NCBI RefSeq assembly: GCF_000421105.1
Contig: NZ_ATWF01000001.1
Location: forward strand, 1,088,930 to 1,152,929
Length of the DNA stretch: 64,000 bases
Source: Limisalsivibrio acetivorans
Lineage (GTDB): Bacteria > Chrysiogenota > Deferribacteres > Deferribacterales > Geovibrionaceae
Reading direction: 5' to 3'
Shown here: positions 1 through 64,000 of the stretch, piece after piece
How the letters are laid out: each line of letters starts with the position of its first letter
Numbering within the stretch: position 1 is the stretch's first letter
The notes under the pieces: generated by a model
Database searches by the model: none
The model's input: the letters and a program-made list of their open reading frames with translations, nothing else
What the model was told of the DNA's origin: nothing
Made by a program: the position numbers and the translations under genes

Positions 1-189
1 CTGGAAAGAAAGGAATCACGCGGTGGTCACTACAGGGACGACTATCCTGAAAGGGATGACGAGAAATACCTGAAGCACACCGAGGTTTACCTTGAAGAAG
101 ACGGAAAGAACCCCAGAGTTACTCACAGACCTGTGCGTATGAAGCCGCTCACTGTGGAAACTTTCCCGCCTAAACCCAGAGTATATTAA
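1..189 (+). CDS. sdhA: Succinate dehydrogenase/fumarate reductase flavoprotein subunit, C-terminal fragment
   Basis: The first 62 codons of the window are open and end at TAA. The translated tail contains ESRGGHYRDDYPERDD followed by KYLKHT, the conserved end of the SdhA/FrdA flavoprotein, whose Arg and His residues lie near the substrate site in the family. The start lies outside the window. It sits 16 bp before sdhB, so the two form one transcript for the FAD and iron-sulfur halves of the membrane-associated succinate:quinone oxidoreductase. Whether it works as dehydrogenase or fumarate reductase cannot be told from this fragment. Confidence 0.9.
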   Translation: MERKESRGGHYRDDYPERDDEKYLKHTEVYLEEDGKNPRVTHRPVRMKPLTVETFPPKPRVY

Positions 190-205
190 CGGGAGGACAC
201 GACAG

Positions 206-913
206 ATGAAGAAGGTAACATTCGAAATATTCAGGTACGACCCCGACAAAGATAACGAGGCGTACTATCAGACATACGAGGTTGAGATACGCAGAGCAGG
301 TTACCTTATGCTCGATGCCCTCAACCAGATCAAATGGGAGCAGGACCCCACCCTTACCTACCGCCGTTCCTGCCGCGAAGGTGTTTGCGGCTCAGACGGT
401 CTTAACGTAAACGGTGTTAACATGCTCTCCTGCATGACAAAGGTAGAGGATCTTAACAGCGACCACATCATCGTTCAGCCCCTCCCCGGAATGAACGTTA
501 TGAGAGACCTCGTTACAGACGTTGATGACTTCTTCAACAAGTTCATCACCGTTAAGCCCTACCTTATAAGGAAGTCTCCCACTCCCGACAAGGAATTCTA
601 TCAGTCCCCCGAGGACAGAAAGCTCCTTGACGGCCTCTATGAGTGTATCGCATGCGGCTGCTGTTCTTCCTCCTGCCCCTCCTACTGGGCGGATGCGAAG
701 TACCTCGGCCCCAACGCTTTCCTCAGAGCATGGAGATACCTTGCAGACTCCAGAGACGAAGGTGCAGAAGAGCGTCTTCCCATCCTCAACGACCAGCACG
801 GTGTTTGGAGATGCCACACAATCTACAACTGTGTAGAGGCATGCCCCAAGGAACTCAACCCCACCGATGCCATCGTGAAGATAAGAAAGATGCTTCTGGA
901 CACCCAGTTCTAA
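206..913 (+). CDS. sdhB: Succinate dehydrogenase/fumarate reductase iron-sulfur subunit
   Basis: The 235-residue protein carries the electron-transfer chain between the flavin and the quinone site. A 2Fe-2S site is visible at Cys56, Cys61, Asp64 and Cys76 (SCREGVCGSDG); the Asp ligand matches the E. coli SdhB pattern. The second domain has CIACGCC then SCPSYW (Cys147, 150, 153 and 157) and CHTIYNCVEACPKELNP (Cys203, 209 and 213), which by family alignment bind one 4Fe-4S and one 3Fe-4S cluster. The GGAGG ahead of the ATG supports the start. It directly follows sdhA and is followed by a strong terminator, so no membrane-anchor gene lies downstream; the cytochrome b subunit is presumably upstream of sdhA. 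Confidence 0.96.
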   Translation: MKKVTFEIFRYDPDKDNEAYYQTYEVEIRRAGYLMLDALNQIKWEQDPTLTYRRSCREGVCGSDGLNVNGVNMLSCMTKVEDLNSDHIIVQPLPGMNVMRDLVTDVDDFFNKFITVKPYLIRKSPTPDKEFYQSPEDRKLLDGLYECIACGCCSSSCPSYWADAKYLGPNAFLRAWRYLADSRDEGAEERLPILNDQHGVWRCHTIYNCVEACPKELNPTDAIVKIRKMLLDTQF

Positions 914-941
914 GAAATCCTTGGAATGACCTTATAAAGAG

Positions 942-969
942 AAAGCCGCCCTTTTGGGCGGCTTTTTTT
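942..969 (+). terminator. Rho-independent terminator of the sdh operon
   Basis: A ten-base stem (AAAGCCGCCC / GGGCGGCTTT) with a TTTT loop runs straight into a T tract, 28 bp after the sdhB stop. Confidence 0.93.
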
Positions 970-1097
970 ATTGATTAAGCTGTATCTCTGATATCAGGCA
1001 GTGCGGTTAATCACATCGATTTAAAACAAACTGATCTCAAACCCAAAAAAGAGGAAGATTGCCCGCAAGTACTATATCTCACTGGAAAACTTCAGGA

Positions 1098-1538
1098 CTA
1101 GCTCCCCGTTGCGAGGCTCTTTTTCATGAGTACGCATCCGTCCTTAGCCTCTTGGGCCGGAACAAACCCATGCTTCTCGAAGAAGCCCTTAGAGTTCTCC
1201 GTTGCAACAATGGCAAGTTCCTCCCCTTCGGACTCCTCTTCAATCTTATTGAGAAGAGCACTCCCAACACCTTCACCCTTTCTGGCTGAGTATATTAGAC
1301 TGATATGTGACGGTTTTTTCAGCTCCGCCGCTCCAACAATATCATCGCCGTCCACTGCAACGAACATACGACTATCCTCTTCAAGCCTCGAAAGTATCTC
1401 GTGGCTGGGGCTCTGGCTAAGAAATTCTCCCCATCTCTCCTCTGGAAAAAGGGGGGCAACCTCTTCCTTAAAAACCTTCTGGATCAGCTCCGAAACATTC
1501 TCCGCTTCACACGGACCCATCTCATCTACGGTTATCAT
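1098..1538 (-). CDS. GNAT family N-acetyltransferase
   Basis: A 146-residue single-domain acetyltransferase. The acetyl-CoA loop is recognisable as ARKGEGVGSALL (the R/Q-x-x-G-x-G/A motif), preceded by the strand ISLIYSA and followed by the C-terminal FFEKHGFV motif typical of GNATs. The ATG at 1538 is preferred because AGGTGG lies eight bases upstream; an upstream GTG at 1550 has no such site. It stands alone on the minus strand. The substrate cannot be inferred. Confidence 0.85.
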   Translation of the reverse strand: MITVDEMGPCEAENVSELIQKVFKEEVAPLFPEERWGEFLSQSPSHEILSRLEEDSRMFVAVDGDDIVGAAELKKPSHISLIYSARKGEGVGSALLNKIEEESEGEELAIVATENSKGFFEKHGFVPAQEAKDGCVLMKKSLATGS

Positions 1539-1602
1539 CTTATATTCCACCTTGTGCTGATATATGGATCATATCATATTCAATCGGCTGAGCTACTGAA
1601 AT

Positions 1603-1629
1603 AAAAAAAGGCCCCCAAAAGGGGGCCTT
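1603..1629 (-). terminator. Rho-independent terminator after the FnIII/LamG lipoprotein gene
   Basis: On the minus strand an AAGGCCCCC / GGGGGCCTT stem with a four-base loop is followed by seven T. It lies 23 bp beyond the stop of the 1652-4411 gene and separates it from the GNAT gene. Confidence 0.92.
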
Positions 1630-1651
1630 GAAATATTAGGTTTTTATCGGC

Positions 1652-4411
1652 TTATTTGTCAAGCGTTGTGTAGTTGTATATTGCTTGGATACCCGCCGCA
1701 TCAACGGCTGTATAGTACATCATGAGCGAATCAAGGGAGCCGCCCATAAAGCTTGACGTACCCATATATGAGCCAAGGGTGGTATCACCATCCGTTACGG
1801 AGGCAAGCCCTGTGAGGGTAACGGTCTTTGTATTGTCAAGCGCTCCGTTTATGTAAACCTCCATCGTACCGGGCGTATACACAACAGCAACATGAGCCCA
1901 CACCCCAGGGGTAAGCTTGGAGGTGGAGAACATGTAGTCGTGGTTTGTTCCGTCATCGATGAAGAAGTAGATAGAGTTGTCGGGCTCAAGGAAGGCCTCG
2001 TAGCTTGTCTTCGAGCCATTCGCATGGTCTATGATAACCCCGTTGCTTGAAGGGTCTATCATGAAAGCTATTGTGAGCTCATTACCCATGGCTCCGATGT
2101 TATGGTCGTTGGTGAAACCAATGTACTCACTTGATCCGTCAAAACTGTAAGCCTCATTTGCGGTACCGAACTGATCCGTTGTGGGTGTTGCATTAACAAT
2201 AAAGTTCGAATCTGTTCCATCGAAGCTGTAGTAGCTCAGCATGGCGGTTTTGGGGTATGCCACGTTGCACTGTTCCGCAGAGAGGGGACCCGTTACGCCG
2301 GCGTTAACACTTGCAATGGCGTAGCAGTATACGGGTCCGTTGCTGATGCCGTTGTGTGTATAGAGGGTATCGGTTATGCCCGTTATGGCATTGTCAGCAT
2401 CGGTTACACCGGTTCCCTCTTTCCAGTAGATGGTATAGCTGTCCGCATCCGCAACGCTGTCCCATGACATCTGCATATCTGTATCGCCACTGTCCACATC
2501 GAAATTGGCCGGATAGGCTGGGGGTGTTACAGCTGTGGTCGATGCACTCGCCTCTGCAGAGGGCATACCCTCACCGTTTCCGTTAACGGCCGTAACGATG
2601 TAGTAGTAGGTTGTTCCGGCATCGAGACCGCTGTGGGTGTACATAGTATCCGTTATACTGCTTATCTGGTTACCGTTTGTAGTAGTAACCCCCGAGCTTA
2701 TGCTCCAGTAAACGTTATAAGAGGTTGCATCTGCAACGCTGTCCCAGCTGAGGTTCACCTGCTGATCACCCCCCGTTGCCGAAAGATTTGCCGGTACTGC
2801 GGGGAGGAAGTTGTCATCAGTCGTTGCTGAAACCTCAACGGAAGCAGGGCCTTCACCATTAGCATTAACCGCTGTGACGATGTAGTAGTAGGTCGCGCCA
2901 TCAGCGAGGCCAGTATGGTAATAGTAGTGATTCGTTATTCCGGCAACCTTGGTTCCCGTTTCAGTACTTACTCCGGAGCTTGTGGAGTAATAAACGTTGT
3001 AGGATGTTGCATTGTCAACGAAATCCCAAAACACGCCAATCTCGCCATGACCGCCTGCAGCCGATACGTTAATGGGTGCTACGGGGGGGACTGAACCCAG
3101 CGTTGAGCCAGAAGCCTCAGAGGAAGCAGGGCTCTCACCCTGGGCGTTCTCTGCGGTCACGATGTAGTAGTATGTTGTTCCGCTTTCGAGCCCTGTGTGC
3201 TCATAGTAATGGTTCACTATACCGCTTATCTTCGTTCCGTTGGAGGTTGTCACCCCGGGGGATGTAGACCAGTAGATGTTATAGGTGGAGGCATCTTGAA
3301 CCGTATCCCAGCTTATGTAGATCGTGCTTCCGCCGCCGCTGGCGAAAACGTTCTGGGGAGCTGTGGGGGCAACGGGCTCGCCTGTTGTGGTGAACATAAA
3401 ACTATCATTGGAGAGGTCATCACCGCTTGCTGCTGTAACTCTCACCCTGTAAGTACTAGAGTGGCTAAGTTGATCTGCGGGAATCGTATAGGAGGTATCG
3501 GATACACCGATAGTTTTCTTCTCTCTCGCACCCGAAGTTTTATTAATAACCTCAAAATAGAGGGTATCAAAGGAATTAACCCCTGTATTCTCAGGAAGTG
3601 TCCACTGGAAAGTAGTTTCAACGCCAGGATCAAGGGTTGAGAACTCTGTTATAAACTCAGGATACTGGCTGAAGATCGTTCCAATACTGAACTCTGCATC
3701 GAACATGTCCTTTTGACCGAATGTGTTAGTAAAGTGTATCCTGGCACTGAATGTATCGCCGATACTTAAAGTATCACTGGGTGTAAAGTCCTGATAGTGA
3801 TACTTTTTAAAATCGCTTACCGGTACAGAATAGCCGTTATTGAACTGAACCTCATTATCATCGCCATCGATAAAAGTACCAGTATTTGATGACTCGTAAA
3901 TGTAGAATTTATCGATTGAATCTGTACACTCTGCATAAACCATAAACTCACCCGTCTCACCTTCACGAAGGGAGCCTATACTTGGCGAAGGCAGCTTATA
4001 CTCGCTCTCGTTCGCATAGACCATGAGATCAAGGTAGTTGTTCCCCGGCTGGATGGTAAGCTTACCGGAGCCGATATAAACCAGAACCATTTCATTATCG
4101 TATCCCTTCACCTTGAAGTAATACTCTTCTCCGTCTACAAGATCCTCAACGGTGAAGCTGCTCTTCCCCTCGTTGAAGTAGGAGAGGATATCGATGGTCT
4201 GGGGTGAGAGATCGGGCGAGGCGGGAAGAACCTCGAAATTGAGGATGTGTAGTTCCTCAATGAGCCTCTGCTCCGGCTGTTCAAAGTTCAGGCTTATGCT
4301 GAGCGACTGCGCCTTATTATCCGAATCGGACGTTCCGCCGCTCCCTCCGCACGCTGTGAGAAGGAACAGGGAAAGGACTACCATTATCAATGCTTTAGTA
4401 TATTTAATCAT
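1652..4411 (-). CDS. Large lipoprotein with fibronectin type III repeats and a C-terminal LamG-like domain
   Basis: The 919-residue protein begins with a lipoprotein signal (hydrophobic stretch then LLTAC, lipid-anchored Cys21) and a Gly/Ser linker. A degenerate FnIII-like unit lies around residues 250-345, then four clear, mutually similar FnIII units of about 95 residues (about 350-725), each with the pattern SWDxVxDAxSYN-YW and TYYYIVTAxNxxGEGPAS. The last 190 residues look like a laminin-G/concanavalin fold (YYSFDG, AYSFDGSSEYI, WAHVAVVYTPGTMEVYINGA). The family suggests a surface adhesin or glycan-binding protein. It lies 13 bp after the outer-membrane protein gene and is probably co-transcribed with it. 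Ligand unknown. Confidence 0.88.
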   Translation of the reverse strand: MIKYTKALIMVVLSLFLLTACGGSGGTSDSDNKAQSLSISLNFEQPEQRLIEELHILNFEVLPASPDLSPQTIDILSYFNEGKSSFTVEDLVDGEEYYFKVKGYDNEMVLVYIGSGKLTIQPGNNYLDLMVYANESEYKLPSPSIGSLREGETGEFMVYAECTDSIDKFYIYESSNTGTFIDGDDNEVQFNNGYSVPVSDFKKYHYQDFTPSDTLSIGDTFSARIHFTNTFGQKDMFDAEFSIGTIFSQYPEFITEFSTLDPGVETTFQWTLPENTGVNSFDTLYFEVINKTSGAREKKTIGVSDTSYTIPADQLSHSSTYRVRVTAASGDDLSNDSFMFTTTGEPVAPTAPQNVFASGGGSTIYISWDTVQDASTYNIYWSTSPGVTTSNGTKISGIVNHYYEHTGLESGTTYYYIVTAENAQGESPASSEASGSTLGSVPPVAPINVSAAGGHGEIGVFWDFVDNATSYNVYYSTSSGVSTETGTKVAGITNHYYYHTGLADGATYYYIVTAVNANGEGPASVEVSATTDDNFLPAVPANLSATGGDQQVNLSWDSVADATSYNVYWSISSGVTTTNGNQISSITDTMYTHSGLDAGTTYYYIVTAVNGNGEGMPSAEASASTTAVTPPAYPANFDVDSGDTDMQMSWDSVADADSYTIYWKEGTGVTDADNAITGITDTLYTHNGISNGPVYCYAIASVNAGVTGPLSAEQCNVAYPKTAMLSYYSFDGTDSNFIVNATPTTDQFGTANEAYSFDGSSEYIGFTNDHNIGAMGNELTIAFMIDPSSNGVIIDHANGSKTSYEAFLEPDNSIYFFIDDGTNHDYMFSTSKLTPGVWAHVAVVYTPGTMEVYINGALDNTKTVTLTGLASVTDGDTTLGSYMGTSSFMGGSLDSLMMYYTAVDAAGIQAIYNYTTLDK

Positions 4412-4424
4412 GCTTCAGTCCCCC

Positions 4425-5423
4425 TTAGAAAGGTGCTGATACGGAGGCGAGGAAGGCCCACTTTCTGCCCTCTTCATCCTCGACATCATCATCGTAATCC
4501 GTGGCAACGGGGATAACCACTCCTGCCACAAACCAGTTCCTTTTATAGAACCTTGTCTGCACGGTGAGAATGAGATCCGTAGCGGCCATGTAGTCGTCTG
4601 AATCCTCCCAGTCGCCATCACCCTGCTTTATCTGACCCTCTGCAACACGAAGATAGCGTATCCTCGCCGCTGCCCTTATGCGGTCGTTGAATTTATATCT
4701 GGTTCCGCCGGAAAGGGTTATCTGTCCGCCCCTTTCACGTTCCTGATCCGTGTCGCCGATTGCGTAGTCGGAGCTGAAGAAGTGCCTGTAAGCAACATCA
4801 CCAAGGATGGTAAACCTGCTTGTCCCAACTCTGTGGCTCAGCTTCTGCGAAACATACAAGGAGTATCCACCTGAGCCCACGGGAACGGCAAATTCGCTGT
4901 CCTCACCGTCTGCATCGCCGGTGGGGAGGGTTACCATCAGGTCGGTTACGGATTCTGTTTTGCTGGTTTTATAGGAGAGCCAGCTGAAGCCTGCGGATAT
5001 GTCTCCAATTCCGCTTCTGGTGTACTCTTCACCGTCATCATCCTCAATAGTACGCCTTACGTAGGGGAAGGATGCCTTGAGCTTGAATCTGGGTACAAGC
5101 TTATAGGACACGGGCACAGAGATAATCTGTGTATTGGGAGTAATAAATGTGTTAAGGGCAATGCTACCCCTGTTGTACTGGGGCGTTACCTCTACGGTGT
5201 TTCCATCTCCTGTTTGTGCCTCATCATCCTCGAAGTAAGGCTGGTCGGAGATAACTCCGGTGTTAATGTCGTCACCGCCGTAAACGAGTTCGTCCGTTCC
5301 CCCTTCGTACTCATGCTGGCTGACATCACCGTCTGAATAATCCAGATTGACTATCAGATCACCGGCAAAGGCCTGAGTAGAGAGGAGGGCAAAACAGAGT
5401 GCTGCAAAAAGAAAACGCTTCAT
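4425..5423 (-). CDS. Putative outer-membrane beta-barrel protein
   Basis: A 332-residue protein with a clear Sec signal peptide (MKRFLFAALCFALLSTQAFA, then GD). The mature part alternates polar and aromatic residues in short strands (FSWLSYKTSK, GGYSLYVSQKLS, VQTRFYKRNWFVAGVVIP) and ends in Phe, as outer-membrane barrels do. It resembles the loosely defined barrel group related to phenol-degradation meta-pathway proteins (PF13557-like), an uncertain match. The ATG at 5423 has AGGAGG seven bases upstream, so it is preferred to the in-frame TTG just before it. It heads a two-gene operon with the FnIII/LamG lipoprotein, which suggests a paired surface system. Confidence 0.75.
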   Translation of the reverse strand: MKRFLFAALCFALLSTQAFAGDLIVNLDYSDGDVSQHEYEGGTDELVYGGDDINTGVISDQPYFEDDEAQTGDGNTVEVTPQYNRGSIALNTFITPNTQIISVPVSYKLVPRFKLKASFPYVRRTIEDDDGEEYTRSGIGDISAGFSWLSYKTSKTESVTDLMVTLPTGDADGEDSEFAVPVGSGGYSLYVSQKLSHRVGTSRFTILGDVAYRHFFSSDYAIGDTDQERERGGQITLSGGTRYKFNDRIRAAARIRYLRVAEGQIKQGDGDWEDSDDYMAATDLILTVQTRFYKRNWFVAGVVIPVATDYDDDVEDEEGRKWAFLASVSAPF

Positions 5424-5452
5424 CAAATCCTCCTGGTTCCATGCTTGTTAAC

Positions 5453-5479
5453 AAAGATATAACATTGTGCTATATCTTT
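5453..5479. promoter_or_regulatory. 27-bp perfect inverted repeat between divergent genes
   Basis: AAAGATATA and TATATCTTT are separated by nine bases. The repeat lies 30 bp upstream of the outer-membrane barrel gene (minus) and 75 bp upstream of the lipoprotein gene (plus). Its position suggests an operator, although a weak bidirectional hairpin is also possible. Confidence 0.4.
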
Positions 5480-5552
5480 TTATAAACTTTGATTTGCTCC
5501 CTGGTATTTGCTAATCTAATATATATTCTAACACTCATATGGAGGATATGCT

Positions 5553-6047
5553 GTGAGATTTTCACTTTTTATAATGGTGTTATTGATACCAATTATCATC
5601 GGATGTTCAGAAGCAAAAACATGCAGTCTTTCCAAAAACTTACATATCGTACCAGTACATTACGGAGTAGATGCCTCGGCAGGTGTCCCCTTCCTCACAG
5701 CCCTCGAATATGATATGGAAAAGACGCTGAAAAAGGAGTTCCCCAGCTACAGGGTAACGAGGGGAGAGAATGCTGAAGAGATAGACCTGATAGTGAAGAT
5801 GGAGTGCGTTACGTACTCCGACCCGTCAAAATACACAAATAAACTCTCACTGGGCATGGCGGGAAGGGGATCCATTGAGATAGCTGTTCAGCTCTTCAAC
5901 CCCCAGGGGTATCAGATAGATGAGGAATACCTCATGCTGAACATACACCACGGCAAAACCTTAAAGGCGAGGGAAGAGATCGTGGAGGAGGCCGTTGAAC
6001 TGGTGAGGGATGAATGCCTCAACGGCGTAAAGCCTGCCGCCTATTGA
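5553..6047 (+). CDS. Small lipoprotein of unknown function
   Basis: A 164-residue protein starting at GTG with GGAGGA seven bases upstream. The N-terminus is a lipoprotein signal ending IIIGC (Cys18). The mature protein has a mixed alpha/beta pattern: a basic strand (VPVHYGV), a helix starting DMEKTLKKEF, and a conserved-looking core IDLIVKMECVTY. The layout recalls lipoproteins that assist outer-membrane assembly or DUF4410-like proteins, but I do not recognise it. Its 3' end overlaps the convergent EamA gene by 29 bp. Confidence 0.7.
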   Translation: MRFSLFIMVLLIPIIIGCSEAKTCSLSKNLHIVPVHYGVDASAGVPFLTALEYDMEKTLKKEFPSYRVTRGENAEEIDLIVKMECVTYSDPSKYTNKLSLGMAGRGSIEIAVQLFNPQGYQIDEEYLMLNIHHGKTLKAREEIVEEAVELVRDECLNGVKPAAY

Positions 6048-6900
6048 TGATGTATACCGCTGTAATTGCTGTAAGCCCACCGATAACTGTGCTCATATGA
6101 ACCGGTTCGCCTATGAAGAACCAGCTCAAAAAAAGTGCGCTGGCGGGAACCATGAATATGAAGCTGCTAGCCTTGGCGGAACCAAGCCTGTCGGTGCAGA
6201 GGAAGTATACGGATGTTCCGAAGGTCGTGGCAAAGAGTGATATCATCAGGGCGTTGCTCCAGAACAGTACGCCGAACTCCGCAGGGTTTGATAGCTCGCC
6301 GCCGAGCACAAAGACATAGTCCAGAAGCGCCGTAAAGGCAAAAAGATAGAAGCTGAATGCCATGGGGCTCATCACACTGCGAACCCTTGCACTCAGGTTT
6401 GTGAGTACAGCCCATGTCAGTGCAGCCAGAAGAAAGAAGATATTTCCGCTCTGGTAGAGTGTAGCTATATCCATATCCCAGATTCGAAGGATTATAAGCG
6501 CACCCGTAACCCCCATAAGCAGACCCATATAGTCGGGCAAGCGAAGATTCTTTCGTGTTATCAAAGCATTTATCAGGAAAGTCAGAACAGGCACAAGGGT
6601 TGTGACTAGTACACCTCCAGCCCCTGCAAGCCCCGTTCGAAGGCCTGTGAAGAAAAGCTCGTTGTATATGATAAGTAGAGCCGCCCCCGCAAGAGCAGCC
6701 AGAAAGCCGGGGAGGCGAAACCTGAACGACTCCTTCAGCCATAACATAACAGGGAGAAATGTTAATGCTGTAAGGAAGAAACGCCAGAAAACAAGCTCCT
6801 CTGGGGTGGTGAAATCCACCAGGATCTTCCCGTTTACCCATGAACCTCCCCAGGAGAGCATAACAACGGGCATTAGGAGCAGAAGCAGGGTATTGTTCAT
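6019..6900 (-). CDS. EamA/DMT-family membrane transporter
   Basis: A 293-residue integral membrane protein with about ten hydrophobic segments in two five-helix halves, the two-EamA-repeat layout of drug/metabolite exporters (RhaT/YdcZ-like). Typical motifs include WGGSWVNGKILVDFTTPEELVFWRF near the N-terminus and AALTWAVLTNLSARV at the start of the second repeat. It probably exports or exchanges a small metabolite across the inner membrane; the substrate is not predictable. A GAGGA lies upstream of the ATG. The convergent overlap with the upstream lipoprotein gene leaves no room for a separate terminator. Confidence 0.87.
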   Translation of the reverse strand: MNNTLLLLLMPVVMLSWGGSWVNGKILVDFTTPEELVFWRFFLTALTFLPVMLWLKESFRFRLPGFLAALAGAALLIIYNELFFTGLRTGLAGAGGVLVTTLVPVLTFLINALITRKNLRLPDYMGLLMGVTGALIILRIWDMDIATLYQSGNIFFLLAALTWAVLTNLSARVRSVMSPMAFSFYLFAFTALLDYVFVLGGELSNPAEFGVLFWSNALMISLFATTFGTSVYFLCTDRLGSAKASSFIFMVPASALFLSWFFIGEPVHMSTVIGGLTAITAVYIINRRQALRR

Positions 6901-6919
6901 ATTATAATGTCCTCAAATA

Positions 6920-8005
6920 TTAAAGGTTAAGGGGTATCTCCGCCCATACGGTGGTTCCCCTCTCTATGGTGCTCTCGAAACCTATCTCGCCACCATGGAC
7001 ATCTGCCATCAATTTTGCGGAATAGGTCCCAAGCCCTGTCCCCCCCTCCTTGCCGGAGGTTGAGTACCTCTCAAAAAAAACGGGCTGAACCTCTTCGGGG
7101 ATCACGCCGAAGTTATGTACCTCAAAACGACGTACATCCCTGTAGACAAAGGTTTTAACCGTAATGTCACACCTCTCCGGAGAGGCCTCCACAGCGTTCT
7201 TGATAAGGTTTGCCATCATAAGGGAGATCAGCTCATACTCACCCCTGAAAACGGGGCATGGAGCCTCACCAAGTGGGATTCCGTCTATAAGGAAGTTGAT
7301 GCGGCACCCCTTTTTCCCGGCGAGCCTCTCAAACTCCTTAGAGAGATCCCCAAGGAGTTCGCAAACGTTGCAGGGAGCGGGCTTTAGCTCGTAGGTCCCC
7401 TCCTCCATCCTTATAATATCAAGGGAGTGCTCAATGAGCCTGAGCATCTGCTTGCCGCTACGCATTATATAGTCCACATACTCACGCTGCTCTTCTGTGA
7501 GCCCCTCCTCAAGGGAAAGAAGCTCGGCGCCCCCAAGTATGCCATTAAGGGGTGAGCGCAGGTCATGGCGGACAATACGCTCGGTATCCTTACGGAGCTT
7601 TTCGTAGCGCTCCCTTTCGGTTACATCACGTATGACCGCTGTGAAAAGAATATTCCCTTCACGCTCCCACTGGGTCAGCGACATCTCCATAGGAAACTCT
7701 GTACCATCGATCCTTCTGCCTGAGGCCACGATAGTTCTGCTGTGTATATCCATAACACCTGTTTCTGCGGCTTTGCGTATATAATCACGCCTGCTTTCAC
7801 GGAACCGCTCGGGCATCATCTCTATTATATTAAGACCAAGAGCCTCGTCCTCGGAGTACTCGAACATCCTGCAGAAACCGTCATTCACATCGATGATACT
7901 TCCACGGGCATCGGTGGTGACTATAGCCTCGGCAACACTCTGCACAAGGCAACGGTAATGGTAGAAGCTTTCGGCTTCTGCGGCGTTCCAGTCTTTATTT
8001 GACAA
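6920..8005 (-). CDS. PAS-domain sensor histidine kinase
   Basis: A 361-residue cytoplasmic kinase without membrane segments. A PAS domain occupies about residues 15-130 (VTTDARGSIIDVNDGFCRMF and the closing VIRDVTERERYE). The dimerisation helix carries the phosphoacceptor His147 in VRHDLRSPLNG. The ATPase domain shows the N box (NLIKNAVEAS), a divergent G1 box (HNFGV in place of DNGxG) and a good G2 box (GGTGLGTYSAKLM). The start is TTG, with GCAGG upstream, inside the end of the isochorismatase-like gene (11-bp overlap), so the two are translationally coupled. No response regulator is adjacent. The PAS ligand is unknown; soluble PAS kinases often sense redox state or small molecules. Confidence 0.9.
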   Translation of the reverse strand: MSNKDWNAAEAESFYHYRCLVQSVAEAIVTTDARGSIIDVNDGFCRMFEYSEDEALGLNIIEMMPERFRESRRDYIRKAAETGVMDIHSRTIVASGRRIDGTEFPMEMSLTQWEREGNILFTAVIRDVTERERYEKLRKDTERIVRHDLRSPLNGILGGAELLSLEEGLTEEQREYVDYIMRSGKQMLRLIEHSLDIIRMEEGTYELKPAPCNVCELLGDLSKEFERLAGKKGCRINFLIDGIPLGEAPCPVFRGEYELISLMMANLIKNAVEASPERCDITVKTFVYRDVRRFEVHNFGVIPEEVQPVFFERYSTSGKEGGTGLGTYSAKLMADVHGGEIGFESTIERGTTVWAEIPLNL

Positions 8006-8543
8006 GCTTTGATACCTGCTTGAATTCGTCTGTTCCCGCCTTTTCCAGAAGCTGGAACAGAACGGTTTCGGTTACAGTAACGATGGCTCCGGCCTTCTCC
8101 ATGTAGCGCAAACCTATCTCCCAGTTGAACTTTGCCCTTGAGCATACTGCATCGGCGGCTATGTGCACCTTAAAGCCCTCCTGAAGGAGGTCTATGGCTG
8201 TTTGAAGAACGCAGACATGGGTTTCCATACCTGTGAGCACAACAGAGCTTACACCGGCGTTTTTAAGCTCCTCAATAAAGCTCTTCTCACCGCAGCATGA
8301 GAAGGTCACTTTCTCGAAATGCTGGTTTTCGATGAGTTCAGCGATCTCGGGCACTGTGTTCCCAAGCCCTTTGCTGTACTGCTGGGTATGAAAGACGGGT
8401 ACATCTACGATATTGAACCCTTTGATAAGCTTGATTATATTCTGCTTTATCCTCTCATAGACCTTATTGTCCATGGCGGGAGCAAGCCTCTCCTGTACGT
8501 CAACAACAACAAGGGCGCTTTCATATGCCTTAAGCTGATACAT
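7995..8543 (-). CDS. Isochorismatase-family cysteine hydrolase
   Basis: A 182-residue protein of the cysteine hydrolase superfamily. The catalytic triad is visible as Asp15 (VVVDVQERL), Lys78 (FEKVTFSC) and Cys111 (TGMETHVCVLQT), with the cis-peptide motif before the Cys. It is closest in layout to the single-domain YcaC/nicotinamidase-like group that hydrolyses amide or ester bonds; the substrate is not clear. The ATG at 8543 has GGAGG seven bases upstream, so the longer in-frame extension is rejected. It is followed by the PAS kinase with an 11-bp overlap, and it begins 24 bp after the HAD gene. Confidence 0.88.
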   Translation of the reverse strand: MYQLKAYESALVVVDVQERLAPAMDNKVYERIKQNIIKLIKGFNIVDVPVFHTQQYSKGLGNTVPEIAELIENQHFEKVTFSCCGEKSFIEELKNAGVSSVVLTGMETHVCVLQTAIDLLQEGFKVHIAADAVCSRAKFNWEIGLRYMEKAGAIVTVTETVLFQLLEKAGTDEFKQVSKLVK

Positions 8544-8566
8544 AAACAACCTCCAGATAGCTAAGT

Positions 8567-9163
8567 TTATATTCTGATCATAGTGCCGAGCTTTTCCTTC
8601 ACATCGGCAAAGTTTGTACAAAGTATCCCGTAAAGCCCCATCTTAACACAACGCTCGATGTTGCCCGGGTTGTCATCTATAAAGACAGCCTCATCCGGTC
8701 TAATGTTCAGTTTTCTGCATGTGTCGGTGAAGTAGGATTCGTCCCTCTTGCTCTTTCTGTCGTGGTAGGAGTTGAAAACATGGTCGAAGTTCTCGAAGAA
8801 GCCGTCACGCTCGTTAAGTTCGTCGAGCCAGTGGGTCTGATCGCTCAGGATTACGGTGGTGTAATGTTTTCTGATATCCTTAACCAGCTCGATAACCTCG
8901 GGGCGTACAACGAATCGGCCGAGGATCTCATTCTTCATCTCGGCAACGCTCATGCAGAGATCCGTCTTCTTTGAGACAGCCTCCCAGTATTCCTCCTCCC
9001 GGACCGCTCCAGTCACAAAGCCGGTTTCGAAAAGTGTATCCACACATAACTTAAAGAAGCCCTCGGGCTCATGCCCGCATTTTTCTGCAATTACACGAAC
9101 ACCTTTTGCCCAGCCCTCCTCGGCTATAACGCCGCCGAAATCGAATATAACTGTGGTAATCAT
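8567..9163 (-). CDS. HAD-superfamily hydrolase (subfamily IA-like)
   Basis: The 198-residue protein has all four HAD motifs: FDFGGVI with nucleophile Asp8, VILSDQTHW (motif II Ser), the Lys of SYHDRKSKRDE (motif III) and VFIDDNPGNIE (motif IV acidic pair). The second acid of the usual DxD is replaced by Gly (DFGG), as in the YihX-like branch of sugar-phosphate phosphatases. The ATG at 9163 has GGAG upstream. It heads the three-gene minus-strand run HAD, isochorismatase-like, PAS kinase, and is divergent from mnmA. Confidence 0.87.
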   Translation of the reverse strand: MITTVIFDFGGVIAEEGWAKGVRVIAEKCGHEPEGFFKLCVDTLFETGFVTGAVREEEYWEAVSKKTDLCMSVAEMKNEILGRFVVRPEVIELVKDIRKHYTTVILSDQTHWLDELNERDGFFENFDHVFNSYHDRKSKRDESYFTDTCRKLNIRPDEAVFIDDNPGNIERCVKMGLYGILCTNFADVKEKLGTMIRI

Positions 9164-9264
9164 ATCATCTCCATAACGGGAATTATGAATATTTGCTACC
9201 ATCCCGGGGGGCAAAAGTAAAGCGGACAGTTTACAAACATGTGTATTCGGGGTACAAAGTCGGG

Positions 9265-10299
9265 ATGAAGAAGAAGCTATTAATCGCTATGAGCGGCGGC
9301 GTGGACAGCACGCTCTGTGCCAAACTGATGCTTGAACAGGGGCATGATGTCACAGGAGTTACACTCCAGCTCTTCGAAGGTCAGGAGGAGATGCTGGCCG
9401 GAGCGGAGAGGGTGGCCGATGAGCTGGGGATCAAGTGGTATGTGGCGGACTGTCGCAAGTTTTTCAGCGAGGATGTCATATCCTATTTCATTAGAACTTA
9501 TAAACTGGGCAAAACCCCAAACCCCTGCTGTCACTGCAACCATACGGCAAAATTTAACTACCTGTACAGGGAGATGTGCTCCGCAGGCTGTGAAGAGGTC
9601 GTCTCGGGGCACTATGCCAGGATAACCGAACATAACGGCTTAAAATACGTTGCCAAAGGGCTTGATGAAACCAAGGACCAGTCCTACTACCTCTCCCTTA
9701 TGGAGCGTTACCAGATCGAGGTTCTTAACTTCCCCCTCGGTGCCATGCGCAAGGATGACGTTCGTGAGCTTGCCCGGGAACACGGCCTATCGGTTGCCGA
9801 TAAGAAAGACAGCCAGGACGTATGCTTTCTCATGGGGAATGACTATCGGGAGTTTCTATCCAAAAAGCTTAAAGATAGCGATATAAGGAAGGGATGGTTC
9901 ATACTCGACGGCAAGAGGCTTAAGGAGCACGAGGGGATCGTGTTCTATACCATAGGCCAGCGGCGGGGGCTTAATATCGGCTACCACGAACCACTCTACG
10001 TACAACATATAGACCCGAAATCCGGTGACATAACCCTGGGACGTAAGGAGGAGGCCGCATTCAAGGGAGTCAAACTCAAGGATGCGGTTTTCGCAGACAG
10101 CACAAAACACATGCGCAGAGCGGAGGCGAGGCTTCGCTACAGAATGAAGAACGCACCCTGCAGTGTGGAGATTCTACCCGAACACAAGGCGGTCCTGCTC
10201 TTTGACGAACCGCAGTTCTCACCAGCACCCGGGCAGGTTGCCGCAATATACGACAAGGAGAGAGTAATTGGCGGCGGCTTTATTGAATCTGTATTTTAA
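9265..10299 (+). CDS. mnmA: tRNA-specific 2-thiouridylase MnmA
   Basis: A 344-residue PP-loop ATPase that activates U34 of tRNA for Lys, Glu and Gln and inserts sulfur to make s2U34. Visible motifs are SGGVDST (PP-loop), NPCCHCNHTAKF (first catalytic Cys region), SGHYARI, KDQSYYL and KKDSQDVCFL (second Cys), in the family order, with the C-terminal beta-barrel following. The internal ATG beginning MKKKLLIAMSGG is chosen because it places the PP-loop at the usual distance; a 24-codon upstream extension is not family-like. Its last 32 bases overlap larE, so the two sulfur-transfer enzymes are co-transcribed. Confidence 0.9.
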   Translation: MKKKLLIAMSGGVDSTLCAKLMLEQGHDVTGVTLQLFEGQEEMLAGAERVADELGIKWYVADCRKFFSEDVISYFIRTYKLGKTPNPCCHCNHTAKFNYLYREMCSAGCEEVVSGHYARITEHNGLKYVAKGLDETKDQSYYLSLMERYQIEVLNFPLGAMRKDDVRELAREHGLSVADKKDSQDVCFLMGNDYREFLSKKLKDSDIRKGWFILDGKRLKEHEGIVFYTIGQRRGLNIGYHEPLYVQHIDPKSGDITLGRKEEAAFKGVKLKDAVFADSTKHMRRAEARLRYRMKNAPCSVEILPEHKAVLLFDEPQFSPAPGQVAAIYDKERVIGGGFIESVF

Positions 10300-10987
10300 A
10301 AGGTATGAAAACTGCATAATCGCCCTCAGCGGAGGCTCGGACAGCGCTGTTATTGCCAAACTCGCCGCTGAGCACCTTGGTGCGGAAAATGTTCTCGCCG
10401 TAACCTTTGAAGCCCCCCACATCTTCTGGTATCAGACAGAGAACGCCAGAAAACTGGCCAGACATCTCGACATCAAATGGGAGAACAGGAAGCTCCCCGT
10501 TGATGATGCAGAGATACTCGCCGGAACACCGGAGCGGTGCTATCTCTGTAAGAGAGCGATGATGCACGCCCTCACCGAGCTTGCCATCGAGCGGGGTTAC
10601 GATGCAGTCTTCGACGGAACCAATATCGATGACACCTCCGAACACCGCCCCGGGCTGAAGGCTCTGGAGGAATACGGTATACGCTCCCCATTGCTTGAGA
10701 ACAATCTGGGTGATCAGTTTGTCATAGAAGAAGCGGCAAAGATTGCCGAAGAGGCCGATCTATCCTTCCACGATGAATCGTGCATCGCCACAAGGGTCGA
10801 GGGTATGGCGGATATCCCCATGCTAAGGCGTATCGAGCGGGAGGAGGATGCCCTTCGGGAGCGGTTCCCCGGCATACGCCTTAAAACCGGAGAGAATGGA
10901 ACCTTCGTCCGGTTCAAAAAACCTATGGCACTCAAACTTGACGATTTTACGGATATAGGCGATGCACTCGAAAGAATTAAAGGATAA
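10268..10987 (+). CDS. larE: LarE-family ATP-dependent sacrificial sulfur transferase
   Basis: A 239-residue PP-loop protein. LarE sulfurates the nicotinic-acid-derived precursor of the nickel-pincer nucleotide cofactor. Motifs seen: ALSGGSDSAV (PP-loop), ERCYLCKRAMMHAL (with the Cys-x2-Cys of the family), FDGTNIDDTSEHRPGLKAL, GIRSPLLE and ESCIATRV. The annotated start is a TTG; another TTG 15 bases further on is also possible. It overlaps the end of mnmA and is followed two bases later by the exonuclease gene. No larB or larC is in the window, so a role in pincer-cofactor synthesis is inferred from the family only. Confidence 0.83.
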   Translation: MAAALLNLYFKRYENCIIALSGGSDSAVIAKLAAEHLGAENVLAVTFEAPHIFWYQTENARKLARHLDIKWENRKLPVDDAEILAGTPERCYLCKRAMMHALTELAIERGYDAVFDGTNIDDTSEHRPGLKALEEYGIRSPLLENNLGDQFVIEEAAKIAEEADLSFHDESCIATRVEGMADIPMLRRIEREEDALRERFPGIRLKTGENGTFVRFKKPMALKLDDFTDIGDALERIKG

Positions 10988-10989
10988 CA

Positions 10990-11610
10990 ATGCGATACTC
11001 GAAGGAGACACTGGAGCTTATCGACGCTCCTTTGAACGAGATTACATATACAGTTTTCGACACCGAATCCACAGGAACAAACCCCGAAGGGGGTGACCGT
11101 GTCATCGAGCTGGGGGCTGTGAGGATTAAGCCAGGCTTCAGAATAGACCGGAAGGAAAAGTTTCAGAGCCTCATAGATCCCGGTGTGGACATACCCGAGC
11201 GTTCCGTAGGGATACACGGCATAACCCAGCAGGATATCAGCGGAGCACCCGATTCCTGCAGTGTTTTATACGACTTCTTCGATTTCGCCAGAGGAACGGT
11301 ACTCGTAGCCCACGATGCCCCCAAGGATATGGCCTTCCTGCGCCGTGAGATGAGGGATTACTCCATCCGAAACCCCTTCGAGATATCCATAGATACCCTC
11401 AAGCTCTCCCGCATGCTCTACCCCCACTGGAAGAGCCATAACCTCGATGCCATAAACGAACAGTTCAACTTCAAAAGCTCCACACGCTTCTCACGCCACA
11501 GGGCGCTCTTCGATGCAGAGAGTACGGCGAATGCTTTTCGTATTATGATAAGAAAGGTTTTTGAGGAGCGGTGCTACTTTCTCGGTGAGCTTACGGAGTT
11601 CCTGCGCTAG
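10990..11610 (+). CDS. DEDDh 3'-5' exonuclease (DnaQ/PolC epsilon-like)
   Basis: A 206-residue stand-alone exonuclease domain. Exo I is FDTESTG (Asp24, Glu26), Exo II is VAHDAPKDMAFLRREM, and Exo III is SRHRALFDAEST with the general-base His and final Asp, so all DEDDh residues are present. It could act as a proofreading subunit or a general 3'-5' exonuclease on DNA or RNA. It is the last gene of the mnmA-larE-exonuclease run, and its TAG stop is the same CTAG tetranucleotide that supplies the stop of the convergent PilZ gene. Confidence 0.87.
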   Translation: MRYSKETLELIDAPLNEITYTVFDTESTGTNPEGGDRVIELGAVRIKPGFRIDRKEKFQSLIDPGVDIPERSVGIHGITQQDISGAPDSCSVLYDFFDFARGTVLVAHDAPKDMAFLRREMRDYSIRNPFEISIDTLKLSRMLYPHWKSHNLDAINEQFNFKSSTRFSRHRALFDAESTANAFRIMIRKVFEERCYFLGELTEFLR

Positions 11611-12404
11611 CCCCTCAGCTGACGAAGCTCTATCTGCCTCTGGAAGACGTACTTTATTATCGGATTGCGCTCTGATTCCTTTTTTATAAGAAACTCCAAG
11701 CTGACCTCATTCTTCGATTCCTGATTTTTGAAAATGCGCACTACCTTTGCCTGAACAGGCTTTTCCATCTCTACCTTCTCACTAAGGTCAACGGCGACCT
11801 GCTGTCCTTCGCTAACCTTTGCGTTGGTCAGCAGACGGCATCCGCCGCCGGAGATATCTATCAGTGTAGCAGTATGGTTTTCATGGGGGATCTTGAGGTT
11901 ATTATCCGGTACCTTGGAGTAATACACGATCAACCCGGCCTTAAACCTGGTGGACACACGGAAGAACTCACGCAGCTGTTCCTTCTTTATCTCAGCGGGA
12001 CGGGCGATCTTCAGCATCTGTACCTTGCCCGAACGAACCCTCCCCTCAACACGGCTCATAAAGCGGAAGCGCCCTTCTCCACCAACAAAGCTCACATCCA
12101 CAACGGTTCCAGGAAGAAGAGGTATCGGAACCCCGCTGTCTGAAGGCATTGCTGTAAGGATACCACCGTCACGATCGAAATCCTCCACACGGGAATCGTA
12201 CATGCCGGCATAATCGCCGTCGGGAACGCCCATGCTCAGTTTCGTGTTTACGGTTAGAACCTTCTCAATGTCTGTTATCTTTTCTGCCACAGAGTCTTTC
12301 CCCGCATCGCCAGTAATAAGGCTGATATATTTATCAACAGCCCCTTCATTTTTTAATGTACGAGGTTTCCTCCGTATGCTCAACACCTTTTCAGCGAATC
12401 CCAA
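11607..12404 (-). CDS. YcgR-like PilZ-domain protein (c-di-GMP effector)
   Basis: A 265-residue protein. The N-terminal part (about 50-140) resembles the YcgR-N flagellar-brake domain; the PilZ domain has both c-di-GMP-binding motifs, RxxxR at 145-149 (REFFR) and DxSxxG at 183-188 (DISGGG). By family it would bind c-di-GMP and adjust motility or surface functions. The chosen start is a TTG with AGAAGG just upstream; a GTG seven codons later is an alternative. It lies six bases after the small 12411-12560 gene and is coupled to it. Confidence 0.85.
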   Translation of the reverse strand: MGFAEKVLSIRRKPRTLKNEGAVDKYISLITGDAGKDSVAEKITDIEKVLTVNTKLSMGVPDGDYAGMYDSRVEDFDRDGGILTAMPSDSGVPIPLLPGTVVDVSFVGGEGRFRFMSRVEGRVRSGKVQMLKIARPAEIKKEQLREFFRVSTRFKAGLIVYYSKVPDNNLKIPHENHTATLIDISGGGCRLLTNAKVSEGQQVAVDLSEKVEMEKPVQAKVVRIFKNQESKNEVSLEFLIKKESERNPIIKYVFQRQIELRQLRG

Positions 12405-12410
12405 AACCTT

Positions 12411-12560
12411 CTACCCCTTGGAAGTTTTTTGTTCCTCCGCTCCATCCTTGGCTTCTGCGGCCTGCTTCTCCTGGAACTGCTTTGAACAGCAGGAGATAAA
12501 GTCGTTCAGTGCGCATAGTGAGAGGATTACTTCCAGTTTCTTTGTATCGGAGACATTCAT
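12411..12560 (-). CDS. Small protein of unknown function
   Basis: A 49-residue protein starting MNVSDTKKLEVILSLC. Its ATG has a GGAGG five bases upstream, which makes it a likely real gene despite its size. It has a hydrophobic helix with three Cys (SLCALNDFISCC), then a charged, Gln/Glu/Lys-rich tail that may be coiled. It lies six bases upstream of the PilZ gene, so it may be a partner or regulator. No family recognised. Confidence 0.6.
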   Translation of the reverse strand: MNVSDTKKLEVILSLCALNDFISCCSKQFQEKQAAEAKDGAEEQKTSKG

Positions 12561-12702
12561 AAGATCCTCCTGTACTAAAATTATCGTACATTTTTCGAAA
12601 ATATTAATTCCACTTCTGCCCATGAAGTATATAATAACTGTTATGAAATATAGATGAGACACCCCCATTGGGGTGTATGCTTCGGCAACGCTTATTACGG
12701 GC

Positions 12703-12731
12703 TTGACTTTACCCGTCTTTGAAACTAACTT
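12703..12731 (+). promoter_or_regulatory. Sigma-70-type promoter candidate
   Basis: TTGACT and TAACTT are separated by 17 bases, about 35 bp upstream of the ATG of the 12767 gene. A small ACACCCC/GGGGTGT hairpin lies just upstream (12659-12676). Confidence 0.45.
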
Positions 12732-12766
12732 TTCTATCTCCCATAACGAGTTTTTTTGAGGTGCTG

Positions 12767-13354
12767 ATGAGTATCAACGCAGGTTACGAATTCGATTTTG
12801 ACGATATGCTGGACACCGAAGTCCTTATGACCCTTAGTGATTTTGCAAAATATCTTTGGGATGTCCTGGAGGATGAGGCGATGAAGGCCTTGCCCGATAA
12901 GCCGGATCTCCCCTCGGTCTACAACAGTGCAGAAACTGACCCTATGGCACTGTTCAGGAAGCTTTTTTATATATCCTACTTCAACCTTCTCATGAACAAC
13001 GTTCTCGGGCATGCTCCGGGCCGCTTCAAGTCACATACTAAGAAATATCTCCAAAACAAACACCTCAGGCAGTTTTTCACCAATAAGCAGAATCTAAATA
13101 TTATTATTGATGAAAACAGTAAAAATCTTCAGCTCTTAAGTGCTATAATCAAGAAGTACATCTGCGAGCTCATGGAGAAGGGTGTCAGTACAAACAGGCT
13201 GGACAGCTCCCTTGCAATGCACTACCTGAATGCTGTTTCTACAACTGTTTTCGATATCCGCAAGAATGATGAGCTCCGTAATCTAATGATACCCATAGAA
13301 TTCGGCGATGCTTCAATCACCGGAAGGATGAAAAGGCTCTTTAAAAGAAGATGA
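12767..13354 (+). CDS. Conserved-looking alpha-helical protein of unknown function
   Basis: A 195-residue, predominantly helical, soluble protein rich in Leu, Asn and Lys; no signal or membrane segment. The ATG at 12767 follows GAGG seven bases upstream and replaces a longer TTG-started reading frame. Its stop overlaps the start of the GNAT-like gene in an ATGA, so the two proteins are made together in similar amounts, which suggests a shared task. I recognise no domain. Confidence 0.72.
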   Translation: MSINAGYEFDFDDMLDTEVLMTLSDFAKYLWDVLEDEAMKALPDKPDLPSVYNSAETDPMALFRKLFYISYFNLLMNNVLGHAPGRFKSHTKKYLQNKHLRQFFTNKQNLNIIIDENSKNLQLLSAIIKKYICELMEKGVSTNRLDSSLAMHYLNAVSTTVFDIRKNDELRNLMIPIEFGDASITGRMKRLFKRR

Positions 13355-14109
13355 AAACCACAAAACTGATAAGGGCGAAACAGAAACTCCCCGGCGACAG
13401 GGAGAGGGTTTTTGCCTACTGCATGATCACTACAGTAACCCAGAAGATGGAACGTTCTGAATCCATATCAGTGGAGATCCTTCCCATTGTAAAGGATGAG
13501 CTGATCTCTAATAACGATGAGTTCGGCGAGAAAACCCAGCAGGAGGAATTCAACAGGGAGAAACACGTAAACCGCTTCTCCGCAAGGGCGGACTACGCTT
13601 CGGAGATCATAACCATAACCCACGGCGCCAAGATGATGCTTAACGAGAACATCAGAGGATACGGCATCGGAACTTTTGCTTTCAACGAGATCATTCGCTG
13701 GATGATTATGCGCTACCCAAACTATCTCATAGACTCCATACACCTGAATTTCCTGGATGTTCCCACCGAATCAGCGCGTGAGCGTGCTGTTCGATTTCTG
13801 GAAAATTTCGGTTTCCGCTTCGAATTCGACAAAGGGAGTAACGAAAAGGGGCGCTTTAACGTCCCACTCGCCCTCAACCTCCACGAACACCACAACCGTA
13901 CAAAAGTGGACGAGCTAGATATAGCTATGTTTATCCGCCAGCTTCTCATCGAGCGCTATCAGATGGAGGACAGACTGCGCAATCAGACTGCTGTACACAA
14001 CCGGCAGGAAAAGTATATGGATGTAATGGACAAGGATAAGTTCATAAGCATTCTGCTTAATGTGGTGGGTGCACTTGTTCTGCTTATGCTGTTTATATAT
14101 TTTACTTAG
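13351..14109 (+). CDS. GNAT-like protein with a C-terminal membrane anchor
   Basis: A 252-residue protein. Residues about 80-160 carry a GNAT-like core: the strand EIITITHGAKMM, then ENIRGYGIGTFAFNEIIRWM, which matches the acetyl-CoA-binding Q/R-x-x-G-x-G/A loop, and ARERAVRFLENFGFRFEF, which matches the C-terminal GNAT motif. After a charged linker the last 22 residues (ISILLNVVGALVLLMLFIYFT) form one hydrophobic helix, so it is probably tail-anchored with the enzyme domain in the cytoplasm. The fused anchor is unusual for GNATs. Substrate unknown; the coupled upstream protein is a candidate partner. Confidence 0.7.
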   Translation: MKTTKLIRAKQKLPGDRERVFAYCMITTVTQKMERSESISVEILPIVKDELISNNDEFGEKTQQEEFNREKHVNRFSARADYASEIITITHGAKMMLNENIRGYGIGTFAFNEIIRWMIMRYPNYLIDSIHLNFLDVPTESARERAVRFLENFGFRFEFDKGSNEKGRFNVPLALNLHEHHNRTKVDELDIAMFIRQLLIERYQMEDRLRNQTAVHNRQEKYMDVMDKDKFISILLNVVGALVLLMLFIYFT

Positions 14110-14668
14110 ATGAGTTCAAGATTCGCTTGAGGACGAGTTCCTTGGCATGAAATTCAAGGCTAGAGACGTATATGTAGCACTCCTTCATAGTTTCCCCGGC
14201 GGCGAACACACCGTGGTCTTTCACTATGATCACTCTGTTCCTTTTCAATCCTTCAGTAACGTTCTCTGCAAGATCCAACGAACCGCTTTTACCTGTTACC
14301 ACAGGCACATACTCGAGGAACGGCAGTACCTCTGCAACAGCGAATGAAGCGGCACTATCGAACAGCTCGCCGCAAAGAATTGAATAAACTGTGTGGGCAT
14401 GCATAACCGATGTGCAGTCGACATTCTGATGGATTAACCTGTGGACGCAGAGCTCGCTTGAAGCACGGCTGTCGTTCTCACCCTCGCCATGGAGCGGAAC
14501 CTCCACAACCTGATCACCCTCCAGCTCATCCAGCATGGATCCTGTTGCTGTTATGAAAAGACGGTCTTCGTATTTTGCAGAGAGATTACCGAAGAAGGAT
14601 GTTGTCATCCCACGTTCCACGAGCTTCCTGCCGAATCTCACGATATCGTTTCTGGCTTCGTCCATCAT
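14102..14668 (-). CDS. Class II aldolase/adducin-family protein
   Basis: A 188-residue protein of the metal-dependent class II aldolase (fuculose/rhamnulose/MtnB) fold. The NLSAKYEDRLFITATGS segment is the substrate phosphate loop, and the metal/catalytic ligands appear as SSELCVH, VMHAHTVYS and KDHGVFAAG. It may cleave a sugar phosphate or dehydrate a methylthio-sugar; I cannot choose between them. Two ATG codons in tandem are possible starts, with AGGGTGG upstream. It lies just after the terminator of the ribosomal block, and its end overlaps the convergent GNAT-like gene by eight bases. Confidence 0.85.
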   Translation of the reverse strand: MMDEARNDIVRFGRKLVERGMTTSFFGNLSAKYEDRLFITATGSMLDELEGDQVVEVPLHGEGENDSRASSELCVHRLIHQNVDCTSVMHAHTVYSILCGELFDSAASFAVAEVLPFLEYVPVVTGKSGSLDLAENVTEGLKRNRVIIVKDHGVFAAGETMKECYIYVSSLEFHAKELVLKRILNSSK

Positions 14669-14679
14669 CCACCCTGAAA

Positions 14680-14711
14680 CTAAAAAGGGGAGCCTTTCAG
14701 CTCCCCTTCGT
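14680..14711 (-). terminator. Terminator of the ribosomal protein/rpoA block
   Basis: On the minus strand an AGGGGAGC / GCTCCCCT stem ends in a run of T, just beyond the rplQ stop. It closes the long leftward transcript. Confidence 0.88.
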
Positions 14712-14714
14712 TTG

Positions 14715-15068
14715 TTAGTCTACAAATTCTATAATCGCCATCTGGCTCTGGTCACCTTTACGGATATTCGTCTTAATGATACGAGTGTATCCGCCGGGAC
14801 GCTCCTTGAATCTGGGAGCCACTTCATCGAAAATCTTATGGACGACCTGCTTGTTAGGAAGTTTGCGCATTGCAAGCCTTCTTGAGGAGAGGTCTCCATC
14901 TTTTCCGAGGGTTATAAGGGGCTCTATAAAGGAACGAAGAGCTCTTGCTCTTGTCACGGTAGTTTCTATCCTGCCGTGCTCCACGAGAGAACCAGCCATA
15001 CTCCTAAGCATGGAGTATCTGTGCGCCGTGGGTCTTCCGAGTTTGCTTCCCTTCTTTCTATGACGCAT
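14715..15068 (-). CDS. rplQ: 50S ribosomal protein L17
   Basis: A 117-residue L17, recognised from MRHRKKGSKLGRPTAHRYSMLRSM and the TTVTRARALR segment. It binds 23S rRNA near the exit side of the large subunit. It is the last gene of the alpha cluster and starts one base after the rpoA stop, so it is coupled to rpoA. Length is normal for bacteria. Confidence 0.97.
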   Translation of the reverse strand: MRHRKKGSKLGRPTAHRYSMLRSMAGSLVEHGRIETTVTRARALRSFIEPLITLGKDGDLSSRRLAMRKLPNKQVVHKIFDEVAPRFKERPGGYTRIIKTNIRKGDQSQMAIIEFVD

Positions 15069-15069
15069 T

Positions 15070-16074
15070 TTATTCTTCCTCCGAATCTGAATTAGCGTAG
15101 CCGATCGCCTCTAAGTCCATGCCGAGGCTGAGTCCAAGCTCGTTGAGAACCTTTTTGATCTCCTCGAGGGACTTGCGTCCGAAGTTCTTGGTTTTCAGCA
15201 TCTCCGCATCGGTTCTGCTGCAAAGTTCGGCGAGGGTCTTGATGTTGGCGTTCTTAAGGCAGTTGTATGCCCTAACGGAGAGCTCAAGCTCCTCAATGCT
15301 CTTATCGAGCATATCAAAGAGCTGGTCGTGCTTTCCGGCCTCATCTTCCGATTCCACTTCAACCTCGGGTTCCTCAAAATTGATGAAGAGGTTCATGTGG
15401 TCCTTAACTATCTTGGCAGCAAAGGCAATTGCGTCATCCGGTTTGATAGAACCATCTGTCTCAACTTCCATGATGAGCTTGTCGTAATCGGTACTCTGAC
15501 CGACACGGGCGTTCTCCACAGAGTAGTTAACCCTTTTAATAGGGGAGAAGATAGCATCTACGGGGATGAGATCCACCTCGTCGTAATCTGCCTCAAAGTC
15601 TTCAGCGGGGACATAGCCGAGGCCTCTCTTAACAAGAAGCTCCATATAGAAATCGATCTCGGGATCGGTCACTGTGCAGATAACCTGGTCGGGATCCATA
15701 ACCTCAAGCTGTGAATCACCCTGGATATCGCCAGCTGTAACGGGGCCTTCCCCTTTCTTCTTGATGTATACCCTTCTCTCCTCGTGTACGTGGAGTTTAA
15801 GGTTCAGGGTTTTAAGATTGAGGATAACGTCAACGATGTCCTCATACACTCCGGGAAGAGTGCTGAACTCGTTGCTAACACCCTCTATCTTAACGCCTAC
15901 TACCGCTGTTCCCTCTATGGATGAGAGGAGAACCCTGCGCAGGGCGTTGCCCACAGTGATACCAAAACCCTTCTCGTAGGGCTCAGCGACGAACTTGCCG
16001 AACCTGCTGGTTACTTCGCCGACCGATTCGATCTTCTTGGGCTTTATTATTTCATGAAAGTTCATGATGATCAT
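15070..16074 (-). CDS. rpoA: DNA-directed RNA polymerase subunit alpha
   Basis: A 334-residue alpha subunit. The N-terminal assembly domain has GFGITVGNALRRVLLSSIEGTAVVGVKIEGV; an acidic linker (EPEVEVESEDEAG) separates it from the C-terminal domain (LELSVRAYNCLKNANIKTLAEL, then RKSLEEIKKVL) that touches UP elements and activators. The ATG at 16074 has GGAGG nine bases upstream. It is the scaffold for RNA polymerase assembly, encoded with rpsD and rplQ as in the E. coli alpha operon. Confidence 0.98.
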   Translation of the reverse strand: MIIMNFHEIIKPKKIESVGEVTSRFGKFVAEPYEKGFGITVGNALRRVLLSSIEGTAVVGVKIEGVSNEFSTLPGVYEDIVDVILNLKTLNLKLHVHEERRVYIKKKGEGPVTAGDIQGDSQLEVMDPDQVICTVTDPEIDFYMELLVKRGLGYVPAEDFEADYDEVDLIPVDAIFSPIKRVNYSVENARVGQSTDYDKLIMEVETDGSIKPDDAIAFAAKIVKDHMNLFINFEEPEVEVESEDEAGKHDQLFDMLDKSIEELELSVRAYNCLKNANIKTLAELCSRTDAEMLKTKNFGRKSLEEIKKVLNELGLSLGMDLEAIGYANSDSEEE

Positions 16075-16103
16075 AACGAACTGCCTCCGGTTAACTCTAA
16101 CTA

Positions 16104-16730
16104 CTACTTGGAGTACAACTCCACTATGAGGTGTTCCTGAATCTCGTACTGGACATCACCCCTTTCAGGGAGTCTGTGTATGGAAGCCTTTTTGTTTTCC
16201 TTCTCAAGGCTTATCCACTCAGGAATGCCTCTCCCCTCAGCAGTTTCTATGCACTCAACAACTCTGGGATGGCTATCGGACTTCTCACGAAGCTCAACAA
16301 CCATACCGGGCTTAACAAGGAAAGAAGGTATGTTTACCTTTCTGCCGTCCACCATAAAGTGGGAGTGGCGAACCATCTGCCTTGCTTCCTTGCGGCTTCC
16401 TGCGTAGCCTGCACGGTAGACAAAGTTGTCCAGTCTTCTTTCAAGAAGCTGGAGAAGGTTCTCACCAGTAATGCCTTCCATTCTTGTCGCTTTATCGAAA
16501 TACCTGCGGAACTGAGTCTCAAGAACTCCGTAAAGCCTCTTTACCTTTTGCTTCTCACGGAGCTGAAGGCCGTAGTCACTGACCTTCTTCCTACCCTGAC
16601 CATGCTGGCCTGGGGGATATCCTTTTTTCTCGAATCCGCACTTATCTTTGTAGCACCGCTCACCTTTGAGGTAGAGCTTCATACCTTCACGCCTGCAAAG
16701 CTTGCAGACTGCGCCTGTATATCTAGCCAA
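16104..16730 (-). CDS. rpsD: 30S ribosomal protein S4 (zinc form)
   Basis: A 208-residue S4, a primary 16S rRNA binder. The N-terminus keeps the zinc ligands Cys9, Cys12, Cys26 and Cys31 of the C+ form, unlike E. coli. The S4 RNA-binding motif is clear ([21 protein letters not shown]). In many bacteria S4 represses the alpha operon; no pseudoknot was traced here. Confidence 0.97.
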
Positions 16731-16745
16731 CTTCGACCTCCAATC

Positions 16746-17135
16746 CTATACTCTTCTCTTCTTCCTGGGTCTGCAACCGTTATGGGGAACGGGTGTAACG
16801 TCACGGATAAGAGTTATTTTGATTCCGGCAGCCACGATCGCCCTGATGGCGCTCTCACGTCCGGAACCGGGTCCTTTCACGTTTACTTCCACTTCTCTCA
16901 TGCCGTTATCCAGTGCCTTCTTAGCAGCAGCCTCTGAGGAGAGCTGTGCGGCAAAGGGTGTGGATTTACGGGAGTTCTTGAAACCAACACATCCGCCAGC
17001 GGACCAGCAGAGGGCGTTTCCGTTAAGGTCTGTAAATGTGATGACGGTATTGTTGAAGGTTGAGCTGATGTGAGCTATACCCTTGGGTACATTCTTCTTT
17101 TCACGTCTTTTATTACTTCTTCTTGCTTTAGCCAT
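16746..17135 (-). CDS. rpsK: 30S ribosomal protein S11
   Basis: A 129-residue S11 ([18 protein letters not shown], and the basic C-terminus [10 protein letters not shown]). It forms part of the platform of the small subunit near the E-site mRNA path. Spacing to neighbours is 15-16 bases, and the order rpsM-rpsK-rpsD-rpoA-rplQ is standard. Confidence 0.97.
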
Positions 17136-17151
17136 TACTCGTTAACCCCTC

Positions 17152-17520
17152 TTACTTCTTCTTGATACCGCGTTTACCTGCAAGACCCCTTCTGGTTCTT
17201 GCATTGCTTCTGGTCTTCTGGCCTCTGCAGGGGAGGTGCATCTTGTGCCTCTGACCTCTGTAGCAGTTGATCTCCATGAGACGCTTGATGTTGAGTGAAA
17301 CTTCCTTACGAAGGTCACCCTCCACAACGAGCCTGTCATCGATATAGTTCCTGATGGAGGAGATCTCCTGCTCTGTGAGATCGCTTACACGCTTATTGCG
17401 GTCTACGCCTGTGCTTTCAACGATCTCAACGGCGATGTTGCGGCCAATTCCGAAGATATAAGTAAGGCCGATTTCAACTTTTTTATTGTTAGGTATGTCT
17501 ACACCTGCAACACGAGCCAC
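17152..17520 (-). CDS. rpsM: 30S ribosomal protein S13
   Basis: A 122-residue S13 starting [22 protein letters not shown], with the C-terminal [14 protein letters not shown] tail that reaches the P-site tRNA. The start codon is GTG, with GGAGGA four to five bases upstream. Confidence 0.97.
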
Positions 17521-17530
17521 TTACTCCTCC

Positions 17531-17644
17531 TTAGCCTTGTCTCTGCTTATGTCTGGGATTATCACAGATAACCCTGACAATGCCTTTTCTTTTGATAATT
17601 TTGCATTTTGCGCACATAGGCTTAACGCTAGCCCTTACTTTCAT
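17531..17644 (-). CDS. rpmJ: 50S ribosomal protein L36 (zinc form)
   Basis: A 37-residue protein read directly from the minus strand: it begins [15 protein letters not shown] and keeps the zinc ligands Cys11, Cys14, Cys27 and His32. It lies between infA and rpsM, the usual position. This is the C+ form. Confidence 0.95.
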
Positions 17645-17656
17645 CTCTCTACTCCG

Positions 17657-17881
17657 TTACTTCTTGTGACGATAGGTTATCCTGCCCCTTGAAAGGTCGT
17701 ATGGGGACAGCTCAACGGTTACCTTGTCTCCAGGGAGGATACGGATGAAATGCATCCTCATTTTACCAGAAAGGTGGGCCAGTATTTCATGCTGATTCTC
17801 CAGCTCCACCTTAAACATAGCGTTCGGCAACGCCTCATTCACAGTACCGATGATCTCGATTACATCGTCCTTTTTGCTCAT
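17657..17881 (-). CDS. infA: Translation initiation factor IF-1
   Basis: A 74-residue OB-fold protein ([20 protein letters not shown] and the C-terminal [15 protein letters not shown]) that occupies the ribosomal A site during initiation. It overlaps the map stop by four bases, so it is coupled to map. Confidence 0.97.
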
Positions 17882-18630
17882 ATACTCCCTATCGTAAGTA
17901 TCTCCGGCCCGTTATCCGTTATGGCAACGGTATTCTCATAATGTGCCGCCAGACTGCCATCCGCGGTAACTGCAGTCCAGCCGTCAGAGAGGGTTCGAAT
18001 CTCATAAGAGCCGGCAGTAACCATGGGTTCAACGGCAATAACCATACCTGACCGCAGCCTCACCCCTCTGTTGGGGCGGCCGAAGTTGGGTATGGTGGGC
18101 TCTTCGTGCATTTCCCTGCCAATACCATGGCCGAAAAAATCCCGTACAACGCCGAATCCGTTCTCCTCCACCGTTTTTTGAACGGCATGTGAGATGTCGC
18201 CAAGGCGGTTACCCACCTTTGCATTTCTGATTCCGTCGTGGAATGATTTTTCCGTAACTACTATCAACCTTTCGGTTTCCTCACTGATGACGCCGACAGG
18301 ATATGTTCTCGCAGCATCACCGTGAAAGCCGTTTTTATATGCACCGACATCCACAGTTACTATATCTCCCTCTTCGAGGGCTCTGTTTCCGGGGATGCCG
18401 TGAACAACTACTTCGTTTACGGAAGAACAAACAGATGCTGGAAATCCTCTGTAATTCTTAAAGGACGGCACAGCAGACCGAGAGTGTATAATGTCTTCCG
18501 CAAATTTGTCAATATCTTTTGTGGTAATTCCGGGCTTGATGAATTCCCGTAAACTGTCCAGAACCTCAAATACGATTCCGCAGGGGACCTTCATCTGCTC
18601 TATCTCATTGCGTGATTTAAGGATAACCAT
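17878..18630 (-). CDS. map: Methionine aminopeptidase, type I
   Basis: A 250-residue pita-bread metalloprotease that removes the initiator Met. The metal ligands are in [21 protein letters not shown] (two Asp), GHGIG (His), AVEPMV (Glu) and the final ENTVAIT (Glu). There is no N-terminal extension, so it is the short type Ia form. It is placed between adk and infA, two bases after the adk stop. Confidence 0.96.
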
Positions 18631-18632
18631 AA

Positions 18633-19280
18633 TCAGCCGAGAATACCCTTGATCTTCTTGTATACATCTTTGGGATCGCCCTCACCATCAATTTCATGGA
18701 ACTTTCCGCTCTCATTATAATATCCCTTAAGGAGAGAAGTGGTTTCATGGTAAACCTTAAGACGGTTTTTGATGGTATCTTCCTGGTCGTCGTCCCTGTG
18801 TATAAGTGTTGCTCCATCAGCATCGCAAACACCACCGGTTTTCGGGGGGTTGTATTTGATGTGGTATACCTTTCCGCACTCGGGGCAGCTTCTTCTTCCC
18901 ACGGCACGCTCCACAAGGAGTTCATCCGCCACATCAAGGCTGATTATGTGAGTCACTTCTGTTTTAAGATCTTCATTGAGCATCTTATCAAGGGCTTCCG
19001 CCTGGGCTATGGTTCTGGGGAAGCCATCGAAGATTACGCCGTTTTTGCAGTCATCCTGCTTAAGGCGTTCCTTCATCATGCCGACGATGAGCTCATCGGG
19101 AACGAGCTGTCCACCATCCATATATACCTTCGCCTCTTTGCCGAGCTCAGTACCCGCCTTAACGGCAGCCCTGAGGATATCGCCGGTTGAGATCTGAACA
19201 AGACCGTAGTCTTCGATTATATATGCTGACTGTGTTCCTTTCCCAGCCCCGGGAGGACCGAGGAAAACCATATTTATCAT
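18633..19280 (-). CDS. adk: Adenylate kinase (zinc-LID form)
   Basis: A 215-residue long-form adenylate kinase (ATP + AMP to 2 ADP). The P-loop is GPPGAGKGTQ (8-17), the AMP site includes DGFPRT, and the LID has Cys132, Cys135, Cys152 and Asp155, the Cys3-Asp zinc set known from Bacillus. It overlaps the secY stop by four bases, as is common in the spc operon. Confidence 0.97.
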   Translation of the reverse strand: MINMVFLGPPGAGKGTQSAYIIEDYGLVQISTGDILRAAVKAGTELGKEAKVYMDGGQLVPDELIVGMMKERLKQDDCKNGVIFDGFPRTIAQAEALDKMLNEDLKTEVTHIISLDVADELLVERAVGRRSCPECGKVYHIKYNPPKTGGVCDADGATLIHRDDDQEDTIKNRLKVYHETTSLLKGYYNESGKFHEIDGEGDPKDVYKKIKGILG

Positions 19281-20590
19281 ATCAGGCTTCTCCCTTTAAC
19301 TCTTCCGCTCTTGAGAAAACCATCGTAGTTATGGGAAACGAGATGGGTCTCAATCTTATTAATAACATCCATACCAACACCGATAACGATGAGAAGACTT
19401 GTTCCACCGAAGTAGAACGGAACGTTGAATCCCTTGATGATAAGCTGGGGAAGAATCGCCACAGCCGCAAGGTAGATAGCTCCAACGAAGGTGAGCCTTG
19501 ACAGTGTATAATCGATGAAATCCGCAGTGGCCTGACCGGGGCGTTTTCCGGGGATAACACCGCCGCCTTTATTGATATTCTCCGCTATGTCATCCGGGTT
19601 GAAGATGATGGATGTATAGAAATAGGTGAAGAATATAATGGTTGCCACTGAGAGAAGATAATAGAATGCACTGTTCGGTGAGAACATGAAGCTTATCTTC
19701 TGCACCAGATCATTGGTGGAGAAAGTAGCGAGCGTACTGGGCACTGCAAGGATCGACATCGCAAAGATGATAGGGATAACACCCGCAGGGTTCAGCTTGA
19801 GAGGGAGGTAGGATGAACCTGCGTTCCCTCTTATGGTGGTACCCGCCCGCTTAACATGCTGGATGGGTAGCCTTCGCTGGGATGTCTCCATAAACACTAT
19901 CGCTGCCGTCACTGCGAGAATAATCGCTACAACGAGGATGAGTGTAATAATCTGCAGTTCCCCTGTTTTCATCAGTGTAACAGTTTTGCTCACAGCAGCA
20001 GGGAAGCTTGCCACGATACCGGCGAAAATGATAATTGATATACCATTTCCGAGACCTTTCTCAGAGATCTTCTCACCAAGCCACATAAGGAATACGGTAC
20101 CGGTTGTAAGGGTTATCATGGTAACCAGACGGAATCCCCAACCGGGGAACATAACAACGGGAGCTCCACTGGGGGAGGTCATCGCCTCTAGTCCGATGGC
20201 GATACCCATACCCTGTATGGAGCTGATGAGTACGGTTCCGTATCTTGTGTAGCGGGTGATCTTATCCCTGCCCTCCTTGCCTTGCTTTTTAAGCTCGGCA
20301 AGGTGGGGAACTGCTACGGTGAGCAGTTCCAGTATAATCGCTGCAGAAATGTAGGGCATGATACCCAGCCCGAAGACGGTGAGTCTGGAGAGGGCTCCGC
20401 CTGTGAACATGTCGAAGAAACCAAGAAGGTTTCCAGACTGCTGGGCGAAGAACTCTGCCAGTGCGCCGCCATCGATTCCTGGGGTAGGAACATGTGCACC
20501 AATCCTGTAAACAAACAGGAAAAAGAGGGTGTACAGTATCCTTTTCCTCAGTTCGGGTATCGAGAAAATGTCTTCGATCTTTTGCAGCAT
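19277..20590 (-). CDS. secY: Preprotein translocase subunit SecY
   Basis: A 437-residue membrane channel with ten hydrophobic helices. Conserved segments include RILYTLFFLFVYRIGAHVPTPGID, the plug/lateral-gate region GGALSRLTVFGLGIMPYISA, and the cytoplasmic loop RRLPIQHVKR. It pairs with the secE found further up the same block. Confidence 0.98.
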   Translation of the reverse strand: MLQKIEDIFSIPELRKRILYTLFFLFVYRIGAHVPTPGIDGGALAEFFAQQSGNLLGFFDMFTGGALSRLTVFGLGIMPYISAAIILELLTVAVPHLAELKKQGKEGRDKITRYTRYGTVLISSIQGMGIAIGLEAMTSPSGAPVVMFPGWGFRLVTMITLTTGTVFLMWLGEKISEKGLGNGISIIIFAGIVASFPAAVSKTVTLMKTGELQIITLILVVAIILAVTAAIVFMETSQRRLPIQHVKRAGTTIRGNAGSSYLPLKLNPAGVIPIIFAMSILAVPSTLATFSTNDLVQKISFMFSPNSAFYYLLSVATIIFFTYFYTSIIFNPDDIAENINKGGGVIPGKRPGQATADFIDYTLSRLTFVGAIYLAAVAILPQLIIKGFNVPFYFGGTSLLIVIGVGMDVINKIETHLVSHNYDGFLKSGRVKGRSLI

Positions 20591-20596
20591 ATCAGA

Positions 20597-21046
20597 TTAC
20601 TCCGGAGTTACGATTTCTCCGCCTGCGGCTTTAATCTTCTCTGCCGCTGAGCCGGACACCTTCTCAACCTCGAATTTCAGCTTTTTAGTGATTTCGCCTT
20701 TTCCGAGAACTTTAACACCATTGCTCTTCACCTTTACAAGACCCTTATCACTGAGGGTCTTGATGTTTACCTCTTCACCATCACTGTACTTCTTCTCGAT
20801 GTCAGTGAGGTTGACGATCTCGTAAACAGTTGCGAAACGAGCATTGTTGAAGCCTCTCTTGGGAAGTCTTCTTGTAAGGGGCATCTGACCGCCTTCGAAA
20901 CCGGGTCTAACCCCGCCTCCGCTTCTGGCCTTCTGTCCCTTTGTTCCTCTGCCTGCAGTTGTACCGAGACCGCTGGCGCTGCCTCGACCTACACGCTTTT
21001 TATTCTTTTTGGACCCGGGTGCGGGTCTAAGATCATGAAGTTCCAT
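20597..21046 (-). CDS. rplO: 50S ribosomal protein L15
   Basis: A 149-residue L15 with the basic Gly-rich N-terminus (KRVGRGSASGLGTTAGRGTKGQ) and the core beginning TRRLPKRGF. It lies 13 bases after rpsE, directly: the rpmD gene that normally separates the two is absent. Confidence 0.97.
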   Translation of the reverse strand: MELHDLRPAPGSKKNKKRVGRGSASGLGTTAGRGTKGQKARSGGGVRPGFEGGQMPLTRRLPKRGFNNARFATVYEIVNLTDIEKKYSDGEEVNIKTLSDKGLVKVKSNGVKVLGKGEITKKLKFEVEKVSGSAAEKIKAAGGEIVTPE

Positions 21047-21059
21047 ATCAACCAGCTCC

Positions 21060-21551
21060 TTAGCGGATTATCTCTTCAATGGATTTATCACGAACCGCAG
21101 CAACCTCATCAAGGGTACGGATATTTCTGAATCCGTCCATGATTGCAAAGAGGGAGTTGTAGGGGTTTCTGCTTCTTGTGGACTTGCAGAGGATATTCTG
21201 GATACCTGCAAGCTCAAGCAGAGAACGGGTTACACTACCTGCAATGATACCCGTACCGGGGGCAGCGGGCTTCATGATAATCTCAGTGGAAACGTATTTT
21301 CCGATTATTTCGTGGGGGATAGTACCGTTAACAACGGGTACGCTCACCATGTTCTTCTTGGCGAACTCCAGAGCCTTTTTAATGGCATCCGGCACTTCCC
21401 TGGCTTTACCATAGCCGATTCCGACGTTTCCTTCATAATCACCAACAACTACAGTTGCGGTGAATTTGAAGATCCTTCCGCCCTTAACGACTTTGGTAAC
21501 CCTACCAATATGTACAACCTTATCTACGAGTTGACGTTCGTTACCGTTCAA
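21060..21551 (-). CDS. rpsE: 30S ribosomal protein S5
   Basis: A 163-residue S5 with the double-stranded RNA-binding N-domain (LVDKVVHIGRVTKVVKGG, FTATVVVGD) and the C-domain (AAPGTGIIAGSVTRSLLELAGI) involved in decoding accuracy and mRNA unwinding. The start is TTG with GGAGG six bases upstream; a nearer ATG is out of frame. Confidence 0.96.
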   Translation of the reverse strand: MNGNERQLVDKVVHIGRVTKVVKGGRIFKFTATVVVGDYEGNVGIGYGKAREVPDAIKKALEFAKKNMVSVPVVNGTIPHEIIGKYVSTEIIMKPAAPGTGIIAGSVTRSLLELAGIQNILCKSTRSRNPYNSLFAIMDGFRNIRTLDEVAAVRDKSIEEIIR

Positions 21552-21563
21552 AACATACCTCCC

Positions 21564-21929
21564 TTAGAAATCCAGGCCGGCTTCGCGAGCGGCATCTGCA
21601 AGAGCCTTCACTCTGCCGTGGTATATGTAGCCGCCTCTGTCGAATACGACTGCCTCAACACCTTTCTCTTTGGCACGCTCGCCAAGAACCTTGCCAACTT
21701 CCTGAGCGGCTTCCTTGTTGAGGATGCCTTTGAACTTGGCTTTAAAGTCCTTTTCGAGAGAGCTGGCGGCAGCGAGGGTTGTTCCGGTCTCGTCGTCGAT
21801 CACCTGGGCATATATGTAGCTATTACTTTTATTCACTGCCAGTCTAGGTCTTGCGGCTGTGCCGGAAACCTTTCTTCTTACCCTGGCGTGTTTTCTTCTA
21901 ATAGCAGTGCGTTTATCAAACCTGCTCAC
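21564..21929 (-). CDS. rplR: 50S ribosomal protein L18
   Basis: A 121-residue L18, the 5S rRNA-binding protein ([50 protein letters not shown]). GTG start with AAAGGAG upstream. Confidence 0.97.
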
Positions 21930-21940
21930 TTGGCACTCCT

Positions 21941-22480
21941 TTACTTCTTACCAGCCTTACCGGCCTTTCTGGTTATGTGCTCGCCATCGTAGCGGATTCC
22001 TTTACCCTTGTAAGGTTCGGGAGCTCTGAGCTTTCTGATGTCCGCTGTAACCTGACCGACAAGCTGCTTGTCTATACCTTTCACAACGATCTTGTTCTGA
22101 CCCTCAACGGCGAACTCGATACCTTCGGGGGGCTCAACAACAACGGGGTGAGAGTAGCCAAGGGAGAGATCGAGATTCGATCCCTTCATAACAGCTCTGT
22201 AACCCACACCCTGTATCTCAAGCTTCTTTTCATAACCTGTGGTTACGCCGAGTACCATGTTGTTGATAAGCGTACGGGTAAGCCCGTACATCTGACGGGC
22301 AAGGATCGTTTCATCCTTCTTGGAAACGGTTACAACACCGTCTTCAATCTTAACTTCAGCCTTGGTATGGATGTTCTGCTGAAGCTTACCCTTAGGACCC
22401 TCTACCTTGCATACAGTTCCGCTGAGCGAAACATTCACACCGGAGGGTATTTTTATAGGAAGTTTGCCTATCCTTGACAT
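21941..22480 (-). CDS. rplF: 50S ribosomal protein L6
   Basis: A 179-residue L6 with two related domains and the conserved C-terminal [15 protein letters not shown]. The start [12 protein letters not shown] at 22480 follows GAGGAG by seven bases; a 20-codon upstream extension overlapping rpsH is rejected. It lies near the sarcin-ricin loop in the ribosome. Confidence 0.97.
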
Positions 22481-22491
22481 TTGATACTCCT

Positions 22492-22890
22492 CTACCAGAC
22501 CTGGCAGATATATTCTCCGCCGATCTTTTCCTGAATGCACTGCTTAACGGTCTTAACACCCTGAGATGTGGAGATAACTCCGTTTCCGAGACCGCCAAGC
22601 ACGGGCTTAAGTTTCTTCGTGTTTATGTATACCCTTCTGCCGGGCTTGCTCACCCTTTTCAGTCCTCTGATAACGGGCTGGCCGTCTTCAGTGTACTTAA
22701 GGTATACGATAACCTTCTTTAAATTGCCGTCTGCTACTACGCGGTAGTTCTTTACGTAGCCCTCTTCCTTGAGAAGGGCGGCTATCGCCTCCTTCATCTT
22801 GGAATGATGTACAACAACCTCAGTTTTGTTAACCATGTGGGCGTTGCGCATCCTGGTAAGCATATCGGCTATGGGATCTGTTACACTCAT
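22492..22890 (-). CDS. rpsH: 30S ribosomal protein S8
   Basis: A 132-residue S8 (TDPIADMLTRMRNAHM and the C-terminal GGLGNGVISTSQGVKT). It binds helix 21 of 16S rRNA and, in E. coli, represses the spc operon at the rplE region; I did not trace a matching site here. Confidence 0.97.
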   Translation of the reverse strand: MSVTDPIADMLTRMRNAHMVNKTEVVVHHSKMKEAIAALLKEEGYVKNYRVVADGNLKKVIVYLKYTEDGQPVIRGLKRVSKPGRRVYINTKKLKPVLGGLGNGVISTSQGVKTVKQCIQEKIGGEYICQVW

Positions 22891-22903
22891 TTCCGTTCTC
22901 CTT

Positions 22904-23089
22904 CTACCAGCTTGATTTTCTCACGCCCGGGATCTCGCCTCTAAGGGCGAATTTCCTGAAGCATACCCTGCACATGTTGAACCTTCTGATGAAGGCCTTG
23001 GGCCTGCCGCATATGGGGCAGCGGTTATATTCTCTAACCTTGAACTTTTTCTTCTTAAAAGCACTGTTGTACTTTGCTTTAGTTGCCAC
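22904..23089 (-). CDS. rpsN: 30S ribosomal protein S14, zinc type
   Basis: A 61-residue short S14 starting at GTG ([11 protein letters not shown]) with GGAGG six bases upstream, inside the end of rplE (11-base overlap). Zinc ligands Cys24, Cys27, Cys40 and Cys43 are intact (CPICG and CRVC), so it is the C+ form. Confidence 0.96.
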
Positions 23090-23636
23090 CAGAACCCTCC
23101 TCAGCGAAAGGCATTCCCATGGCGCGGAGAAGTTCCTTCGCCTCATGATCAGTATCGGCTGTAGTCACGATGATCACGTCCATGCCTCTGATCTTGTCGA
23201 TTTTGTCGAACTCAATCTCGGGGAAGATAATCTGCTCCTTAAGACCAAGCGCGTAGTTTCCTCTGCCGTCGAAGGACTTGGGGTTAACACCCTTGAAGTC
23301 TCTAACACGGGCAAGACCAATGTTCATAAGCCTCTCGAGAAACTCGTAGGCCTTTTCACCTCGGAGAGTAACCTTGCACCCGATGGGCATCCCCTCTCTG
23401 AGTTTGAACGTAGCAATGGACTTCTTAGCTCTGGTTACCACCGGCTTCTGACCGGTAATCTTCGTCATGTCGGATACTGCGTGCTCAACTAACTTTGAGT
23501 TGGTTACAGCTTCACCAAGACCCATGTTTACTACAACCTTAACGACCTTGGGTACCTGCATAACGTTTTTGTAGGAGAACTTTTCCTTCAGCTGAGGGAT
23601 AATCTCCTTCTGATATTTTTCTTTCAGTTCAGCCAT
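23079..23636 (-). CDS. rplE: 50S ribosomal protein L5
   Basis: A 185-residue L5, a 5S rRNA binder that contacts the P-site tRNA. Recognised from [39 protein letters not shown] and [16 protein letters not shown]. The ATG at 23636 with GGAG upstream is chosen over an earlier TTG. Confidence 0.97.
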
Positions 23637-23650
23637 TTGACAATTCTCCG

Positions 23651-23980
23651 TCAATCCTTATCGATGACTTCGCCGTCGCATTTGGCGAACCGGGCTTTCT
23701 TGCCGGACTCAAGAACCTTAATACCGAGTCTTGTACCTTTCTTGCAGCTATCGCAGTAGTACATAACGTTGGAGATATCAACGGGCATCTCCTTCTCGAT
23801 TATCCCACCCTCGGGGTTGAGGGGGTTGGGCCTTGTGTGCCTTTTTACGACGTTTGTGTTCTCAAGGAAGACCTTACCGCCATTTCTGTCCACCTTAAGC
23901 ACGCGGGCAACCTTGCCCTTGTCCTTACCAGTGGTTACGATAACCTTGTCATCCTTCTTTATCTTAAATTTTGCCTGCAT
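23651..23980 (-). CDS. rplX: 50S ribosomal protein L24
   Basis: A 109-residue L24 with a KOW motif ([21 protein letters not shown]) that helps initiate 50S assembly. Of two ATG codons, the one at 23980 is six bases from the AGGAGG, while the first directly abuts it, so 23980 is preferred. Confidence 0.96.
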
Positions 23981-23990
23981 CGCCATCCTC

Positions 23991-24362
23991 CTAGAGCACT
24001 TCGGGAGCCATGGAAACTATCTTGAGGAAGCCTTTCCCCCTGAGTTCCCTAGCAACAGGTCCGAATACACGGGTAGCTATCGGCTCCAGGTTGTTCTTAT
24101 TAAGAAGTACGGCTGCATTATCATCAAACTTGATGTATGTACCGTCCTTACGGCGGTTTTCCTTGGCTGTTCTAACAACGACTGCCTTAACAACCTGACC
24201 CTTCTTGATGTTTCCATCGGGTGCAGATTCTTTAACACTGGCAACTATAACATCGCCAATGGAGCCGTATCTCTTCTTAGAACCGCCGAGTACTTTAATA
24301 CAAAGGAGCTCTCTTGCCCCTGAGTTGTCAGCGACCTTAAGCCGTGATTCAACCTGTATCAT
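23991..24362 (-). CDS. rplN: 50S ribosomal protein L14
   Basis: A 123-residue L14 starting [27 protein letters not shown], with the conserved [10 protein letters not shown] and the C-terminal FGPVARELR. It forms an intersubunit bridge. It overlaps the rpsQ stop by four bases. Confidence 0.98.
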
Positions 24363-24646
24363 CCTTTAACCTCTTGCTCTGCTGCCACCTCTTCGGAGCG
24401 GTCGATGATGCGTTTAAGCATCCAGCACTTGTCCTTGCTGAGGGGCTTTACTTCAAAGATTTCCACAGTATCGCCGATTCTGCATTCGTTTGATTCATCA
24501 TGAGCCTTGAACTTCTTGCTGGTCTTGATGAACTTCTGATACCTGCGGTGGAGCTTAAGGTTCTCAACCTTGACAACAACGGTTTTATCCATCTTGTCGC
24601 TGACAACAACGCCCCTTCTTACTTTTGTTCTTCCTTTTTCGTTCAT
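24359..24646 (-). CDS. rpsQ: 30S ribosomal protein S17
   Basis: A 95-residue OB-fold S17 ([41 protein letters not shown]), slightly longer at the C-terminus ([10 protein letters not shown]) than in many bacteria. Confidence 0.96.
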
Positions 24647-24657
24647 CTTAAGTCCTC

Positions 24658-24861
24658 TTAGTTCTCAGCCTTTTCTGTTTCGCGCTGATGAAGGAGGGTT
24701 TTGATTCTTGCGATATCTTTCCTCATCTTCTTCAGTACTGATGTATCCTCAAGATCTCCTGTGGCAAGCTTAAATCTTGCTCTGAAAAGATCCTCACGAA
24801 GCTCGTTCTGCTTGGCGATAAGCTCATCAGTGCTCATCTCTATGAATTCGGAAGTTTTCAC
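24658..24861 (-). CDS. rpmC: 50S ribosomal protein L29
   Basis: A 67-residue helical L29 ([21 protein letters not shown]) located at the exit tunnel. GTG start that overlaps the TGA of rplP, so it is translationally coupled. Confidence 0.95.
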
Positions 24862-25280
24862 TGATCAACCTCCTCTTTTCTGAATACGAACTTTGTTTTA
24901 ACGGGAAGCTTGTGGCTTGCGAGGCGGAAAGCCTCTCTTGCGAGCTCTTCACTAACACCGTCTATTTCGTAAAGGATTGTCCCTTCCTTCACAGGAGCAA
25001 CATAGTATTCCACAGCACCTTTACCTTTACCCTGTCTCGTTTCGAGGGGTTTCTTGGTAACGGGCTTATGGGGGAAGATCCTGATTGTAACCTTACCGCC
25101 TCTTTTAATGTAGCGGTTGATTGCAATCCTCGCAGATTCAATCTGGCGGCTGGTGATCTTACCCTTTGTTGTGGACTGGAGGCCATATCTTCCGTAGGCA
25201 ACGTAGTTACCCTTATGAGCCTTGCCCTTTATGCGCCCCTTGTACTGCTTTCTGTATTTCATTCTCTTGGGCATCAACAT
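24858..25280 (-). CDS. rplP: 50S ribosomal protein L16
   Basis: A 140-residue L16 ([19 protein letters not shown] and [26 protein letters not shown]), contacting the A-site tRNA elbow. Its ATG follows the rpsC stop directly, with GGAG eight bases upstream. Confidence 0.97.
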
Positions 25281-25940
25281 TTACTCAACTCCTGCGGCGT
25301 TCCTGTTACGCTCTTCAACGATTTCGCCTGTGAAGACCCAGACCTTGACACCGATGATTCCGTAGGTAGTGAGCGAATCGGTTGTACCGTAGTCTATATC
25401 TGCCCTGAGAGTCTGAAGGGGAACCCTTCCCTTGATGTACCACTCTGTCCTGGCCATATCAGCACCTGCGAGTCGACCGGCACAAGCAACCTTGATACCG
25501 AGAGCTCCGGATTTCATAGCCTGGAGAACTGCTTTCTTCATCGCTCTTCTGAATGCGATCCTGCGCTGAATCTGCATGGCGATGTTCTCAGCAACGAGCT
25601 GGGCATTGATTTCGGGTTTCTTCACTTCGCGTATTACGAGAAGAACCTCAGAGTCCGTAAACTTCTTGAGTTCCTTTTTAAGCTTTTCGATCTCAGCACC
25701 TTTCTTACCGATGACGATACCGGGTCTGCTGGTGTTGAGAGTAATGCGGAGCCTTGCTCCCATGCGCTCAATGCCGATGTTTGCAATACCGGCCTGGAAA
25801 AGCCTTTTCTTAAGGAACTCTCTGATCTTGATATCTTCAAGAACCTGTGTCCTGTATGTCTTTTTACCGGCGAACCAGACTGAACTCCAGTTCTTGTTTA
25901 CGCCGAGTCTGTATCCGTAGGGGTGTACCTTATGTCCCAC
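25281..25940 (-). CDS. rpsC: 30S ribosomal protein S3
   Basis: A 219-residue S3 with the KH domain ([20 protein letters not shown], the GKKG loop being GxxG) and the C-terminal helicase-related part ([25 protein letters not shown]). It lines the mRNA entry channel. Confidence 0.98.
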
Positions 25941-26279
25941 TTAAACCTCCTCAGAAAGGACGACCGTGATGTGGCTGGTCCTCTTGCGGATGAGGCTGGC
26001 CCGGCCGTAGGCTCTGGGTCTGTACCTCTTCCAGAACGGACCTTCATCGATCCTGATCTCTTTTACAAAAAGCTTGCTCACATCCCTGTAGTCGTTGTTT
26101 TCCTCAGCGTTAGCCGCTGCGGATTTAATGGCCTTGTAAATGAAGTCGGCCGCTTTCTTGGGAGTGAACTTCAGCAGGGCAAGCGCATCGTCTACATTTT
26201 TGCCCCGGACAAGGTCGGCCACAGGGCGCGCCTTTCTGGGTGTAACCCTGACGTATTTGGCACGTGCTACTGCATCCAT
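25941..26279 (-). CDS. rplV: 50S ribosomal protein L22
   Basis: A 112-residue L22 with the long hairpin that lines the exit tunnel ([23 protein letters not shown]). It directly abuts rpsC. Confidence 0.97.
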
Positions 26280-26281
26280 CT

Positions 26282-26563
26282 CTATCTACCCTTAACCTTT
26301 TTGTCATCCTTCCTGTGTCCGCGGAAAGTTCTTGTGAGGGAGAACTCGCCCAGCTTGTGACCAACCATGTTCTCAGTCACATACACGGGGATGAATTTGT
26401 TACCGTTGTGAACCGCCAGTGTGAGGCCGATCATCTCGGGTATAACTGTGCTTCTTCTTGACCATGTTTTGATGACCTTTTTATCACCGGTTTCAGCCGC
26501 TGCGGTGACCTTCTTCTCAAGGTGTTCATCTATAAACGGTCCTTTTTTTAATGACCTAGGCAC
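26282..26563 (-). CDS. rpsS: 30S ribosomal protein S19
   Basis: A 93-residue S19 ([19 protein letters not shown] and [15 protein letters not shown]), part of the subunit head near the A-site finger. Confidence 0.98.
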
Positions 26564-26575
26564 GCTTTCCTCCTA

Positions 26576-27403
26576 TCACTTCTTCCTGGCGGAAACTATG
26601 TATTTGTTAGAAGGCTTCTTCTTGCTTCTGGTCTTGTAACCCTTAGTAGGCTTACCCCAGGGGGTAACAGGGTGACGACCACCGCTAGTTCTACCTTCAC
26701 CACCGCCATGGGGGTGATCGATGGGGTTCATTGCCACACCGCGAACGGTGGGACGCACACCCATCCAACGGGTTCTACCCGCTTTACCGATACTCTTGTT
26801 CTCATGCTCGGGGTTGCTCACCTGACCGATGCTTGCTTTGCACTCGGCCTTGACAAGCCTGATCTCGCCGGAGGGAAGCCTAAGGTGGCAGTATGTGCCC
26901 TCTTTTGCCAGGAGCTGGGCATATGTTCCGGCTGATCTTGCGAGCTGACCACCCTTTCCGGGGCGAAGCTCTACGTTGTGGATAACAGTACCCACGGGCA
27001 TATCTTTGAGCATCTTGGCGTTGCCAGGTTTGATATCCGCACTCTTGCCGCTGAGTACAACGTCGCCGACCTTAATGCCGACAGGTGCAAGGATATATCT
27101 TTTCTCGCCGTCCTCGTAGTTTACAAGAGCGATGCGGGCGCTTCTGTTGGGGTCATACTCAATGGTAGTGACCTTCGCTGAAACGTCCTCCTTGTTCCTC
27201 TTGAAATCAATAAGACGGTACTTTCTTTTTTGTCCGCCACCTTTATGTCTAACCGTTATACGGCCATGGTTGTTTCTTCCGCCCTTCTTCTTTATGGGCT
27301 CAACCAGGCTTTTCTCCGGTTTATCGGTGGTTACCTCCGCAAAATCGCTTCCTGTTCTGAAGCGAACACCATCGGAGGTGGGTTTATATTTCTTCATTCC
27401 CAT
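26576..27403 (-). CDS. rplB: 50S ribosomal protein L2
   Basis: A 275-residue L2, needed for subunit joining and peptidyl transfer. The signature [34 protein letters not shown] carries the catalytically important His. GAGAGG precedes the ATG. Confidence 0.98.
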
Positions 27404-27414
27404 TTAAGCCTCTC

Positions 27415-27696
27415 TTATACGAACTCGAGTTTTTCACCCTCGGCCAGAGTTATAACAGCTTTCTTCCAGTCCTGACGTCTGCCGTAGCGAGTGCCAAACC
27501 TTTTCTTCTTGCCGTTAAAATTCATGGTCGAAACTGATGAAACCTTCACATCAAAAAGCTTCTCAACAGCTTGTTTGATGAGTTGCTTGTTGGCTCTGGG
27601 ATCAACTGCGAAGCTGATCTTGTTCTCATCTTCCTTGAGGCTTACTGCCTTCTCTGTGACAAGGGGTCTTTTTATAACGTCATATACTGTTATCAT
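27415..27696 (-). CDS. rplW: 50S ribosomal protein L23
   Basis: A 93-residue L23 ([14 protein letters not shown] and [20 protein letters not shown]), the exit-site docking protein for trigger factor and SRP. Overlaps the rplD stop by one base. Confidence 0.97.
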
Positions 27697-28319
27697 TATA
27701 CTAAAACCTCCTCTATACGGTCGATTGCGTCCTTAACAACGATCACCTTGCGGGAGTTGATAAGGTCGTAAACATTAAGACCGTTCACATTAAGCAGATC
27801 CACATAGGGGATATTCCTGAAAGCCCTGACAACCTTTTCATCAAGGTTTTTGTATACAACGAGAACCTTTCTGTTAGCGTCAAAATTCTTAAGAATTTCA
27901 ACCGCTTCCTTGGTCTTACCGTCTTTAACGGTTATCTCGTCAACAAAAACAAGGCTGCCATCTTCCTGCTTAGCATTGATTGCTGATTTGAGGGCGTTCT
28001 TAACCTTTTTCTTAGGCATTGAGTAGGAGTAGTCCCTAGGCTGGGGACCAAAAATGGTCGCACCGCCGCGCCACAAGGGGGACTTGATAGTACCGGCTCT
28101 CGCACGGCCTGTTCCTTTCTGCCTGTAAGGCTTCTTTCCTCCGCCCGTTATCTTTGCCCTGTTAAGGGTTGCGTGGGTTCCCGCTCTTCTGCCGGCGAGC
28201 TGCATGGTTACGACCTCATGCATCAGCTCGGGCTTGACGGGATAGCTCGTGATGGAATCGTTTATCTCCACCTCTCCCACTTTCTCATTCTTTACGTTTT
28301 TAAGTTCGAAAGATGCCAT
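27696..28319 (-). CDS. rplD: 50S ribosomal protein L4
   Basis: A 207-residue L4 with the tunnel loop ([34 protein letters not shown]). In E. coli it represses the S10 operon; no leader of that kind precedes rpsJ here because tuf lies directly upstream. Confidence 0.97.
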
Positions 28320-28336
28320 CTTTTCCTCTGTCAGCC

Positions 28337-28969
28337 TTACTTCTTAACCGCTTCCCTTATGTACACGATAGATTCGTCGTGACCGGGAATCGCACCTTTT
28401 ACAAGAAGAAGATTTGTTTCAGGGATTACTTTAACCACATCGAGCTTCTGAACGGTAACTGTCTTACCGCCCATTCTTCCGGGCATCTTTTTGCCTTTAG
28501 GCGTTTCACCCGGAAACTCACACATGCCCACTGCACCAGGGGCTCTGTGGAAGTGCGAACCGTGTGTCTTGGGTCCGCCGCCGAAACCATATCTCTTCAC
28601 TGCACCTTGAAAGCCTTTACCGATCGATGTTCCCTGAACATCTATCTTGTCGCCAGCTTCAAATACTTGAACGTTAAGCTCTTGCCCAATCTCGTAATCC
28701 GCTTCGTTATCAAGACGAAACTCTTTGAGATATCTGTGGGGATCAACGTTCAGTTTCTTGAAGTAGCCACCCATCGGTTTGTTGACTCTCTTTTCCTTCA
28801 GGATCTTTTCAAATCCCAATTGGATGGCACTGTAACCGTTCTGCTCTACGGTTCTTTTGTTCACTACTACACAAGGTCCAGCTTGAACCACTGTGACAGG
28901 GATGACTGTACCGTCTTCGGTAAATACCTGTGTCATCCCTACTTTTTTTCCGATTATCGCTTTTGCCAT
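28337..28969 (-). CDS. rplC: 50S ribosomal protein L3
   Basis: A 210-residue L3 ([64 protein letters not shown]), an early 23S rRNA assembly protein with a loop reaching the peptidyl-transferase centre. Confidence 0.98.
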
Positions 28970-28986
28970 CTCGTTAAACCTTCAAG

Positions 28987-29295
28987 TTAAAGTTTTATCT
29001 CGACATCTACGCCGGCTGAGAGTTCTAGCTTCATCAGCGCGTCAATAGTCTGGGGGTTATGTTCGAAGATATCTATAAGACGCTTGTGGGTCCTGATCTC
29101 GAACTGCTCCCTGGCCTTCTTATTGACGTGCGGAGAACGAAGCACTGCAAACTTCTCTATACGGGTGGGAAGGGGGATAGGTCCTACGACCTTTGCCCCT
29201 GTCCTCATGGCAGTGCTAACAATATCCTTCACTGCCTTGTCGAGAATTTTGAAATCGAATGCCTTGAGCTTGATACGAATCTTTTGACTTTCCAT
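28987..29295 (-). CDS. rpsJ: 30S ribosomal protein S10 (NusE)
   Basis: A 102-residue S10 ([56 protein letters not shown]). It also acts as NusE in antitermination. The ATG at 29295 lies eight bases after AGGA; a GTG immediately before it is less likely. It follows tuf by 15 bases. Confidence 0.97.
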
Positions 29296-29310
29296 CACCT
29301 GATTCCTTGA

Positions 29311-30501
29311 TTACTCAACTATCTCTGTAACCACGCCTGCACCGACTGTACGTCCGCCTTCACGAATAGCGAAACGAAGACCGGGCTCCATGGCAACAGG
29401 AGTGATAAGCTCTACTTCACCGCTGATGTTGTCACCGGGCATTACCATCTCGGTTCCCTCGGGAAGAGTGATTACGCCTGTAACGTCCGTCGTACGGAAG
29501 TAGAACTGAGGACGGTAACCGCTGAAGAAAGGTGTGTGGCGTCCGCCTTCCTCTTTAGTCAGGATGTAAGCCTCGCACTTGTACTTGTTGTGAGGCTTGA
29601 TTGTGCCGGGGCGGCAAAGTACCTGACCACGCTCTACGTCGTCCTTCTTGATTCCACGGAGAAGTACTCCTACGTTGTCACCCGCCTCGCCTTCATCAAG
29701 GATCTTACGGAACATCTCTACGCCTGTTACCGTTGTCTTGATTGTGTCGCGGATTCCAACTATCTCTATTTCCTCACCAACTTTGATCTTACCCTGCTCA
29801 ATACGGCCGGTCACTACTGTTCCCCTACCGGATATACTGAACACGTCCTCGATAGGCATGATAAACTCTTTGTCGATATCACGCTCGGGCTCGGGAATGT
29901 AGTCGTCCATTGCCTGTACGAGTTCGTGGATTGCTCCTGCCCACTGGTCGTCGGTGGGGTTCTCAAGAGCTTTAAGGGCGCTTCCCTTTACTACGGGAAG
30001 ATCGTCGCCGGGGAATTCATAGGCGGAAAGAAGGTCTCTTACCTCAAGCTCTACAAGCTCGAGAAGCTCTTCGTCATCCACCATATCTACCTTGTTCATG
30101 AATACGATGATGCAGGGCACGCCTACCTGACGGGCGAGCAGGATGTGCTCACGAGTCTGGGGCATGGGACCGTCTGCGGAGCTTACAACAAGGATTGCTC
30201 CATCCATCTGTGCTGCACCAGTGATCATGTTCTTTACATAGTCTGCGTGTCCGGGGCAGTCTACGTGTGCATAGTGACGGTTTGCACTCTCGTACTCTAC
30301 GTGTGCGGTGGCGATTGTAATTCCACGCTCACGCTCCTCAGGGGCCTTGTCAATGTTGCCGTAATCAACAAATGACGCACCGCCGGACTGAGCAAGAACG
30401 TTTGTTATTGCTGCTGTAAGCGTTGTCTTACCATGGTCTACGTGACCAATCGTTCCCACGTTGACGTGGGGCTTTGAACGGGTAAACTTCTCTTTAGCCA
30501 T
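29311..30501 (-). CDS. tuf: Elongation factor Tu, copy 1
   Basis: A 396-residue EF-Tu that delivers aminoacyl-tRNA to the ribosome. GTPase motifs: GHVDHGKT (P-loop), [12 protein letters not shown] (switch II), NKVD and the SAL-type loop (GSALKAL), followed by domains II and III. The protein is identical to that of the second copy at 45310-46500. It lies between fusA and rpsJ, the usual str-operon place. Confidence 0.99.
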
Positions 30502-30521
30502 TCTGGATTCCTCCTGATTCT

Positions 30522-32597
30522 CTATGCGTTAGATTTCATTATTTCGTCTGCGATGTTGTTCGGTACCTGCTCGTAGTGGTCAAACTGCATGGTTGATGTA
30601 GCACGACCCTGTGTAATTGAGCGAAGTGTAGTGGTGTAACCGAACATCTCCTTGAGTGGCACCCAGCACTTGATAACCTGTGCTCCGCCTCTCATATCCA
30701 TTCCTTCAACACGGCCCCTTCTTGAGTTAAGGTCGCCCATAACATCCCCTGTGTACTCCTCGGGGGAAACAACCTCAACCTTCATGATAGGCTCAAGGAT
30801 GATAGGATCAGCTTTCTTCATGGTATCTTTGAAAGCCATGGAGCCGGCGATCTTGAATGCCATCTCGTTGGAGTCAACATCGTGGTATGAGCCGTCGAAA
30901 AGGGTTACACGGCAGTCAACAACAGGGAATCCTGCGGATACACCGCTCTCCATTGCCTCTTCCACACCCTTCTGAACTGCGGGGATGTAGTCCTTAGGAA
31001 CAACACCACCGACAATCTTGTTTACGAACTCGAAACCGCTGCCCGCTTCAAGGGGCTCAAGCTCAAGCCATACGTGCCCATACTGTCCACGACCACCTGT
31101 CTGCTTGATGTATTTACCCTCTCCCTTAACAGTCTTCTTGAATGCTTCACGGTAAGCAACCTGAGGGTTACCAACGTTCGCTTCAACCTTGAACTCTCTA
31201 AGGAGACGGTCAACGATGATCTCAAGGTGAAGCTCACCCATTCCTGAGATGATCGTCTGCCCTGTTTCATCATCCACCTTCACACGGAAGGAGGGGTCTT
31301 CGGAAGCGAGTTTGCCGAGAGCCACAGTAAGCTTGTCCTGGTCGGACTTGGTCTTGGGCTCAATAGCAACTGAAAGAACGGGCTCGGGGAACTCCATGGA
31401 CTCAAGAATAACGGGCTTGTCCTCTGCGCAGAGGGTATCGCCGGTTGTGGTGTACTTGAGACCAACGGTGGCGCAGATATCACCTGCGTAGATCTCCTTA
31501 ATCTCCTCACGCTTATCTGCGTGCATCTTAAGAAGACGGCCCACACGCTCTTTCTTGTTCTTAGTGGAGTTAAGAACATAGCTTCCGGACTCGAGCTTAC
31601 CGGAGTAAACCCTGAAGTATGTGAGCTGACCCATGTAGGGGTCGGTCATAATCTTGAATGCGAGTCCTGCAAAGGGCTCATCATCGCTGGACTTTCTAAC
31701 GATCTCGCCCTCACCATTCATATCGGTTCCTCTAACAGCGGGAACCTGAGTGGGGTTGGGCATGTAGTTTACTACAGCGTCAAGGAGGGGCTGAACACCC
31801 TTGTTCTTAAACGCTGTTCCGCAGAGCATAGGAACAAACTCGAGGTTGAGGCATCCCATACGGATTCCCATGATAAGCTCATCGTTGGTGATCTCCTCAC
31901 CTTCGAAATACTTGTTCATGAGTTCTTCGTCGCTTTCTGCAACGGTCTCGATGAGGTTCTCTCTGTACTCGTTAGCCTGGTCCACGTAATCTTCGGGGAT
32001 ATCAGTTATATCAAACTTAGCGCCGAGCTCCTCACCCTTCCAGATATAAGCCTTCATCTCAACGAGGTCGATAATCCCCTCGAATTTGTCCTCGGCTCCA
32101 ATCGGAATCTGGATAGGAAGGGGCTTTGCACGAAGCCTTTCTTTAACCTGATTTACAACGTTGAAAAAGTCCGCACCAGTACGGTCCATCTTGTTAACGA
32201 AGGCCATACGGGGAACCTTGTATTTATCCGCCTGTCTCCATACGGTTTCAGACTGGGGCTCAACGCCGCCCACTGCGCAGAATACCGCAACGGCACCGTC
32301 AAGTACCTTCAGGGAACGCTCAACCTCAATGGTGAAGTCAACGTGCCCGGGAGTATCAATGATGTTAATCCTGTAGTCGCCCCAGAAGCACTGGGTTGTA
32401 GCGGAAGTGATGGTGATACCGCGTTCCTTCTCCTGCTCCATCCAGTCCATGGTGGCTGCGCCGTCATGAACCTCACCGATCTTATAGTTGATACCGGTGT
32501 AGAAAAGGACCCTCTCGGTCGTCGTAGTCTTTCCGGCATCGATGTGAGCCATGATACCGATATTCCGCTGTTTCTCCAAAGCTACTTTTCTTGCCAC
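30522..32597 (-). CDS. fusA: Elongation factor G
   Basis: A 691-residue translocase GTPase: [24 protein letters not shown] (P-loop), [19 protein letters not shown], with domain IV starting after the [17 protein letters not shown] segment that is typical of EF-G. GTG start with GGAGG upstream. Single copy in this window. Confidence 0.98.
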
Positions 32598-32608
32598 TTA
32601 AGCCTCCC

Positions 32609-33082
<474 letters not shown>

Positions 33083-33089
33083 CTACACC

Positions 33090-33461
33090 TTACTTAGGTT
33101 TCTTCACGCCGTACTTGGAGCGTGACTGTTTCCTGTTCTGCACACCTTCGGAATCGAGTGCGCCCCTTACGATCTTATAACGAACACCAGGAAGGTCTTT
33201 CACCCTTCCGCCCCTAACGAGAACAACGGAGTGTTCCTGAAGGTTATGTCCGATACCGGGGATGTACGCAGTTACTTCGATTCCTGAAGTAAGCCTGATT
33301 CTCGCAACCTTACGAAGAGCCGAGTTGGGCTTCTTGGGGGTTGTTGTATAAACCCTAGTGCAAACGCCCCTTCTCTGGGGGTTATTCTGCAGTGCAGGAG
33401 ATTTGGTCTTTTTGGTGACCTTCTTTCTTCCTTTTCTCACCAGCTGGTTCAAAGTGGGCAA
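33090..33461 (-). CDS. rpsL: 30S ribosomal protein S12
   Basis: A 123-residue S12 at the decoding centre ([38 protein letters not shown]; the Lys of KKPNSA is the streptomycin-resistance position). The start codon is TTG (reading TTG CCC ACT), with GGAGG seven bases upstream and no in-frame ATG nearby. First gene after the promoter at 33660-33688. Confidence 0.97.
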
Positions 33462-33858
33462 CCTAGCACCTCCAAAATTCTTGAGGGATTCTTTGTCCCT
33501 GTTAATTCTTTAAAAATCGCACCGGCCAACTTTTTTTCTTGCCGTGTGCTCTATTCCACAATGCGGTTTCCGATTTATGCAAACGGGGCTTCCTAAACTG
33601 CCGAAACTCCCGAATTGTGCGGATTTGGGCGCACTTATAAATAGGCGAAACGAGCAAAAATACTAACAATGCTTTACAAGTATGTCAAGCACTTTCAGGG
33701 GAGAGGACATGAAAAGATCGTTGACCTGAAAACGTTCTGTTCTCAGGAAGTTAGATCTCCCAGGATGGGATCTGCAGAAAATTATTTGCAAAATAAACGT
33801 TAAGTACATAATGGGGTACGGGCCTTTACGACCCGCACCCTATATATAATGTATACGT
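33462..33858. other. Intergenic region between rpoC and rpsL: leader and rpoC 3' end
   Basis: No gene is seen. On the minus strand it holds, in transcript order, an imperfect GC-rich hairpin just after rpoC (33808-33842, G.U-containing stem, no T tract), a second small hairpin (AGATC...GATCT around 33752-33772), the strong promoter at 33660-33688 and a leader of about 190 nt to the rpsL start. No attenuator was recognised in the leader. Confidence 0.6.
33660..33688 (-). promoter_or_regulatory. Strong sigma-70-type promoter for the rpsL/str-S10-spc-alpha transcript
   Basis: On the minus strand TTGACA (33688-33683) and TAGTAT (33665-33660) are separated by exactly 17 bases. It lies about 200 bp upstream of rpsL. 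Confidence 0.8.
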
Positions 33859-37929
<4,071 letters not shown>

Positions 37930-37931
37930 AC

Positions 37932-40900
37932 CTATACGTCCTCCCTGCCAGAAGCGTCTACATCGATATCAATGTCATCTTCCTCACTAGCCGCTGCCTC
38001 TTCTTCCTCAATGTCCTTTCCTGTCTTGAGCTCTATATCAAGGGCAAGACCCTGAAGCTCTTTGATAAGAACGTTGAACGATTCGGGCATGCTGGGTGAG
38101 AAGCTGAAGTTGCCGTTAACTATTGCCTCGTACACCGTTGTTCTTCCTTCGACGTCATCGGATTTAACGGTGAGCATCTCCTGGAGTATGTTGGCTGCGC
38201 CGTATGCCTCAAGCGCCCAAACCTCCATCTCTCCGAGACGCTGGCCTCCGAACTGGGCCTTACCGCCGAGGGGCTGCTGGGTTACGAGTGAGTATGGTCC
38301 GGTGGAACGTGCGTGGATCTTCGTATCAACGAGGTGGTGGAGCTTAAGCACGTACATGATTCCCACCGTAACTTCCTGGTCGAAACGCTCTCCGGTTCTT
38401 CCATCGTAGAGGATGGTCTGTCCGTCCTCCTGGAATCCGGCACGGGCGAGCATCTCCTTGATGTCCTCCTCCCTTGCGCTATCGAATACCTCGGTGGCAA
38501 CCTTGAAGCCGAGAGCCCTCGCAGCCCAGCCGAGGTGGGTTTCAAGAACCTGTCCGATGTTCATTCGCGAGGGAACCGAGAGGGGGTTGAGCACTATCTC
38601 AACGGGTGTGCCATCGGGAAGATAGGGCATATCCTCTTCGGGTAGTACTCGAGAAACAACACCCTTGTTACCGTGGCGTCCCGCCATCTTGTCACCAACA
38701 CTGAGCTTACGCTTAATAGCAACATACACCTTTACGGACTTAAGAACGCCGGCGGGGAGCTCATCACCCTTCTCCACCTTCTTCTTCTTGTCCTTGTACA
38801 GATCCTCGGTGTCCCTGACCTTTTCGAAATATACGTTATTAATAGTAACAAGCTCTTCCTCAAAGGAACGCTTGTCCTCCACAGGGAGGTTCATAAAGTC
38901 GGAGTAGTCGAGCTCTGTGAGGAAATCCTCCTCAAGAACTGTGCCCTCCTTGATGGAGCAGTCGCCGGAGGTGTAGTCCTCGGTGACCTTGCGGCCGGCC
39001 AGAAGGTGTATAATCCTCGACTTTCTAGCCTTCTCAAGGGAGTTGAGCATCCTTTCGTACTCTTTGTTCAGATCCTCATGCTCGTGGTTTTCGATCTCTT
39101 CGGTACGGCCATCCTTCTCGATGCCCCTTCTGGTCATAACCTGAACATCAACGATGGTTCCAGTTATGCTCGGGGGAACTCTGAGGGAAGCGTCCTTAAC
39201 ATCGCCGGCCTTCTCACCGAAGATGGCACGGAGGAGCTTCTCCTCTGGCGTGGCCTGTGTTTCACCCTTGGGCGTAACCTTACCCACGAGGATGTCGCCG
39301 GGGCGTACCTTTGCACCCACACGGATGATTCCGCTCTCATCAAGATCCTTGAGTGCTTCATCACTTACGTTGGGTATATCCGAGGTAATCTCTTCGGGTC
39401 CGAGCTTGGTGTCTCTCGCCTCAACTTCGAATACCTCAATATGAATGGAGGTGTATGCATCCTCCTTAACAAGCTTCTCAGATATGAGGATGGAGTCCTC
39501 ATAGTTGTATCCCATCCAGGGCATGAAGGCGAGGACCACGTTCTTGCCGAGGGCAAGCTCACCACCCTGAGTGGCGGGCCCGCCTGCAAGTATGGCTCCC
39601 TTCTTCACATGCTCACCCTTGTCCACGATGGGCTTGAAGTTGATACATGTGTCCTGGTTGGATCTTCTGTATTTTACGAGGTCGTAGACATCAACACCGA
39701 AGTCCCTGCCGTCCTCGTATCGAACAACAATCTTAACAGCATCAATATAGTCCACAACACCTTCGTGGTCTGCAATAACAACCGCACCGGAATCCACAGC
39801 AACCTTGCGCTCAAGGCCCGTTCCCACTATTGGGGAGTCTGTGCGGATGAGCGGAACACCCTGACGCTGCATGTTTGAACCCATAAGTGCCCGGTTCGCA
39901 TCATCGTGCTCAAGGAAGGGGATAAGAGCCGAAGATACGGATACAATCTGCTTAGGAGAAACGTCCATATAGTCGATATTTTCCTTGGGCGTCTGGAGTG
40001 ATTCACCCTTATGTCTCGCCGCTACGTACTCACGAATGAAGTTACGGTTTTCATCAAGGGGGGCGTTCGCCTGAGCAATGGTGTAATCCTCTTCCTCGAT
40101 GGCGGACATGTACACAACCTCTTCGGTTACGTGGCCGTCCTCAACCTTCCTGTAAGGGGTTTCGATGAAACCGAACTCGTTGATCTTGGCGAAGGTTGTA
40201 AGGGACGTAATAAGACCGATGTTCGGTCCTTCAGGTGTCTCAATGGGACAGATACGTCCGTAGTGAGATGTATGAACGTCTCGTACCTCGAAGCCCGCTC
40301 TATCACGGTTCAGACCGCCGGGTCCGAGGGCTGAAAGCCTTCTCTTATGGGTAATCTCACTCAGCGGATTCGTCTGGTCCATGAACTGCGAGAGCTGGTA
40401 GCTTCCGAAGAACTCCTTAATGGAGGCTGAAAGGGGCTTCGCATTGAGAAGGTCCTGGGGAGTAAGATCCTCGATATCCTGGATACTCATACGCTCCTTA
40501 ACCGTCTTCTCCATTCTGGAGAGTCCGATGCGGATGTGGTTCTGAAGCTGCTCGCCCGCTGCCCTAACACGTCTGTGGCCGAGGTGGTCGATATCATCAA
40601 CGTTGTCTGTGCCCTTACGGATATTCTCAAGGACTCGTACCGTTTCCACGATATCATCCTTGCTGAGCGTTGTATGGTCGAGGTCTGTATCAAGGCCGAG
40701 CCTCTTGTTGATCTTAAGTCGACCAACCCTTGAAAGGTCGTATCTTTTAGGGTTGAAGAAGAGGTTATCGAAGAGTGCTCTGGAGGTATCCTCAGTGGCG
40801 GGTTCTCCGGGTCTGAGCTTTCTATATATCTCAATGAGAGCATCCTCTTCGCTCTTAACCTTGTCAGTGGCGAGGATGTCGCGGATTACACTGTCCGCTG

Positions 40901-41939
40901 TAGCTTTATCAATGAAAAGCAGTCTGAACTCATTGATTCCGCTTTCCGCAAGCTTCTCAAGCGCTTCCTCTGTAACAGGAGAGTTTGATTCGATAACAAC
41001 CTCGCCGTCCGAATCAACAAGATCATCGGAGAAGAAGGTGTGCTGGATATCCTCGAACTGTACGGGGATACGGGAGATGCCTGCTTTTATAAGACGTTTT
41101 CTTGCGGCCTTCGTTATCTTATGATTTGCCTTAACAACGATTTCGCCGTTTTCGTCTTTAATATCCAGAGAGTTACGCTGACCAATCAGCCTCTCCTGGT
41201 TGAATTCCTTAGTCATGGAACCGTCCTGGGCCACTACTATATGTACCATATCGTAGTAGGTCTCAAGGATCTGCTTCTCGCTCATACCGAGGGCTTTGAG
41301 TAGAACGGTTACCGGTATCTTACGTTTCTTGTCGATGCGGACATACATGATGTTCTTCGCATCGAAGTCAAAATCTATCCATGAACCCCTGTAGGGTATG
41401 ATTCTTGCACTGAAAAGGTGCTTTTCGACAACACTTTTCGACGCAGTAATGTCTTCGAAGAAGATTCCGGGTGAACGGTGGAGCTGGTTTACGATAACCC
41501 TTTCAACACCGTTGATTACGAAAGTTCCTCTGTCGGTCATCAATGGAACGTCGCAGAGGTATACCTCGGATTCTTTGGCGGAAACGACCAGTTTTTCACC
41601 TGTTTCTTCGTTAACGTCATAGTTTACAAGTCGAACTTTTACTTTTAACGGAGCAGCAAAGGTCGTGCTTCGGTCGATTGCCTCCCTCGGGGTGTACTTA
41701 GGCTTCTCGAGGGTATAGCTGAGATACTCGAGCACTGAAGTTTCGTTGAAATCAGTTATAGGGAATATTTCCCTGAATACTTCCTCAAGACCCTTGACCG
41801 TGCGGTCCTCTTCGGATATTCCCTCTTGGAGGAACTCAACGTATGAGCTCTTCTGTACCTCAATGAGGTCGGGCATATCGATTACTTTGGGAATCTTTGA
41901 GAAGCTTACTCTTTCAACGGGTTTCCTGGTTGAATCCAT
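37932..41939 (-). CDS. rpoB: DNA-directed RNA polymerase subunit beta
   Basis: A 1335-residue beta subunit. The rifampicin-binding region reads [20 protein letters not shown] and LSALGPGG, sensitive-type residues (D, H, R, S) included. The C-terminal segment has [10 protein letters not shown] and [18 protein letters not shown]. The ATG at 41939, with AGGTGATAA upstream, is chosen; an 18-codon longer reading is rejected. Confidence 0.99.
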
Positions 41940-42043
41940 ATTTATCACCTGCGCGGATATATATCCAATTATATATGAAGGCAGGGGGAGCATAGAAACT
42001 CCCCCTGTGTAATTCTAACAATTTTTGCTATTATGAGAGGTAC

Positions 42044-42424
42044 TTACTTAACTTCTACAGAAGCACCGGACTCTTCAAGCTTGGTCTTAAGTTCTTCAGC
42101 CTCTTCCTTGGGGATGCCTTCTTTAACGGGGCTGGGAGCGCCGTCAACGAGAGCCTTCGCTTCTTTGAGACCAAGACCAGTGATTTCTCTAACTACTTTA
42201 ATAACCTGAACCTTCTTATCGCCAGCGCCAGTAAGCACTACGTCAAATTCAGTCTGCTCTTCAGCCGCAGCAGCTTCGCCGCCAGCAGCCGCACCGGGCA
42301 TCATTGCAACGGGAGCCGCTGCTGATACGCCGAATTTGTCTTCGAGCTCTTTAACGAAATCTGCAAGCTCGATAACGGTCATGTTTTCGATAAATTCTAC
42401 AACTTGCTCTTTAGTAACAGACAT
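42044..42424 (-). CDS. rplL: 50S ribosomal protein L7/L12
   Basis: A 126-residue stalk protein: N-terminal dimerisation helices ([22 protein letters not shown]), an Ala/Gly hinge ([17 protein letters not shown]) and the factor-binding C-domain ([28 protein letters not shown]). The ATG at 42424 has GGAGG five bases upstream. Confidence 0.98.
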
Positions 42425-42435
42425 TTCGTCCTCCA

Positions 42436-42954
42436 TTAAGCTTCTTTTTGATCCTTAATTGCTGTAAGCACATTCAGCAGGCTGCGGGGGATGTTGCCCA
42501 GAAGTGATACAAAGTTCGATACGGGTGCATTCATCGATGCGAGAGCCTTGGCGAGGAGTTCATCCCTAGAGGGAAGATCCGCCAGTTTTTCAACGTCTCC
42601 CGCTGAAAGCATGTAGCCGTCGAGGAAGCCAGCCTTGATCTCGAGCTTTTCGAAATCCTTGGCGAAATTCTTCATATCTTTGGCTACAGCTGCGGGGTCG
42701 CCGCTTACGATGGTGCAGGCCGTAGGCTGCTTGAGAAATTCATCAAGCTCGGATATTTCATTGTTGTGCAGGGCGATTTTAACAAGCGTGTTCTTGACGA
42801 CTTTAAAATCGCTGCCCTTCTCCTTCACCGCAGAGCGGATAGCCGTAAGCTGCGGGAAGGTCAGTCCTTTATAGTTAGCCAAGAACAGCGCATCGGACTC
42901 CTTAATCTCTTCTGTGAGACCACTGACATAAGCTTCTTTTTCTTCTCTTGTCAC
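42436..42954 (-). CDS. rplJ: 50S ribosomal protein L10
   Basis: A 172-residue L10, the stalk base that carries L7/L12. The start is GTG ([17 protein letters not shown]) with GGAGGG five bases upstream; the in-frame ATG four codons earlier contains that site and is rejected. C-terminal helices for L12 binding are present ([14 protein letters not shown] end). Eleven bases before rplL. Confidence 0.96.
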
Positions 42955-42966
42955 GCTGCCCTCCAT

Positions 42967-43071
42967 TTTTCCGGTTGAGGTATATGTATCAACCGATCTC
43001 CGCAGGATTTACGCCCGAGTCGAAGAATCGAAACGGAGCACCTGCTTCTTTAACCAGATTGCTTTCGTACT
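42967..43071 (-). promoter_or_regulatory. Probable L10-type leader ahead of rplJ
   Basis: In many bacteria L10(L12)4 binds the rplJ leader and represses rplJL. This 105-base interval can form a hairpin just before rplJ (CGGTTGA / TCAACCG, 42971-42995) and holds a GCAGG...CCTGC pair overlapping a CTCCG...CGGAG pair. Assignment rests mostly on position; I could not confirm the kink-turn. Confidence 0.35.
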
Positions 43072-43773
43072 TTAAAGTTCGTTTACCAGCTTCTGGTGAT
43101 CCACTTTAACGCCGGGACTCATCGTTGTGGACACATAGATTCCCTTAACATACTGACCCTTCGCTGAGGAAGGCTTAAGCTTCATAAGGGTATCAAGAAG
43201 TGCTCTGATGTTCTGTGTAAGCTTGTCTGCATCGAAGCTCTTCTTTCCGACAACGGTATGGATTATTCCATTCTTGTCTACTCTGAACTCAATACGTCCC
43301 GCTTTGAGTTCGCCGACAACCTTGCCGATATCGTTTGTTACGCTGCCCACTTTGGGGTTGGGCATGAGACCCCTGGGGCCGAGTACACGGCCGAGTTTAC
43401 CAACGCTTCCCATCATATCGGGAGTCGCTACTACCTTGTCGAAGTCGAACCAGCCACCCTGCACCTTCTCGACCATATCGTCTTCTCCAACAAAGTCTGC
43501 ACCAGCCTCCTCAGCTTCCTTCGCTTTTTCCCCCTTAGCGAAGGCAAGTACACGGACATCCTTACCGGTTCCGTTGGGGAGGCTCACCGAACCACGGACC
43601 ATTTGGTCTGCGTGTTTCGGGTTGACACCAAGCTTAACAGCTATATCCACAGTTTCATCGAACTTGGCGAATGCTGTTTCTTTAACGAGACCTACGGCCT
43701 CTTCCAGGTCGTAAAGCTTGGTTCTGTCGATTTTCTCGAGAGCTGCCTGGTACAGCTTCCCTTTTTTAGCCAT
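43072..43773 (-). CDS. rplA: 50S ribosomal protein L1
   Basis: A 233-residue L1 ([34 protein letters not shown], and [15 protein letters not shown]). It forms the mobile stalk at the E site and in E. coli represses rplKA. It is separated from rplK by 101 bases that include a terminator-like hairpin. Confidence 0.98.
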
Positions 43774-43797
43774 TTGACGTCTCCTGTCTTTCAGACT

Positions 43798-43838
43798 AAA
43801 AAATGTTGGAGAGCCTTATGGGCTGACCAACATTTTTT
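43798..43838 (-). terminator. Terminator-like hairpin between rplK and rplA
   Basis: AAAATGTTGG and CCAACATTTT flank an inner AGCC/GGCT pair; six T follow on the transcript strand. It is placed inside an operon, 25 bp before rplA. It is either a partial terminator/attenuator or a processing/L1-binding structure. Confidence 0.55.
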
Positions 43839-43874
43839 GCAATGACATAAATTTACAGTGCTCAAAGATTGAGC

Positions 43875-44300
43875 TTAGAGCTCAACCTGAACTCCCATAC
43901 TTCTGGCGGAACCTGCTACAATCTTGATAGCCTGCTCCATTTCCTTTGTATTAAGGTCGGGCATCTTAACCTCGGCGATCCTTTCGATCTGCTCTCTGTT
44001 GAGTTTGCCCACCTTTTCAGCCTTGGGGCTGCTGCTCCCTTTGCTGAGCTTGATCTCTTTCATAATAAGCTCTGACACGGGGGGAGTCTTTGTGATAAAG
44101 GTAAAGCTTCTGTCCTCGTAAACGGTGATGATTACGGGAACCTTGAAGTCTCCCACGTTCTGCGTAGCTGCATTGAAAGCCTTGCAGAATTCCATGATGT
44201 TGATTCCTCTCTGACCGAGCGCGGGACCAACAGGAGGGGAGGGATTTGCTTTACCGGCAGGGATCTGCAGTTTAAGCTGCCCTGATACTTTCTTGGCCAT
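43875..44300 (-). CDS. rplK: 50S ribosomal protein L11
   Basis: A 141-residue L11 ([35 protein letters not shown]), the thiostrepton-region GTPase-centre protein. 13 bases after nusG. Confidence 0.98.
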
Positions 44301-44313
44301 CTATAACCTCCGG

Positions 44314-44838
44314 TTATCCGATTCTTTTAACTTGAAGGTAATCCAGTTCAACGGGTGTCTGTCTGCCGAAGATGCTGACAACAACCCTGACCTTCTCTTT
44401 TTCCGGGTTCACTTCATCAACGGTTCCAGTGAAGCCGTTGAAGGGTCCGTCTATAACTTCAACCCTGTCATCCTTAACATACTTAGCAACGATTCTGGGC
44501 GCCTGTGACCTGGCAAGATCGATCATCGCCTTAACATCATCCTCAGGGATCGGTACAGGGTTGATACCTCCGACAAAACCGGTGACCTTGGGGATATTCT
44601 TTACGACGTGCCAGTTCTCGGTGCTCATCTCCATGTGTACAAGGATATAACCGGGGAAAGTTTTCTTCTTGCTGACTTTCTTCTTACCCTTTTTAAGCTC
44701 TACCACATCCTCTGTGGGGATAAGAACATCGTCTATCTGATCTTGAAGATTAGAGTTGCGGACCTTCTCCTCAAGGAGGGTCTTTACCCGTTTTTCAAAA
44801 CCTGAATAGGTATGCACAACATACCACTTTTTCGCCAT
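44314..44838 (-). CDS. nusG: Transcription termination/antitermination factor NusG
   Basis: A 174-residue NusG: NGN domain from WYVVHTYSGFEKRVKTLLEEKV to TGFVGG, then the KOW domain (DGPFNGFTGTVDEVNPEKEKVRVVVSIFGRQTPVEL). It binds RNA polymerase and couples it to ribosomes or Rho. Lies 14 bases after secE. Confidence 0.98.
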   Translation of the reverse strand: MAKKWYVVHTYSGFEKRVKTLLEEKVRNSNLQDQIDDVLIPTEDVVELKKGKKKVSKKKTFPGYILVHMEMSTENWHVVKNIPKVTGFVGGINPVPIPEDDVKAMIDLARSQAPRIVAKYVKDDRVEVIDGPFNGFTGTVDEVNPEKEKVRVVVSIFGRQTPVELDYLQVKRIG

Positions 44839-44852
44839 ATAAATCGCCTATC

Positions 44853-45032
44853 CTAGTATATGAACTGAGTGAGCTTGGAGAGGCCGAAATCAACGACTCC
44901 TAGATAAAGAGCGCACAGCAGGCAGATAATGATAACAACTATTGTTGTTCCTACGGTGGAGTCCTTGCTGGGCCATACAACTTTGTTCAGTTCCTCTCTT
45001 ACTTCACCAAGGAAGTTGGAAAGATTTCCCAT
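44853..45032 (-). CDS. secE: Preprotein translocase subunit SecE
   Basis: A 59-residue SecE read from the minus strand, too short for ordinary ORF listings. It has the conserved amphipathic helix FLGEVREELNKVVWPSKD and one transmembrane helix (TTIVVIIICLLCALYLGVV). It is the minimal one-helix form. AGGA lies ten bases before the ATG. Confidence 0.95.
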   Translation of the reverse strand: MGNLSNFLGEVREELNKVVWPSKDSTVGTTIVVIIICLLCALYLGVVDFGLSKLTQFIY

Positions 45033-45058
45033 TAAAACACGTCCTGAGTATAAAAAAA

Positions 45059-45134
45059 TGGCAGGCCAAGAGGGAATCGAACCCCCAACCTTCGGTTTTG
45101 GAGACCGATGCTCTGCCAGTTGAGCTATTGGCCT
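45059..45134 (-). tRNA. trpT: tRNA-Trp (CCA anticodon)
   Basis: A full cloverleaf on the minus strand: the seven-base acceptor AGGCCAA/TTGGCCT, the D loop with CAACTGGC, the anticodon loop CTCCAAA and GGTTCGATTC in the T arm. The 3' CCA is encoded. It lies between rpmG and secE. Confidence 0.97.
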
Positions 45135-45149
45135 GCGATTCTTAATATA

Positions 45150-45299
45150 TTATTTAGTCTCTTTGTGAAGAGTATGTTTTCTGTCCCACTTGCAGTACTT
45201 CTTAAGCTCAAGCTTACCAGTCATGGTCTTCTTGTTCTTGGTCGTGCTGTAGTTACGTCTTTTGCACTCGGTACAAGCAAGTATTATCTTATCTCTCAT
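45150..45299 (-). CDS. rpmG: 50S ribosomal protein L33
   Basis: A 49-residue L33 read directly from the minus strand ([38 protein letters not shown]). Cys9, Cys12 and Cys36 of the zinc site are present, but the fourth ligand position (39) is Asp, so this is neither the full C+ form nor the C- form. It lies between tuf and tRNA-Trp. Confidence 0.95.
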
Positions 45300-45309
45300 T
45301 TTATATTCC

Positions 45310-46500
45310 TTACTCAACTATCTCTGTAACCACGCCTGCACCGACTGTACGTCCGCCTTCACGAATAGCGAAACGAAGACCGGGCTCCATGGCAACAGGA
45401 GTGATAAGCTCTACTTCACCGCTGATGTTGTCACCGGGCATTACCATCTCGGTTCCCTCGGGAAGAGTGATTACGCCTGTAACGTCCGTCGTACGGAAGT
45501 AGAACTGAGGACGGTAACCGCTGAAGAAAGGTGTGTGGCGTCCGCCTTCCTCTTTAGTCAGGATGTAAGCCTCGCACTTGTACTTGTTGTGAGGCTTGAT
45601 TGTGCCGGGGCGGCAAAGTACCTGACCACGCTCTACGTCGTCCTTCTTGATTCCACGGAGAAGTACTCCTACGTTGTCACCCGCCTCGCCTTCATCAAGG
45701 ATCTTACGGAACATCTCTACGCCTGTTACCGTTGTCTTGATTGTGTCGCGGATTCCAACTATCTCTATTTCCTCACCAACTTTGATCTTACCCTGCTCAA
45801 TACGGCCGGTCACTACTGTTCCCCTACCGGATATACTGAACACGTCCTCGATAGGCATGATAAACTCTTTGTCGATATCACGCTCGGGCTCGGGAATGTA
45901 GTCGTCCATTGCCTGTACGAGTTCGTGGATTGCTCCTGCCCACTGGTCGTCGGTGGGGTTCTCAAGAGCTTTAAGGGCGCTTCCCTTTACTACGGGAAGA
46001 TCGTCGCCGGGGAATTCATAGGCGGAAAGAAGGTCTCTTACCTCAAGCTCTACAAGCTCGAGAAGCTCTTCGTCATCCACCATATCTACCTTATTCATGA
46101 ATACGATGATGCAGGGCACGCCTACCTGACGAGCGAGCAGGATGTGCTCACGGGTCTGGGGCATGGGACCGTCTGCGGAGCTTACAACAAGGATTGCTCC
46201 ATCCATCTGTGCTGCACCGGTGATCATGTTCTTTACATAGTCTGCGTGTCCGGGGCAGTCTACGTGTGCATAGTGACGGTTTGCACTCTCGTACTCTACG
46301 TGTGCGGTGGCGATTGTAATTCCACGCTCACGCTCCTCAGGGGCCTTGTCAATGTTGCCGTAATCAACAAATGACGCACCGCCGGACTGAGCAAGAACGT
46401 TTGTTATTGCTGCTGTAAGCGTTGTCTTACCATGGTCTACGTGACCAATCGTTCCCACGTTGACGTGGGGCTTTGAACGGGTAAACTTCTCTTTGGCCAT
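45310..46500 (-). CDS. tuf: Elongation factor Tu, copy 2
   Basis: A 396-residue protein identical in sequence to copy 1. The two genes differ at only a handful of synonymous sites, mostly in the 5' third, and similarity stops at the gene ends. The reading frame is open far upstream through the tRNA genes, but [10 protein letters not shown] at 46500 is the start, with AGGAGG upstream. It is expressed from the tRNA operon promoter like E. coli tufB. Confidence 0.99.
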
Positions 46501-46526
46501 TCTGGTATTCCTCCTGAGTGATGAAA

Positions 46527-46600
46527 AGCCCACGAGCGGACTTGAACCGCTGACCTCGTCCTTACCAAGGACGCGCTCTAACCGCCTGAGCCACGTGGGC
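46527..46600 (-). tRNA. tRNA-Thr (GGT anticodon)
   Basis: Cloverleaf on the minus strand with GCCCACG/CGTGGGC acceptor and anticodon loop TTGGTAA. No encoded CCA. Directly upstream of tuf, as thrT is in E. coli. Confidence 0.96.
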
Positions 46601-46657
46601 AAAAACGCAAAAAAAGGGGCAAACTGGTATGGGTTTGCCGCCTCGTTAATTTTCAAA

Positions 46658-46731
46658 AGCGGGCAACGGGATTCGAACCCGCGACCCTCAGCTTGGAAGG
46701 CTGATGCTCTAGCCAACTGAGCTACACCCGC
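46658..46731 (-). tRNA. tRNA-Gly (TCC anticodon)
   Basis: Cloverleaf with GCGGGTG... acceptor and anticodon loop TTCCAAG; T arm CGGGTTCGAATCCCG. No encoded CCA. Corresponds in order to glyT of E. coli. Confidence 0.96.
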
Positions 46732-46755
46732 ATTTGTTAAAAGAAGCATTATATA

Positions 46756-46838
46756 TGGGGAGAGGAGGATTCGAACCTCCGAAGTCTAACGACAACAGGT
46801 TTACAGCCTGCCCCCTTTGGCCGCTTGGGTATCTCCCC
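46756..46838 (-). tRNA. tRNA-Tyr (GTA anticodon)
   Basis: A class II tRNA with a long variable arm, acceptor GGGGAGA/TCTCCCC, anticodon loop CTGTAAA. No encoded CCA. Corresponds to tyrU in the E. coli thrU-tyrU-glyT-thrT-tufB order. Confidence 0.96.
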
Positions 46839-46928
46839 TTAAATATTTTTAACTGTAGAACCAGAACAACAACAGCTTCCGCCGACACATGTACCAGCGA
46901 AGTAGGGCCTCTTAGCCGTTCTTTATAA

Positions 46929-46951
46929 CGCCGGGCCCGAAGACCCGGCTA
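46929..46951 (-). other. GC-rich hairpin between tRNA-Thr(TGT) and tRNA-Tyr
   Basis: GCCGGGTC / GGCCCGGC around a TTCG tetraloop, without a T tract. Its place inside the tRNA precursor fits an RNA-processing signal better than a terminator. Confidence 0.4.
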
Positions 46952-46953
46952 TA

Positions 46954-47026
<73 letters not shown>

Positions 47027-47043
47027 GTCTTGAGCGAGTAGCG

Positions 47044-47072
47044 ATAGTATACAAGAGACCATCAATTGTCAA
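47044..47072 (-). promoter_or_regulatory. Strong sigma-70-type promoter of the tRNA-tuf operon
   Basis: TTGACA (47072-47067) and TACTAT (47049-47044) with 17 bases between, 17 bp before the first tRNA. A second TTGACA lies about 17 bp upstream, without a matching -10. Confidence 0.85.
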
Positions 47073-47171
47073 GCACTTTTTGTCAAGAACTGTTTAAGTG
47101 CCCTAAGTCACCTGTAGACTTTGCTTTTCCCTCAATCGGGAGCGAAATAATAACTAAGGATCATGGATTTG

Positions 47172-48002
47172 TCAATCAACAAATTTGCTTGTGCTGTAAA
47201 CTCTGCCCCTGTCATTAATATAGTACTCACCGCCGTAGGGATCGGCGGGTATTTCATCAATAAGTCCAGCTTTTTTCAGCTCCAAAAGCCTTTCGGGGAA
47301 ACTACCGTTTCTCTCTCTATATATATGTGCTTTCTTCTCAAGTGTAACGGCTCTGTCAAGAGCAGTAAGCCTTTTCATGTAGTATCTTCGCACGGACTCG
47401 TTCGATGTTCTGTCGAGCATCTCAGAAATCATACCCATCGCCATCTGATGAGAACCGGAGTCATACGCAAGGCGGGAGGCAAGGGTTGCATAATGGGGAG
47501 GGGCTCCGGGAAGCTTTGCCGCTTCACCTATATATTTAGCCGCTTCTAGGTTGTTACCGAGGAAATAGTAATGTATGAATCCAAGATTGAACAGGATACG
47601 CTTGTTTGAAGGGAGCTTCTCTGCGCCTTTCTCCAATACAGCCACCGCCTCTTCGTATCTCTTTGCCTCCCAGGCGAGCATGGAGGAGGCGAAGTAGTAG
47701 ACATCGAAAAAGTAAGGGTCTATCTCCAGTGAAGCATTAATAAGATGGCCGTAGTAGTCCCAGTCACTTTCGGTGAGCGTCTCTTTCCGGCCGATCTTAC
47801 CCCCCACATAGAAAACGGCATCGAGCATCTTGGAATCCGCCGCCAGTCCTCTGAAATCAAGGGATAAAAGGCTGATAAGCTTTCCGCTCATTCCATGGGC
47901 ACCCCGCTCAATGTCTCCACCCGTGAGTTCAACGCTTGCCTGGGTAAGCCAGATATGGACGGGTATGAGGAGTACGATAAGGCCATAGCGGATAATGCTC
48001 AT
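47172..48002 (-). CDS. TPR-repeat protein linked to pilus-associated ABC transporter (PilG-like position)
   Basis: A 276-residue protein with an N-terminal hydrophobic segment (YGLIVLLIPVHIWL) that may anchor it, then helical repeats of TPR type (INASLEIDPYFFDVYYFASSMLAWEAKRYEEAVAVLEKGAEKLPSNKRILFNLGFIHYYF and following). Its start overlaps the permease stop by four bases. In Myxococcus the ABC-linked PilG helps the PilH ATPase and PilI in pilus assembly; sequence identity to PilG was not tested, so the name is by context only. Confidence 0.75.
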   Translation of the reverse strand: MSIIRYGLIVLLIPVHIWLTQASVELTGGDIERGAHGMSGKLISLLSLDFRGLAADSKMLDAVFYVGGKIGRKETLTESDWDYYGHLINASLEIDPYFFDVYYFASSMLAWEAKRYEEAVAVLEKGAEKLPSNKRILFNLGFIHYYFLGNNLEAAKYIGEAAKLPGAPPHYATLASRLAYDSGSHQMAMGMISEMLDRTSNESVRRYYMKRLTALDRAVTLEKKAHIYRERNGSFPERLLELKKAGLIDEIPADPYGGEYYINDRGRVYSTSKFVD

Positions 48003-48799
48003 GGAAACTCCCTTCTATCGAAGATTATTCCGGCAATGATAAGCATGATAATGGTGTAGACTGCGCCGTAGGAGAACATCAGGGTAAGCTCTCCGGCTGG
48101 GGGCATAATCCCGTTTGCCGCCCTCACCTTAATGTCAAATACGGAGAAGTTCGGCATAATATATTTAGCCACATCCATCGTAACGCTCACAGTACCAGCC
48201 GTTTTCTCCGCAATGGAGGGTATGGAGATATACTGCACCACCTCGGCGATGGACTGCCCTGTTATATAGACCAGTATGGAAAATATCAGGGCAGTGAAGG
48301 CGTTCGTTACGAAGGAGCTGAAGAATATAATCACACCGTTCAGCATCCCGGCCTTCACAAAATCTGCCAATACTGCCGTAAAATAAGCTGTCCATGAAAA
48401 GCTTCTGAAGTACTGTGCACTCTGCATCTTCAGCGCGATGAGCGGTATCAGCGTCATAACAAACAGAAGAGCATAGGCGCAGGCGAGGATAAACATAAGG
48501 CCTATAAACTTGCCGTATATATAATGACTACGCTTGAGGGGTCTAGCGAGGACGAAATAGATAGTACGTCTGTCCAGATCCTTAGAGATAAGATTAACCG
48601 ATATGGAGAAACATATGAGCAGGCCCGCCAGCGAGATTGCGCTGAGGTTGAAATCCGCCGCCACTTTGCCAAGATCCTGCATAAAGAAGTTTGTAAATAC
48701 AATACTCATGAACATTATAATAAGGGCGAAGACGAAGATAGAATGAAGCACACGGTTTCTTAGGCCCTCAAGGAAGGTTATTCTGGCCACTGCCCACAT
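47999..48799 (-). CDS. ABC-2-type permease subunit
   Basis: A 266-residue membrane protein with six hydrophobic helices and the ABC-2 family N-terminus (ITFLEGLRNRVLHSIFVFALII), plus SKDLDRRTIYFVLARPLKRSHYIYGKFIGL, the conserved cytoplasmic coupling segment. It shares one base with the ATPase gene stop and overlaps the TPR gene, so the three are one unit located after two pilins. Confidence 0.87.
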   Translation of the reverse strand: MWAVARITFLEGLRNRVLHSIFVFALIIMFMSIVFTNFFMQDLGKVAADFNLSAISLAGLLICFSISVNLISKDLDRRTIYFVLARPLKRSHYIYGKFIGLMFILACAYALLFVMTLIPLIALKMQSAQYFRSFSWTAYFTAVLADFVKAGMLNGVIIFFSSFVTNAFTALIFSILVYITGQSIAEVVQYISIPSIAEKTAGTVSVTMDVAKYIMPNFSVFDIKVRAANGIMPPAGELTLMFSYGAVYTIIMLIIAGIIFDRREFP

Positions 48800-49659
48800 T
48801 ACTGCTCCCCCTTTACGGTCTTCTCAAATATCGACTCCAGAGCGGTATCCGATGATTTGATATTAACTGGCTTGAGACCATCGCTGTTAAGAGTATCCAG
48901 CACATGGGAAAGCTCATCGGAGGAAACAAGGAGGCCGATGCTTTTATCATACTGGCGTATCTCATATTTATCACTTAGGGAACCTAGGTCGGTCCCCTTG
49001 TCCAGATATATCTCTATATTCTTTGAGGCGAGACCCAGCTCTTCACTGGAGAGGTGTCTGCGCACCTTACCCTTGTGCATTATACCCACCTCATCGCAAA
49101 GCCTTTCCACATCGCTGAGTATGTGGGAACAGAACAGTATGGTCCGCCCCTCCCTGCGGAGCTCGTCCACAAGCCCGGCAACCATCCTGCGCCCCAGCGG
49201 GTCAAGCCCGCTCATCGGTTCATCAAGGATAACAAGCTCAGGGGAATGCACCAGCGCTGCTGCGATACCGCTCCTCTGCACCATACCCTTGGAGAAACTG
49301 CGGAGTTTCTTATCCAGATTCTCAGCCATCCCCACCTTTTCTGCCATTGATTCGGCGCGCTCTCTGCATTCATTTCGGGGTATCTTGAAGGTTTCTGCGG
49401 AAAACATGAGCAGTTCCCGCATGGTTAGATGGTCGTAATAATAAGGATTCTCGGGCAGATAGCCGATCTTAGCCTGTCCAACCTCAAGTGTACCCTCATC
49501 CGGGCGTAGAAATCCCAGGATCATTTTAATGGTTGTGGACTTGCCCGCTCCGTTCGGCCCAAGGAGGCCGAAAACCTTGCCCTTCCCCACATGAAGGTCC
49601 AGACCGTCCACAACCGTCTTCTTTTTAATGCGCTTCTTCAGCGATTCTATCCTTATCAT
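48799..49659 (-). CDS. ABC transporter ATP-binding protein (PilH-like context)
   Basis: A 286-residue ATPase: Walker A GPNGAGKST, Q-loop region YLPENPYYYDHL, signature RSFSKGMVQRSGIAAAL, Walker B LVILDEPMSGLDP and switch His in FCSHILSD. The ATG at 49659 is preferred to a GTG six codons earlier; it has no ribosome-binding site, but a promoter -10 lies six bases before it, so the message may be leaderless. With the permease and TPR protein it forms a pilus-associated ABC module. Confidence 0.88.
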   Translation of the reverse strand: MIRIESLKKRIKKKTVVDGLDLHVGKGKVFGLLGPNGAGKSTTIKMILGFLRPDEGTLEVGQAKIGYLPENPYYYDHLTMRELLMFSAETFKIPRNECRERAESMAEKVGMAENLDKKLRSFSKGMVQRSGIAAALVHSPELVILDEPMSGLDPLGRRMVAGLVDELRREGRTILFCSHILSDVERLCDEVGIMHKGKVRRHLSSEELGLASKNIEIYLDKGTDLGSLSDKYEIRQYDKSIGLLVSSDELSHVLDTLNSDGLKPVNIKSSDTALESIFEKTVKGEQ

Positions 49660-49665
49660 GAGAAT

Positions 49666-49693
49666 ATTATACACCAATCAGCTACACTTGCAA
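49666..49693 (-). promoter_or_regulatory. Promoter candidate for the ABC operon (leaderless start)
   Basis: TTGCAA (49693-49688) and TATAAT (49671-49666) with 16 bases between. The -10 ends six bases before the ATG at 49659, so transcription should begin at or next to the start codon. Confidence 0.6.
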
Positions 49694-49720
49694 AAGCCTG
49701 TGAAACTCTAATCTACATAA

Positions 49721-50164
49721 TTATGACGGATCCGGAACGTCGATATTCTGAATAACATAGCCTATCAGCGATGCTGTTTCGGTGATTGCAGGGCTGGGAG
49801 TTTTATAGGTGAATATATAATCCCCTCTCATACTCTTAACGCCAACACCGCAGGACTGGTTGCTGTTCGCAGTCTTCATACCGATATAGGTGCCGCTTGA
49901 TGCCACAAACTCAGAAGAATTAACACCGTCGGTGAGTGTCAATGTTCCTGCGGCAGGGGCGAAGGGATCGGGATACCTGTCATGCTCACCAAAAAAGGAT
50001 TCAACTTCAGTACGGAAGTTACTGAGGTCGGATTTTGCAGTTGTGTTATACGCTCTTGCCCTGAACTTGGCATACTGGGGTATTGCAACGGCTGCTAAAA
50101 TGCCGATTATAGCAACTACAACAAGTAGTTCAATAAGTGTAAAACCTTTAGATTTAGCAAACAT
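49721..50164 (-). CDS. Type IV pilin-like protein, second copy
   Basis: A 147-residue prepilin. Short leader MFAKSKG, then cleavage before Phe at FTLIELLVVVA, with the mature Glu5. Aromatic residues of the mature protein fall at positions 1, 24, 27, 32, 51 and 57 (F, Y, F, Y, F, Y), the six positions of Geobacter PilA. The C-terminal part is globular with GDYIFTYKT and one Cys. The ATG at 50164 has AGGAGG seven bases upstream. It lies 62 bp before the ABC genes and 270 bp after pilA. Confidence 0.9.
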   Translation of the reverse strand: MFAKSKGFTLIELLVVVAIIGILAAVAIPQYAKFRARAYNTTAKSDLSNFRTEVESFFGEHDRYPDPFAPAAGTLTLTDGVNSSEFVASSGTYIGMKTANSNQSCGVGVKSMRGDYIFTYKTPSPAITETASLIGYVIQNIDVPDPS

Positions 50165-50346
50165 ACTCTGCCTCCTGAAGGCTATAAGCCGGATAGTTGT
50201 TGATAACACGGTACATACACACCCGCACAGATAGATGCTTCAGATAAGGTTCAGAGTAACCGGACGGTCTGGTATATAGATAGTAGTTAAAGTTCGATAT
50301 TTGGATACTTATATAAATAATAACACAGTTATTGCGGCTTACCTTA

Positions 50347-50361
50347 TGATAATTATTATCA
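50347..50361. promoter_or_regulatory. Fur-box-like palindrome upstream of the second pilin gene
   Basis: TGATAATTATTATCA is a perfect 7-1-7 inverted repeat that equals the classic Fur core TGATAATNATTATCA. It lies about 185 bp upstream of the second pilin start, just beyond the pilA terminator. Function is inferred; the surroundings are AT-rich. Confidence 0.45.
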
Positions 50362-50375
50362 ATTGAATAAGTATA

Positions 50376-50405
50376 AAAAAAGAACCGGGCATAAAGCCCG
50401 GCTCG
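50376..50405 (-). terminator. Terminator of pilA
   Basis: On the minus strand a GAGCCGGGC / GCCCGGTTC stem with an ATAAA-complement loop is followed by seven T. It separates the two pilin genes into different transcripts. Confidence 0.9.
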
Positions 50406-50434
50406 GTTTGTTTAGCATGTTGATAAAGTTACGA

Positions 50435-50863
50435 TTAGGGAGCAGCGGGAATATCGCCGGCTACAAGTTTATCACCCTTAGTGTCGTCAGTGGAGCCGAT
50501 AATAGAGTCATCTGAAGTAACATCATAAAGAATGTCGCCGGGAGTGGACTTAGCAGCAGCACCATAAGACTGGTTGTTAGCGCCGGCAGTGCTACCCCAC
50601 AACACGTTTGCTGAGGGTGAAAAGTCTGCGTTATCGTAAGCTTTGTCGTTTACAGCCTGAGCATCAGGATACTGAGCATAGTCTGTGTAGAAACCTTCCC
50701 AGGCAGTCTGAAGGTTTTTAAGGTCGGAGTTAGCTGCAGAGTTATAAGCTCTTGTACGGTACTTGGAGAACTGAGGGATAGCAATTGCGGCAAGTATACC
50801 AATGATCGCTACAACCACAAGAAGTTCAATGAGCGTAAAGCCTTTTTTGTTTGTCCTCATCAT
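50435..50863 (-). CDS. pilA: Type IV major pilin PilA, aromatic-rich
   Basis: A 142-residue prepilin: leader MMRTNKKG, then FTLIELLVVVAIIGILAA with Glu5. The mature N-terminus has F1, F24, Y27, Y32, Y51 and Y57 plus W47, F50 and Y54, so every aromatic position known from Geobacter PilA is kept and three more are added. Unlike the 61-residue Geobacter pilin it has a full globular C-terminus, Asp/Ser/Ala-rich and without a Cys pair. AGGAGG precedes the ATG. It would be exported, cut by a prepilin peptidase and assembled into a pilus; the assembly genes are elsewhere. Confidence 0.92.
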   Translation of the reverse strand: MMRTNKKGFTLIELLVVVAIIGILAAIAIPQFSKYRTRAYNSAANSDLKNLQTAWEGFYTDYAQYPDAQAVNDKAYDNADFSPSANVLWGSTAGANNQSYGAAAKSTPGDILYDVTSDDSIIGSTDDTKGDKLVAGDIPAAP

Positions 50864-50922
50864 AAGGAACCTCCTAAAGATATTCGTCTAGTATTTTTTT
50901 AGCACGATAAATGCGCTTTCTT

Positions 50923-50952
50923 AAAAAAGAGTAACTTCTCTACTTTTACTCT
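50923..50952 (-). terminator. Terminator-like hairpin in the pilA leader
   Basis: AGAGTAA / TTACTCT with an 11-base loop, followed on the minus strand by six T, about 60 bp upstream of pilA. It may be an attenuator, or the terminator of a transcript arriving from the prophage side. Confidence 0.5.
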
Positions 50953-51255
50953 AACATAACTCTAAGCCCTTCGCACAGCTTATTCAAGGTAATTTTAACC
51001 AAGCGTGCTACACTGCTCTGTATCCCTTGCATATCAGGGGTTTGAGTGCCATAAAAATTTATGTTAATTTCTTGTGGTAATTGAATAAATATTATTTCCT
51101 GCATATATTGACTAACTTTCCGGTTTACAGTCTAAATGTAACATTGTTGTCATTCGAATAGGTATTTAGCGCTCTCAAGTTTTACAGTTAATATGTATGT
51201 TATTATAGCATACGTTTTATCTAAGCATATATAATTAGAGATAAGTTGCTTTTTC

Positions 51256-51284
51256 TTGACAGTGTTATAAGAGGAACATAGAAT
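51256..51284 (+). promoter_or_regulatory. Promoter of tRNA-Leu
   Basis: TTGACA and TAGAAT with 17 bases between, ending 13 bp before the tRNA 5' end. Confidence 0.83.
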
Positions 51285-51297
51285 GCTTTTCCTTGGA

Positions 51298-51381
51298 GCC
51301 GAAGTGGCGGAATTGGTAGACGCGACGGACTCAAAATCCGTTAGTAGCAATACTGTGGGGGTTCGATTCCCCCCTTCGGCA
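51298..51381 (+). tRNA. tRNA-Leu (CAA anticodon), presumed prophage attachment site
   Basis: A class II tRNA with acceptor GCCGAAG/CTTCGGC, anticodon loop CTCAAAA, variable arm and T arm GGGGGTTCGATTCCCCC. No encoded CCA. Phage genes start right after its 3' end, which fits integration at the tRNA 3' half by a tyrosine integrase; the second att copy is outside the window. Confidence 0.95.
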
Positions 51382-51402
51382 TTAGTAATTTAAAGAACAT
51401 GA

Positions 51403-51442
51403 CATTACACTTGCACACATGATTTACACTCGTATTACACTT
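51403..51442. repeat. Three direct repeats next to the tRNA 3' end, arm-site-like
   Basis: ATTACACTT, ATTTACACT and ATTACACTT occur at 51403, 51422 and 51434 in the same orientation, starting 22 bp from the tRNA. Such short direct repeats beside an att core are typical of integrase arm-type binding sites. No integrase gene is visible here. Confidence 0.45.
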
Positions 51443-51734
51443 AAATATCGTGCCGCTGGAATGATGTAGCGAACGAGTAGAGTATACATAGCTCGTCGTA
51501 TGAGCATGCCTCAAGGGGAGGGTAAAGCTCACCTGACTCTCTCTGCCAGAACTCGCGAAGCCAGAGTTCTGAGCGGCCGATTTTGTCCAGGTGTGCCCTG
51601 ATATCATCTATGATTCGCTGGGCTTTACTACACCTTGATGTGTTAGCATAGATATTAATTGTGATATTCCCCTTGCTTGTGATGTTATTGTCATTGAATA
51701 TACGCACTATTGTATTGATGCTGTCAGCGTTCAT
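51441..51734 (-). CDS. Small prophage-end protein of unknown function
   Basis: A 97-residue protein with GGAGGG seven bases before its ATG. It has an N-terminal strand-rich part (INTIVRIFNDNNITSKGNITINIYAN) and a helical C-terminus with several Trp, Glu and Cys. No family recognised. It is transcribed away from the antirepressor region across an operator-like palindrome, the usual position for an early or lysogeny gene. Confidence 0.55.
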   Translation of the reverse strand: MNADSINTIVRIFNDNNITSKGNITINIYANTSRCSKAQRIIDDIRAHLDKIGRSELWLREFWQRESGELYPPLEACSYDELCILYSFATSFQRHDI

Positions 51735-51797
51735 TTGCGACCCTCCAGATATAGTTTACAAGCATCTAACTCCTTTATGTAAATACCTGAAAGAAGT

Positions 51798-51813
51798 CAG
51801 TATTGAAATACTG
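51798..51813. promoter_or_regulatory. Operator-like palindrome between divergent prophage genes
   Basis: CAGTATT-GA-AATACTG is a perfect inverted repeat, overlapped by a second one, AATAC-TGCT-GTATT (51807-51820). It lies 64 bp upstream of the leftward small gene and 70 bp before the rightward promoter, as expected for a phage repressor operator. Confidence 0.5.
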
Positions 51814-51823
51814 CTGTATTTGA

Positions 51824-51888
51824 GTAAAGGAGTTTCGGAAGTTTGCCGCCGATCTGGTGCTGAGCCGCCTCGTGAAGTATTCTTGACA
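51824..51888 (+). pseudogene. Remnant of a second antirepressor-like gene
   Basis: The reading KEFRKFAADLVLSRLVKYS then TGA matches residues KEFRKFAADLVLNKLES of the intact gene at 52144; 25 bases (AAGTTTGCCGCC onward) are identical at 51839 and 52450. An in-frame TGA lies just upstream and no start exists, so it is a 3' scrap. Its last codons hold the -35 of the leader RNA promoter. Confidence 0.75.
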
Positions 51889-51912
51889 TGAATAATTATT
51901 TCCGCATATACT
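51883..51912 (+). promoter_or_regulatory. Promoter of the leader RNA/antirepressor transcript
   Basis: TTGACA (51883-51888) and TATACT (51907-51912) with 18 bases between; expected start near 51919. Confidence 0.78.
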
Positions 51913-51918
51913 GAGGGT

Positions 51919-52092
51919 GACAAAAACCTTCACGTAGGCGGATGCCGTTTCCGTTCCTTACGGCAGCTCAAAACGACATTTGCCAAGTTACCCCTGATTA
52001 AAATCAGGGTTAAAGATGCTCCGGTGTCCCGTGTCCGTAAGGTTCGGGGTGGCTATTCCTACGTGAGGCCATTGTCAACACCGGGGCTTTTT
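51919..52092 (+). ncRNA. Probable C4-type antisense RNA upstream of the antirepressor
   Basis: The interval begins at a strong promoter and ends at a terminator (GCTCCGGTGT at 52018-52027 with ACACCGGGGC at 52078-52087, then TTTTT). A local hairpin TGCCGT/ACGGCA (51943-51965) has CCTTACGG on its 3' side, complementary to CCGTAAGG at 52035. TCACGTAGG (51930) and CCTACGTGA (52058) are complementary, and CCTACGTGA also complements the antirepressor ribosome-binding region TCACGTAGGAGG at 52126. In P1, P7 and P22 the C4 RNA blocks antirepressor synthesis in this way. Family membership was not tested. Confidence 0.62.
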
Positions 52093-52109
52093 CTGTCTGA
52101 CAAGCAGAT

Positions 52110-52140
52110 GAGCCTCCGGATTAAATCACGTAGGAGGCTC
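52110..52140 (+). promoter_or_regulatory. Hairpin hiding the antirepressor ribosome-binding site
   Basis: GAGCCTCC (from 52110) is complementary to GGAGGCTC (52133-52140), which contains the Shine-Dalgarno bases; the same bases can instead pair with CCTACGTGA at 52058. The two pairings exclude each other. Confidence 0.55.
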
Positions 52141-52143
52141 AAT

Positions 52144-52950
52144 ATGAGAGAATCCAGCCCTATCACCGTATCATACGGAAGTATCGACCTTAACGTTATC
52201 AAAGATCAGCAGCATACGTACCTGATGCCAACTAAAGAAGTGGCTAAAGGTTATGGGGTAGCCCCTAGCAATATTCGAAACCAAAAGATCCGCCACAAAG
52301 ATGAATTAACTGAAGGTATCCATTTTATATCTTGCGCAACAAAATCAAACGCAGGAAAGATACCTTCAAGAAAGTTCACCTACTGGACAAAACTCGGCGT
52401 AATCTATCTCGGCTTTTTCATCAAGTCTGAACGTGCGAAAGAGTTCCGCAAGTTTGCCGCCGATCTGGTGCTGAACAAGCTGGAATCGAAGAATAAAGAT
52501 GAATTTGTTATTAGGCGGGGGCAGAGTGCTGTGGATGCTTTTCTGGAGAGCTGCCATCCCGGCATGAGGGAATACATGGAGCCCATCCTGAGACGAGATG
52601 ATGCCCCCATTTCCGAAGAGATGCGAGGTCCTCTGCCCGATGCGCCGAAACCCGACTACAGCAAGTATCTCGGACAGTCCCCCGAAAGGCTGCGCAAGCT
52701 CCATTACTTCATCGACCAGTGCACATCTCCCCACCTGAGAGACAAAATAATTAACAAAATATACTCGGACATCGCTGACGCATACGGACGGAAGGAGGGC
52801 GAAGAGATTCTTACCCTTGCAGAGGCGGCGGAGGCCACAGGGAAGAGCATGGCGGAGCTCCTCAGGGAGGTTTCCTTCGGCAGGCTAAAACCAATGGTGA
52901 CAACAGACGACGGGCTCATCCTGCTGTTTAAGAGTGACCTCTTAGGCTGA
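52144..52950 (+). CDS. Phage antirepressor-like DNA-binding protein (ORF6N/Bro-N type)
   Basis: A 268-residue protein. The N-terminal part (about 20-115) fits the Bro-N/ORF6N/Rha-type antirepressor fold: YLMPTKEVAKGYGVAPSNIRNQKIRHKDELTEGIHFI, then TYWTKLGVIYLGFFIKSERAKEFRKFA. The C-terminal part ends in a helix-turn-helix-like segment (LTLAEAAEATGKSMAELLREVSFGRLKPM). The ATG at 52144 has AGGAGG six bases upstream, within the switchable hairpin. Antirepressors inactivate the prophage repressor; the leader RNA upstream would control its translation. Confidence 0.72.
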   Translation: MRESSPITVSYGSIDLNVIKDQQHTYLMPTKEVAKGYGVAPSNIRNQKIRHKDELTEGIHFISCATKSNAGKIPSRKFTYWTKLGVIYLGFFIKSERAKEFRKFAADLVLNKLESKNKDEFVIRRGQSAVDAFLESCHPGMREYMEPILRRDDAPISEEMRGPLPDAPKPDYSKYLGQSPERLRKLHYFIDQCTSPHLRDKIINKIYSDIADAYGRKEGEEILTLAEAAEATGKSMAELLREVSFGRLKPMVTTDDGLILLFKSDLLG

Positions 52951-52961
52951 AGTATAGAGAT

Positions 52962-52990
52962 AGAAGGCTCCTTATAAGGGAGCCTTCTTT
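52962..52990 (+). terminator. Terminator after the antirepressor gene
   Basis: AGAAGGCTCC pairs with GGAGCCTTCT, followed by TTT. Confidence 0.85.
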
Positions 52991-53005
52991 GTCTCCGGAT
53001 ACCTG

Positions 53006-53032
53006 TTGACATATAACCTGTATGGTTATAGT
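53006..53032 (+). promoter_or_regulatory. higBA promoter with embedded operator
   Basis: TTGACA (53006) is followed by TATAGT (53027, 15-base spacer) or TAGTTT (17-base spacer). The palindrome TATAACC-TGTAT-GGTTATA (53012-53030) fills the space between them, the expected place for autoregulation by the HigA-HigB complex. The toxin ATG begins seven bases after TATAGT. Confidence 0.7.
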
Positions 53033-53039
53033 TTTACTT

Positions 53040-53321
53040 ATGATAGTCAATTTTGCCGATAAAGAAACAAGGAAGCTCTATGTTGACGGTTACAGCAAGA
53101 AGTTTCCTCAGGAGATTATACGAAAGGCACTGCTCCTGCTTGACCTTTTAGATGAGACATCTGTGGTGGAAGACCTTGGCGCCCTGGGAGGGCGAAGGCT
53201 TCATAAGCTGTCGGGGGAGCTTCAGGGTTTCTGGAGCATAAGTATAAATAAAAAGTGGCGGATTATATTCCGCTTTGAGGACGAGAACGCCCTGGATGTA
53301 AGGATAATTGACTATCATTAG
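53040..53321 (+). CDS. higB: HigB-type toxin (RelE superfamily)
   Basis: A 93-residue mRNA interferase-like toxin. The fold is recognised from IIRKALLLLDLLDETSVVEDLGALGGRRLHKLSGELQGFWSISINKKWRIIFRFE, with the basic residues (R, H, K and the RIIFRF Arg) used for ribosome-dependent mRNA cleavage in the family. There is no Shine-Dalgarno; the ATG lies seven bases after the -10, so it may be read as a leaderless message. An upstream extension of six codons is rejected. Nine bases before higA. Confidence 0.85.
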   Translation: MIVNFADKETRKLYVDGYSKKFPQEIIRKALLLLDLLDETSVVEDLGALGGRRLHKLSGELQGFWSISINKKWRIIFRFEDENALDVRIIDYH

Positions 53322-53330
53322 GAGGCTGAT

Positions 53331-53630
53331 ATGGAGCGTATAAAAGTGAATAGAACCAAAAGCCACCCCGGCGAAATCTTGAAAGAGCTGTATATAGATG
53401 AAACAGAAGGGCTGTCGCAGAAAAAACTTGCAGAATCCATAGGCGTTTCATTCCGCACTGTTAACCAGATATGCAACATGCGCAGAGGGATAACCCCCGA
53501 AGTGGCTGTAAGGCTTGCAAAGTATTTCAGTACAAGCCCTGAGCTATGGCTTAACCTCCAGATGTCTTATGATCTTCAGAAGGCGCAACGCTCAGTCGAC
53601 ACAAGTCATATAAAGCCGGCAGCGGTTTAG
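53331..53630 (+). CDS. higA: HigA-type antitoxin (XRE family)
   Basis: A 99-residue antitoxin with the HigA start SHPGEILKELYIDETEGLSQKKLAESIGVSFRTVNQICNMRRGITPEVAVRLAKYF, an XRE helix-turn-helix. AGGAGG lies seven bases before the ATG. It neutralises HigB and, with it, should bind the palindrome in the promoter. Toxin-first order is typical of higBA. Confidence 0.9.
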   Translation: MERIKVNRTKSHPGEILKELYIDETEGLSQKKLAESIGVSFRTVNQICNMRRGITPEVAVRLAKYFSTSPELWLNLQMSYDLQKAQRSVDTSHIKPAAV

Positions 53631-53655
53631 CCTTCCCTGATGGATACCTATCTTG

Positions 53656-53910
53656 CTAATTAAGCCGCTGTTCTCTCCGCAACCGTTCTCTGTACTCCGG
53701 CGGGAAGTGTGCACGCATGCGCTCGCCAAGATACGATGCTTTGCAGTGCTCATCCTGCCAGAAGAACAGACCGTCTATGAAAAGGCGGAGGAGGCCCCAG
53801 CCGGGGCGGCGGCGGAGACGCCAGGAGCGGGCAGAGATTGTTTCGTCTGCGAAGCCGCCGGGGATGAGCGTGTTGATGAACTGATCGAGAGCGATGAGCG
53901 TCTGCTTCAT
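53656..53910 (-). CDS. Conserved phage lysis-region protein
   Basis: An 84-residue protein starting MKQTLIALDQFINTLIPGGFADETISARSW, with FIDGLFFWQDEHCKASYLGERMRAHFPPEYR. I recognise the pattern LDQxxNTL-GG-DET-SARxW ... DALFFWQ-HC-xSY as a widespread small phage protein found beside lysis genes, of unknown biochemical role. The ATG at 53910 has GAGGCG upstream. It is the last gene of the minus-strand late operon and converges on higA. Confidence 0.7.
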   Translation of the reverse strand: MKQTLIALDQFINTLIPGGFADETISARSWRLRRRPGWGLLRLFIDGLFFWQDEHCKASYLGERMRAHFPPEYRERLRREQRLN

Positions 53911-53912
53911 CG

Positions 53913-54080
53913 CTAACGCCTCGCGCTGTGCACGATGAGAGCGCCAAAGGGCCAGCCGGCGACTGCCGGCATAAGAACCCACCCCCAACAGAGCGGCAGC
54001 GTGCCGGCAAGTTTAAAGCCGGCAAATACTGCGCTCAGGAGCACTGACAACATAAAAGCGAAGACGATAAGAACCCGCAT
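53913..54080 (-). CDS. Small phage membrane protein A
   Basis: A 55-residue protein read directly (MRVLIVFAFMLSVLLSAVFAGFKLAG, WGWVLMPAVAGWPFG) with two hydrophobic segments. GGAGGC lies seven bases before its ATG. The GWxWVLMP core is shared with the next gene, so the two are paralogues. A holin-like or spanin-related role is possible by position only. Confidence 0.65.
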   Translation of the reverse strand: MRVLIVFAFMLSVLLSAVFAGFKLAGTLPLCWGWVLMPAVAGWPFGALIVHSARR

Positions 54081-54082
54081 AG

Positions 54083-54280
54083 TTACCGCCTCCTTCCGAC
54101 CAAGACAGCGACGCCGAAGTACAGCACGAGCAGAAAGAATGCCGATAAAAAGGGCATAAGAACCCAGGCCCAGCCGGCGGCGATAACACCGGTTGTTTTG
54201 AGCACAGCCAGGGCGACAGAAACAAGAAGCGCAGCACCGGCGATAAAGATAAGAACAGGTATCATTACATTGACATTCAT
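54083..54280 (-). CDS. Small phage membrane protein B
   Basis: A 65-residue protein with two strong transmembrane helices (VMIPVLIFIAGAALLVSVALAVL and WVLMPFLSAFFLLVLYFGVAVL) and a basic C-terminus (GRRR), similar in layout to small holins. It lies two bases before the paralogous gene at 53913-54080. Confidence 0.65.
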   Translation of the reverse strand: MNVNVMIPVLIFIAGAALLVSVALAVLKTTGVIAAGWAWVLMPFLSAFFLLVLYFGVAVLVGRRR

Positions 54281-54344
54281 TATTATATTACTCCTTTTTT
54301 GAGCCGCTCAGAACCTCTCAGCGAAGAGCTGAGCGGGCGTGATA

Positions 54345-54848
54345 TTAGACTACTACGTATACAGAGAAGCCTTCAAACGAGAGCTGTTGAGACGCCGGAA
54401 GCCGCTCGTTTATCCCTGCTTCTGTAATTTCGTAGTGCCCTGATGAGTCGAAAGGTATCGTCACTTGTCCCGTCCCGGCAGAAATACTGACAAGCGCAAA
54501 CATCTCCCTGCCGTCTTTAGTCCGCACCGGCATCCGAAAAGTGCCGGAGAAGTTTGTGTAGAGAGCCCCGGACAGCTGTATTTCGACACCTGCAGTGACA
54601 GAATGCCCCTGTAAAATAGTGATTTCTCCCTCTTCCACCTGAGCGCTTGAATCATCAGAACTGACAGAAGTTACAACAAGCGCCGGCCTGGGCTGAGGCG
54701 TACGAGCCGCAATCCAGTCCTCAGCGAAGGATTGGGCAGATGCCGCATCTGCGAAAAAATCACCGGTCCCAGGGTCCTTAGGTATAACCGCTTCAACTGC
54801 GCCTGATATGTGTATCTGATTTTGAGCATCAATTGTATATGTGTACAT
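54345..54848 (-). CDS. Phage protein of unknown function downstream of the kelch gene
   Basis: A 167-residue protein with an N-terminal IDAQNQIHISGAVEAVIPKD part and a C-terminal beta-rich half (VEIQLSGALYTNFSGTFRMPVRTKDGREMFALVSI). Its ATG overlaps the kelch stop in TAATG, so it is made together with it and may be a tail-fibre accessory or chaperone. No family recognised. Confidence 0.6.
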   Translation of the reverse strand: MYTYTIDAQNQIHISGAVEAVIPKDPGTGDFFADAASAQSFAEDWIAARTPQPRPALVVTSVSSDDSSAQVEEGEITILQGHSVTAGVEIQLSGALYTNFSGTFRMPVRTKDGREMFALVSISAGTGQVTIPFDSSGHYEITEAGINERLPASQQLSFEGFSVYVVV

Positions 54849-55813
54849 TATGCGACCTCCATTACTAATATATTTCGCTCAGAATCGTGTTCGTAGAATG
54901 AGCCTGAGCTGTCTGTCATATATATACGATCAGCGATAACTGCAGCTGCATGCTCTGTGCCGGCGCTCACTAGACTTGAGGCCTTTATCCATCGATCTCC
55001 AGCCGGGTCATACTCATAGACATCAGATGTGCTTACACCGCCGATCGCAATTAATTTACCGGATACGGCAACAAGCGCATGCTGGTATTTTGCTCCCGGC
55101 ATCGCAGATACTGTTTCATAAGTGTCCGATGTGGGGGCATATCTCCAGACGTAAGCATATAAGCTCGAATTACTCGACCCTTCGCCTCCGACGATATATA
55201 TATCGTCTCCGATTGAGACGGCGGCAGAATAACGTATATCACTACTAATCGGGAGCGGAGCGATAGCTGACGATGTGTCAGTAGTCGGGTCGTAGACAGT
55301 ATTGTTAATATCCTCTGCATCAAGATGATAGTGTCCGAACAGATATAGTCTGCCGTCACTACCAGCTGCCATAGTATGCTCCATACGCATTTTGTCGAGA
55401 GCTGTAGAGTTGATAGTCCAGGTGTCTGTCGATGTATCATAGATACGCATTGCATTTCTGTCATCGAAGCCGCCTGAGACGTATATCTTATCACCAAGGG
55501 CACAGGCAGCACAGCCATCGCTGGGAGATGGCATGCTTGCTCTAATTGCCCAAACCCCAGTTTGTGGGTCGTATTCTTCAAGATCGCCGGTCGCCTGCCT
55601 GATGTGATAATACTTATCATTGACAGATGCGGCGAGGGGGTGAGGTGCAGTCGTCGGCACAGAGCCGTTCTTCTGCCATGCGTAATTGTGCAGATTTCCT
55701 GCTGAGAGACCAAGAGTAGATAGATCAAAAAGTATATGCTTTACCGGGTCGTAATCTTTTTTCTTGATATATCTGAAAGTTCCGCCGCCGGCGGGTGCTT
55801 TTATTATACTCAT
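54848..55813 (-). CDS. Kelch-repeat phage tail-associated protein
   Basis: A 321-residue protein: a short N-terminal part (SIIKAPAGGGTFRYIKKKDYDPVKH), then six kelch-type units over residues about 45-315, with repeats such as GDKIYVSGGFDDR, DGRLYLFGHY, GDDIYIVGGEGSS and SGKLIAIGGVSTS, each followed by Y-D-P/Y-D-T. That number gives a complete six-bladed beta-propeller. No signal peptide. It sits where tail fibres normally lie, so it is probably a tail-tip or receptor-binding protein. ATG with GGAG upstream, overlapping the previous stop by one base. Confidence 0.75.
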   Translation of the reverse strand: MSIIKAPAGGGTFRYIKKKDYDPVKHILFDLSTLGLSAGNLHNYAWQKNGSVPTTAPHPLAASVNDKYYHIRQATGDLEEYDPQTGVWAIRASMPSPSDGCAACALGDKIYVSGGFDDRNAMRIYDTSTDTWTINSTALDKMRMEHTMAAGSDGRLYLFGHYHLDAEDINNTVYDPTTDTSSAIAPLPISSDIRYSAAVSIGDDIYIVGGEGSSNSSLYAYVWRYAPTSDTYETVSAMPGAKYQHALVAVSGKLIAIGGVSTSDVYEYDPAGDRWIKASSLVSAGTEHAAAVIADRIYMTDSSGSFYEHDSERNILVMEVA

Positions 55814-56121
55814 TATGACATCTCCAGGCCGCACAAGGTGACAGATATAGTATCTGTACTAGCATGCACGACAACGCTGTCCCCCGAGCCGAGACATACT
55901 CTTGAAATGCCGTTTAACTCAGATGCCGGCTCACTGTAAGCTATCCAGTGCTTATCGCTCAATAACTCACCCGACGGTACAAGCGCAATAGATACAGTCC
56001 CGCCTCCGTCGGTCGTTATTACAAAGATATCACCCTGCGCTTTATTTCCAGCCGGTACCGTATAAAGCGTTGTGTCAGTATCCGCCGCCGGACGGACTTG
56101 TCCTAATATTTTTTCCATCAT
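55813..56121 (-). CDS. Phage tail-fibre region beta-rich protein
   Basis: A 102-residue protein with repeated beta strands (TLYTVPAGNKAQGDIFVITTDGGGTVSIALVPSG) resembling a trimeric or carbohydrate-binding module of tail fibres. Two ATG codons in tandem follow GGAGGTAG, and its start overlaps the fibre gene in ATGA. I cannot name the family. Confidence 0.6.
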   Translation of the reverse strand: MMEKILGQVRPAADTDTTLYTVPAGNKAQGDIFVITTDGGGTVSIALVPSGELLSDKHWIAYSEPASELNGISRVCLGSGDSVVVHASTDTISVTLCGLEMS

Positions 56122-56618
56122 CTACCTCCTGCGTAAAATATACGGCTTATCAGTTCATTATCTCTGTTATCAACATACTCGACAGTCGCAAAGATCGCAG
56201 ACGGGTCGATATTGAGCGTGATATTCGATGTATTGCTAACTTCGATTATCATCTTTATGTGCAGGTCTTTACCGCTGTTTTCATCAAGCGTCGGCTTGTA
56301 AGTTTCGGGGTACTTGCCGACGGCGAGCATATCCCCGGCATCATCAAATATGGCCGCCTCCCGGACGGTAAAGCCGCCCGTCCCGGCGGGGACTACAAGC
56401 TCTGCGATAAGCCAGGACGGGTTCTCAGCATCGACTGTGAGCAACGCTGTGCCTCTGTGTACTTCATTGACAAGAGCTGTCTGCGTCTCTGCAGGCTCGT
56501 AGTAGCTTCCGCCCCCATCGCCGAGGGCGAGCTCTGTGATGACGACTGAGCCCCCGGTGGCGTGGGCGTTTGTTATCTTAGCCCGGCCGACATCTGTTAA
56601 AATCGTGTAGTATGACAT
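56118..56618 (-). CDS. Phage tail-collar fibre N-terminal protein (gpH-like)
   Basis: A 166-residue protein matching the baseplate-attachment part of P2-like fibres (PF12571): YYTILTDVGRAKITNAHATGGSVVITELALGDGGGSYYEP, ALVNEVHRG, WLIAELVVPAGTGGFTVREAAIFDDAGDMLAVGKYPETYKP. The rest of a normal fibre is missing from this gene; the following small gene and the kelch gene may supply the distal parts. Confidence 0.85.
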   Translation of the reverse strand: MSYYTILTDVGRAKITNAHATGGSVVITELALGDGGGSYYEPAETQTALVNEVHRGTALLTVDAENPSWLIAELVVPAGTGGFTVREAAIFDDAGDMLAVGKYPETYKPTLDENSGKDLHIKMIIEVSNTSNITLNIDPSAIFATVEYVDNRDNELISRIFYAGGR

Positions 56619-56619
56619 A

Positions 56620-57285
56620 TTATCCTCCCGGCGGGTAAACCGCTGTTGTTTCTGTGCTTATAAATTCTGCGCCAAAATAAAGCGGGCTCTGAACGCTTTT
56701 GCCGGCAGCGATCCATGGCCAGACTGTTACAGCCTCCCCGCCGATGAGCGCACTACCGAAGAATGCAGATGAGCGGGATGTGACGTAGACAAGCACTGTG
56801 TACCAACTGCGGACGTTCTTAAGCGCCGTGATGAGCTCATCGAGCTTTGCGTCCAGCTCCTCGGTGTACGGCCTGTCGCTGACGTCTATATGCACTCTGA
56901 ATGTGTACGGCTCTCCGTCGTAATCGAACCATTCTTCTATCCGCCCCTCGAGACCGAGGATCTCGAGGACACGCCGGACAGCGTATGGTGTCCCCTTGTG
57001 TCGGTGCAGCTCGATTGCTTCTTTGATGAGCCTGCGCTTCGGCTCGACATCGAGGGCGAGGGACCAGCCTTCGGGGCCGGACAGATTAAACTGCCACGCA
57101 AGATAGTCGAGGACCTCTTCTGATAGACTGTCAATTGCCGGATAGATGCTGACAGCAGAGATATCCGCCCCCGTCTGTTTCAAGAGCCGCTCAACGGCAG
57201 AGGCGGCGGCGCTTACTCTTCCGTCACGGCGAATAGAGCCGGGGAGAAGGGAGAGGAGGCTCACTTCAGTGTGTCGTTTACTCAT
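56620..57285 (-). CDS. Phage tail protein I (P2 gpI-like)
   Basis: A 221-residue gpI-family baseplate protein (LLPGSIRRDGRVSAAASAVERLLKQ, LDYLAWQFNLSGPEGWSLALDVEPKRRLIKEAIELHRHKGTPYAVRRVLE). It joins the baseplate wedge with gpJ. The ATG at 57285 lies within the end of gpJ (8-base overlap); an upstream TTG is less likely. Confidence 0.88.
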   Translation of the reverse strand: MSKRHTEVSLLSLLPGSIRRDGRVSAAASAVERLLKQTGADISAVSIYPAIDSLSEEVLDYLAWQFNLSGPEGWSLALDVEPKRRLIKEAIELHRHKGTPYAVRRVLEILGLEGRIEEWFDYDGEPYTFRVHIDVSDRPYTEELDAKLDELITALKNVRSWYTVLVYVTSRSSAFFGSALIGGEAVTVWPWIAAGKSVQSPLYFGAEFISTETTAVYPPGG

Positions 57286-58396
57286 CTTCGTAGCCCCCAA
57301 AAGCTACCGTACGTGTGCCGAGCTGGGCTACCTGCTCAGCTGTGAGAATCGCAAATACAGGCGATGTTACCTCGACACGCTTAACGCCGGCGGAATAGAG
57401 CCGGTATATCAGTTCAGTGGGGTTGATATCTCGTCCGAGCTTCTCTGATTGATTCTCAACGTATTTGTCTACCGCTTTTTCAACGGCGGCTGTGATGCTT
57501 TCTGTGAGCCCTGCTTTTGAGGTCTCTATATAGTATGTGACATCGATATCGTAGTTCACGGCTGTCGGCGTAAGCACAGATACACTGTCTGTCAGGGGGC
57601 GGGCTTTCTCGCCGGAGAGGAGGTCCTCAACGGCGGAGATAACAGCCGCATCGGGCAGTTCGCCGCCGGCTTTTAGGGGATAAACGTTGATCACCCCGGG
57701 GGAAGGGGATGTGACAGAAACATCAACAATATCGGGGTGTGCAGATTTTGCATAATATACGTATGCGCCGGTAGGGCCGGCGTTGCTGAACTGCTCGGGG
57801 GCGATGCGTATTCTGTCACGCAGATGCTCATCTGTCTCTGCGTCCGCTCCGCCCAGGCTAGTTGTCGTGTTCACTGCCGAGGCAACGTATGCCACGGGAT
57901 CGACAAGCAGAGCTATCTGTCCGGCTGAGAAGCCGTTATACGCACTGCCGGGCATCTGACAGCGGCAGCGGAGTGTGACAGTACTCTCACCTGCTGCTAT
58001 CTCCCCGGACTCGATTGTCTCGTAGAATATTTGATTGTCCGGCGATACTCTCGTGCCCTGGGGGATAGTGACAGCGCCGGCGTAATTCGGGCTCTTGCTG
58101 AACTCTACATCGACCTCTGCGAAGGCCTCAGGAAGGCGGGAGACGCCGAGAAATGCGCCCAGGTGCTCAAGATTATCACCCCCCGCATACGCAAGAAGAT
58201 TCTGCTTCGCTGTGGCGTCTATCAGATATCTCTGCTGAGTAATGACGTATGCCAGTCCCTCGAGAAAGAGGCGGACGGGGTCGCCGGGGTACAGCGTAGA
58301 CTCTGCGAGCTGCTCAAATGTGCTGATTATCTCTTTCTCTATCTCCCCGGGATTAGTCTCGCAGAATGTTATATCTGTCAGGTCCTTAATATTCAT
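57278..58396 (-). CDS. Baseplate protein J (P2 gpJ-like)
   Basis: A 372-residue baseplate wedge protein. It has the gpJ features AKQNLLAYAGGDNLEHLGAFLGVSRLP, TIPQGTRVSPDN and GGADAETDEHLRDRIRIAPEQFSNAGPTGAYVYYAKSA. It overlaps gpW and gpI, as in P2-like operons. Confidence 0.92.
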   Translation of the reverse strand: MNIKDLTDITFCETNPGEIEKEIISTFEQLAESTLYPGDPVRLFLEGLAYVITQQRYLIDATAKQNLLAYAGGDNLEHLGAFLGVSRLPEAFAEVDVEFSKSPNYAGAVTIPQGTRVSPDNQIFYETIESGEIAAGESTVTLRCRCQMPGSAYNGFSAGQIALLVDPVAYVASAVNTTTSLGGADAETDEHLRDRIRIAPEQFSNAGPTGAYVYYAKSAHPDIVDVSVTSPSPGVINVYPLKAGGELPDAAVISAVEDLLSGEKARPLTDSVSVLTPTAVNYDIDVTYYIETSKAGLTESITAAVEKAVDKYVENQSEKLGRDINPTELIYRLYSAGVKRVEVTSPVFAILTAEQVAQLGTRTVAFGGYEDE

Positions 58397-58697
58397 CTTT
58401 CACTCCTATTTGTACGACCGGCCAGAGCCGGCCGTCATCATCCCCCCGGAACGACACGCCGGTTACATACGCCCTGGGCTCGTACATCTCTATAGCTGAG
58501 ACGATCTCCCCCCGGAGTTTTGCCTGTGCGACAGGGGCGGGTGAATCGAGGAAAGTTCCCGAGATGCCGAAATCTCTATCGAGTGGAACCGACCCTTTAG
58601 TTGTCGTAATAATCGTGGCAACGTTTTGGAATATATCGTGATGGCCGCCCGGAAAGAACGCTATATCTTTGATGCTGAAGCGTGATATCTCTTTCAT
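58386..58697 (-). CDS. Baseplate protein W (gp25-like)
   Basis: A 103-residue protein of the T4 gp25/P2 gpW family (QNVATIITTTKGSVPLDRDFGI, the sheath-initiator core, and EIVSAIEMYEPRAYVTGVSF). The ATG at 58697 overlaps the gpU stop in ATGA; an ATG three codons earlier is possible. Confidence 0.87.
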   Translation of the reverse strand: MKEISRFSIKDIAFFPGGHHDIFQNVATIITTTKGSVPLDRDFGISGTFLDSPAPVAQAKLRGEIVSAIEMYEPRAYVTGVSFRGDDDGRLWPVVQIGVKDEY

Positions 58698-59137
58698 CGT
58701 CTCCATCCGTCTATGTATTCGTCGTCTCCCTTTGCACGGGACTTGATGACTGTCTCTGTGTGCTCGATGAGCGACACCTGCGCCTCTGCCGTGTGAGTAC
58801 GCCCTTGGTTGTCTATCGTCTTATGAGTCTCTGAGATGCTCTCGATACAGTACTTTCCGTATTGCTTATCACCGAAGAACAGAGGGAGTGGTTCGCCGGC
58901 ATCGAGGAGGGAGCGGAGGCGGGCGAGTTCATCGATGGGGTTCACACCCAGGGAGGATACAAACTGCATCGTAAAGCTTATCTTTGTATTGCCGCCACCG
59001 GTATGCTCCAGCACGGGCTTGCCGGAGAGGATTTCGTGTTTCGCATATTTCGCAGAGTGCTCTCTGCGCAGAGCATCGAAAGTGCGCACACGGGTTGATG
59101 AGACCTCAAAGACTACATCGCCGAGACTGCCTATCAT
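58694..59137 (-). CDS. Phage tail terminator-like protein U (P2 gpU-like)
   Basis: A 147-residue gpU-family protein (IGSLGDVVFEVSSTRVRTFDAL, GKPVLEHTGGGNTKISFTMQFVSSLGVNPIDELARLRSLLDAGEPLPLFFGDKQYG). In P2, gpU is involved in tail completion. It starts inside the end of gpV by a four-base overlap. Its place between V and W differs from P2. Confidence 0.8.
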   Translation of the reverse strand: MIGSLGDVVFEVSSTRVRTFDALRREHSAKYAKHEILSGKPVLEHTGGGNTKISFTMQFVSSLGVNPIDELARLRSLLDAGEPLPLFFGDKQYGKYCIESISETHKTIDNQGRTHTAEAQVSLIEHTETVIKSRAKGDDEYIDGWRR

Positions 59138-59841
59138 ACCGGCCCTCCTGATTCATCACCGCCGGACATTACACCGCCGTGGCGGTGCTGGCTGAATACG
59201 AGGCCCTCTTCGTTGTTTATCTCTGTTGCTTCAAGATATCCTGTTATCTTGGCAGAGACGGGGCCGAGTGCGCCGGTGGCGGCCACGCCGGAGCCCATCA
59301 TCCCCGCCATATACTCTAGAAGGCCTTCCACCCTTAGTTTGCCTGTCGTTACAGTTTCAGGGGCGTCTATAGTAACGAGAGACGGGCTTTTCATGGTTAT
59401 ATCTCCGCCGGAGTCTACAAGAGTGTTGCCATCGTTGCGTATCGTTACATCTCCGACAACATCTGCACGCAGATGATGAGACGCACGGTCGTACTCAAGC
59501 CATGTGCCGTCACTGAACCGTATATGATGCTTGTTCTCCGTGGCGGCGGGGGGAGTGTCTACAGATGAGTAGAAGGAGCCGATGACAAAGCCCTGCTCAA
59601 GCCCCGAGGGGAGGAAAACACAAAGGACATGCTCGCCGATGTCAGGCATATGATAGTGCTTGTCGTCCTGCGTCTTGCCGACGAGAACGGGGAGCTCGTA
59701 GCTGAGAAGACCGTAGCTTTCTGCGAACTCAACCCGCACCGTACCTTTTGCCGGGTATATGTTTGTCACACGCCCGGGGCGGGCTATATTCTTTACAAGT
59801 GATTCAAGCTCTTCTATGCGCCTGCGTGTATCTGTATCCAT
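59134..59841 (-). CDS. Baseplate assembly/spike protein V (P2 gpV-like)
   Basis: A 235-residue spike protein with an N-terminal OB fold (RPGRVTNIYPAKGTVRVEFAESYGLLSYELPVLVGKTQDDKHYHMPDIGEHVLCVFLPSGLEQGFVIGSFYSSVD) and a C-terminal repetitive beta region ending in a His/Gly-rich tip (FSQHRHGGVMSGGDESGG) that may bind metal at the apex. It pierces the target membrane. Confidence 0.9.
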   Translation of the reverse strand: MDTDTRRRIEELESLVKNIARPGRVTNIYPAKGTVRVEFAESYGLLSYELPVLVGKTQDDKHYHMPDIGEHVLCVFLPSGLEQGFVIGSFYSSVDTPPAATENKHHIRFSDGTWLEYDRASHHLRADVVGDVTIRNDGNTLVDSGGDITMKSPSLVTIDAPETVTTGKLRVEGLLEYMAGMMGSGVAATGALGPVSAKITGYLEATEINNEEGLVFSQHRHGGVMSGGDESGGPV

Positions 59842-60849
59842 TTAATACTCCAGTGTATTCTTGATGCTTAAGCTTGTCGTGTAGCCAGAACGTGTTACAG
59901 AGTGCACTGCTTTCTCAATAGAGTATGTTCCATCGAATGCACCGAAGCCGGCGCACTGAACGTTCTGCCCGGCGGCCGCCGCAGGCTCGCCTATCATTTT
60001 GATGTCTCCTGCGACCTCTTCCTTATTCTTTGCTCTGAGCTCCTTCTTTGCTCTCTGCTCCGCCTCGGCCAGGGATTCGACCCTGGCGTTGACATACAAC
60101 GTACTCCCCACCGGTGGCGGGGAGGAGGGGGTGAAGGTATGGAACTTTGATGACTTTGTTTCAGCATCCCAATATTTTACTGCGCATGCTGAATACACGT
60201 CATGTGCTTTGCTCCGAAAGCTCCAGCCGGTAAGCGGGTGAGAAGGGGAAAGCATGAGGACCGGCGAGCGGGCATCGTAGAGAGCGGCGCTGTAGATGAC
60301 TATACGCTTCTCTGTTACTTTCAGTCTCAGGCCGTTTGCCCGGCAGACTCTATCGAGAAAGCCGAGGTCGCTCTCACTCCGCTGGTCGATGCGCTCGAAG
60401 CGAGGGTTATACTCTGAATCGTAGAATAGAGAAAAACCGCTTTCTGCGGCGTATTTCCCGGCCATCTCTTTTAGCGTTATCTGCTCGTGTGAACTGCTTT
60501 TTTTCTCTGTTCTGAATGACTTGTCGATGTGCGCCGAAACAGCTTTTATCTGTACAGTAGAGGGAGGGCCGGAGAGTGTGATGTCATCGATGCTGAACTC
60601 GCCGAAGCTCAGATATGCATCGTCACCGTTGCGGAGCCACTCAAAACAGTGCAGGCCGGCAGTGAGCGTTGCGCCCTTTTCGGGGAACCAACCGTTGCGC
60701 CAGAGGCCGGCGGTATCTTCAAGGGTGATAGAGATATCATCGGCAGAACCGGAAGCCTGGTCAGTATAAGTAAAAGACAGCAGCATCGGTGCAATGTCTG
60801 CTGTGATATCGCTGTTGTCATACTTCAGCTGTACCCTTACTCTCCTCAT
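59842..60849 (-). CDS. Phage late control/hub protein D (P2 gpD-like)
   Basis: A 335-residue hub protein (PF05954-like): SFTYTDQASGSADDISITLEDTAGLWRNGWFPEKGATL, FGEFSIDDITLSGPPSTVQIKAVSA, LKEMAGKYAAESGFSLFYDSEYNP. The ATG at 60849 follows GGAGG by five bases and overlaps the gpX stop in ATGA. Confidence 0.88.
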   Translation of the reverse strand: MRRVRVQLKYDNSDITADIAPMLLSFTYTDQASGSADDISITLEDTAGLWRNGWFPEKGATLTAGLHCFEWLRNGDDAYLSFGEFSIDDITLSGPPSTVQIKAVSAHIDKSFRTEKKSSSHEQITLKEMAGKYAAESGFSLFYDSEYNPRFERIDQRSESDLGFLDRVCRANGLRLKVTEKRIVIYSAALYDARSPVLMLSPSHPLTGWSFRSKAHDVYSACAVKYWDAETKSSKFHTFTPSSPPPVGSTLYVNARVESLAEAEQRAKKELRAKNKEEVAGDIKMIGEPAAAAGQNVQCAGFGAFDGTYSIEKAVHSVTRSGYTTSLSIKNTLEY

Positions 60850-61052
60850 TTTCTCCTCCATGGGGGGAGGACTGGAGTAGATGGGAGGAGGGATGCCTCA
60901 GGGATGCGCAGCTGAACGCCGCCGGAGAAAACGGCTGTATCTGCATGTTCAGGGTTTGCCTCCAGAAGCTTGTGCATTAGCTTTTCTGAGCCGAGCTCAC
61001 GGCGGGCTATGATATCCCACGTTTCACCCGCAGAGGTGATTACACTACGCAT
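60846..61052 (-). CDS. Phage tail protein X (P2 gpX-like, LysM-type)
   Basis: A 68-residue protein with the LysM-like core (AGETWDIIARRELGSEKLMHKLLEANPEHADTAVFSGGVQLRIP). It is a small baseplate component. Overlaps the tape-measure end by eight bases. Confidence 0.87.
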   Translation of the reverse strand: MRSVITSAGETWDIIARRELGSEKLMHKLLEANPEHADTAVFSGGVQLRIPEASLLPSTPVLPPWRRK

Positions 61053-63786
61053 AGCTGCGCCTCTCCGTGTCTATCTCCATCTCTGCTATCAGCTTCCTGA
61101 TAAGCTCGGGGAGCACGCCTTTGAGGCGTCCTTCACTCTCTATAAGAGCCGCTGTGATATCCTCTTTCTCTGCCGTGCCGCTTACTGTAATATGCGGGGA
61201 ATAGTTCACCGTAAAAGAGGCACCGTGCCCCCGAGAAGGGGGCACGGCGAGGGGGAGGGAACGAGGTGATACACTCTGCTGCTCTTCTATATGCTTCTCT
61301 TTCAGCTCTTCTGTATGTCTTGATATATGTTCTTCTGTATTGCTGTATTTCCGCTCTTCCGTGACATTCTTGTTAAAAACGGCGGAAAGCGGCGTCTCAA
61401 TATCAAGTCCGGCCTTCTCTATTGCTGTGAATGCTTTGCTCAAGATGACGGGGAGCACACCGGCTTTTTTCTCCATGCCGGCAGCGATGGTCGAAAGTAT
61501 CGATGAGCCGGAGGCCGTGAGATCTGATAAGGGCCCCTTCTTCGCATCGGAAAAAGGAAGGAACTCACGCATCTTGCCGAATGCACCCTTAACTGCATCA
61601 ATAGGTGCGGAAAGAGTCGATTTAATGCCGGCGGTGAGTGTAGATAGTATCTTTTTGCCGGATTCGAACAAGTTGATACTAGATATAAATTCCCTCATTC
61701 TATCAAAGCCTATCATCAGTAGATTGGCCGGATGATACTGCCAGATTATGCCGGCCAGGTTCTTTATCCCCGCACCGAAGGATTTGATGCGCTCCCATGT
61801 TGAATTTATGAAGCTTCGGAATACATCAAACTTCTTGTAAGCGTAGACGATGCCGGCGGCGAGGGCGGCTATACCGCCGACAACCCATCCGATAGGGCTT
61901 GAGAGGATAGCAAAATTCAGCATGCGCTGGGCGGCAGTAAGACCCTTTGTCACAGCTGTTACAGTAACAGTCTTGGCACGATACACACTCATGAGTGTGC
62001 TTGCTTTTACCCAGCCTCCAAATTTGAGTGCAATATTCTGTGCTTTTATCGCAACTGTAGCGAGCCATGTCTTTGCTGTGAGATATGTCTGCTTAGAAGA
62101 TAGTACAGCATATGCTTTGCCAGTCAGATACATAGTTGATTTGATTGCATTAATCGATTCTTTGTAAAGATTTGCCGCAACTCGCCCGGCCAGTGCTCCT
62201 GTTTTGAAAGCAAGAAGCGCTGTTGCGCCGACAACAAAAGCTTTTGAGAAAAGAGGCATTTTGTTTAATGTATCTTGTGCAATGCTCATGAAAAATTTTA
62301 GTGCACTTACACTTTTATTGAGAACCGGCAGAAAAGCATCGCCGATTATGTATCCCAGCTCTGTTAGATTATTTTTAAGCTTAGCGATACTTGCAGCAGC
62401 TGTAGAGTTTTTTCTGTTAAGCTCGCCCTGCATGCTCCCTGCGTACGACGCTTCATCCGACACGAGCCCGAAGGTCTTTTCAAGCTCGCTGAGATTTGAC
62501 ACTAAGCCGGCAATAGGCGCAACACTCTCTTTGCCGAACATGTCTGACATGACAGCACTTCGCTGATTATCGTCAAGTGCAGAAAGACTCGATAGAAGAT
62601 CTTGTATAGCTCCCTTTGCGTCATTCTGCATCCTGCTCGCCATGCCTTCTGCGCTGAAACCAAGCTGCTCAAGTGCTTTTTGCTGTGCAGCAGTAGCCGA
62701 GGAGCCTGAAGTAAGAGCAAGTACAAAGTTTTTCTGCGCTGTTGCGCCGGCTTCAGTATTCGGAGCGGCGGCTCCAAAGGCGCCGGAAAGGGCGGCGATC
62801 TCGTTGGCCGCAAGGCCCGTCGTAGAACGTATGAGCCCTCCGTTACGCTGTATTATCTTTGTTATTTCTGCTGCATTTGAGCCGGTATTATCGCCGACAT
62901 GATTGATTGCATCGCCCAGCTCTGAAACTTCGTCTATAGAAAGCCCCATCGTTGAAATAATCTTTGTTATTGAGCTCCCTGCCTGATCTTCTGTGAGATC
63001 GAACGCTACCGCCATTTTGCCGGCAACATTCGCAAACTCTAGAGCTTCGTCTTTTCCCATCCCGATTTTGCCCGCTTCTGATGCAAGACGGGCCACAGCC
63101 TGGGCTGAGAGTATCGACTCCGTCGCTATCCCACGGACTGCGAGCTCCATCTGCTTTACATCCTTCTCTGTGTCCAGGCCTTTTACGTTTTTGCCGATTT
63201 CATTCATCCACTCCTGCTTGTCTATAGATAAATTGACAGGAGCAGAGACTGTCATCGCAAGAGCGCCGAGCGAGAATGCATCATTGAGAATGCTCTCACG
63301 CTCCGCCCGCAGATCCTTGCCGAACTGCTGTTTTTCAAGTTTTAGATTCTGTTTAACCTCAAGATCTTTTACACTCCGGCCGAGCTTGTCGTACTCTTTA
63401 TCGAGATTATCAACGCTTATGCCGTTCTTCTTCATCGACGCAGTAAGCTCGTTGAGCTCGTTTTTCTTTTTCTCTACCTCTCTTTTAGTGTCGCCGATTT
63501 CCCGCGATAGCTTTTTCTGTTTAGTTATCTGCGACATCGTGACACGTCCGCCCCCTTTGATCTCAGCTGTGAGCTTAGCGTGCTCTGCCACCATGTCGGC
63601 TATCTTGTGCTTTGATTTCTGTATCGAGCTTCCGAGATCACGATATCTATCGATATCAAGACGCTTGTCTTTCAGCTTGTCAATGTCGAAGCCCATTTGC
63701 TTGACAGAGCGTCCCGCCCGGCTTATATTTTTAATAAAACCGCCCACGGAGGCGCCTATGGCTACTGTAAGTGAAAGATTTTCCAT
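61045..63786 (-). CDS. Phage tail tape-measure protein
   Basis: A 913-residue protein. The first 150 residues are a long coiled coil rich in Lys and Glu; residues about 200-500 have the TP901-family core (LAVRGIATESILSAQAVARLASEAG, GLSIDEVSELGDAINHVGDNTGSNAAEITKIIQRNGGLI); hydrophobic helices follow (LSSPIGWVVGGIAALAAGIVYAYKKF), and the C-terminus is helical. It sets tail length, here predicted at well over 100 nm by the family rule. The ATG at 63786 has AAGGA nine bases upstream; a GTG two codons earlier is possible. Confidence 0.92.
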   Translation of the reverse strand: MENLSLTVAIGASVGGFIKNISRAGRSVKQMGFDIDKLKDKRLDIDRYRDLGSSIQKSKHKIADMVAEHAKLTAEIKGGGRVTMSQITKQKKLSREIGDTKREVEKKKNELNELTASMKKNGISVDNLDKEYDKLGRSVKDLEVKQNLKLEKQQFGKDLRAERESILNDAFSLGALAMTVSAPVNLSIDKQEWMNEIGKNVKGLDTEKDVKQMELAVRGIATESILSAQAVARLASEAGKIGMGKDEALEFANVAGKMAVAFDLTEDQAGSSITKIISTMGLSIDEVSELGDAINHVGDNTGSNAAEITKIIQRNGGLIRSTTGLAANEIAALSGAFGAAAPNTEAGATAQKNFVLALTSGSSATAAQQKALEQLGFSAEGMASRMQNDAKGAIQDLLSSLSALDDNQRSAVMSDMFGKESVAPIAGLVSNLSELEKTFGLVSDEASYAGSMQGELNRKNSTAAASIAKLKNNLTELGYIIGDAFLPVLNKSVSALKFFMSIAQDTLNKMPLFSKAFVVGATALLAFKTGALAGRVAANLYKESINAIKSTMYLTGKAYAVLSSKQTYLTAKTWLATVAIKAQNIALKFGGWVKASTLMSVYRAKTVTVTAVTKGLTAAQRMLNFAILSSPIGWVVGGIAALAAGIVYAYKKFDVFRSFINSTWERIKSFGAGIKNLAGIIWQYHPANLLMIGFDRMREFISSINLFESGKKILSTLTAGIKSTLSAPIDAVKGAFGKMREFLPFSDAKKGPLSDLTASGSSILSTIAAGMEKKAGVLPVILSKAFTAIEKAGLDIETPLSAVFNKNVTEERKYSNTEEHISRHTEELKEKHIEEQQSVSPRSLPLAVPPSRGHGASFTVNYSPHITVSGTAEKEDITAALIESEGRLKGVLPELIRKLIAEMEIDTERRSYA

Positions 63787-63991
63787 TCTCACAAATCCTT
63801 ATCTTATCTACTTTTTCAGCTATATAATTGCGCTCTGCGCCCTTCTTATTAACCACACAGACAATGTAACACCGTTGCACTTAATACCCTTGGGAGCCTT
63901 TTTCTCAGCATTACTTGTATTCCCCTGTCTTTCGATACCTTTACATGCAATTTACTTTTTCCTTGAAGGGGTCAACGATTTAAAGCAATAG
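63758..63991 (+). CDS. Possible small membrane protein antiparallel to the tape-measure start
   Basis: A 77-residue frame on the plus strand, starting within the tape-measure N-terminus, with GGAGG six bases before its ATG and two hydrophobic stretches (YLIYFFSYIIALCALLI and a longer one near the end). No minus-strand gene is evident in 63793-64000, where the compact operon should continue. It may be real or chance; low confidence. Confidence 0.25.
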   Translation: MATVSERFSILTNPYLIYFFSYIIALCALLINHTDNVTPLHLIPLGAFFSALLVFPCLSIPLHAIYFFLEGVNDLKQ

Positions 63992-64000
63992 AACATATCT

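Follow-up and report, generated by a model that had tools for sequence, protein, structure and literature searches.

The leader at positions 51919 to 52143 of the window (by which we mean the whole 64,000-nucleotide stretch that was analyzed) raises the question of how the predicted antirepressor gene of a Deferribacterota prophage is held in check, and whether this is done by an antisense RNA of the kind known from phage P1. The catalogued occurrences of C4 RNA (RF01695) are in Proteobacteria and their phages (PMC2864571), and RNAs resembling C4 have been reported in Acinetobacter (PMC5320573). It is very probable that the window leader acts as an antisense switch of the C4 type and holds the prophage antirepressor off, and we infer as steps of that switch the transcription start, the termination, the action in trans, and the effect on lysogeny. 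In its anatomy the leader is C4-like, and it stands outside the Rfam family.

Anatomy of the leader and its prophage setting

The leader is made up, from 5' to 3', of a promoter, a pair of target copies (a1-b1), a C4-like module that carries the antisense segment b' in a loop and a' in a linker, and a second pair of target copies (a2-b2), with the ant start codon located downstream of b2 and the AGGAGG (Table 1). The promoter proposed in the first-pass annotation is present, with TTGACA at 51883 separated by an 18-nt spacer from TATACT, and the stretch from the expected start near 51919 through the TTTTT that ends at 52092 is 174 nt long. The 5' hairpin of the a1/b1 element has a GGCAGA...TCTGCCAA sequence that is retained by relatives of the leader, the P2 tip is CCGTAAGG at 52035 (CC-GUAA-GG, with a GNRA-type loop), and a' occupies the same position as the a' linker (CUGUCAA) in phage P1 C4. 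Every string quoted in the first-pass annotation was found where it had been placed, including GAGCCTCC at 52110 and GGAGGCTC at 52133. That annotation had recognized the b set of pairings, and it had overlooked the a1/a'/a2 set; it had also described the copy at 51930 as an internal decoy, which does match the a1/b1 sites annotated in phage P1, so that it is not a new element.

Table 1. Positions of the leader elements and of the antirepressor gene in the window.
Feature	Position	Strand	Remark
Sigma-70-type promoter, TTGACA-18-TATACT	51883..51912	+	consensus match 11/12; TATACT at 51907-51912
a1 target copy, TGACAA	51918..51923	+	at the expected transcript 5' end; complementary to a' 52072-52077
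b1 target copy, TCACGTAGG	51930..51938	+	complementary to b', identical to b2; corresponds to phage P1 b1
5' hairpin of the a1/b1 element	51937..51984	+	predicted fold; aligned to L067 and L214
CCTTACGG	51956..51963	+	complement of the P2 tip; may add a pairing that lengthens the rod, weakly supported
Spacer hairpin, TTACCCCTGATT/AATCAGGGTTAA	51988..52013	+	separates a1/b1 from the C4-like module; L067 and L214 have similar hairpins
C4-like module	52018..52087	+	covariation across four leaders
P1 stem	52018-52027 / 52078-52087	+	ten pairs, nine Watson-Crick and one G-U
P2 hairpin of the C4-like module	52028-52048	+	
P3 hairpin of the C4-like module	52050-52071	+	
b' antisense segment, CCTACGTGA	52058..52066	+	in the P3 loop; pairs with b1 and b2
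a' antisense segment, TTGTCA	52072..52077	+	linker from P3 to the P1 3' arm; pairs with a1 and a2
TTTTT 3' of the P1 stem	52088..52092	+	possible intrinsic terminator with P1 as its stem
a2 target copy, TGACAA	52098..52103	+	28 nt upstream of b2 (29 nt in phage P1)
Hairpin TGAGCCTCC/GGAGGCTCA	52109..52141	+	hides the Shine-Dalgarno AGGAGG at 52132-52137
b2 target copy, TCACGTAGG	52126..52134	+	overlaps the Shine-Dalgarno AGGAGG; complementary to b'
Predicted antirepressor (ant)	52144..52950	+	268 aa, ORF6N/Bro-N-like N-terminal domain

The ant protein matches PHROG anti-repressor families at E values of 1e-5 to 1e-4, and its match to Pfam ORF6N lies below the cut-off. A 59-bp perfect direct repeat of the 3' part of a tRNA-Leu gene is found at 51324-51382 of the window and at 7160-7218 of locus L212, beyond the integrase gene, and these repeats probably mark the two ends (attL and attR) of a prophage about 37 kb long. 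The C4-ant unit lies about half a kilobase in from its left end. The gene content of the prophage includes a terminase, the integrase (L212 5909-7012, minus strand), and a helix-turn-helix repressor (L212 3290-3730, plus strand). Directly 3' of ant lie genes for a HigB-like toxin (53022-53321) and a HigA-like helix-turn-helix antitoxin (53331-53630), and beside the prophage site there are two adjacent type IV pilin-like genes on the minus strand (49721-50209 and 50435-50863).

The repeated segments are unlikely to have arisen by accident. In 5000 dinucleotide shuffles of this region a direct-inverted-direct triple of 9 nt never appeared, and one of 8 nt appeared once; there is no other 9-nt triple in the 64-kb window, where TCACGTAGG has no copies beyond those at 51930 and 52126 and CCTACGTGA none beyond that at 52058. 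The pattern TGACAA-N(0-30)-TCACGTAGG occurs at exactly three sites in the 2.97-Mb genome, which are a1b1, b'a' (as the reverse complement), and a2b2, and a reversed control pattern occurs nowhere in the whole genome. The fold of the 225-nt leader lies at z = -5.2 relative to shuffles. Just upstream of the leader promoter, a 37-bp fragment at 51827-51863 is 92% identical to positions 52438-52474 of ant and could be what is left of an older antirepressor gene or a trace of a recombination that brought in the leader. Its presence there implies that the region has been rearranged, and to that extent favors the idea that the whole layout is a chance arrangement or a degenerate, functionless remnant; the shuffles argue against that idea, and it is already contradicted by the covariation described below, in which independent relatives have replaced the sequences and kept them complementary, so that we regard it as scarcely credible.

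Relatives of the leader and its likeness to phage P1 C4

To find relatives we used a layout detector, which specifies the order a1 b1 ... b' a' ... a2 b2 followed by a start codon and no fixed sequence, on 2.3 Mb of loci. It matched only the window and its copies, phage P1, a leader of Ca. Mucispirillum faecigallinarum (L010/L051), which belongs to the same order as the window genome, and a viral contig (L067/L144), as compared with one match per 4.6 Mb of shuffled sequence; such a six-element search can find switches of this type without sequence similarity. A covariance model built from the window and L067 leaders matched L051 at 35.5 bits, and among 385 genomes it matched only the window and L214 (60.5 bits, E 1e-16), which comes from a genome of the Deferribacteraceae, the same family as the window genome. 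This brings the leaders of the window type to four, found in 3 of the 51 genomes of the phylum and in one viral contig. The promoter stands at the same position relative to a1 in L067 (TTGACA-18-TATACT) and L214 (TTGACA-18-TATTTA), and the hairpin that hides the Shine-Dalgarno sequence is kept in L067, L214, and L051, in the last as GTGAGC/GCTCAC.

The a segments of the four leaders are TGACAA, TACTAA, TAGTAA, and TATCCAA, and the b segments are TCACGTAGG, CCCCAAGG, TCAAACGG, and CCAAAGG, the L214 set being TAGTAA and TCAAACGG, with the layout kept and the sequences replaced. Although a and b have been replaced, both target copies are complementary to the antisense segments within each of the four leaders. 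In phage P1 the a1 and b1 sites are annotated only as putative; with exact complementarity conserved here although the sequences have been replaced, the role of these sites can be tested directly. The alignment check for compensating changes that the first-pass annotation had proposed gave the same picture for the C4-like module, in which 98.8% of cells are paired across the four leaders and 12 of the 21 stem pairs have changed on both sides, and none of 500 shuffles was as high on any measure; the four-leader alignment was fitted to the structure of the model, so that these counts lean toward it, and slid controls pair 37-51% of cells. A further pairing put forward in that annotation, between CCTTACGG and CCGTAAGG, is weak as a functional claim and not robustly conserved. 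The complementarity of CCGTAAGG to the 5' leader was equaled in 14 of 500 shuffles for the window and 24 of 500 for L214, which is modest, and for L067 (151/500) and L051 (319/500) it was no better than shuffles, and we rejected it as a conserved pairing.

The genes that follow the L214 and L051 leaders encode a clear Bro-N domain, and for the L214 protein the relatives found in phages carry antirepressor annotations; leaders of this type are thus associated with more than one kind of antirepressor. The nearest relatives of the ant protein, in phages of Nitratiruptor and Campylobacter and in other Deferribacterota (L008, L009, and L012), have no such leader upstream. Blastn searches of phages and plasmids with the leader gave no matches, and a pattern search of viral contigs, keyed to either the P1 stem or the hairpin over the Shine-Dalgarno sequence, recovered the full layout only in the prophage of the window and in L067. 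Weak Rfam C4 matches in L014 and L015 fall inside dnaG and heme-synthesis genes and were attributed to chance, and a 25-bit R2 match in a Mucispirillum-group genome (L222) was rejected as an unrelated sequence without the layout. In the genome of L214 (G011:C3) and L009, another antirepressor-like gene lies some 25 kb from the first, and it lacks this leader.

The closest comparator is the C4 RNA of phages P1 and P7 (RF01695, RF03163), and the phage P1 record AF234172 annotates a1 and b1 as putative sites, a C4 of 77 nt, a2, and b2 in front of icd-ant. The order in the window is the same, a1 b1 - C4 - a2 b2, with a2 b2 again lying across a ribosome-binding site in the antirepressor operon. The spacings in leaders of the window type and in phage P1 run from 12 to 14 between a1 and b1, 13 to 15 between b' and a', 25 to 30 between a2 and b2, and 65 to 72 between b' and b2; they agree within a few bases, except that the gap between b1 and b' is longer in the window, and a core UGACA in the a segment is common to both. 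Three of the features of C4 as a functional class are found in the window leader: by predicted fold and covariation the P1 stem encloses the P2 and P3 hairpins, which are followed by a single-stranded linker; the P3 loop holds b' and the linker holds a', and each of these has two complementary targets arranged in the phage P1 order; and b2 extends into the ribosome-binding site used by the antirepressor operon. The window differs from phage P1 in having a much shorter P1 stem that is followed by a U-run, a GNRA-type rather than a UUCG loop on P2, and the antirepressor gene itself rather than icd as the target. Phage P1 C4 also has a 3' ACC that is possibly used in processing by RNase P, whereas the window has neither this ACC nor the GG motif at the 5' end of its P1 stem, and the lack of a 3' ACC means that RNase P processing is not suggested.

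Layout, spacing, and covariation thus give good support to the earlier proposal of a variant C4-like RNA. The covariance search with the Rfam C4 model that had been suggested for this proposal came out negative, in that RF01695 (gathering threshold 45 bits) has no match at E<=10 in the window or in its own genome; the same cut-off yields nothing in the window for c4-a1b1 (RF03163, gathering threshold 46.7 bits) or c4-2 (RF02944, gathering threshold 41 bits), and c4-2 likewise has no match in L067, L214, or L221/L051. Phage P1, as a control, scored 68.8 bits against RF01695 and 51.0 bits against c4-a1b1. Models built from the new leaders do not match phage P1 C4 either, and since the models do not match across, shared descent with phage P1 C4 is not shown by sequence, though common descent is likely. 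What the window presents is a form invisible to public models, in Deferribacterota prophages and with two antirepressor domain types, and this suggests that the catalogues understate how widely antirepressors are under antisense control.

Competing folds and the proposed switch

The segment from 51919 to 52092 is predicted to adopt either a rod of -65.4 kcal/mol, held together by pairing of a', b', and the P2 region to a1, b1, and a section of the 5' hairpin, or the C4 fold of -61.3 kcal/mol. The rod is predicted to be incompatible with the outer P1 stem and to be able to form once transcription has passed about 52062, ahead of the synthesis of the P1 3' arm. For the C4-type switch that we favor, the single promoter would give rise to the leader and the ant mRNA, and most likely the C4-like RNA pairs with a2-b2 both in trans and in cis and blocks translation of ant, so that the resident prophage would be silenced and the cell would be immune to relatives that share its a and b sequences. 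In the rod state the antisense segments would be hidden and the terminator-like stem broken, and ant could be made; in the C4-fold state they would be exposed, and transcription may stop at 52092. A new leader would tend toward the rod, and C4-like RNA already in the cell would occupy a1-b1 and push it to the C4 fold, with b2 covered in any mRNA that is longer. Counting against this switch, the Shine-Dalgarno sequence of the window is predicted to be sequestered by a hairpin of its own under both folds.

It is possible, though we hold it only tentatively, that the leader represents a sub-type of the C4 switch in which the outer stem of the C4 module is the terminator and the upstream a1-b1 is the antiterminator. 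If that is so, the resident antisense RNA would silence the antirepressor of an incoming relative twice, through early termination and through a covered ribosome site, and the translation block of phage P1 C4 and the induced termination of P4 CI would be combined in one element.

A somewhat stronger contender, which we still rate below an even chance, is that the leader works by antisense-induced attenuation as in satellite phage P4, with the C4-like RNA of the prophage binding the nascent a1-b1 and blocking the rod, the P1 stem and U-run then terminating transcription, and the translation block at b2 being secondary. The P4 CI RNA brings about termination by pairing with the flanking seqA and seqC (PMC4825925), and it is like the window leader in being an antisense flanked by upstream and downstream target copies (PMC4825925). 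The rod and the P1 stem are mutually exclusive and near in energy, the rod can form before P1 is completed, and U-runs follow the P1 stem in the window, L067, and L051, all of which would fit such a mechanism. L214, however, retains all the pairings and has only TTTATG after the stem, which is not a clear U-run. The terminator claimed in the first-pass annotation is plausible as regards its ten-pair stem and TTTTT, but a simple terminator scan makes no call there, because 50 nt separate the arms, which also means that this is no simple terminator hairpin. The overlap of b2 with the Shine-Dalgarno sequence points to translation. P4 CI itself controls the termination of replication genes; the downstream target in the window is a ribosome-binding site.

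The same folds bear on whether a small RNA is needed in trans at all. A leader acting purely in cis would use the rod and the C4 fold to control ant by attenuation or by release of the Shine-Dalgarno sequence; the 3' arm of P1, left unpaired in the rod, may capture the anti-Shine-Dalgarno GAGCCTC and so make the ribosome site accessible. In the predicted free ensemble the anti-Shine-Dalgarno pairs with the P1 3' arm with a probability of 0.96 in L067 and 0.80 in L051, and in the C4 state of these two leaders it is predicted to pair with the Shine-Dalgarno sequence instead. For the window and L214, however, the Shine-Dalgarno hairpin is predicted to win in both states, and opening of this hairpin by the P1 3' arm, predicted for two leaders and failing in the other two, was set aside. 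A duplicated target together with a loop-exposed antisense segment is, moreover, the hallmark of a trans-acting RNA in phage P1, and we consider purely cis-acting control unlikely.

Other RNAs in front of antirepressor genes

The IsrK/STnc1160 leader of the Salmonella prophage Gifsy-1 resembles the window in being a bistable leader before an antirepressor gene in which an upstream RNA is complementary to a downstream structured RNA (PMC4825925). IsrK adopts alternative structures and activates in trans (PMC4825925), and with this precedent the logic at the window could be reversed, a short 5' a1-b1 RNA opening the leader in trans and turning ant on; it is in keeping with this that a1b1 of phage P1 overlaps an isrK match. 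Gifsy-1 differs in having a terminator between its two elements and in its short RNA being an activator (PMC4825925), and from a1-b1 to the C4-like module of the window there is no terminator, the spacer hairpin being without a U-run, which makes an activator even less probable than purely cis-acting control.

The c4-2 RNA (RF02944, in the same Rfam clan, CL00128, as C4) shares with the C4-like module of the window the P1-P2-P3 fold and the GNRA-type P2 loop, precedes the same antirepressor domain in phages of Bacteroidota, and has a b1-b'-b2 triple. It differs in that b' follows P3 rather than lying in its loop and stands about 48 nt from b2, and no a set came to light. A b1-b'-b2 triple precedes the same antirepressor domain in nine Bacteroidota-type phage loci (L047, L070, L071, L080, L083, L097, L058, L103, and L105), several of which match RF02944 below threshold, and from these sub-threshold matches together with the triple, c4-2 looks like a C4-type antisense RNA of antirepressor genes with a single target segment.
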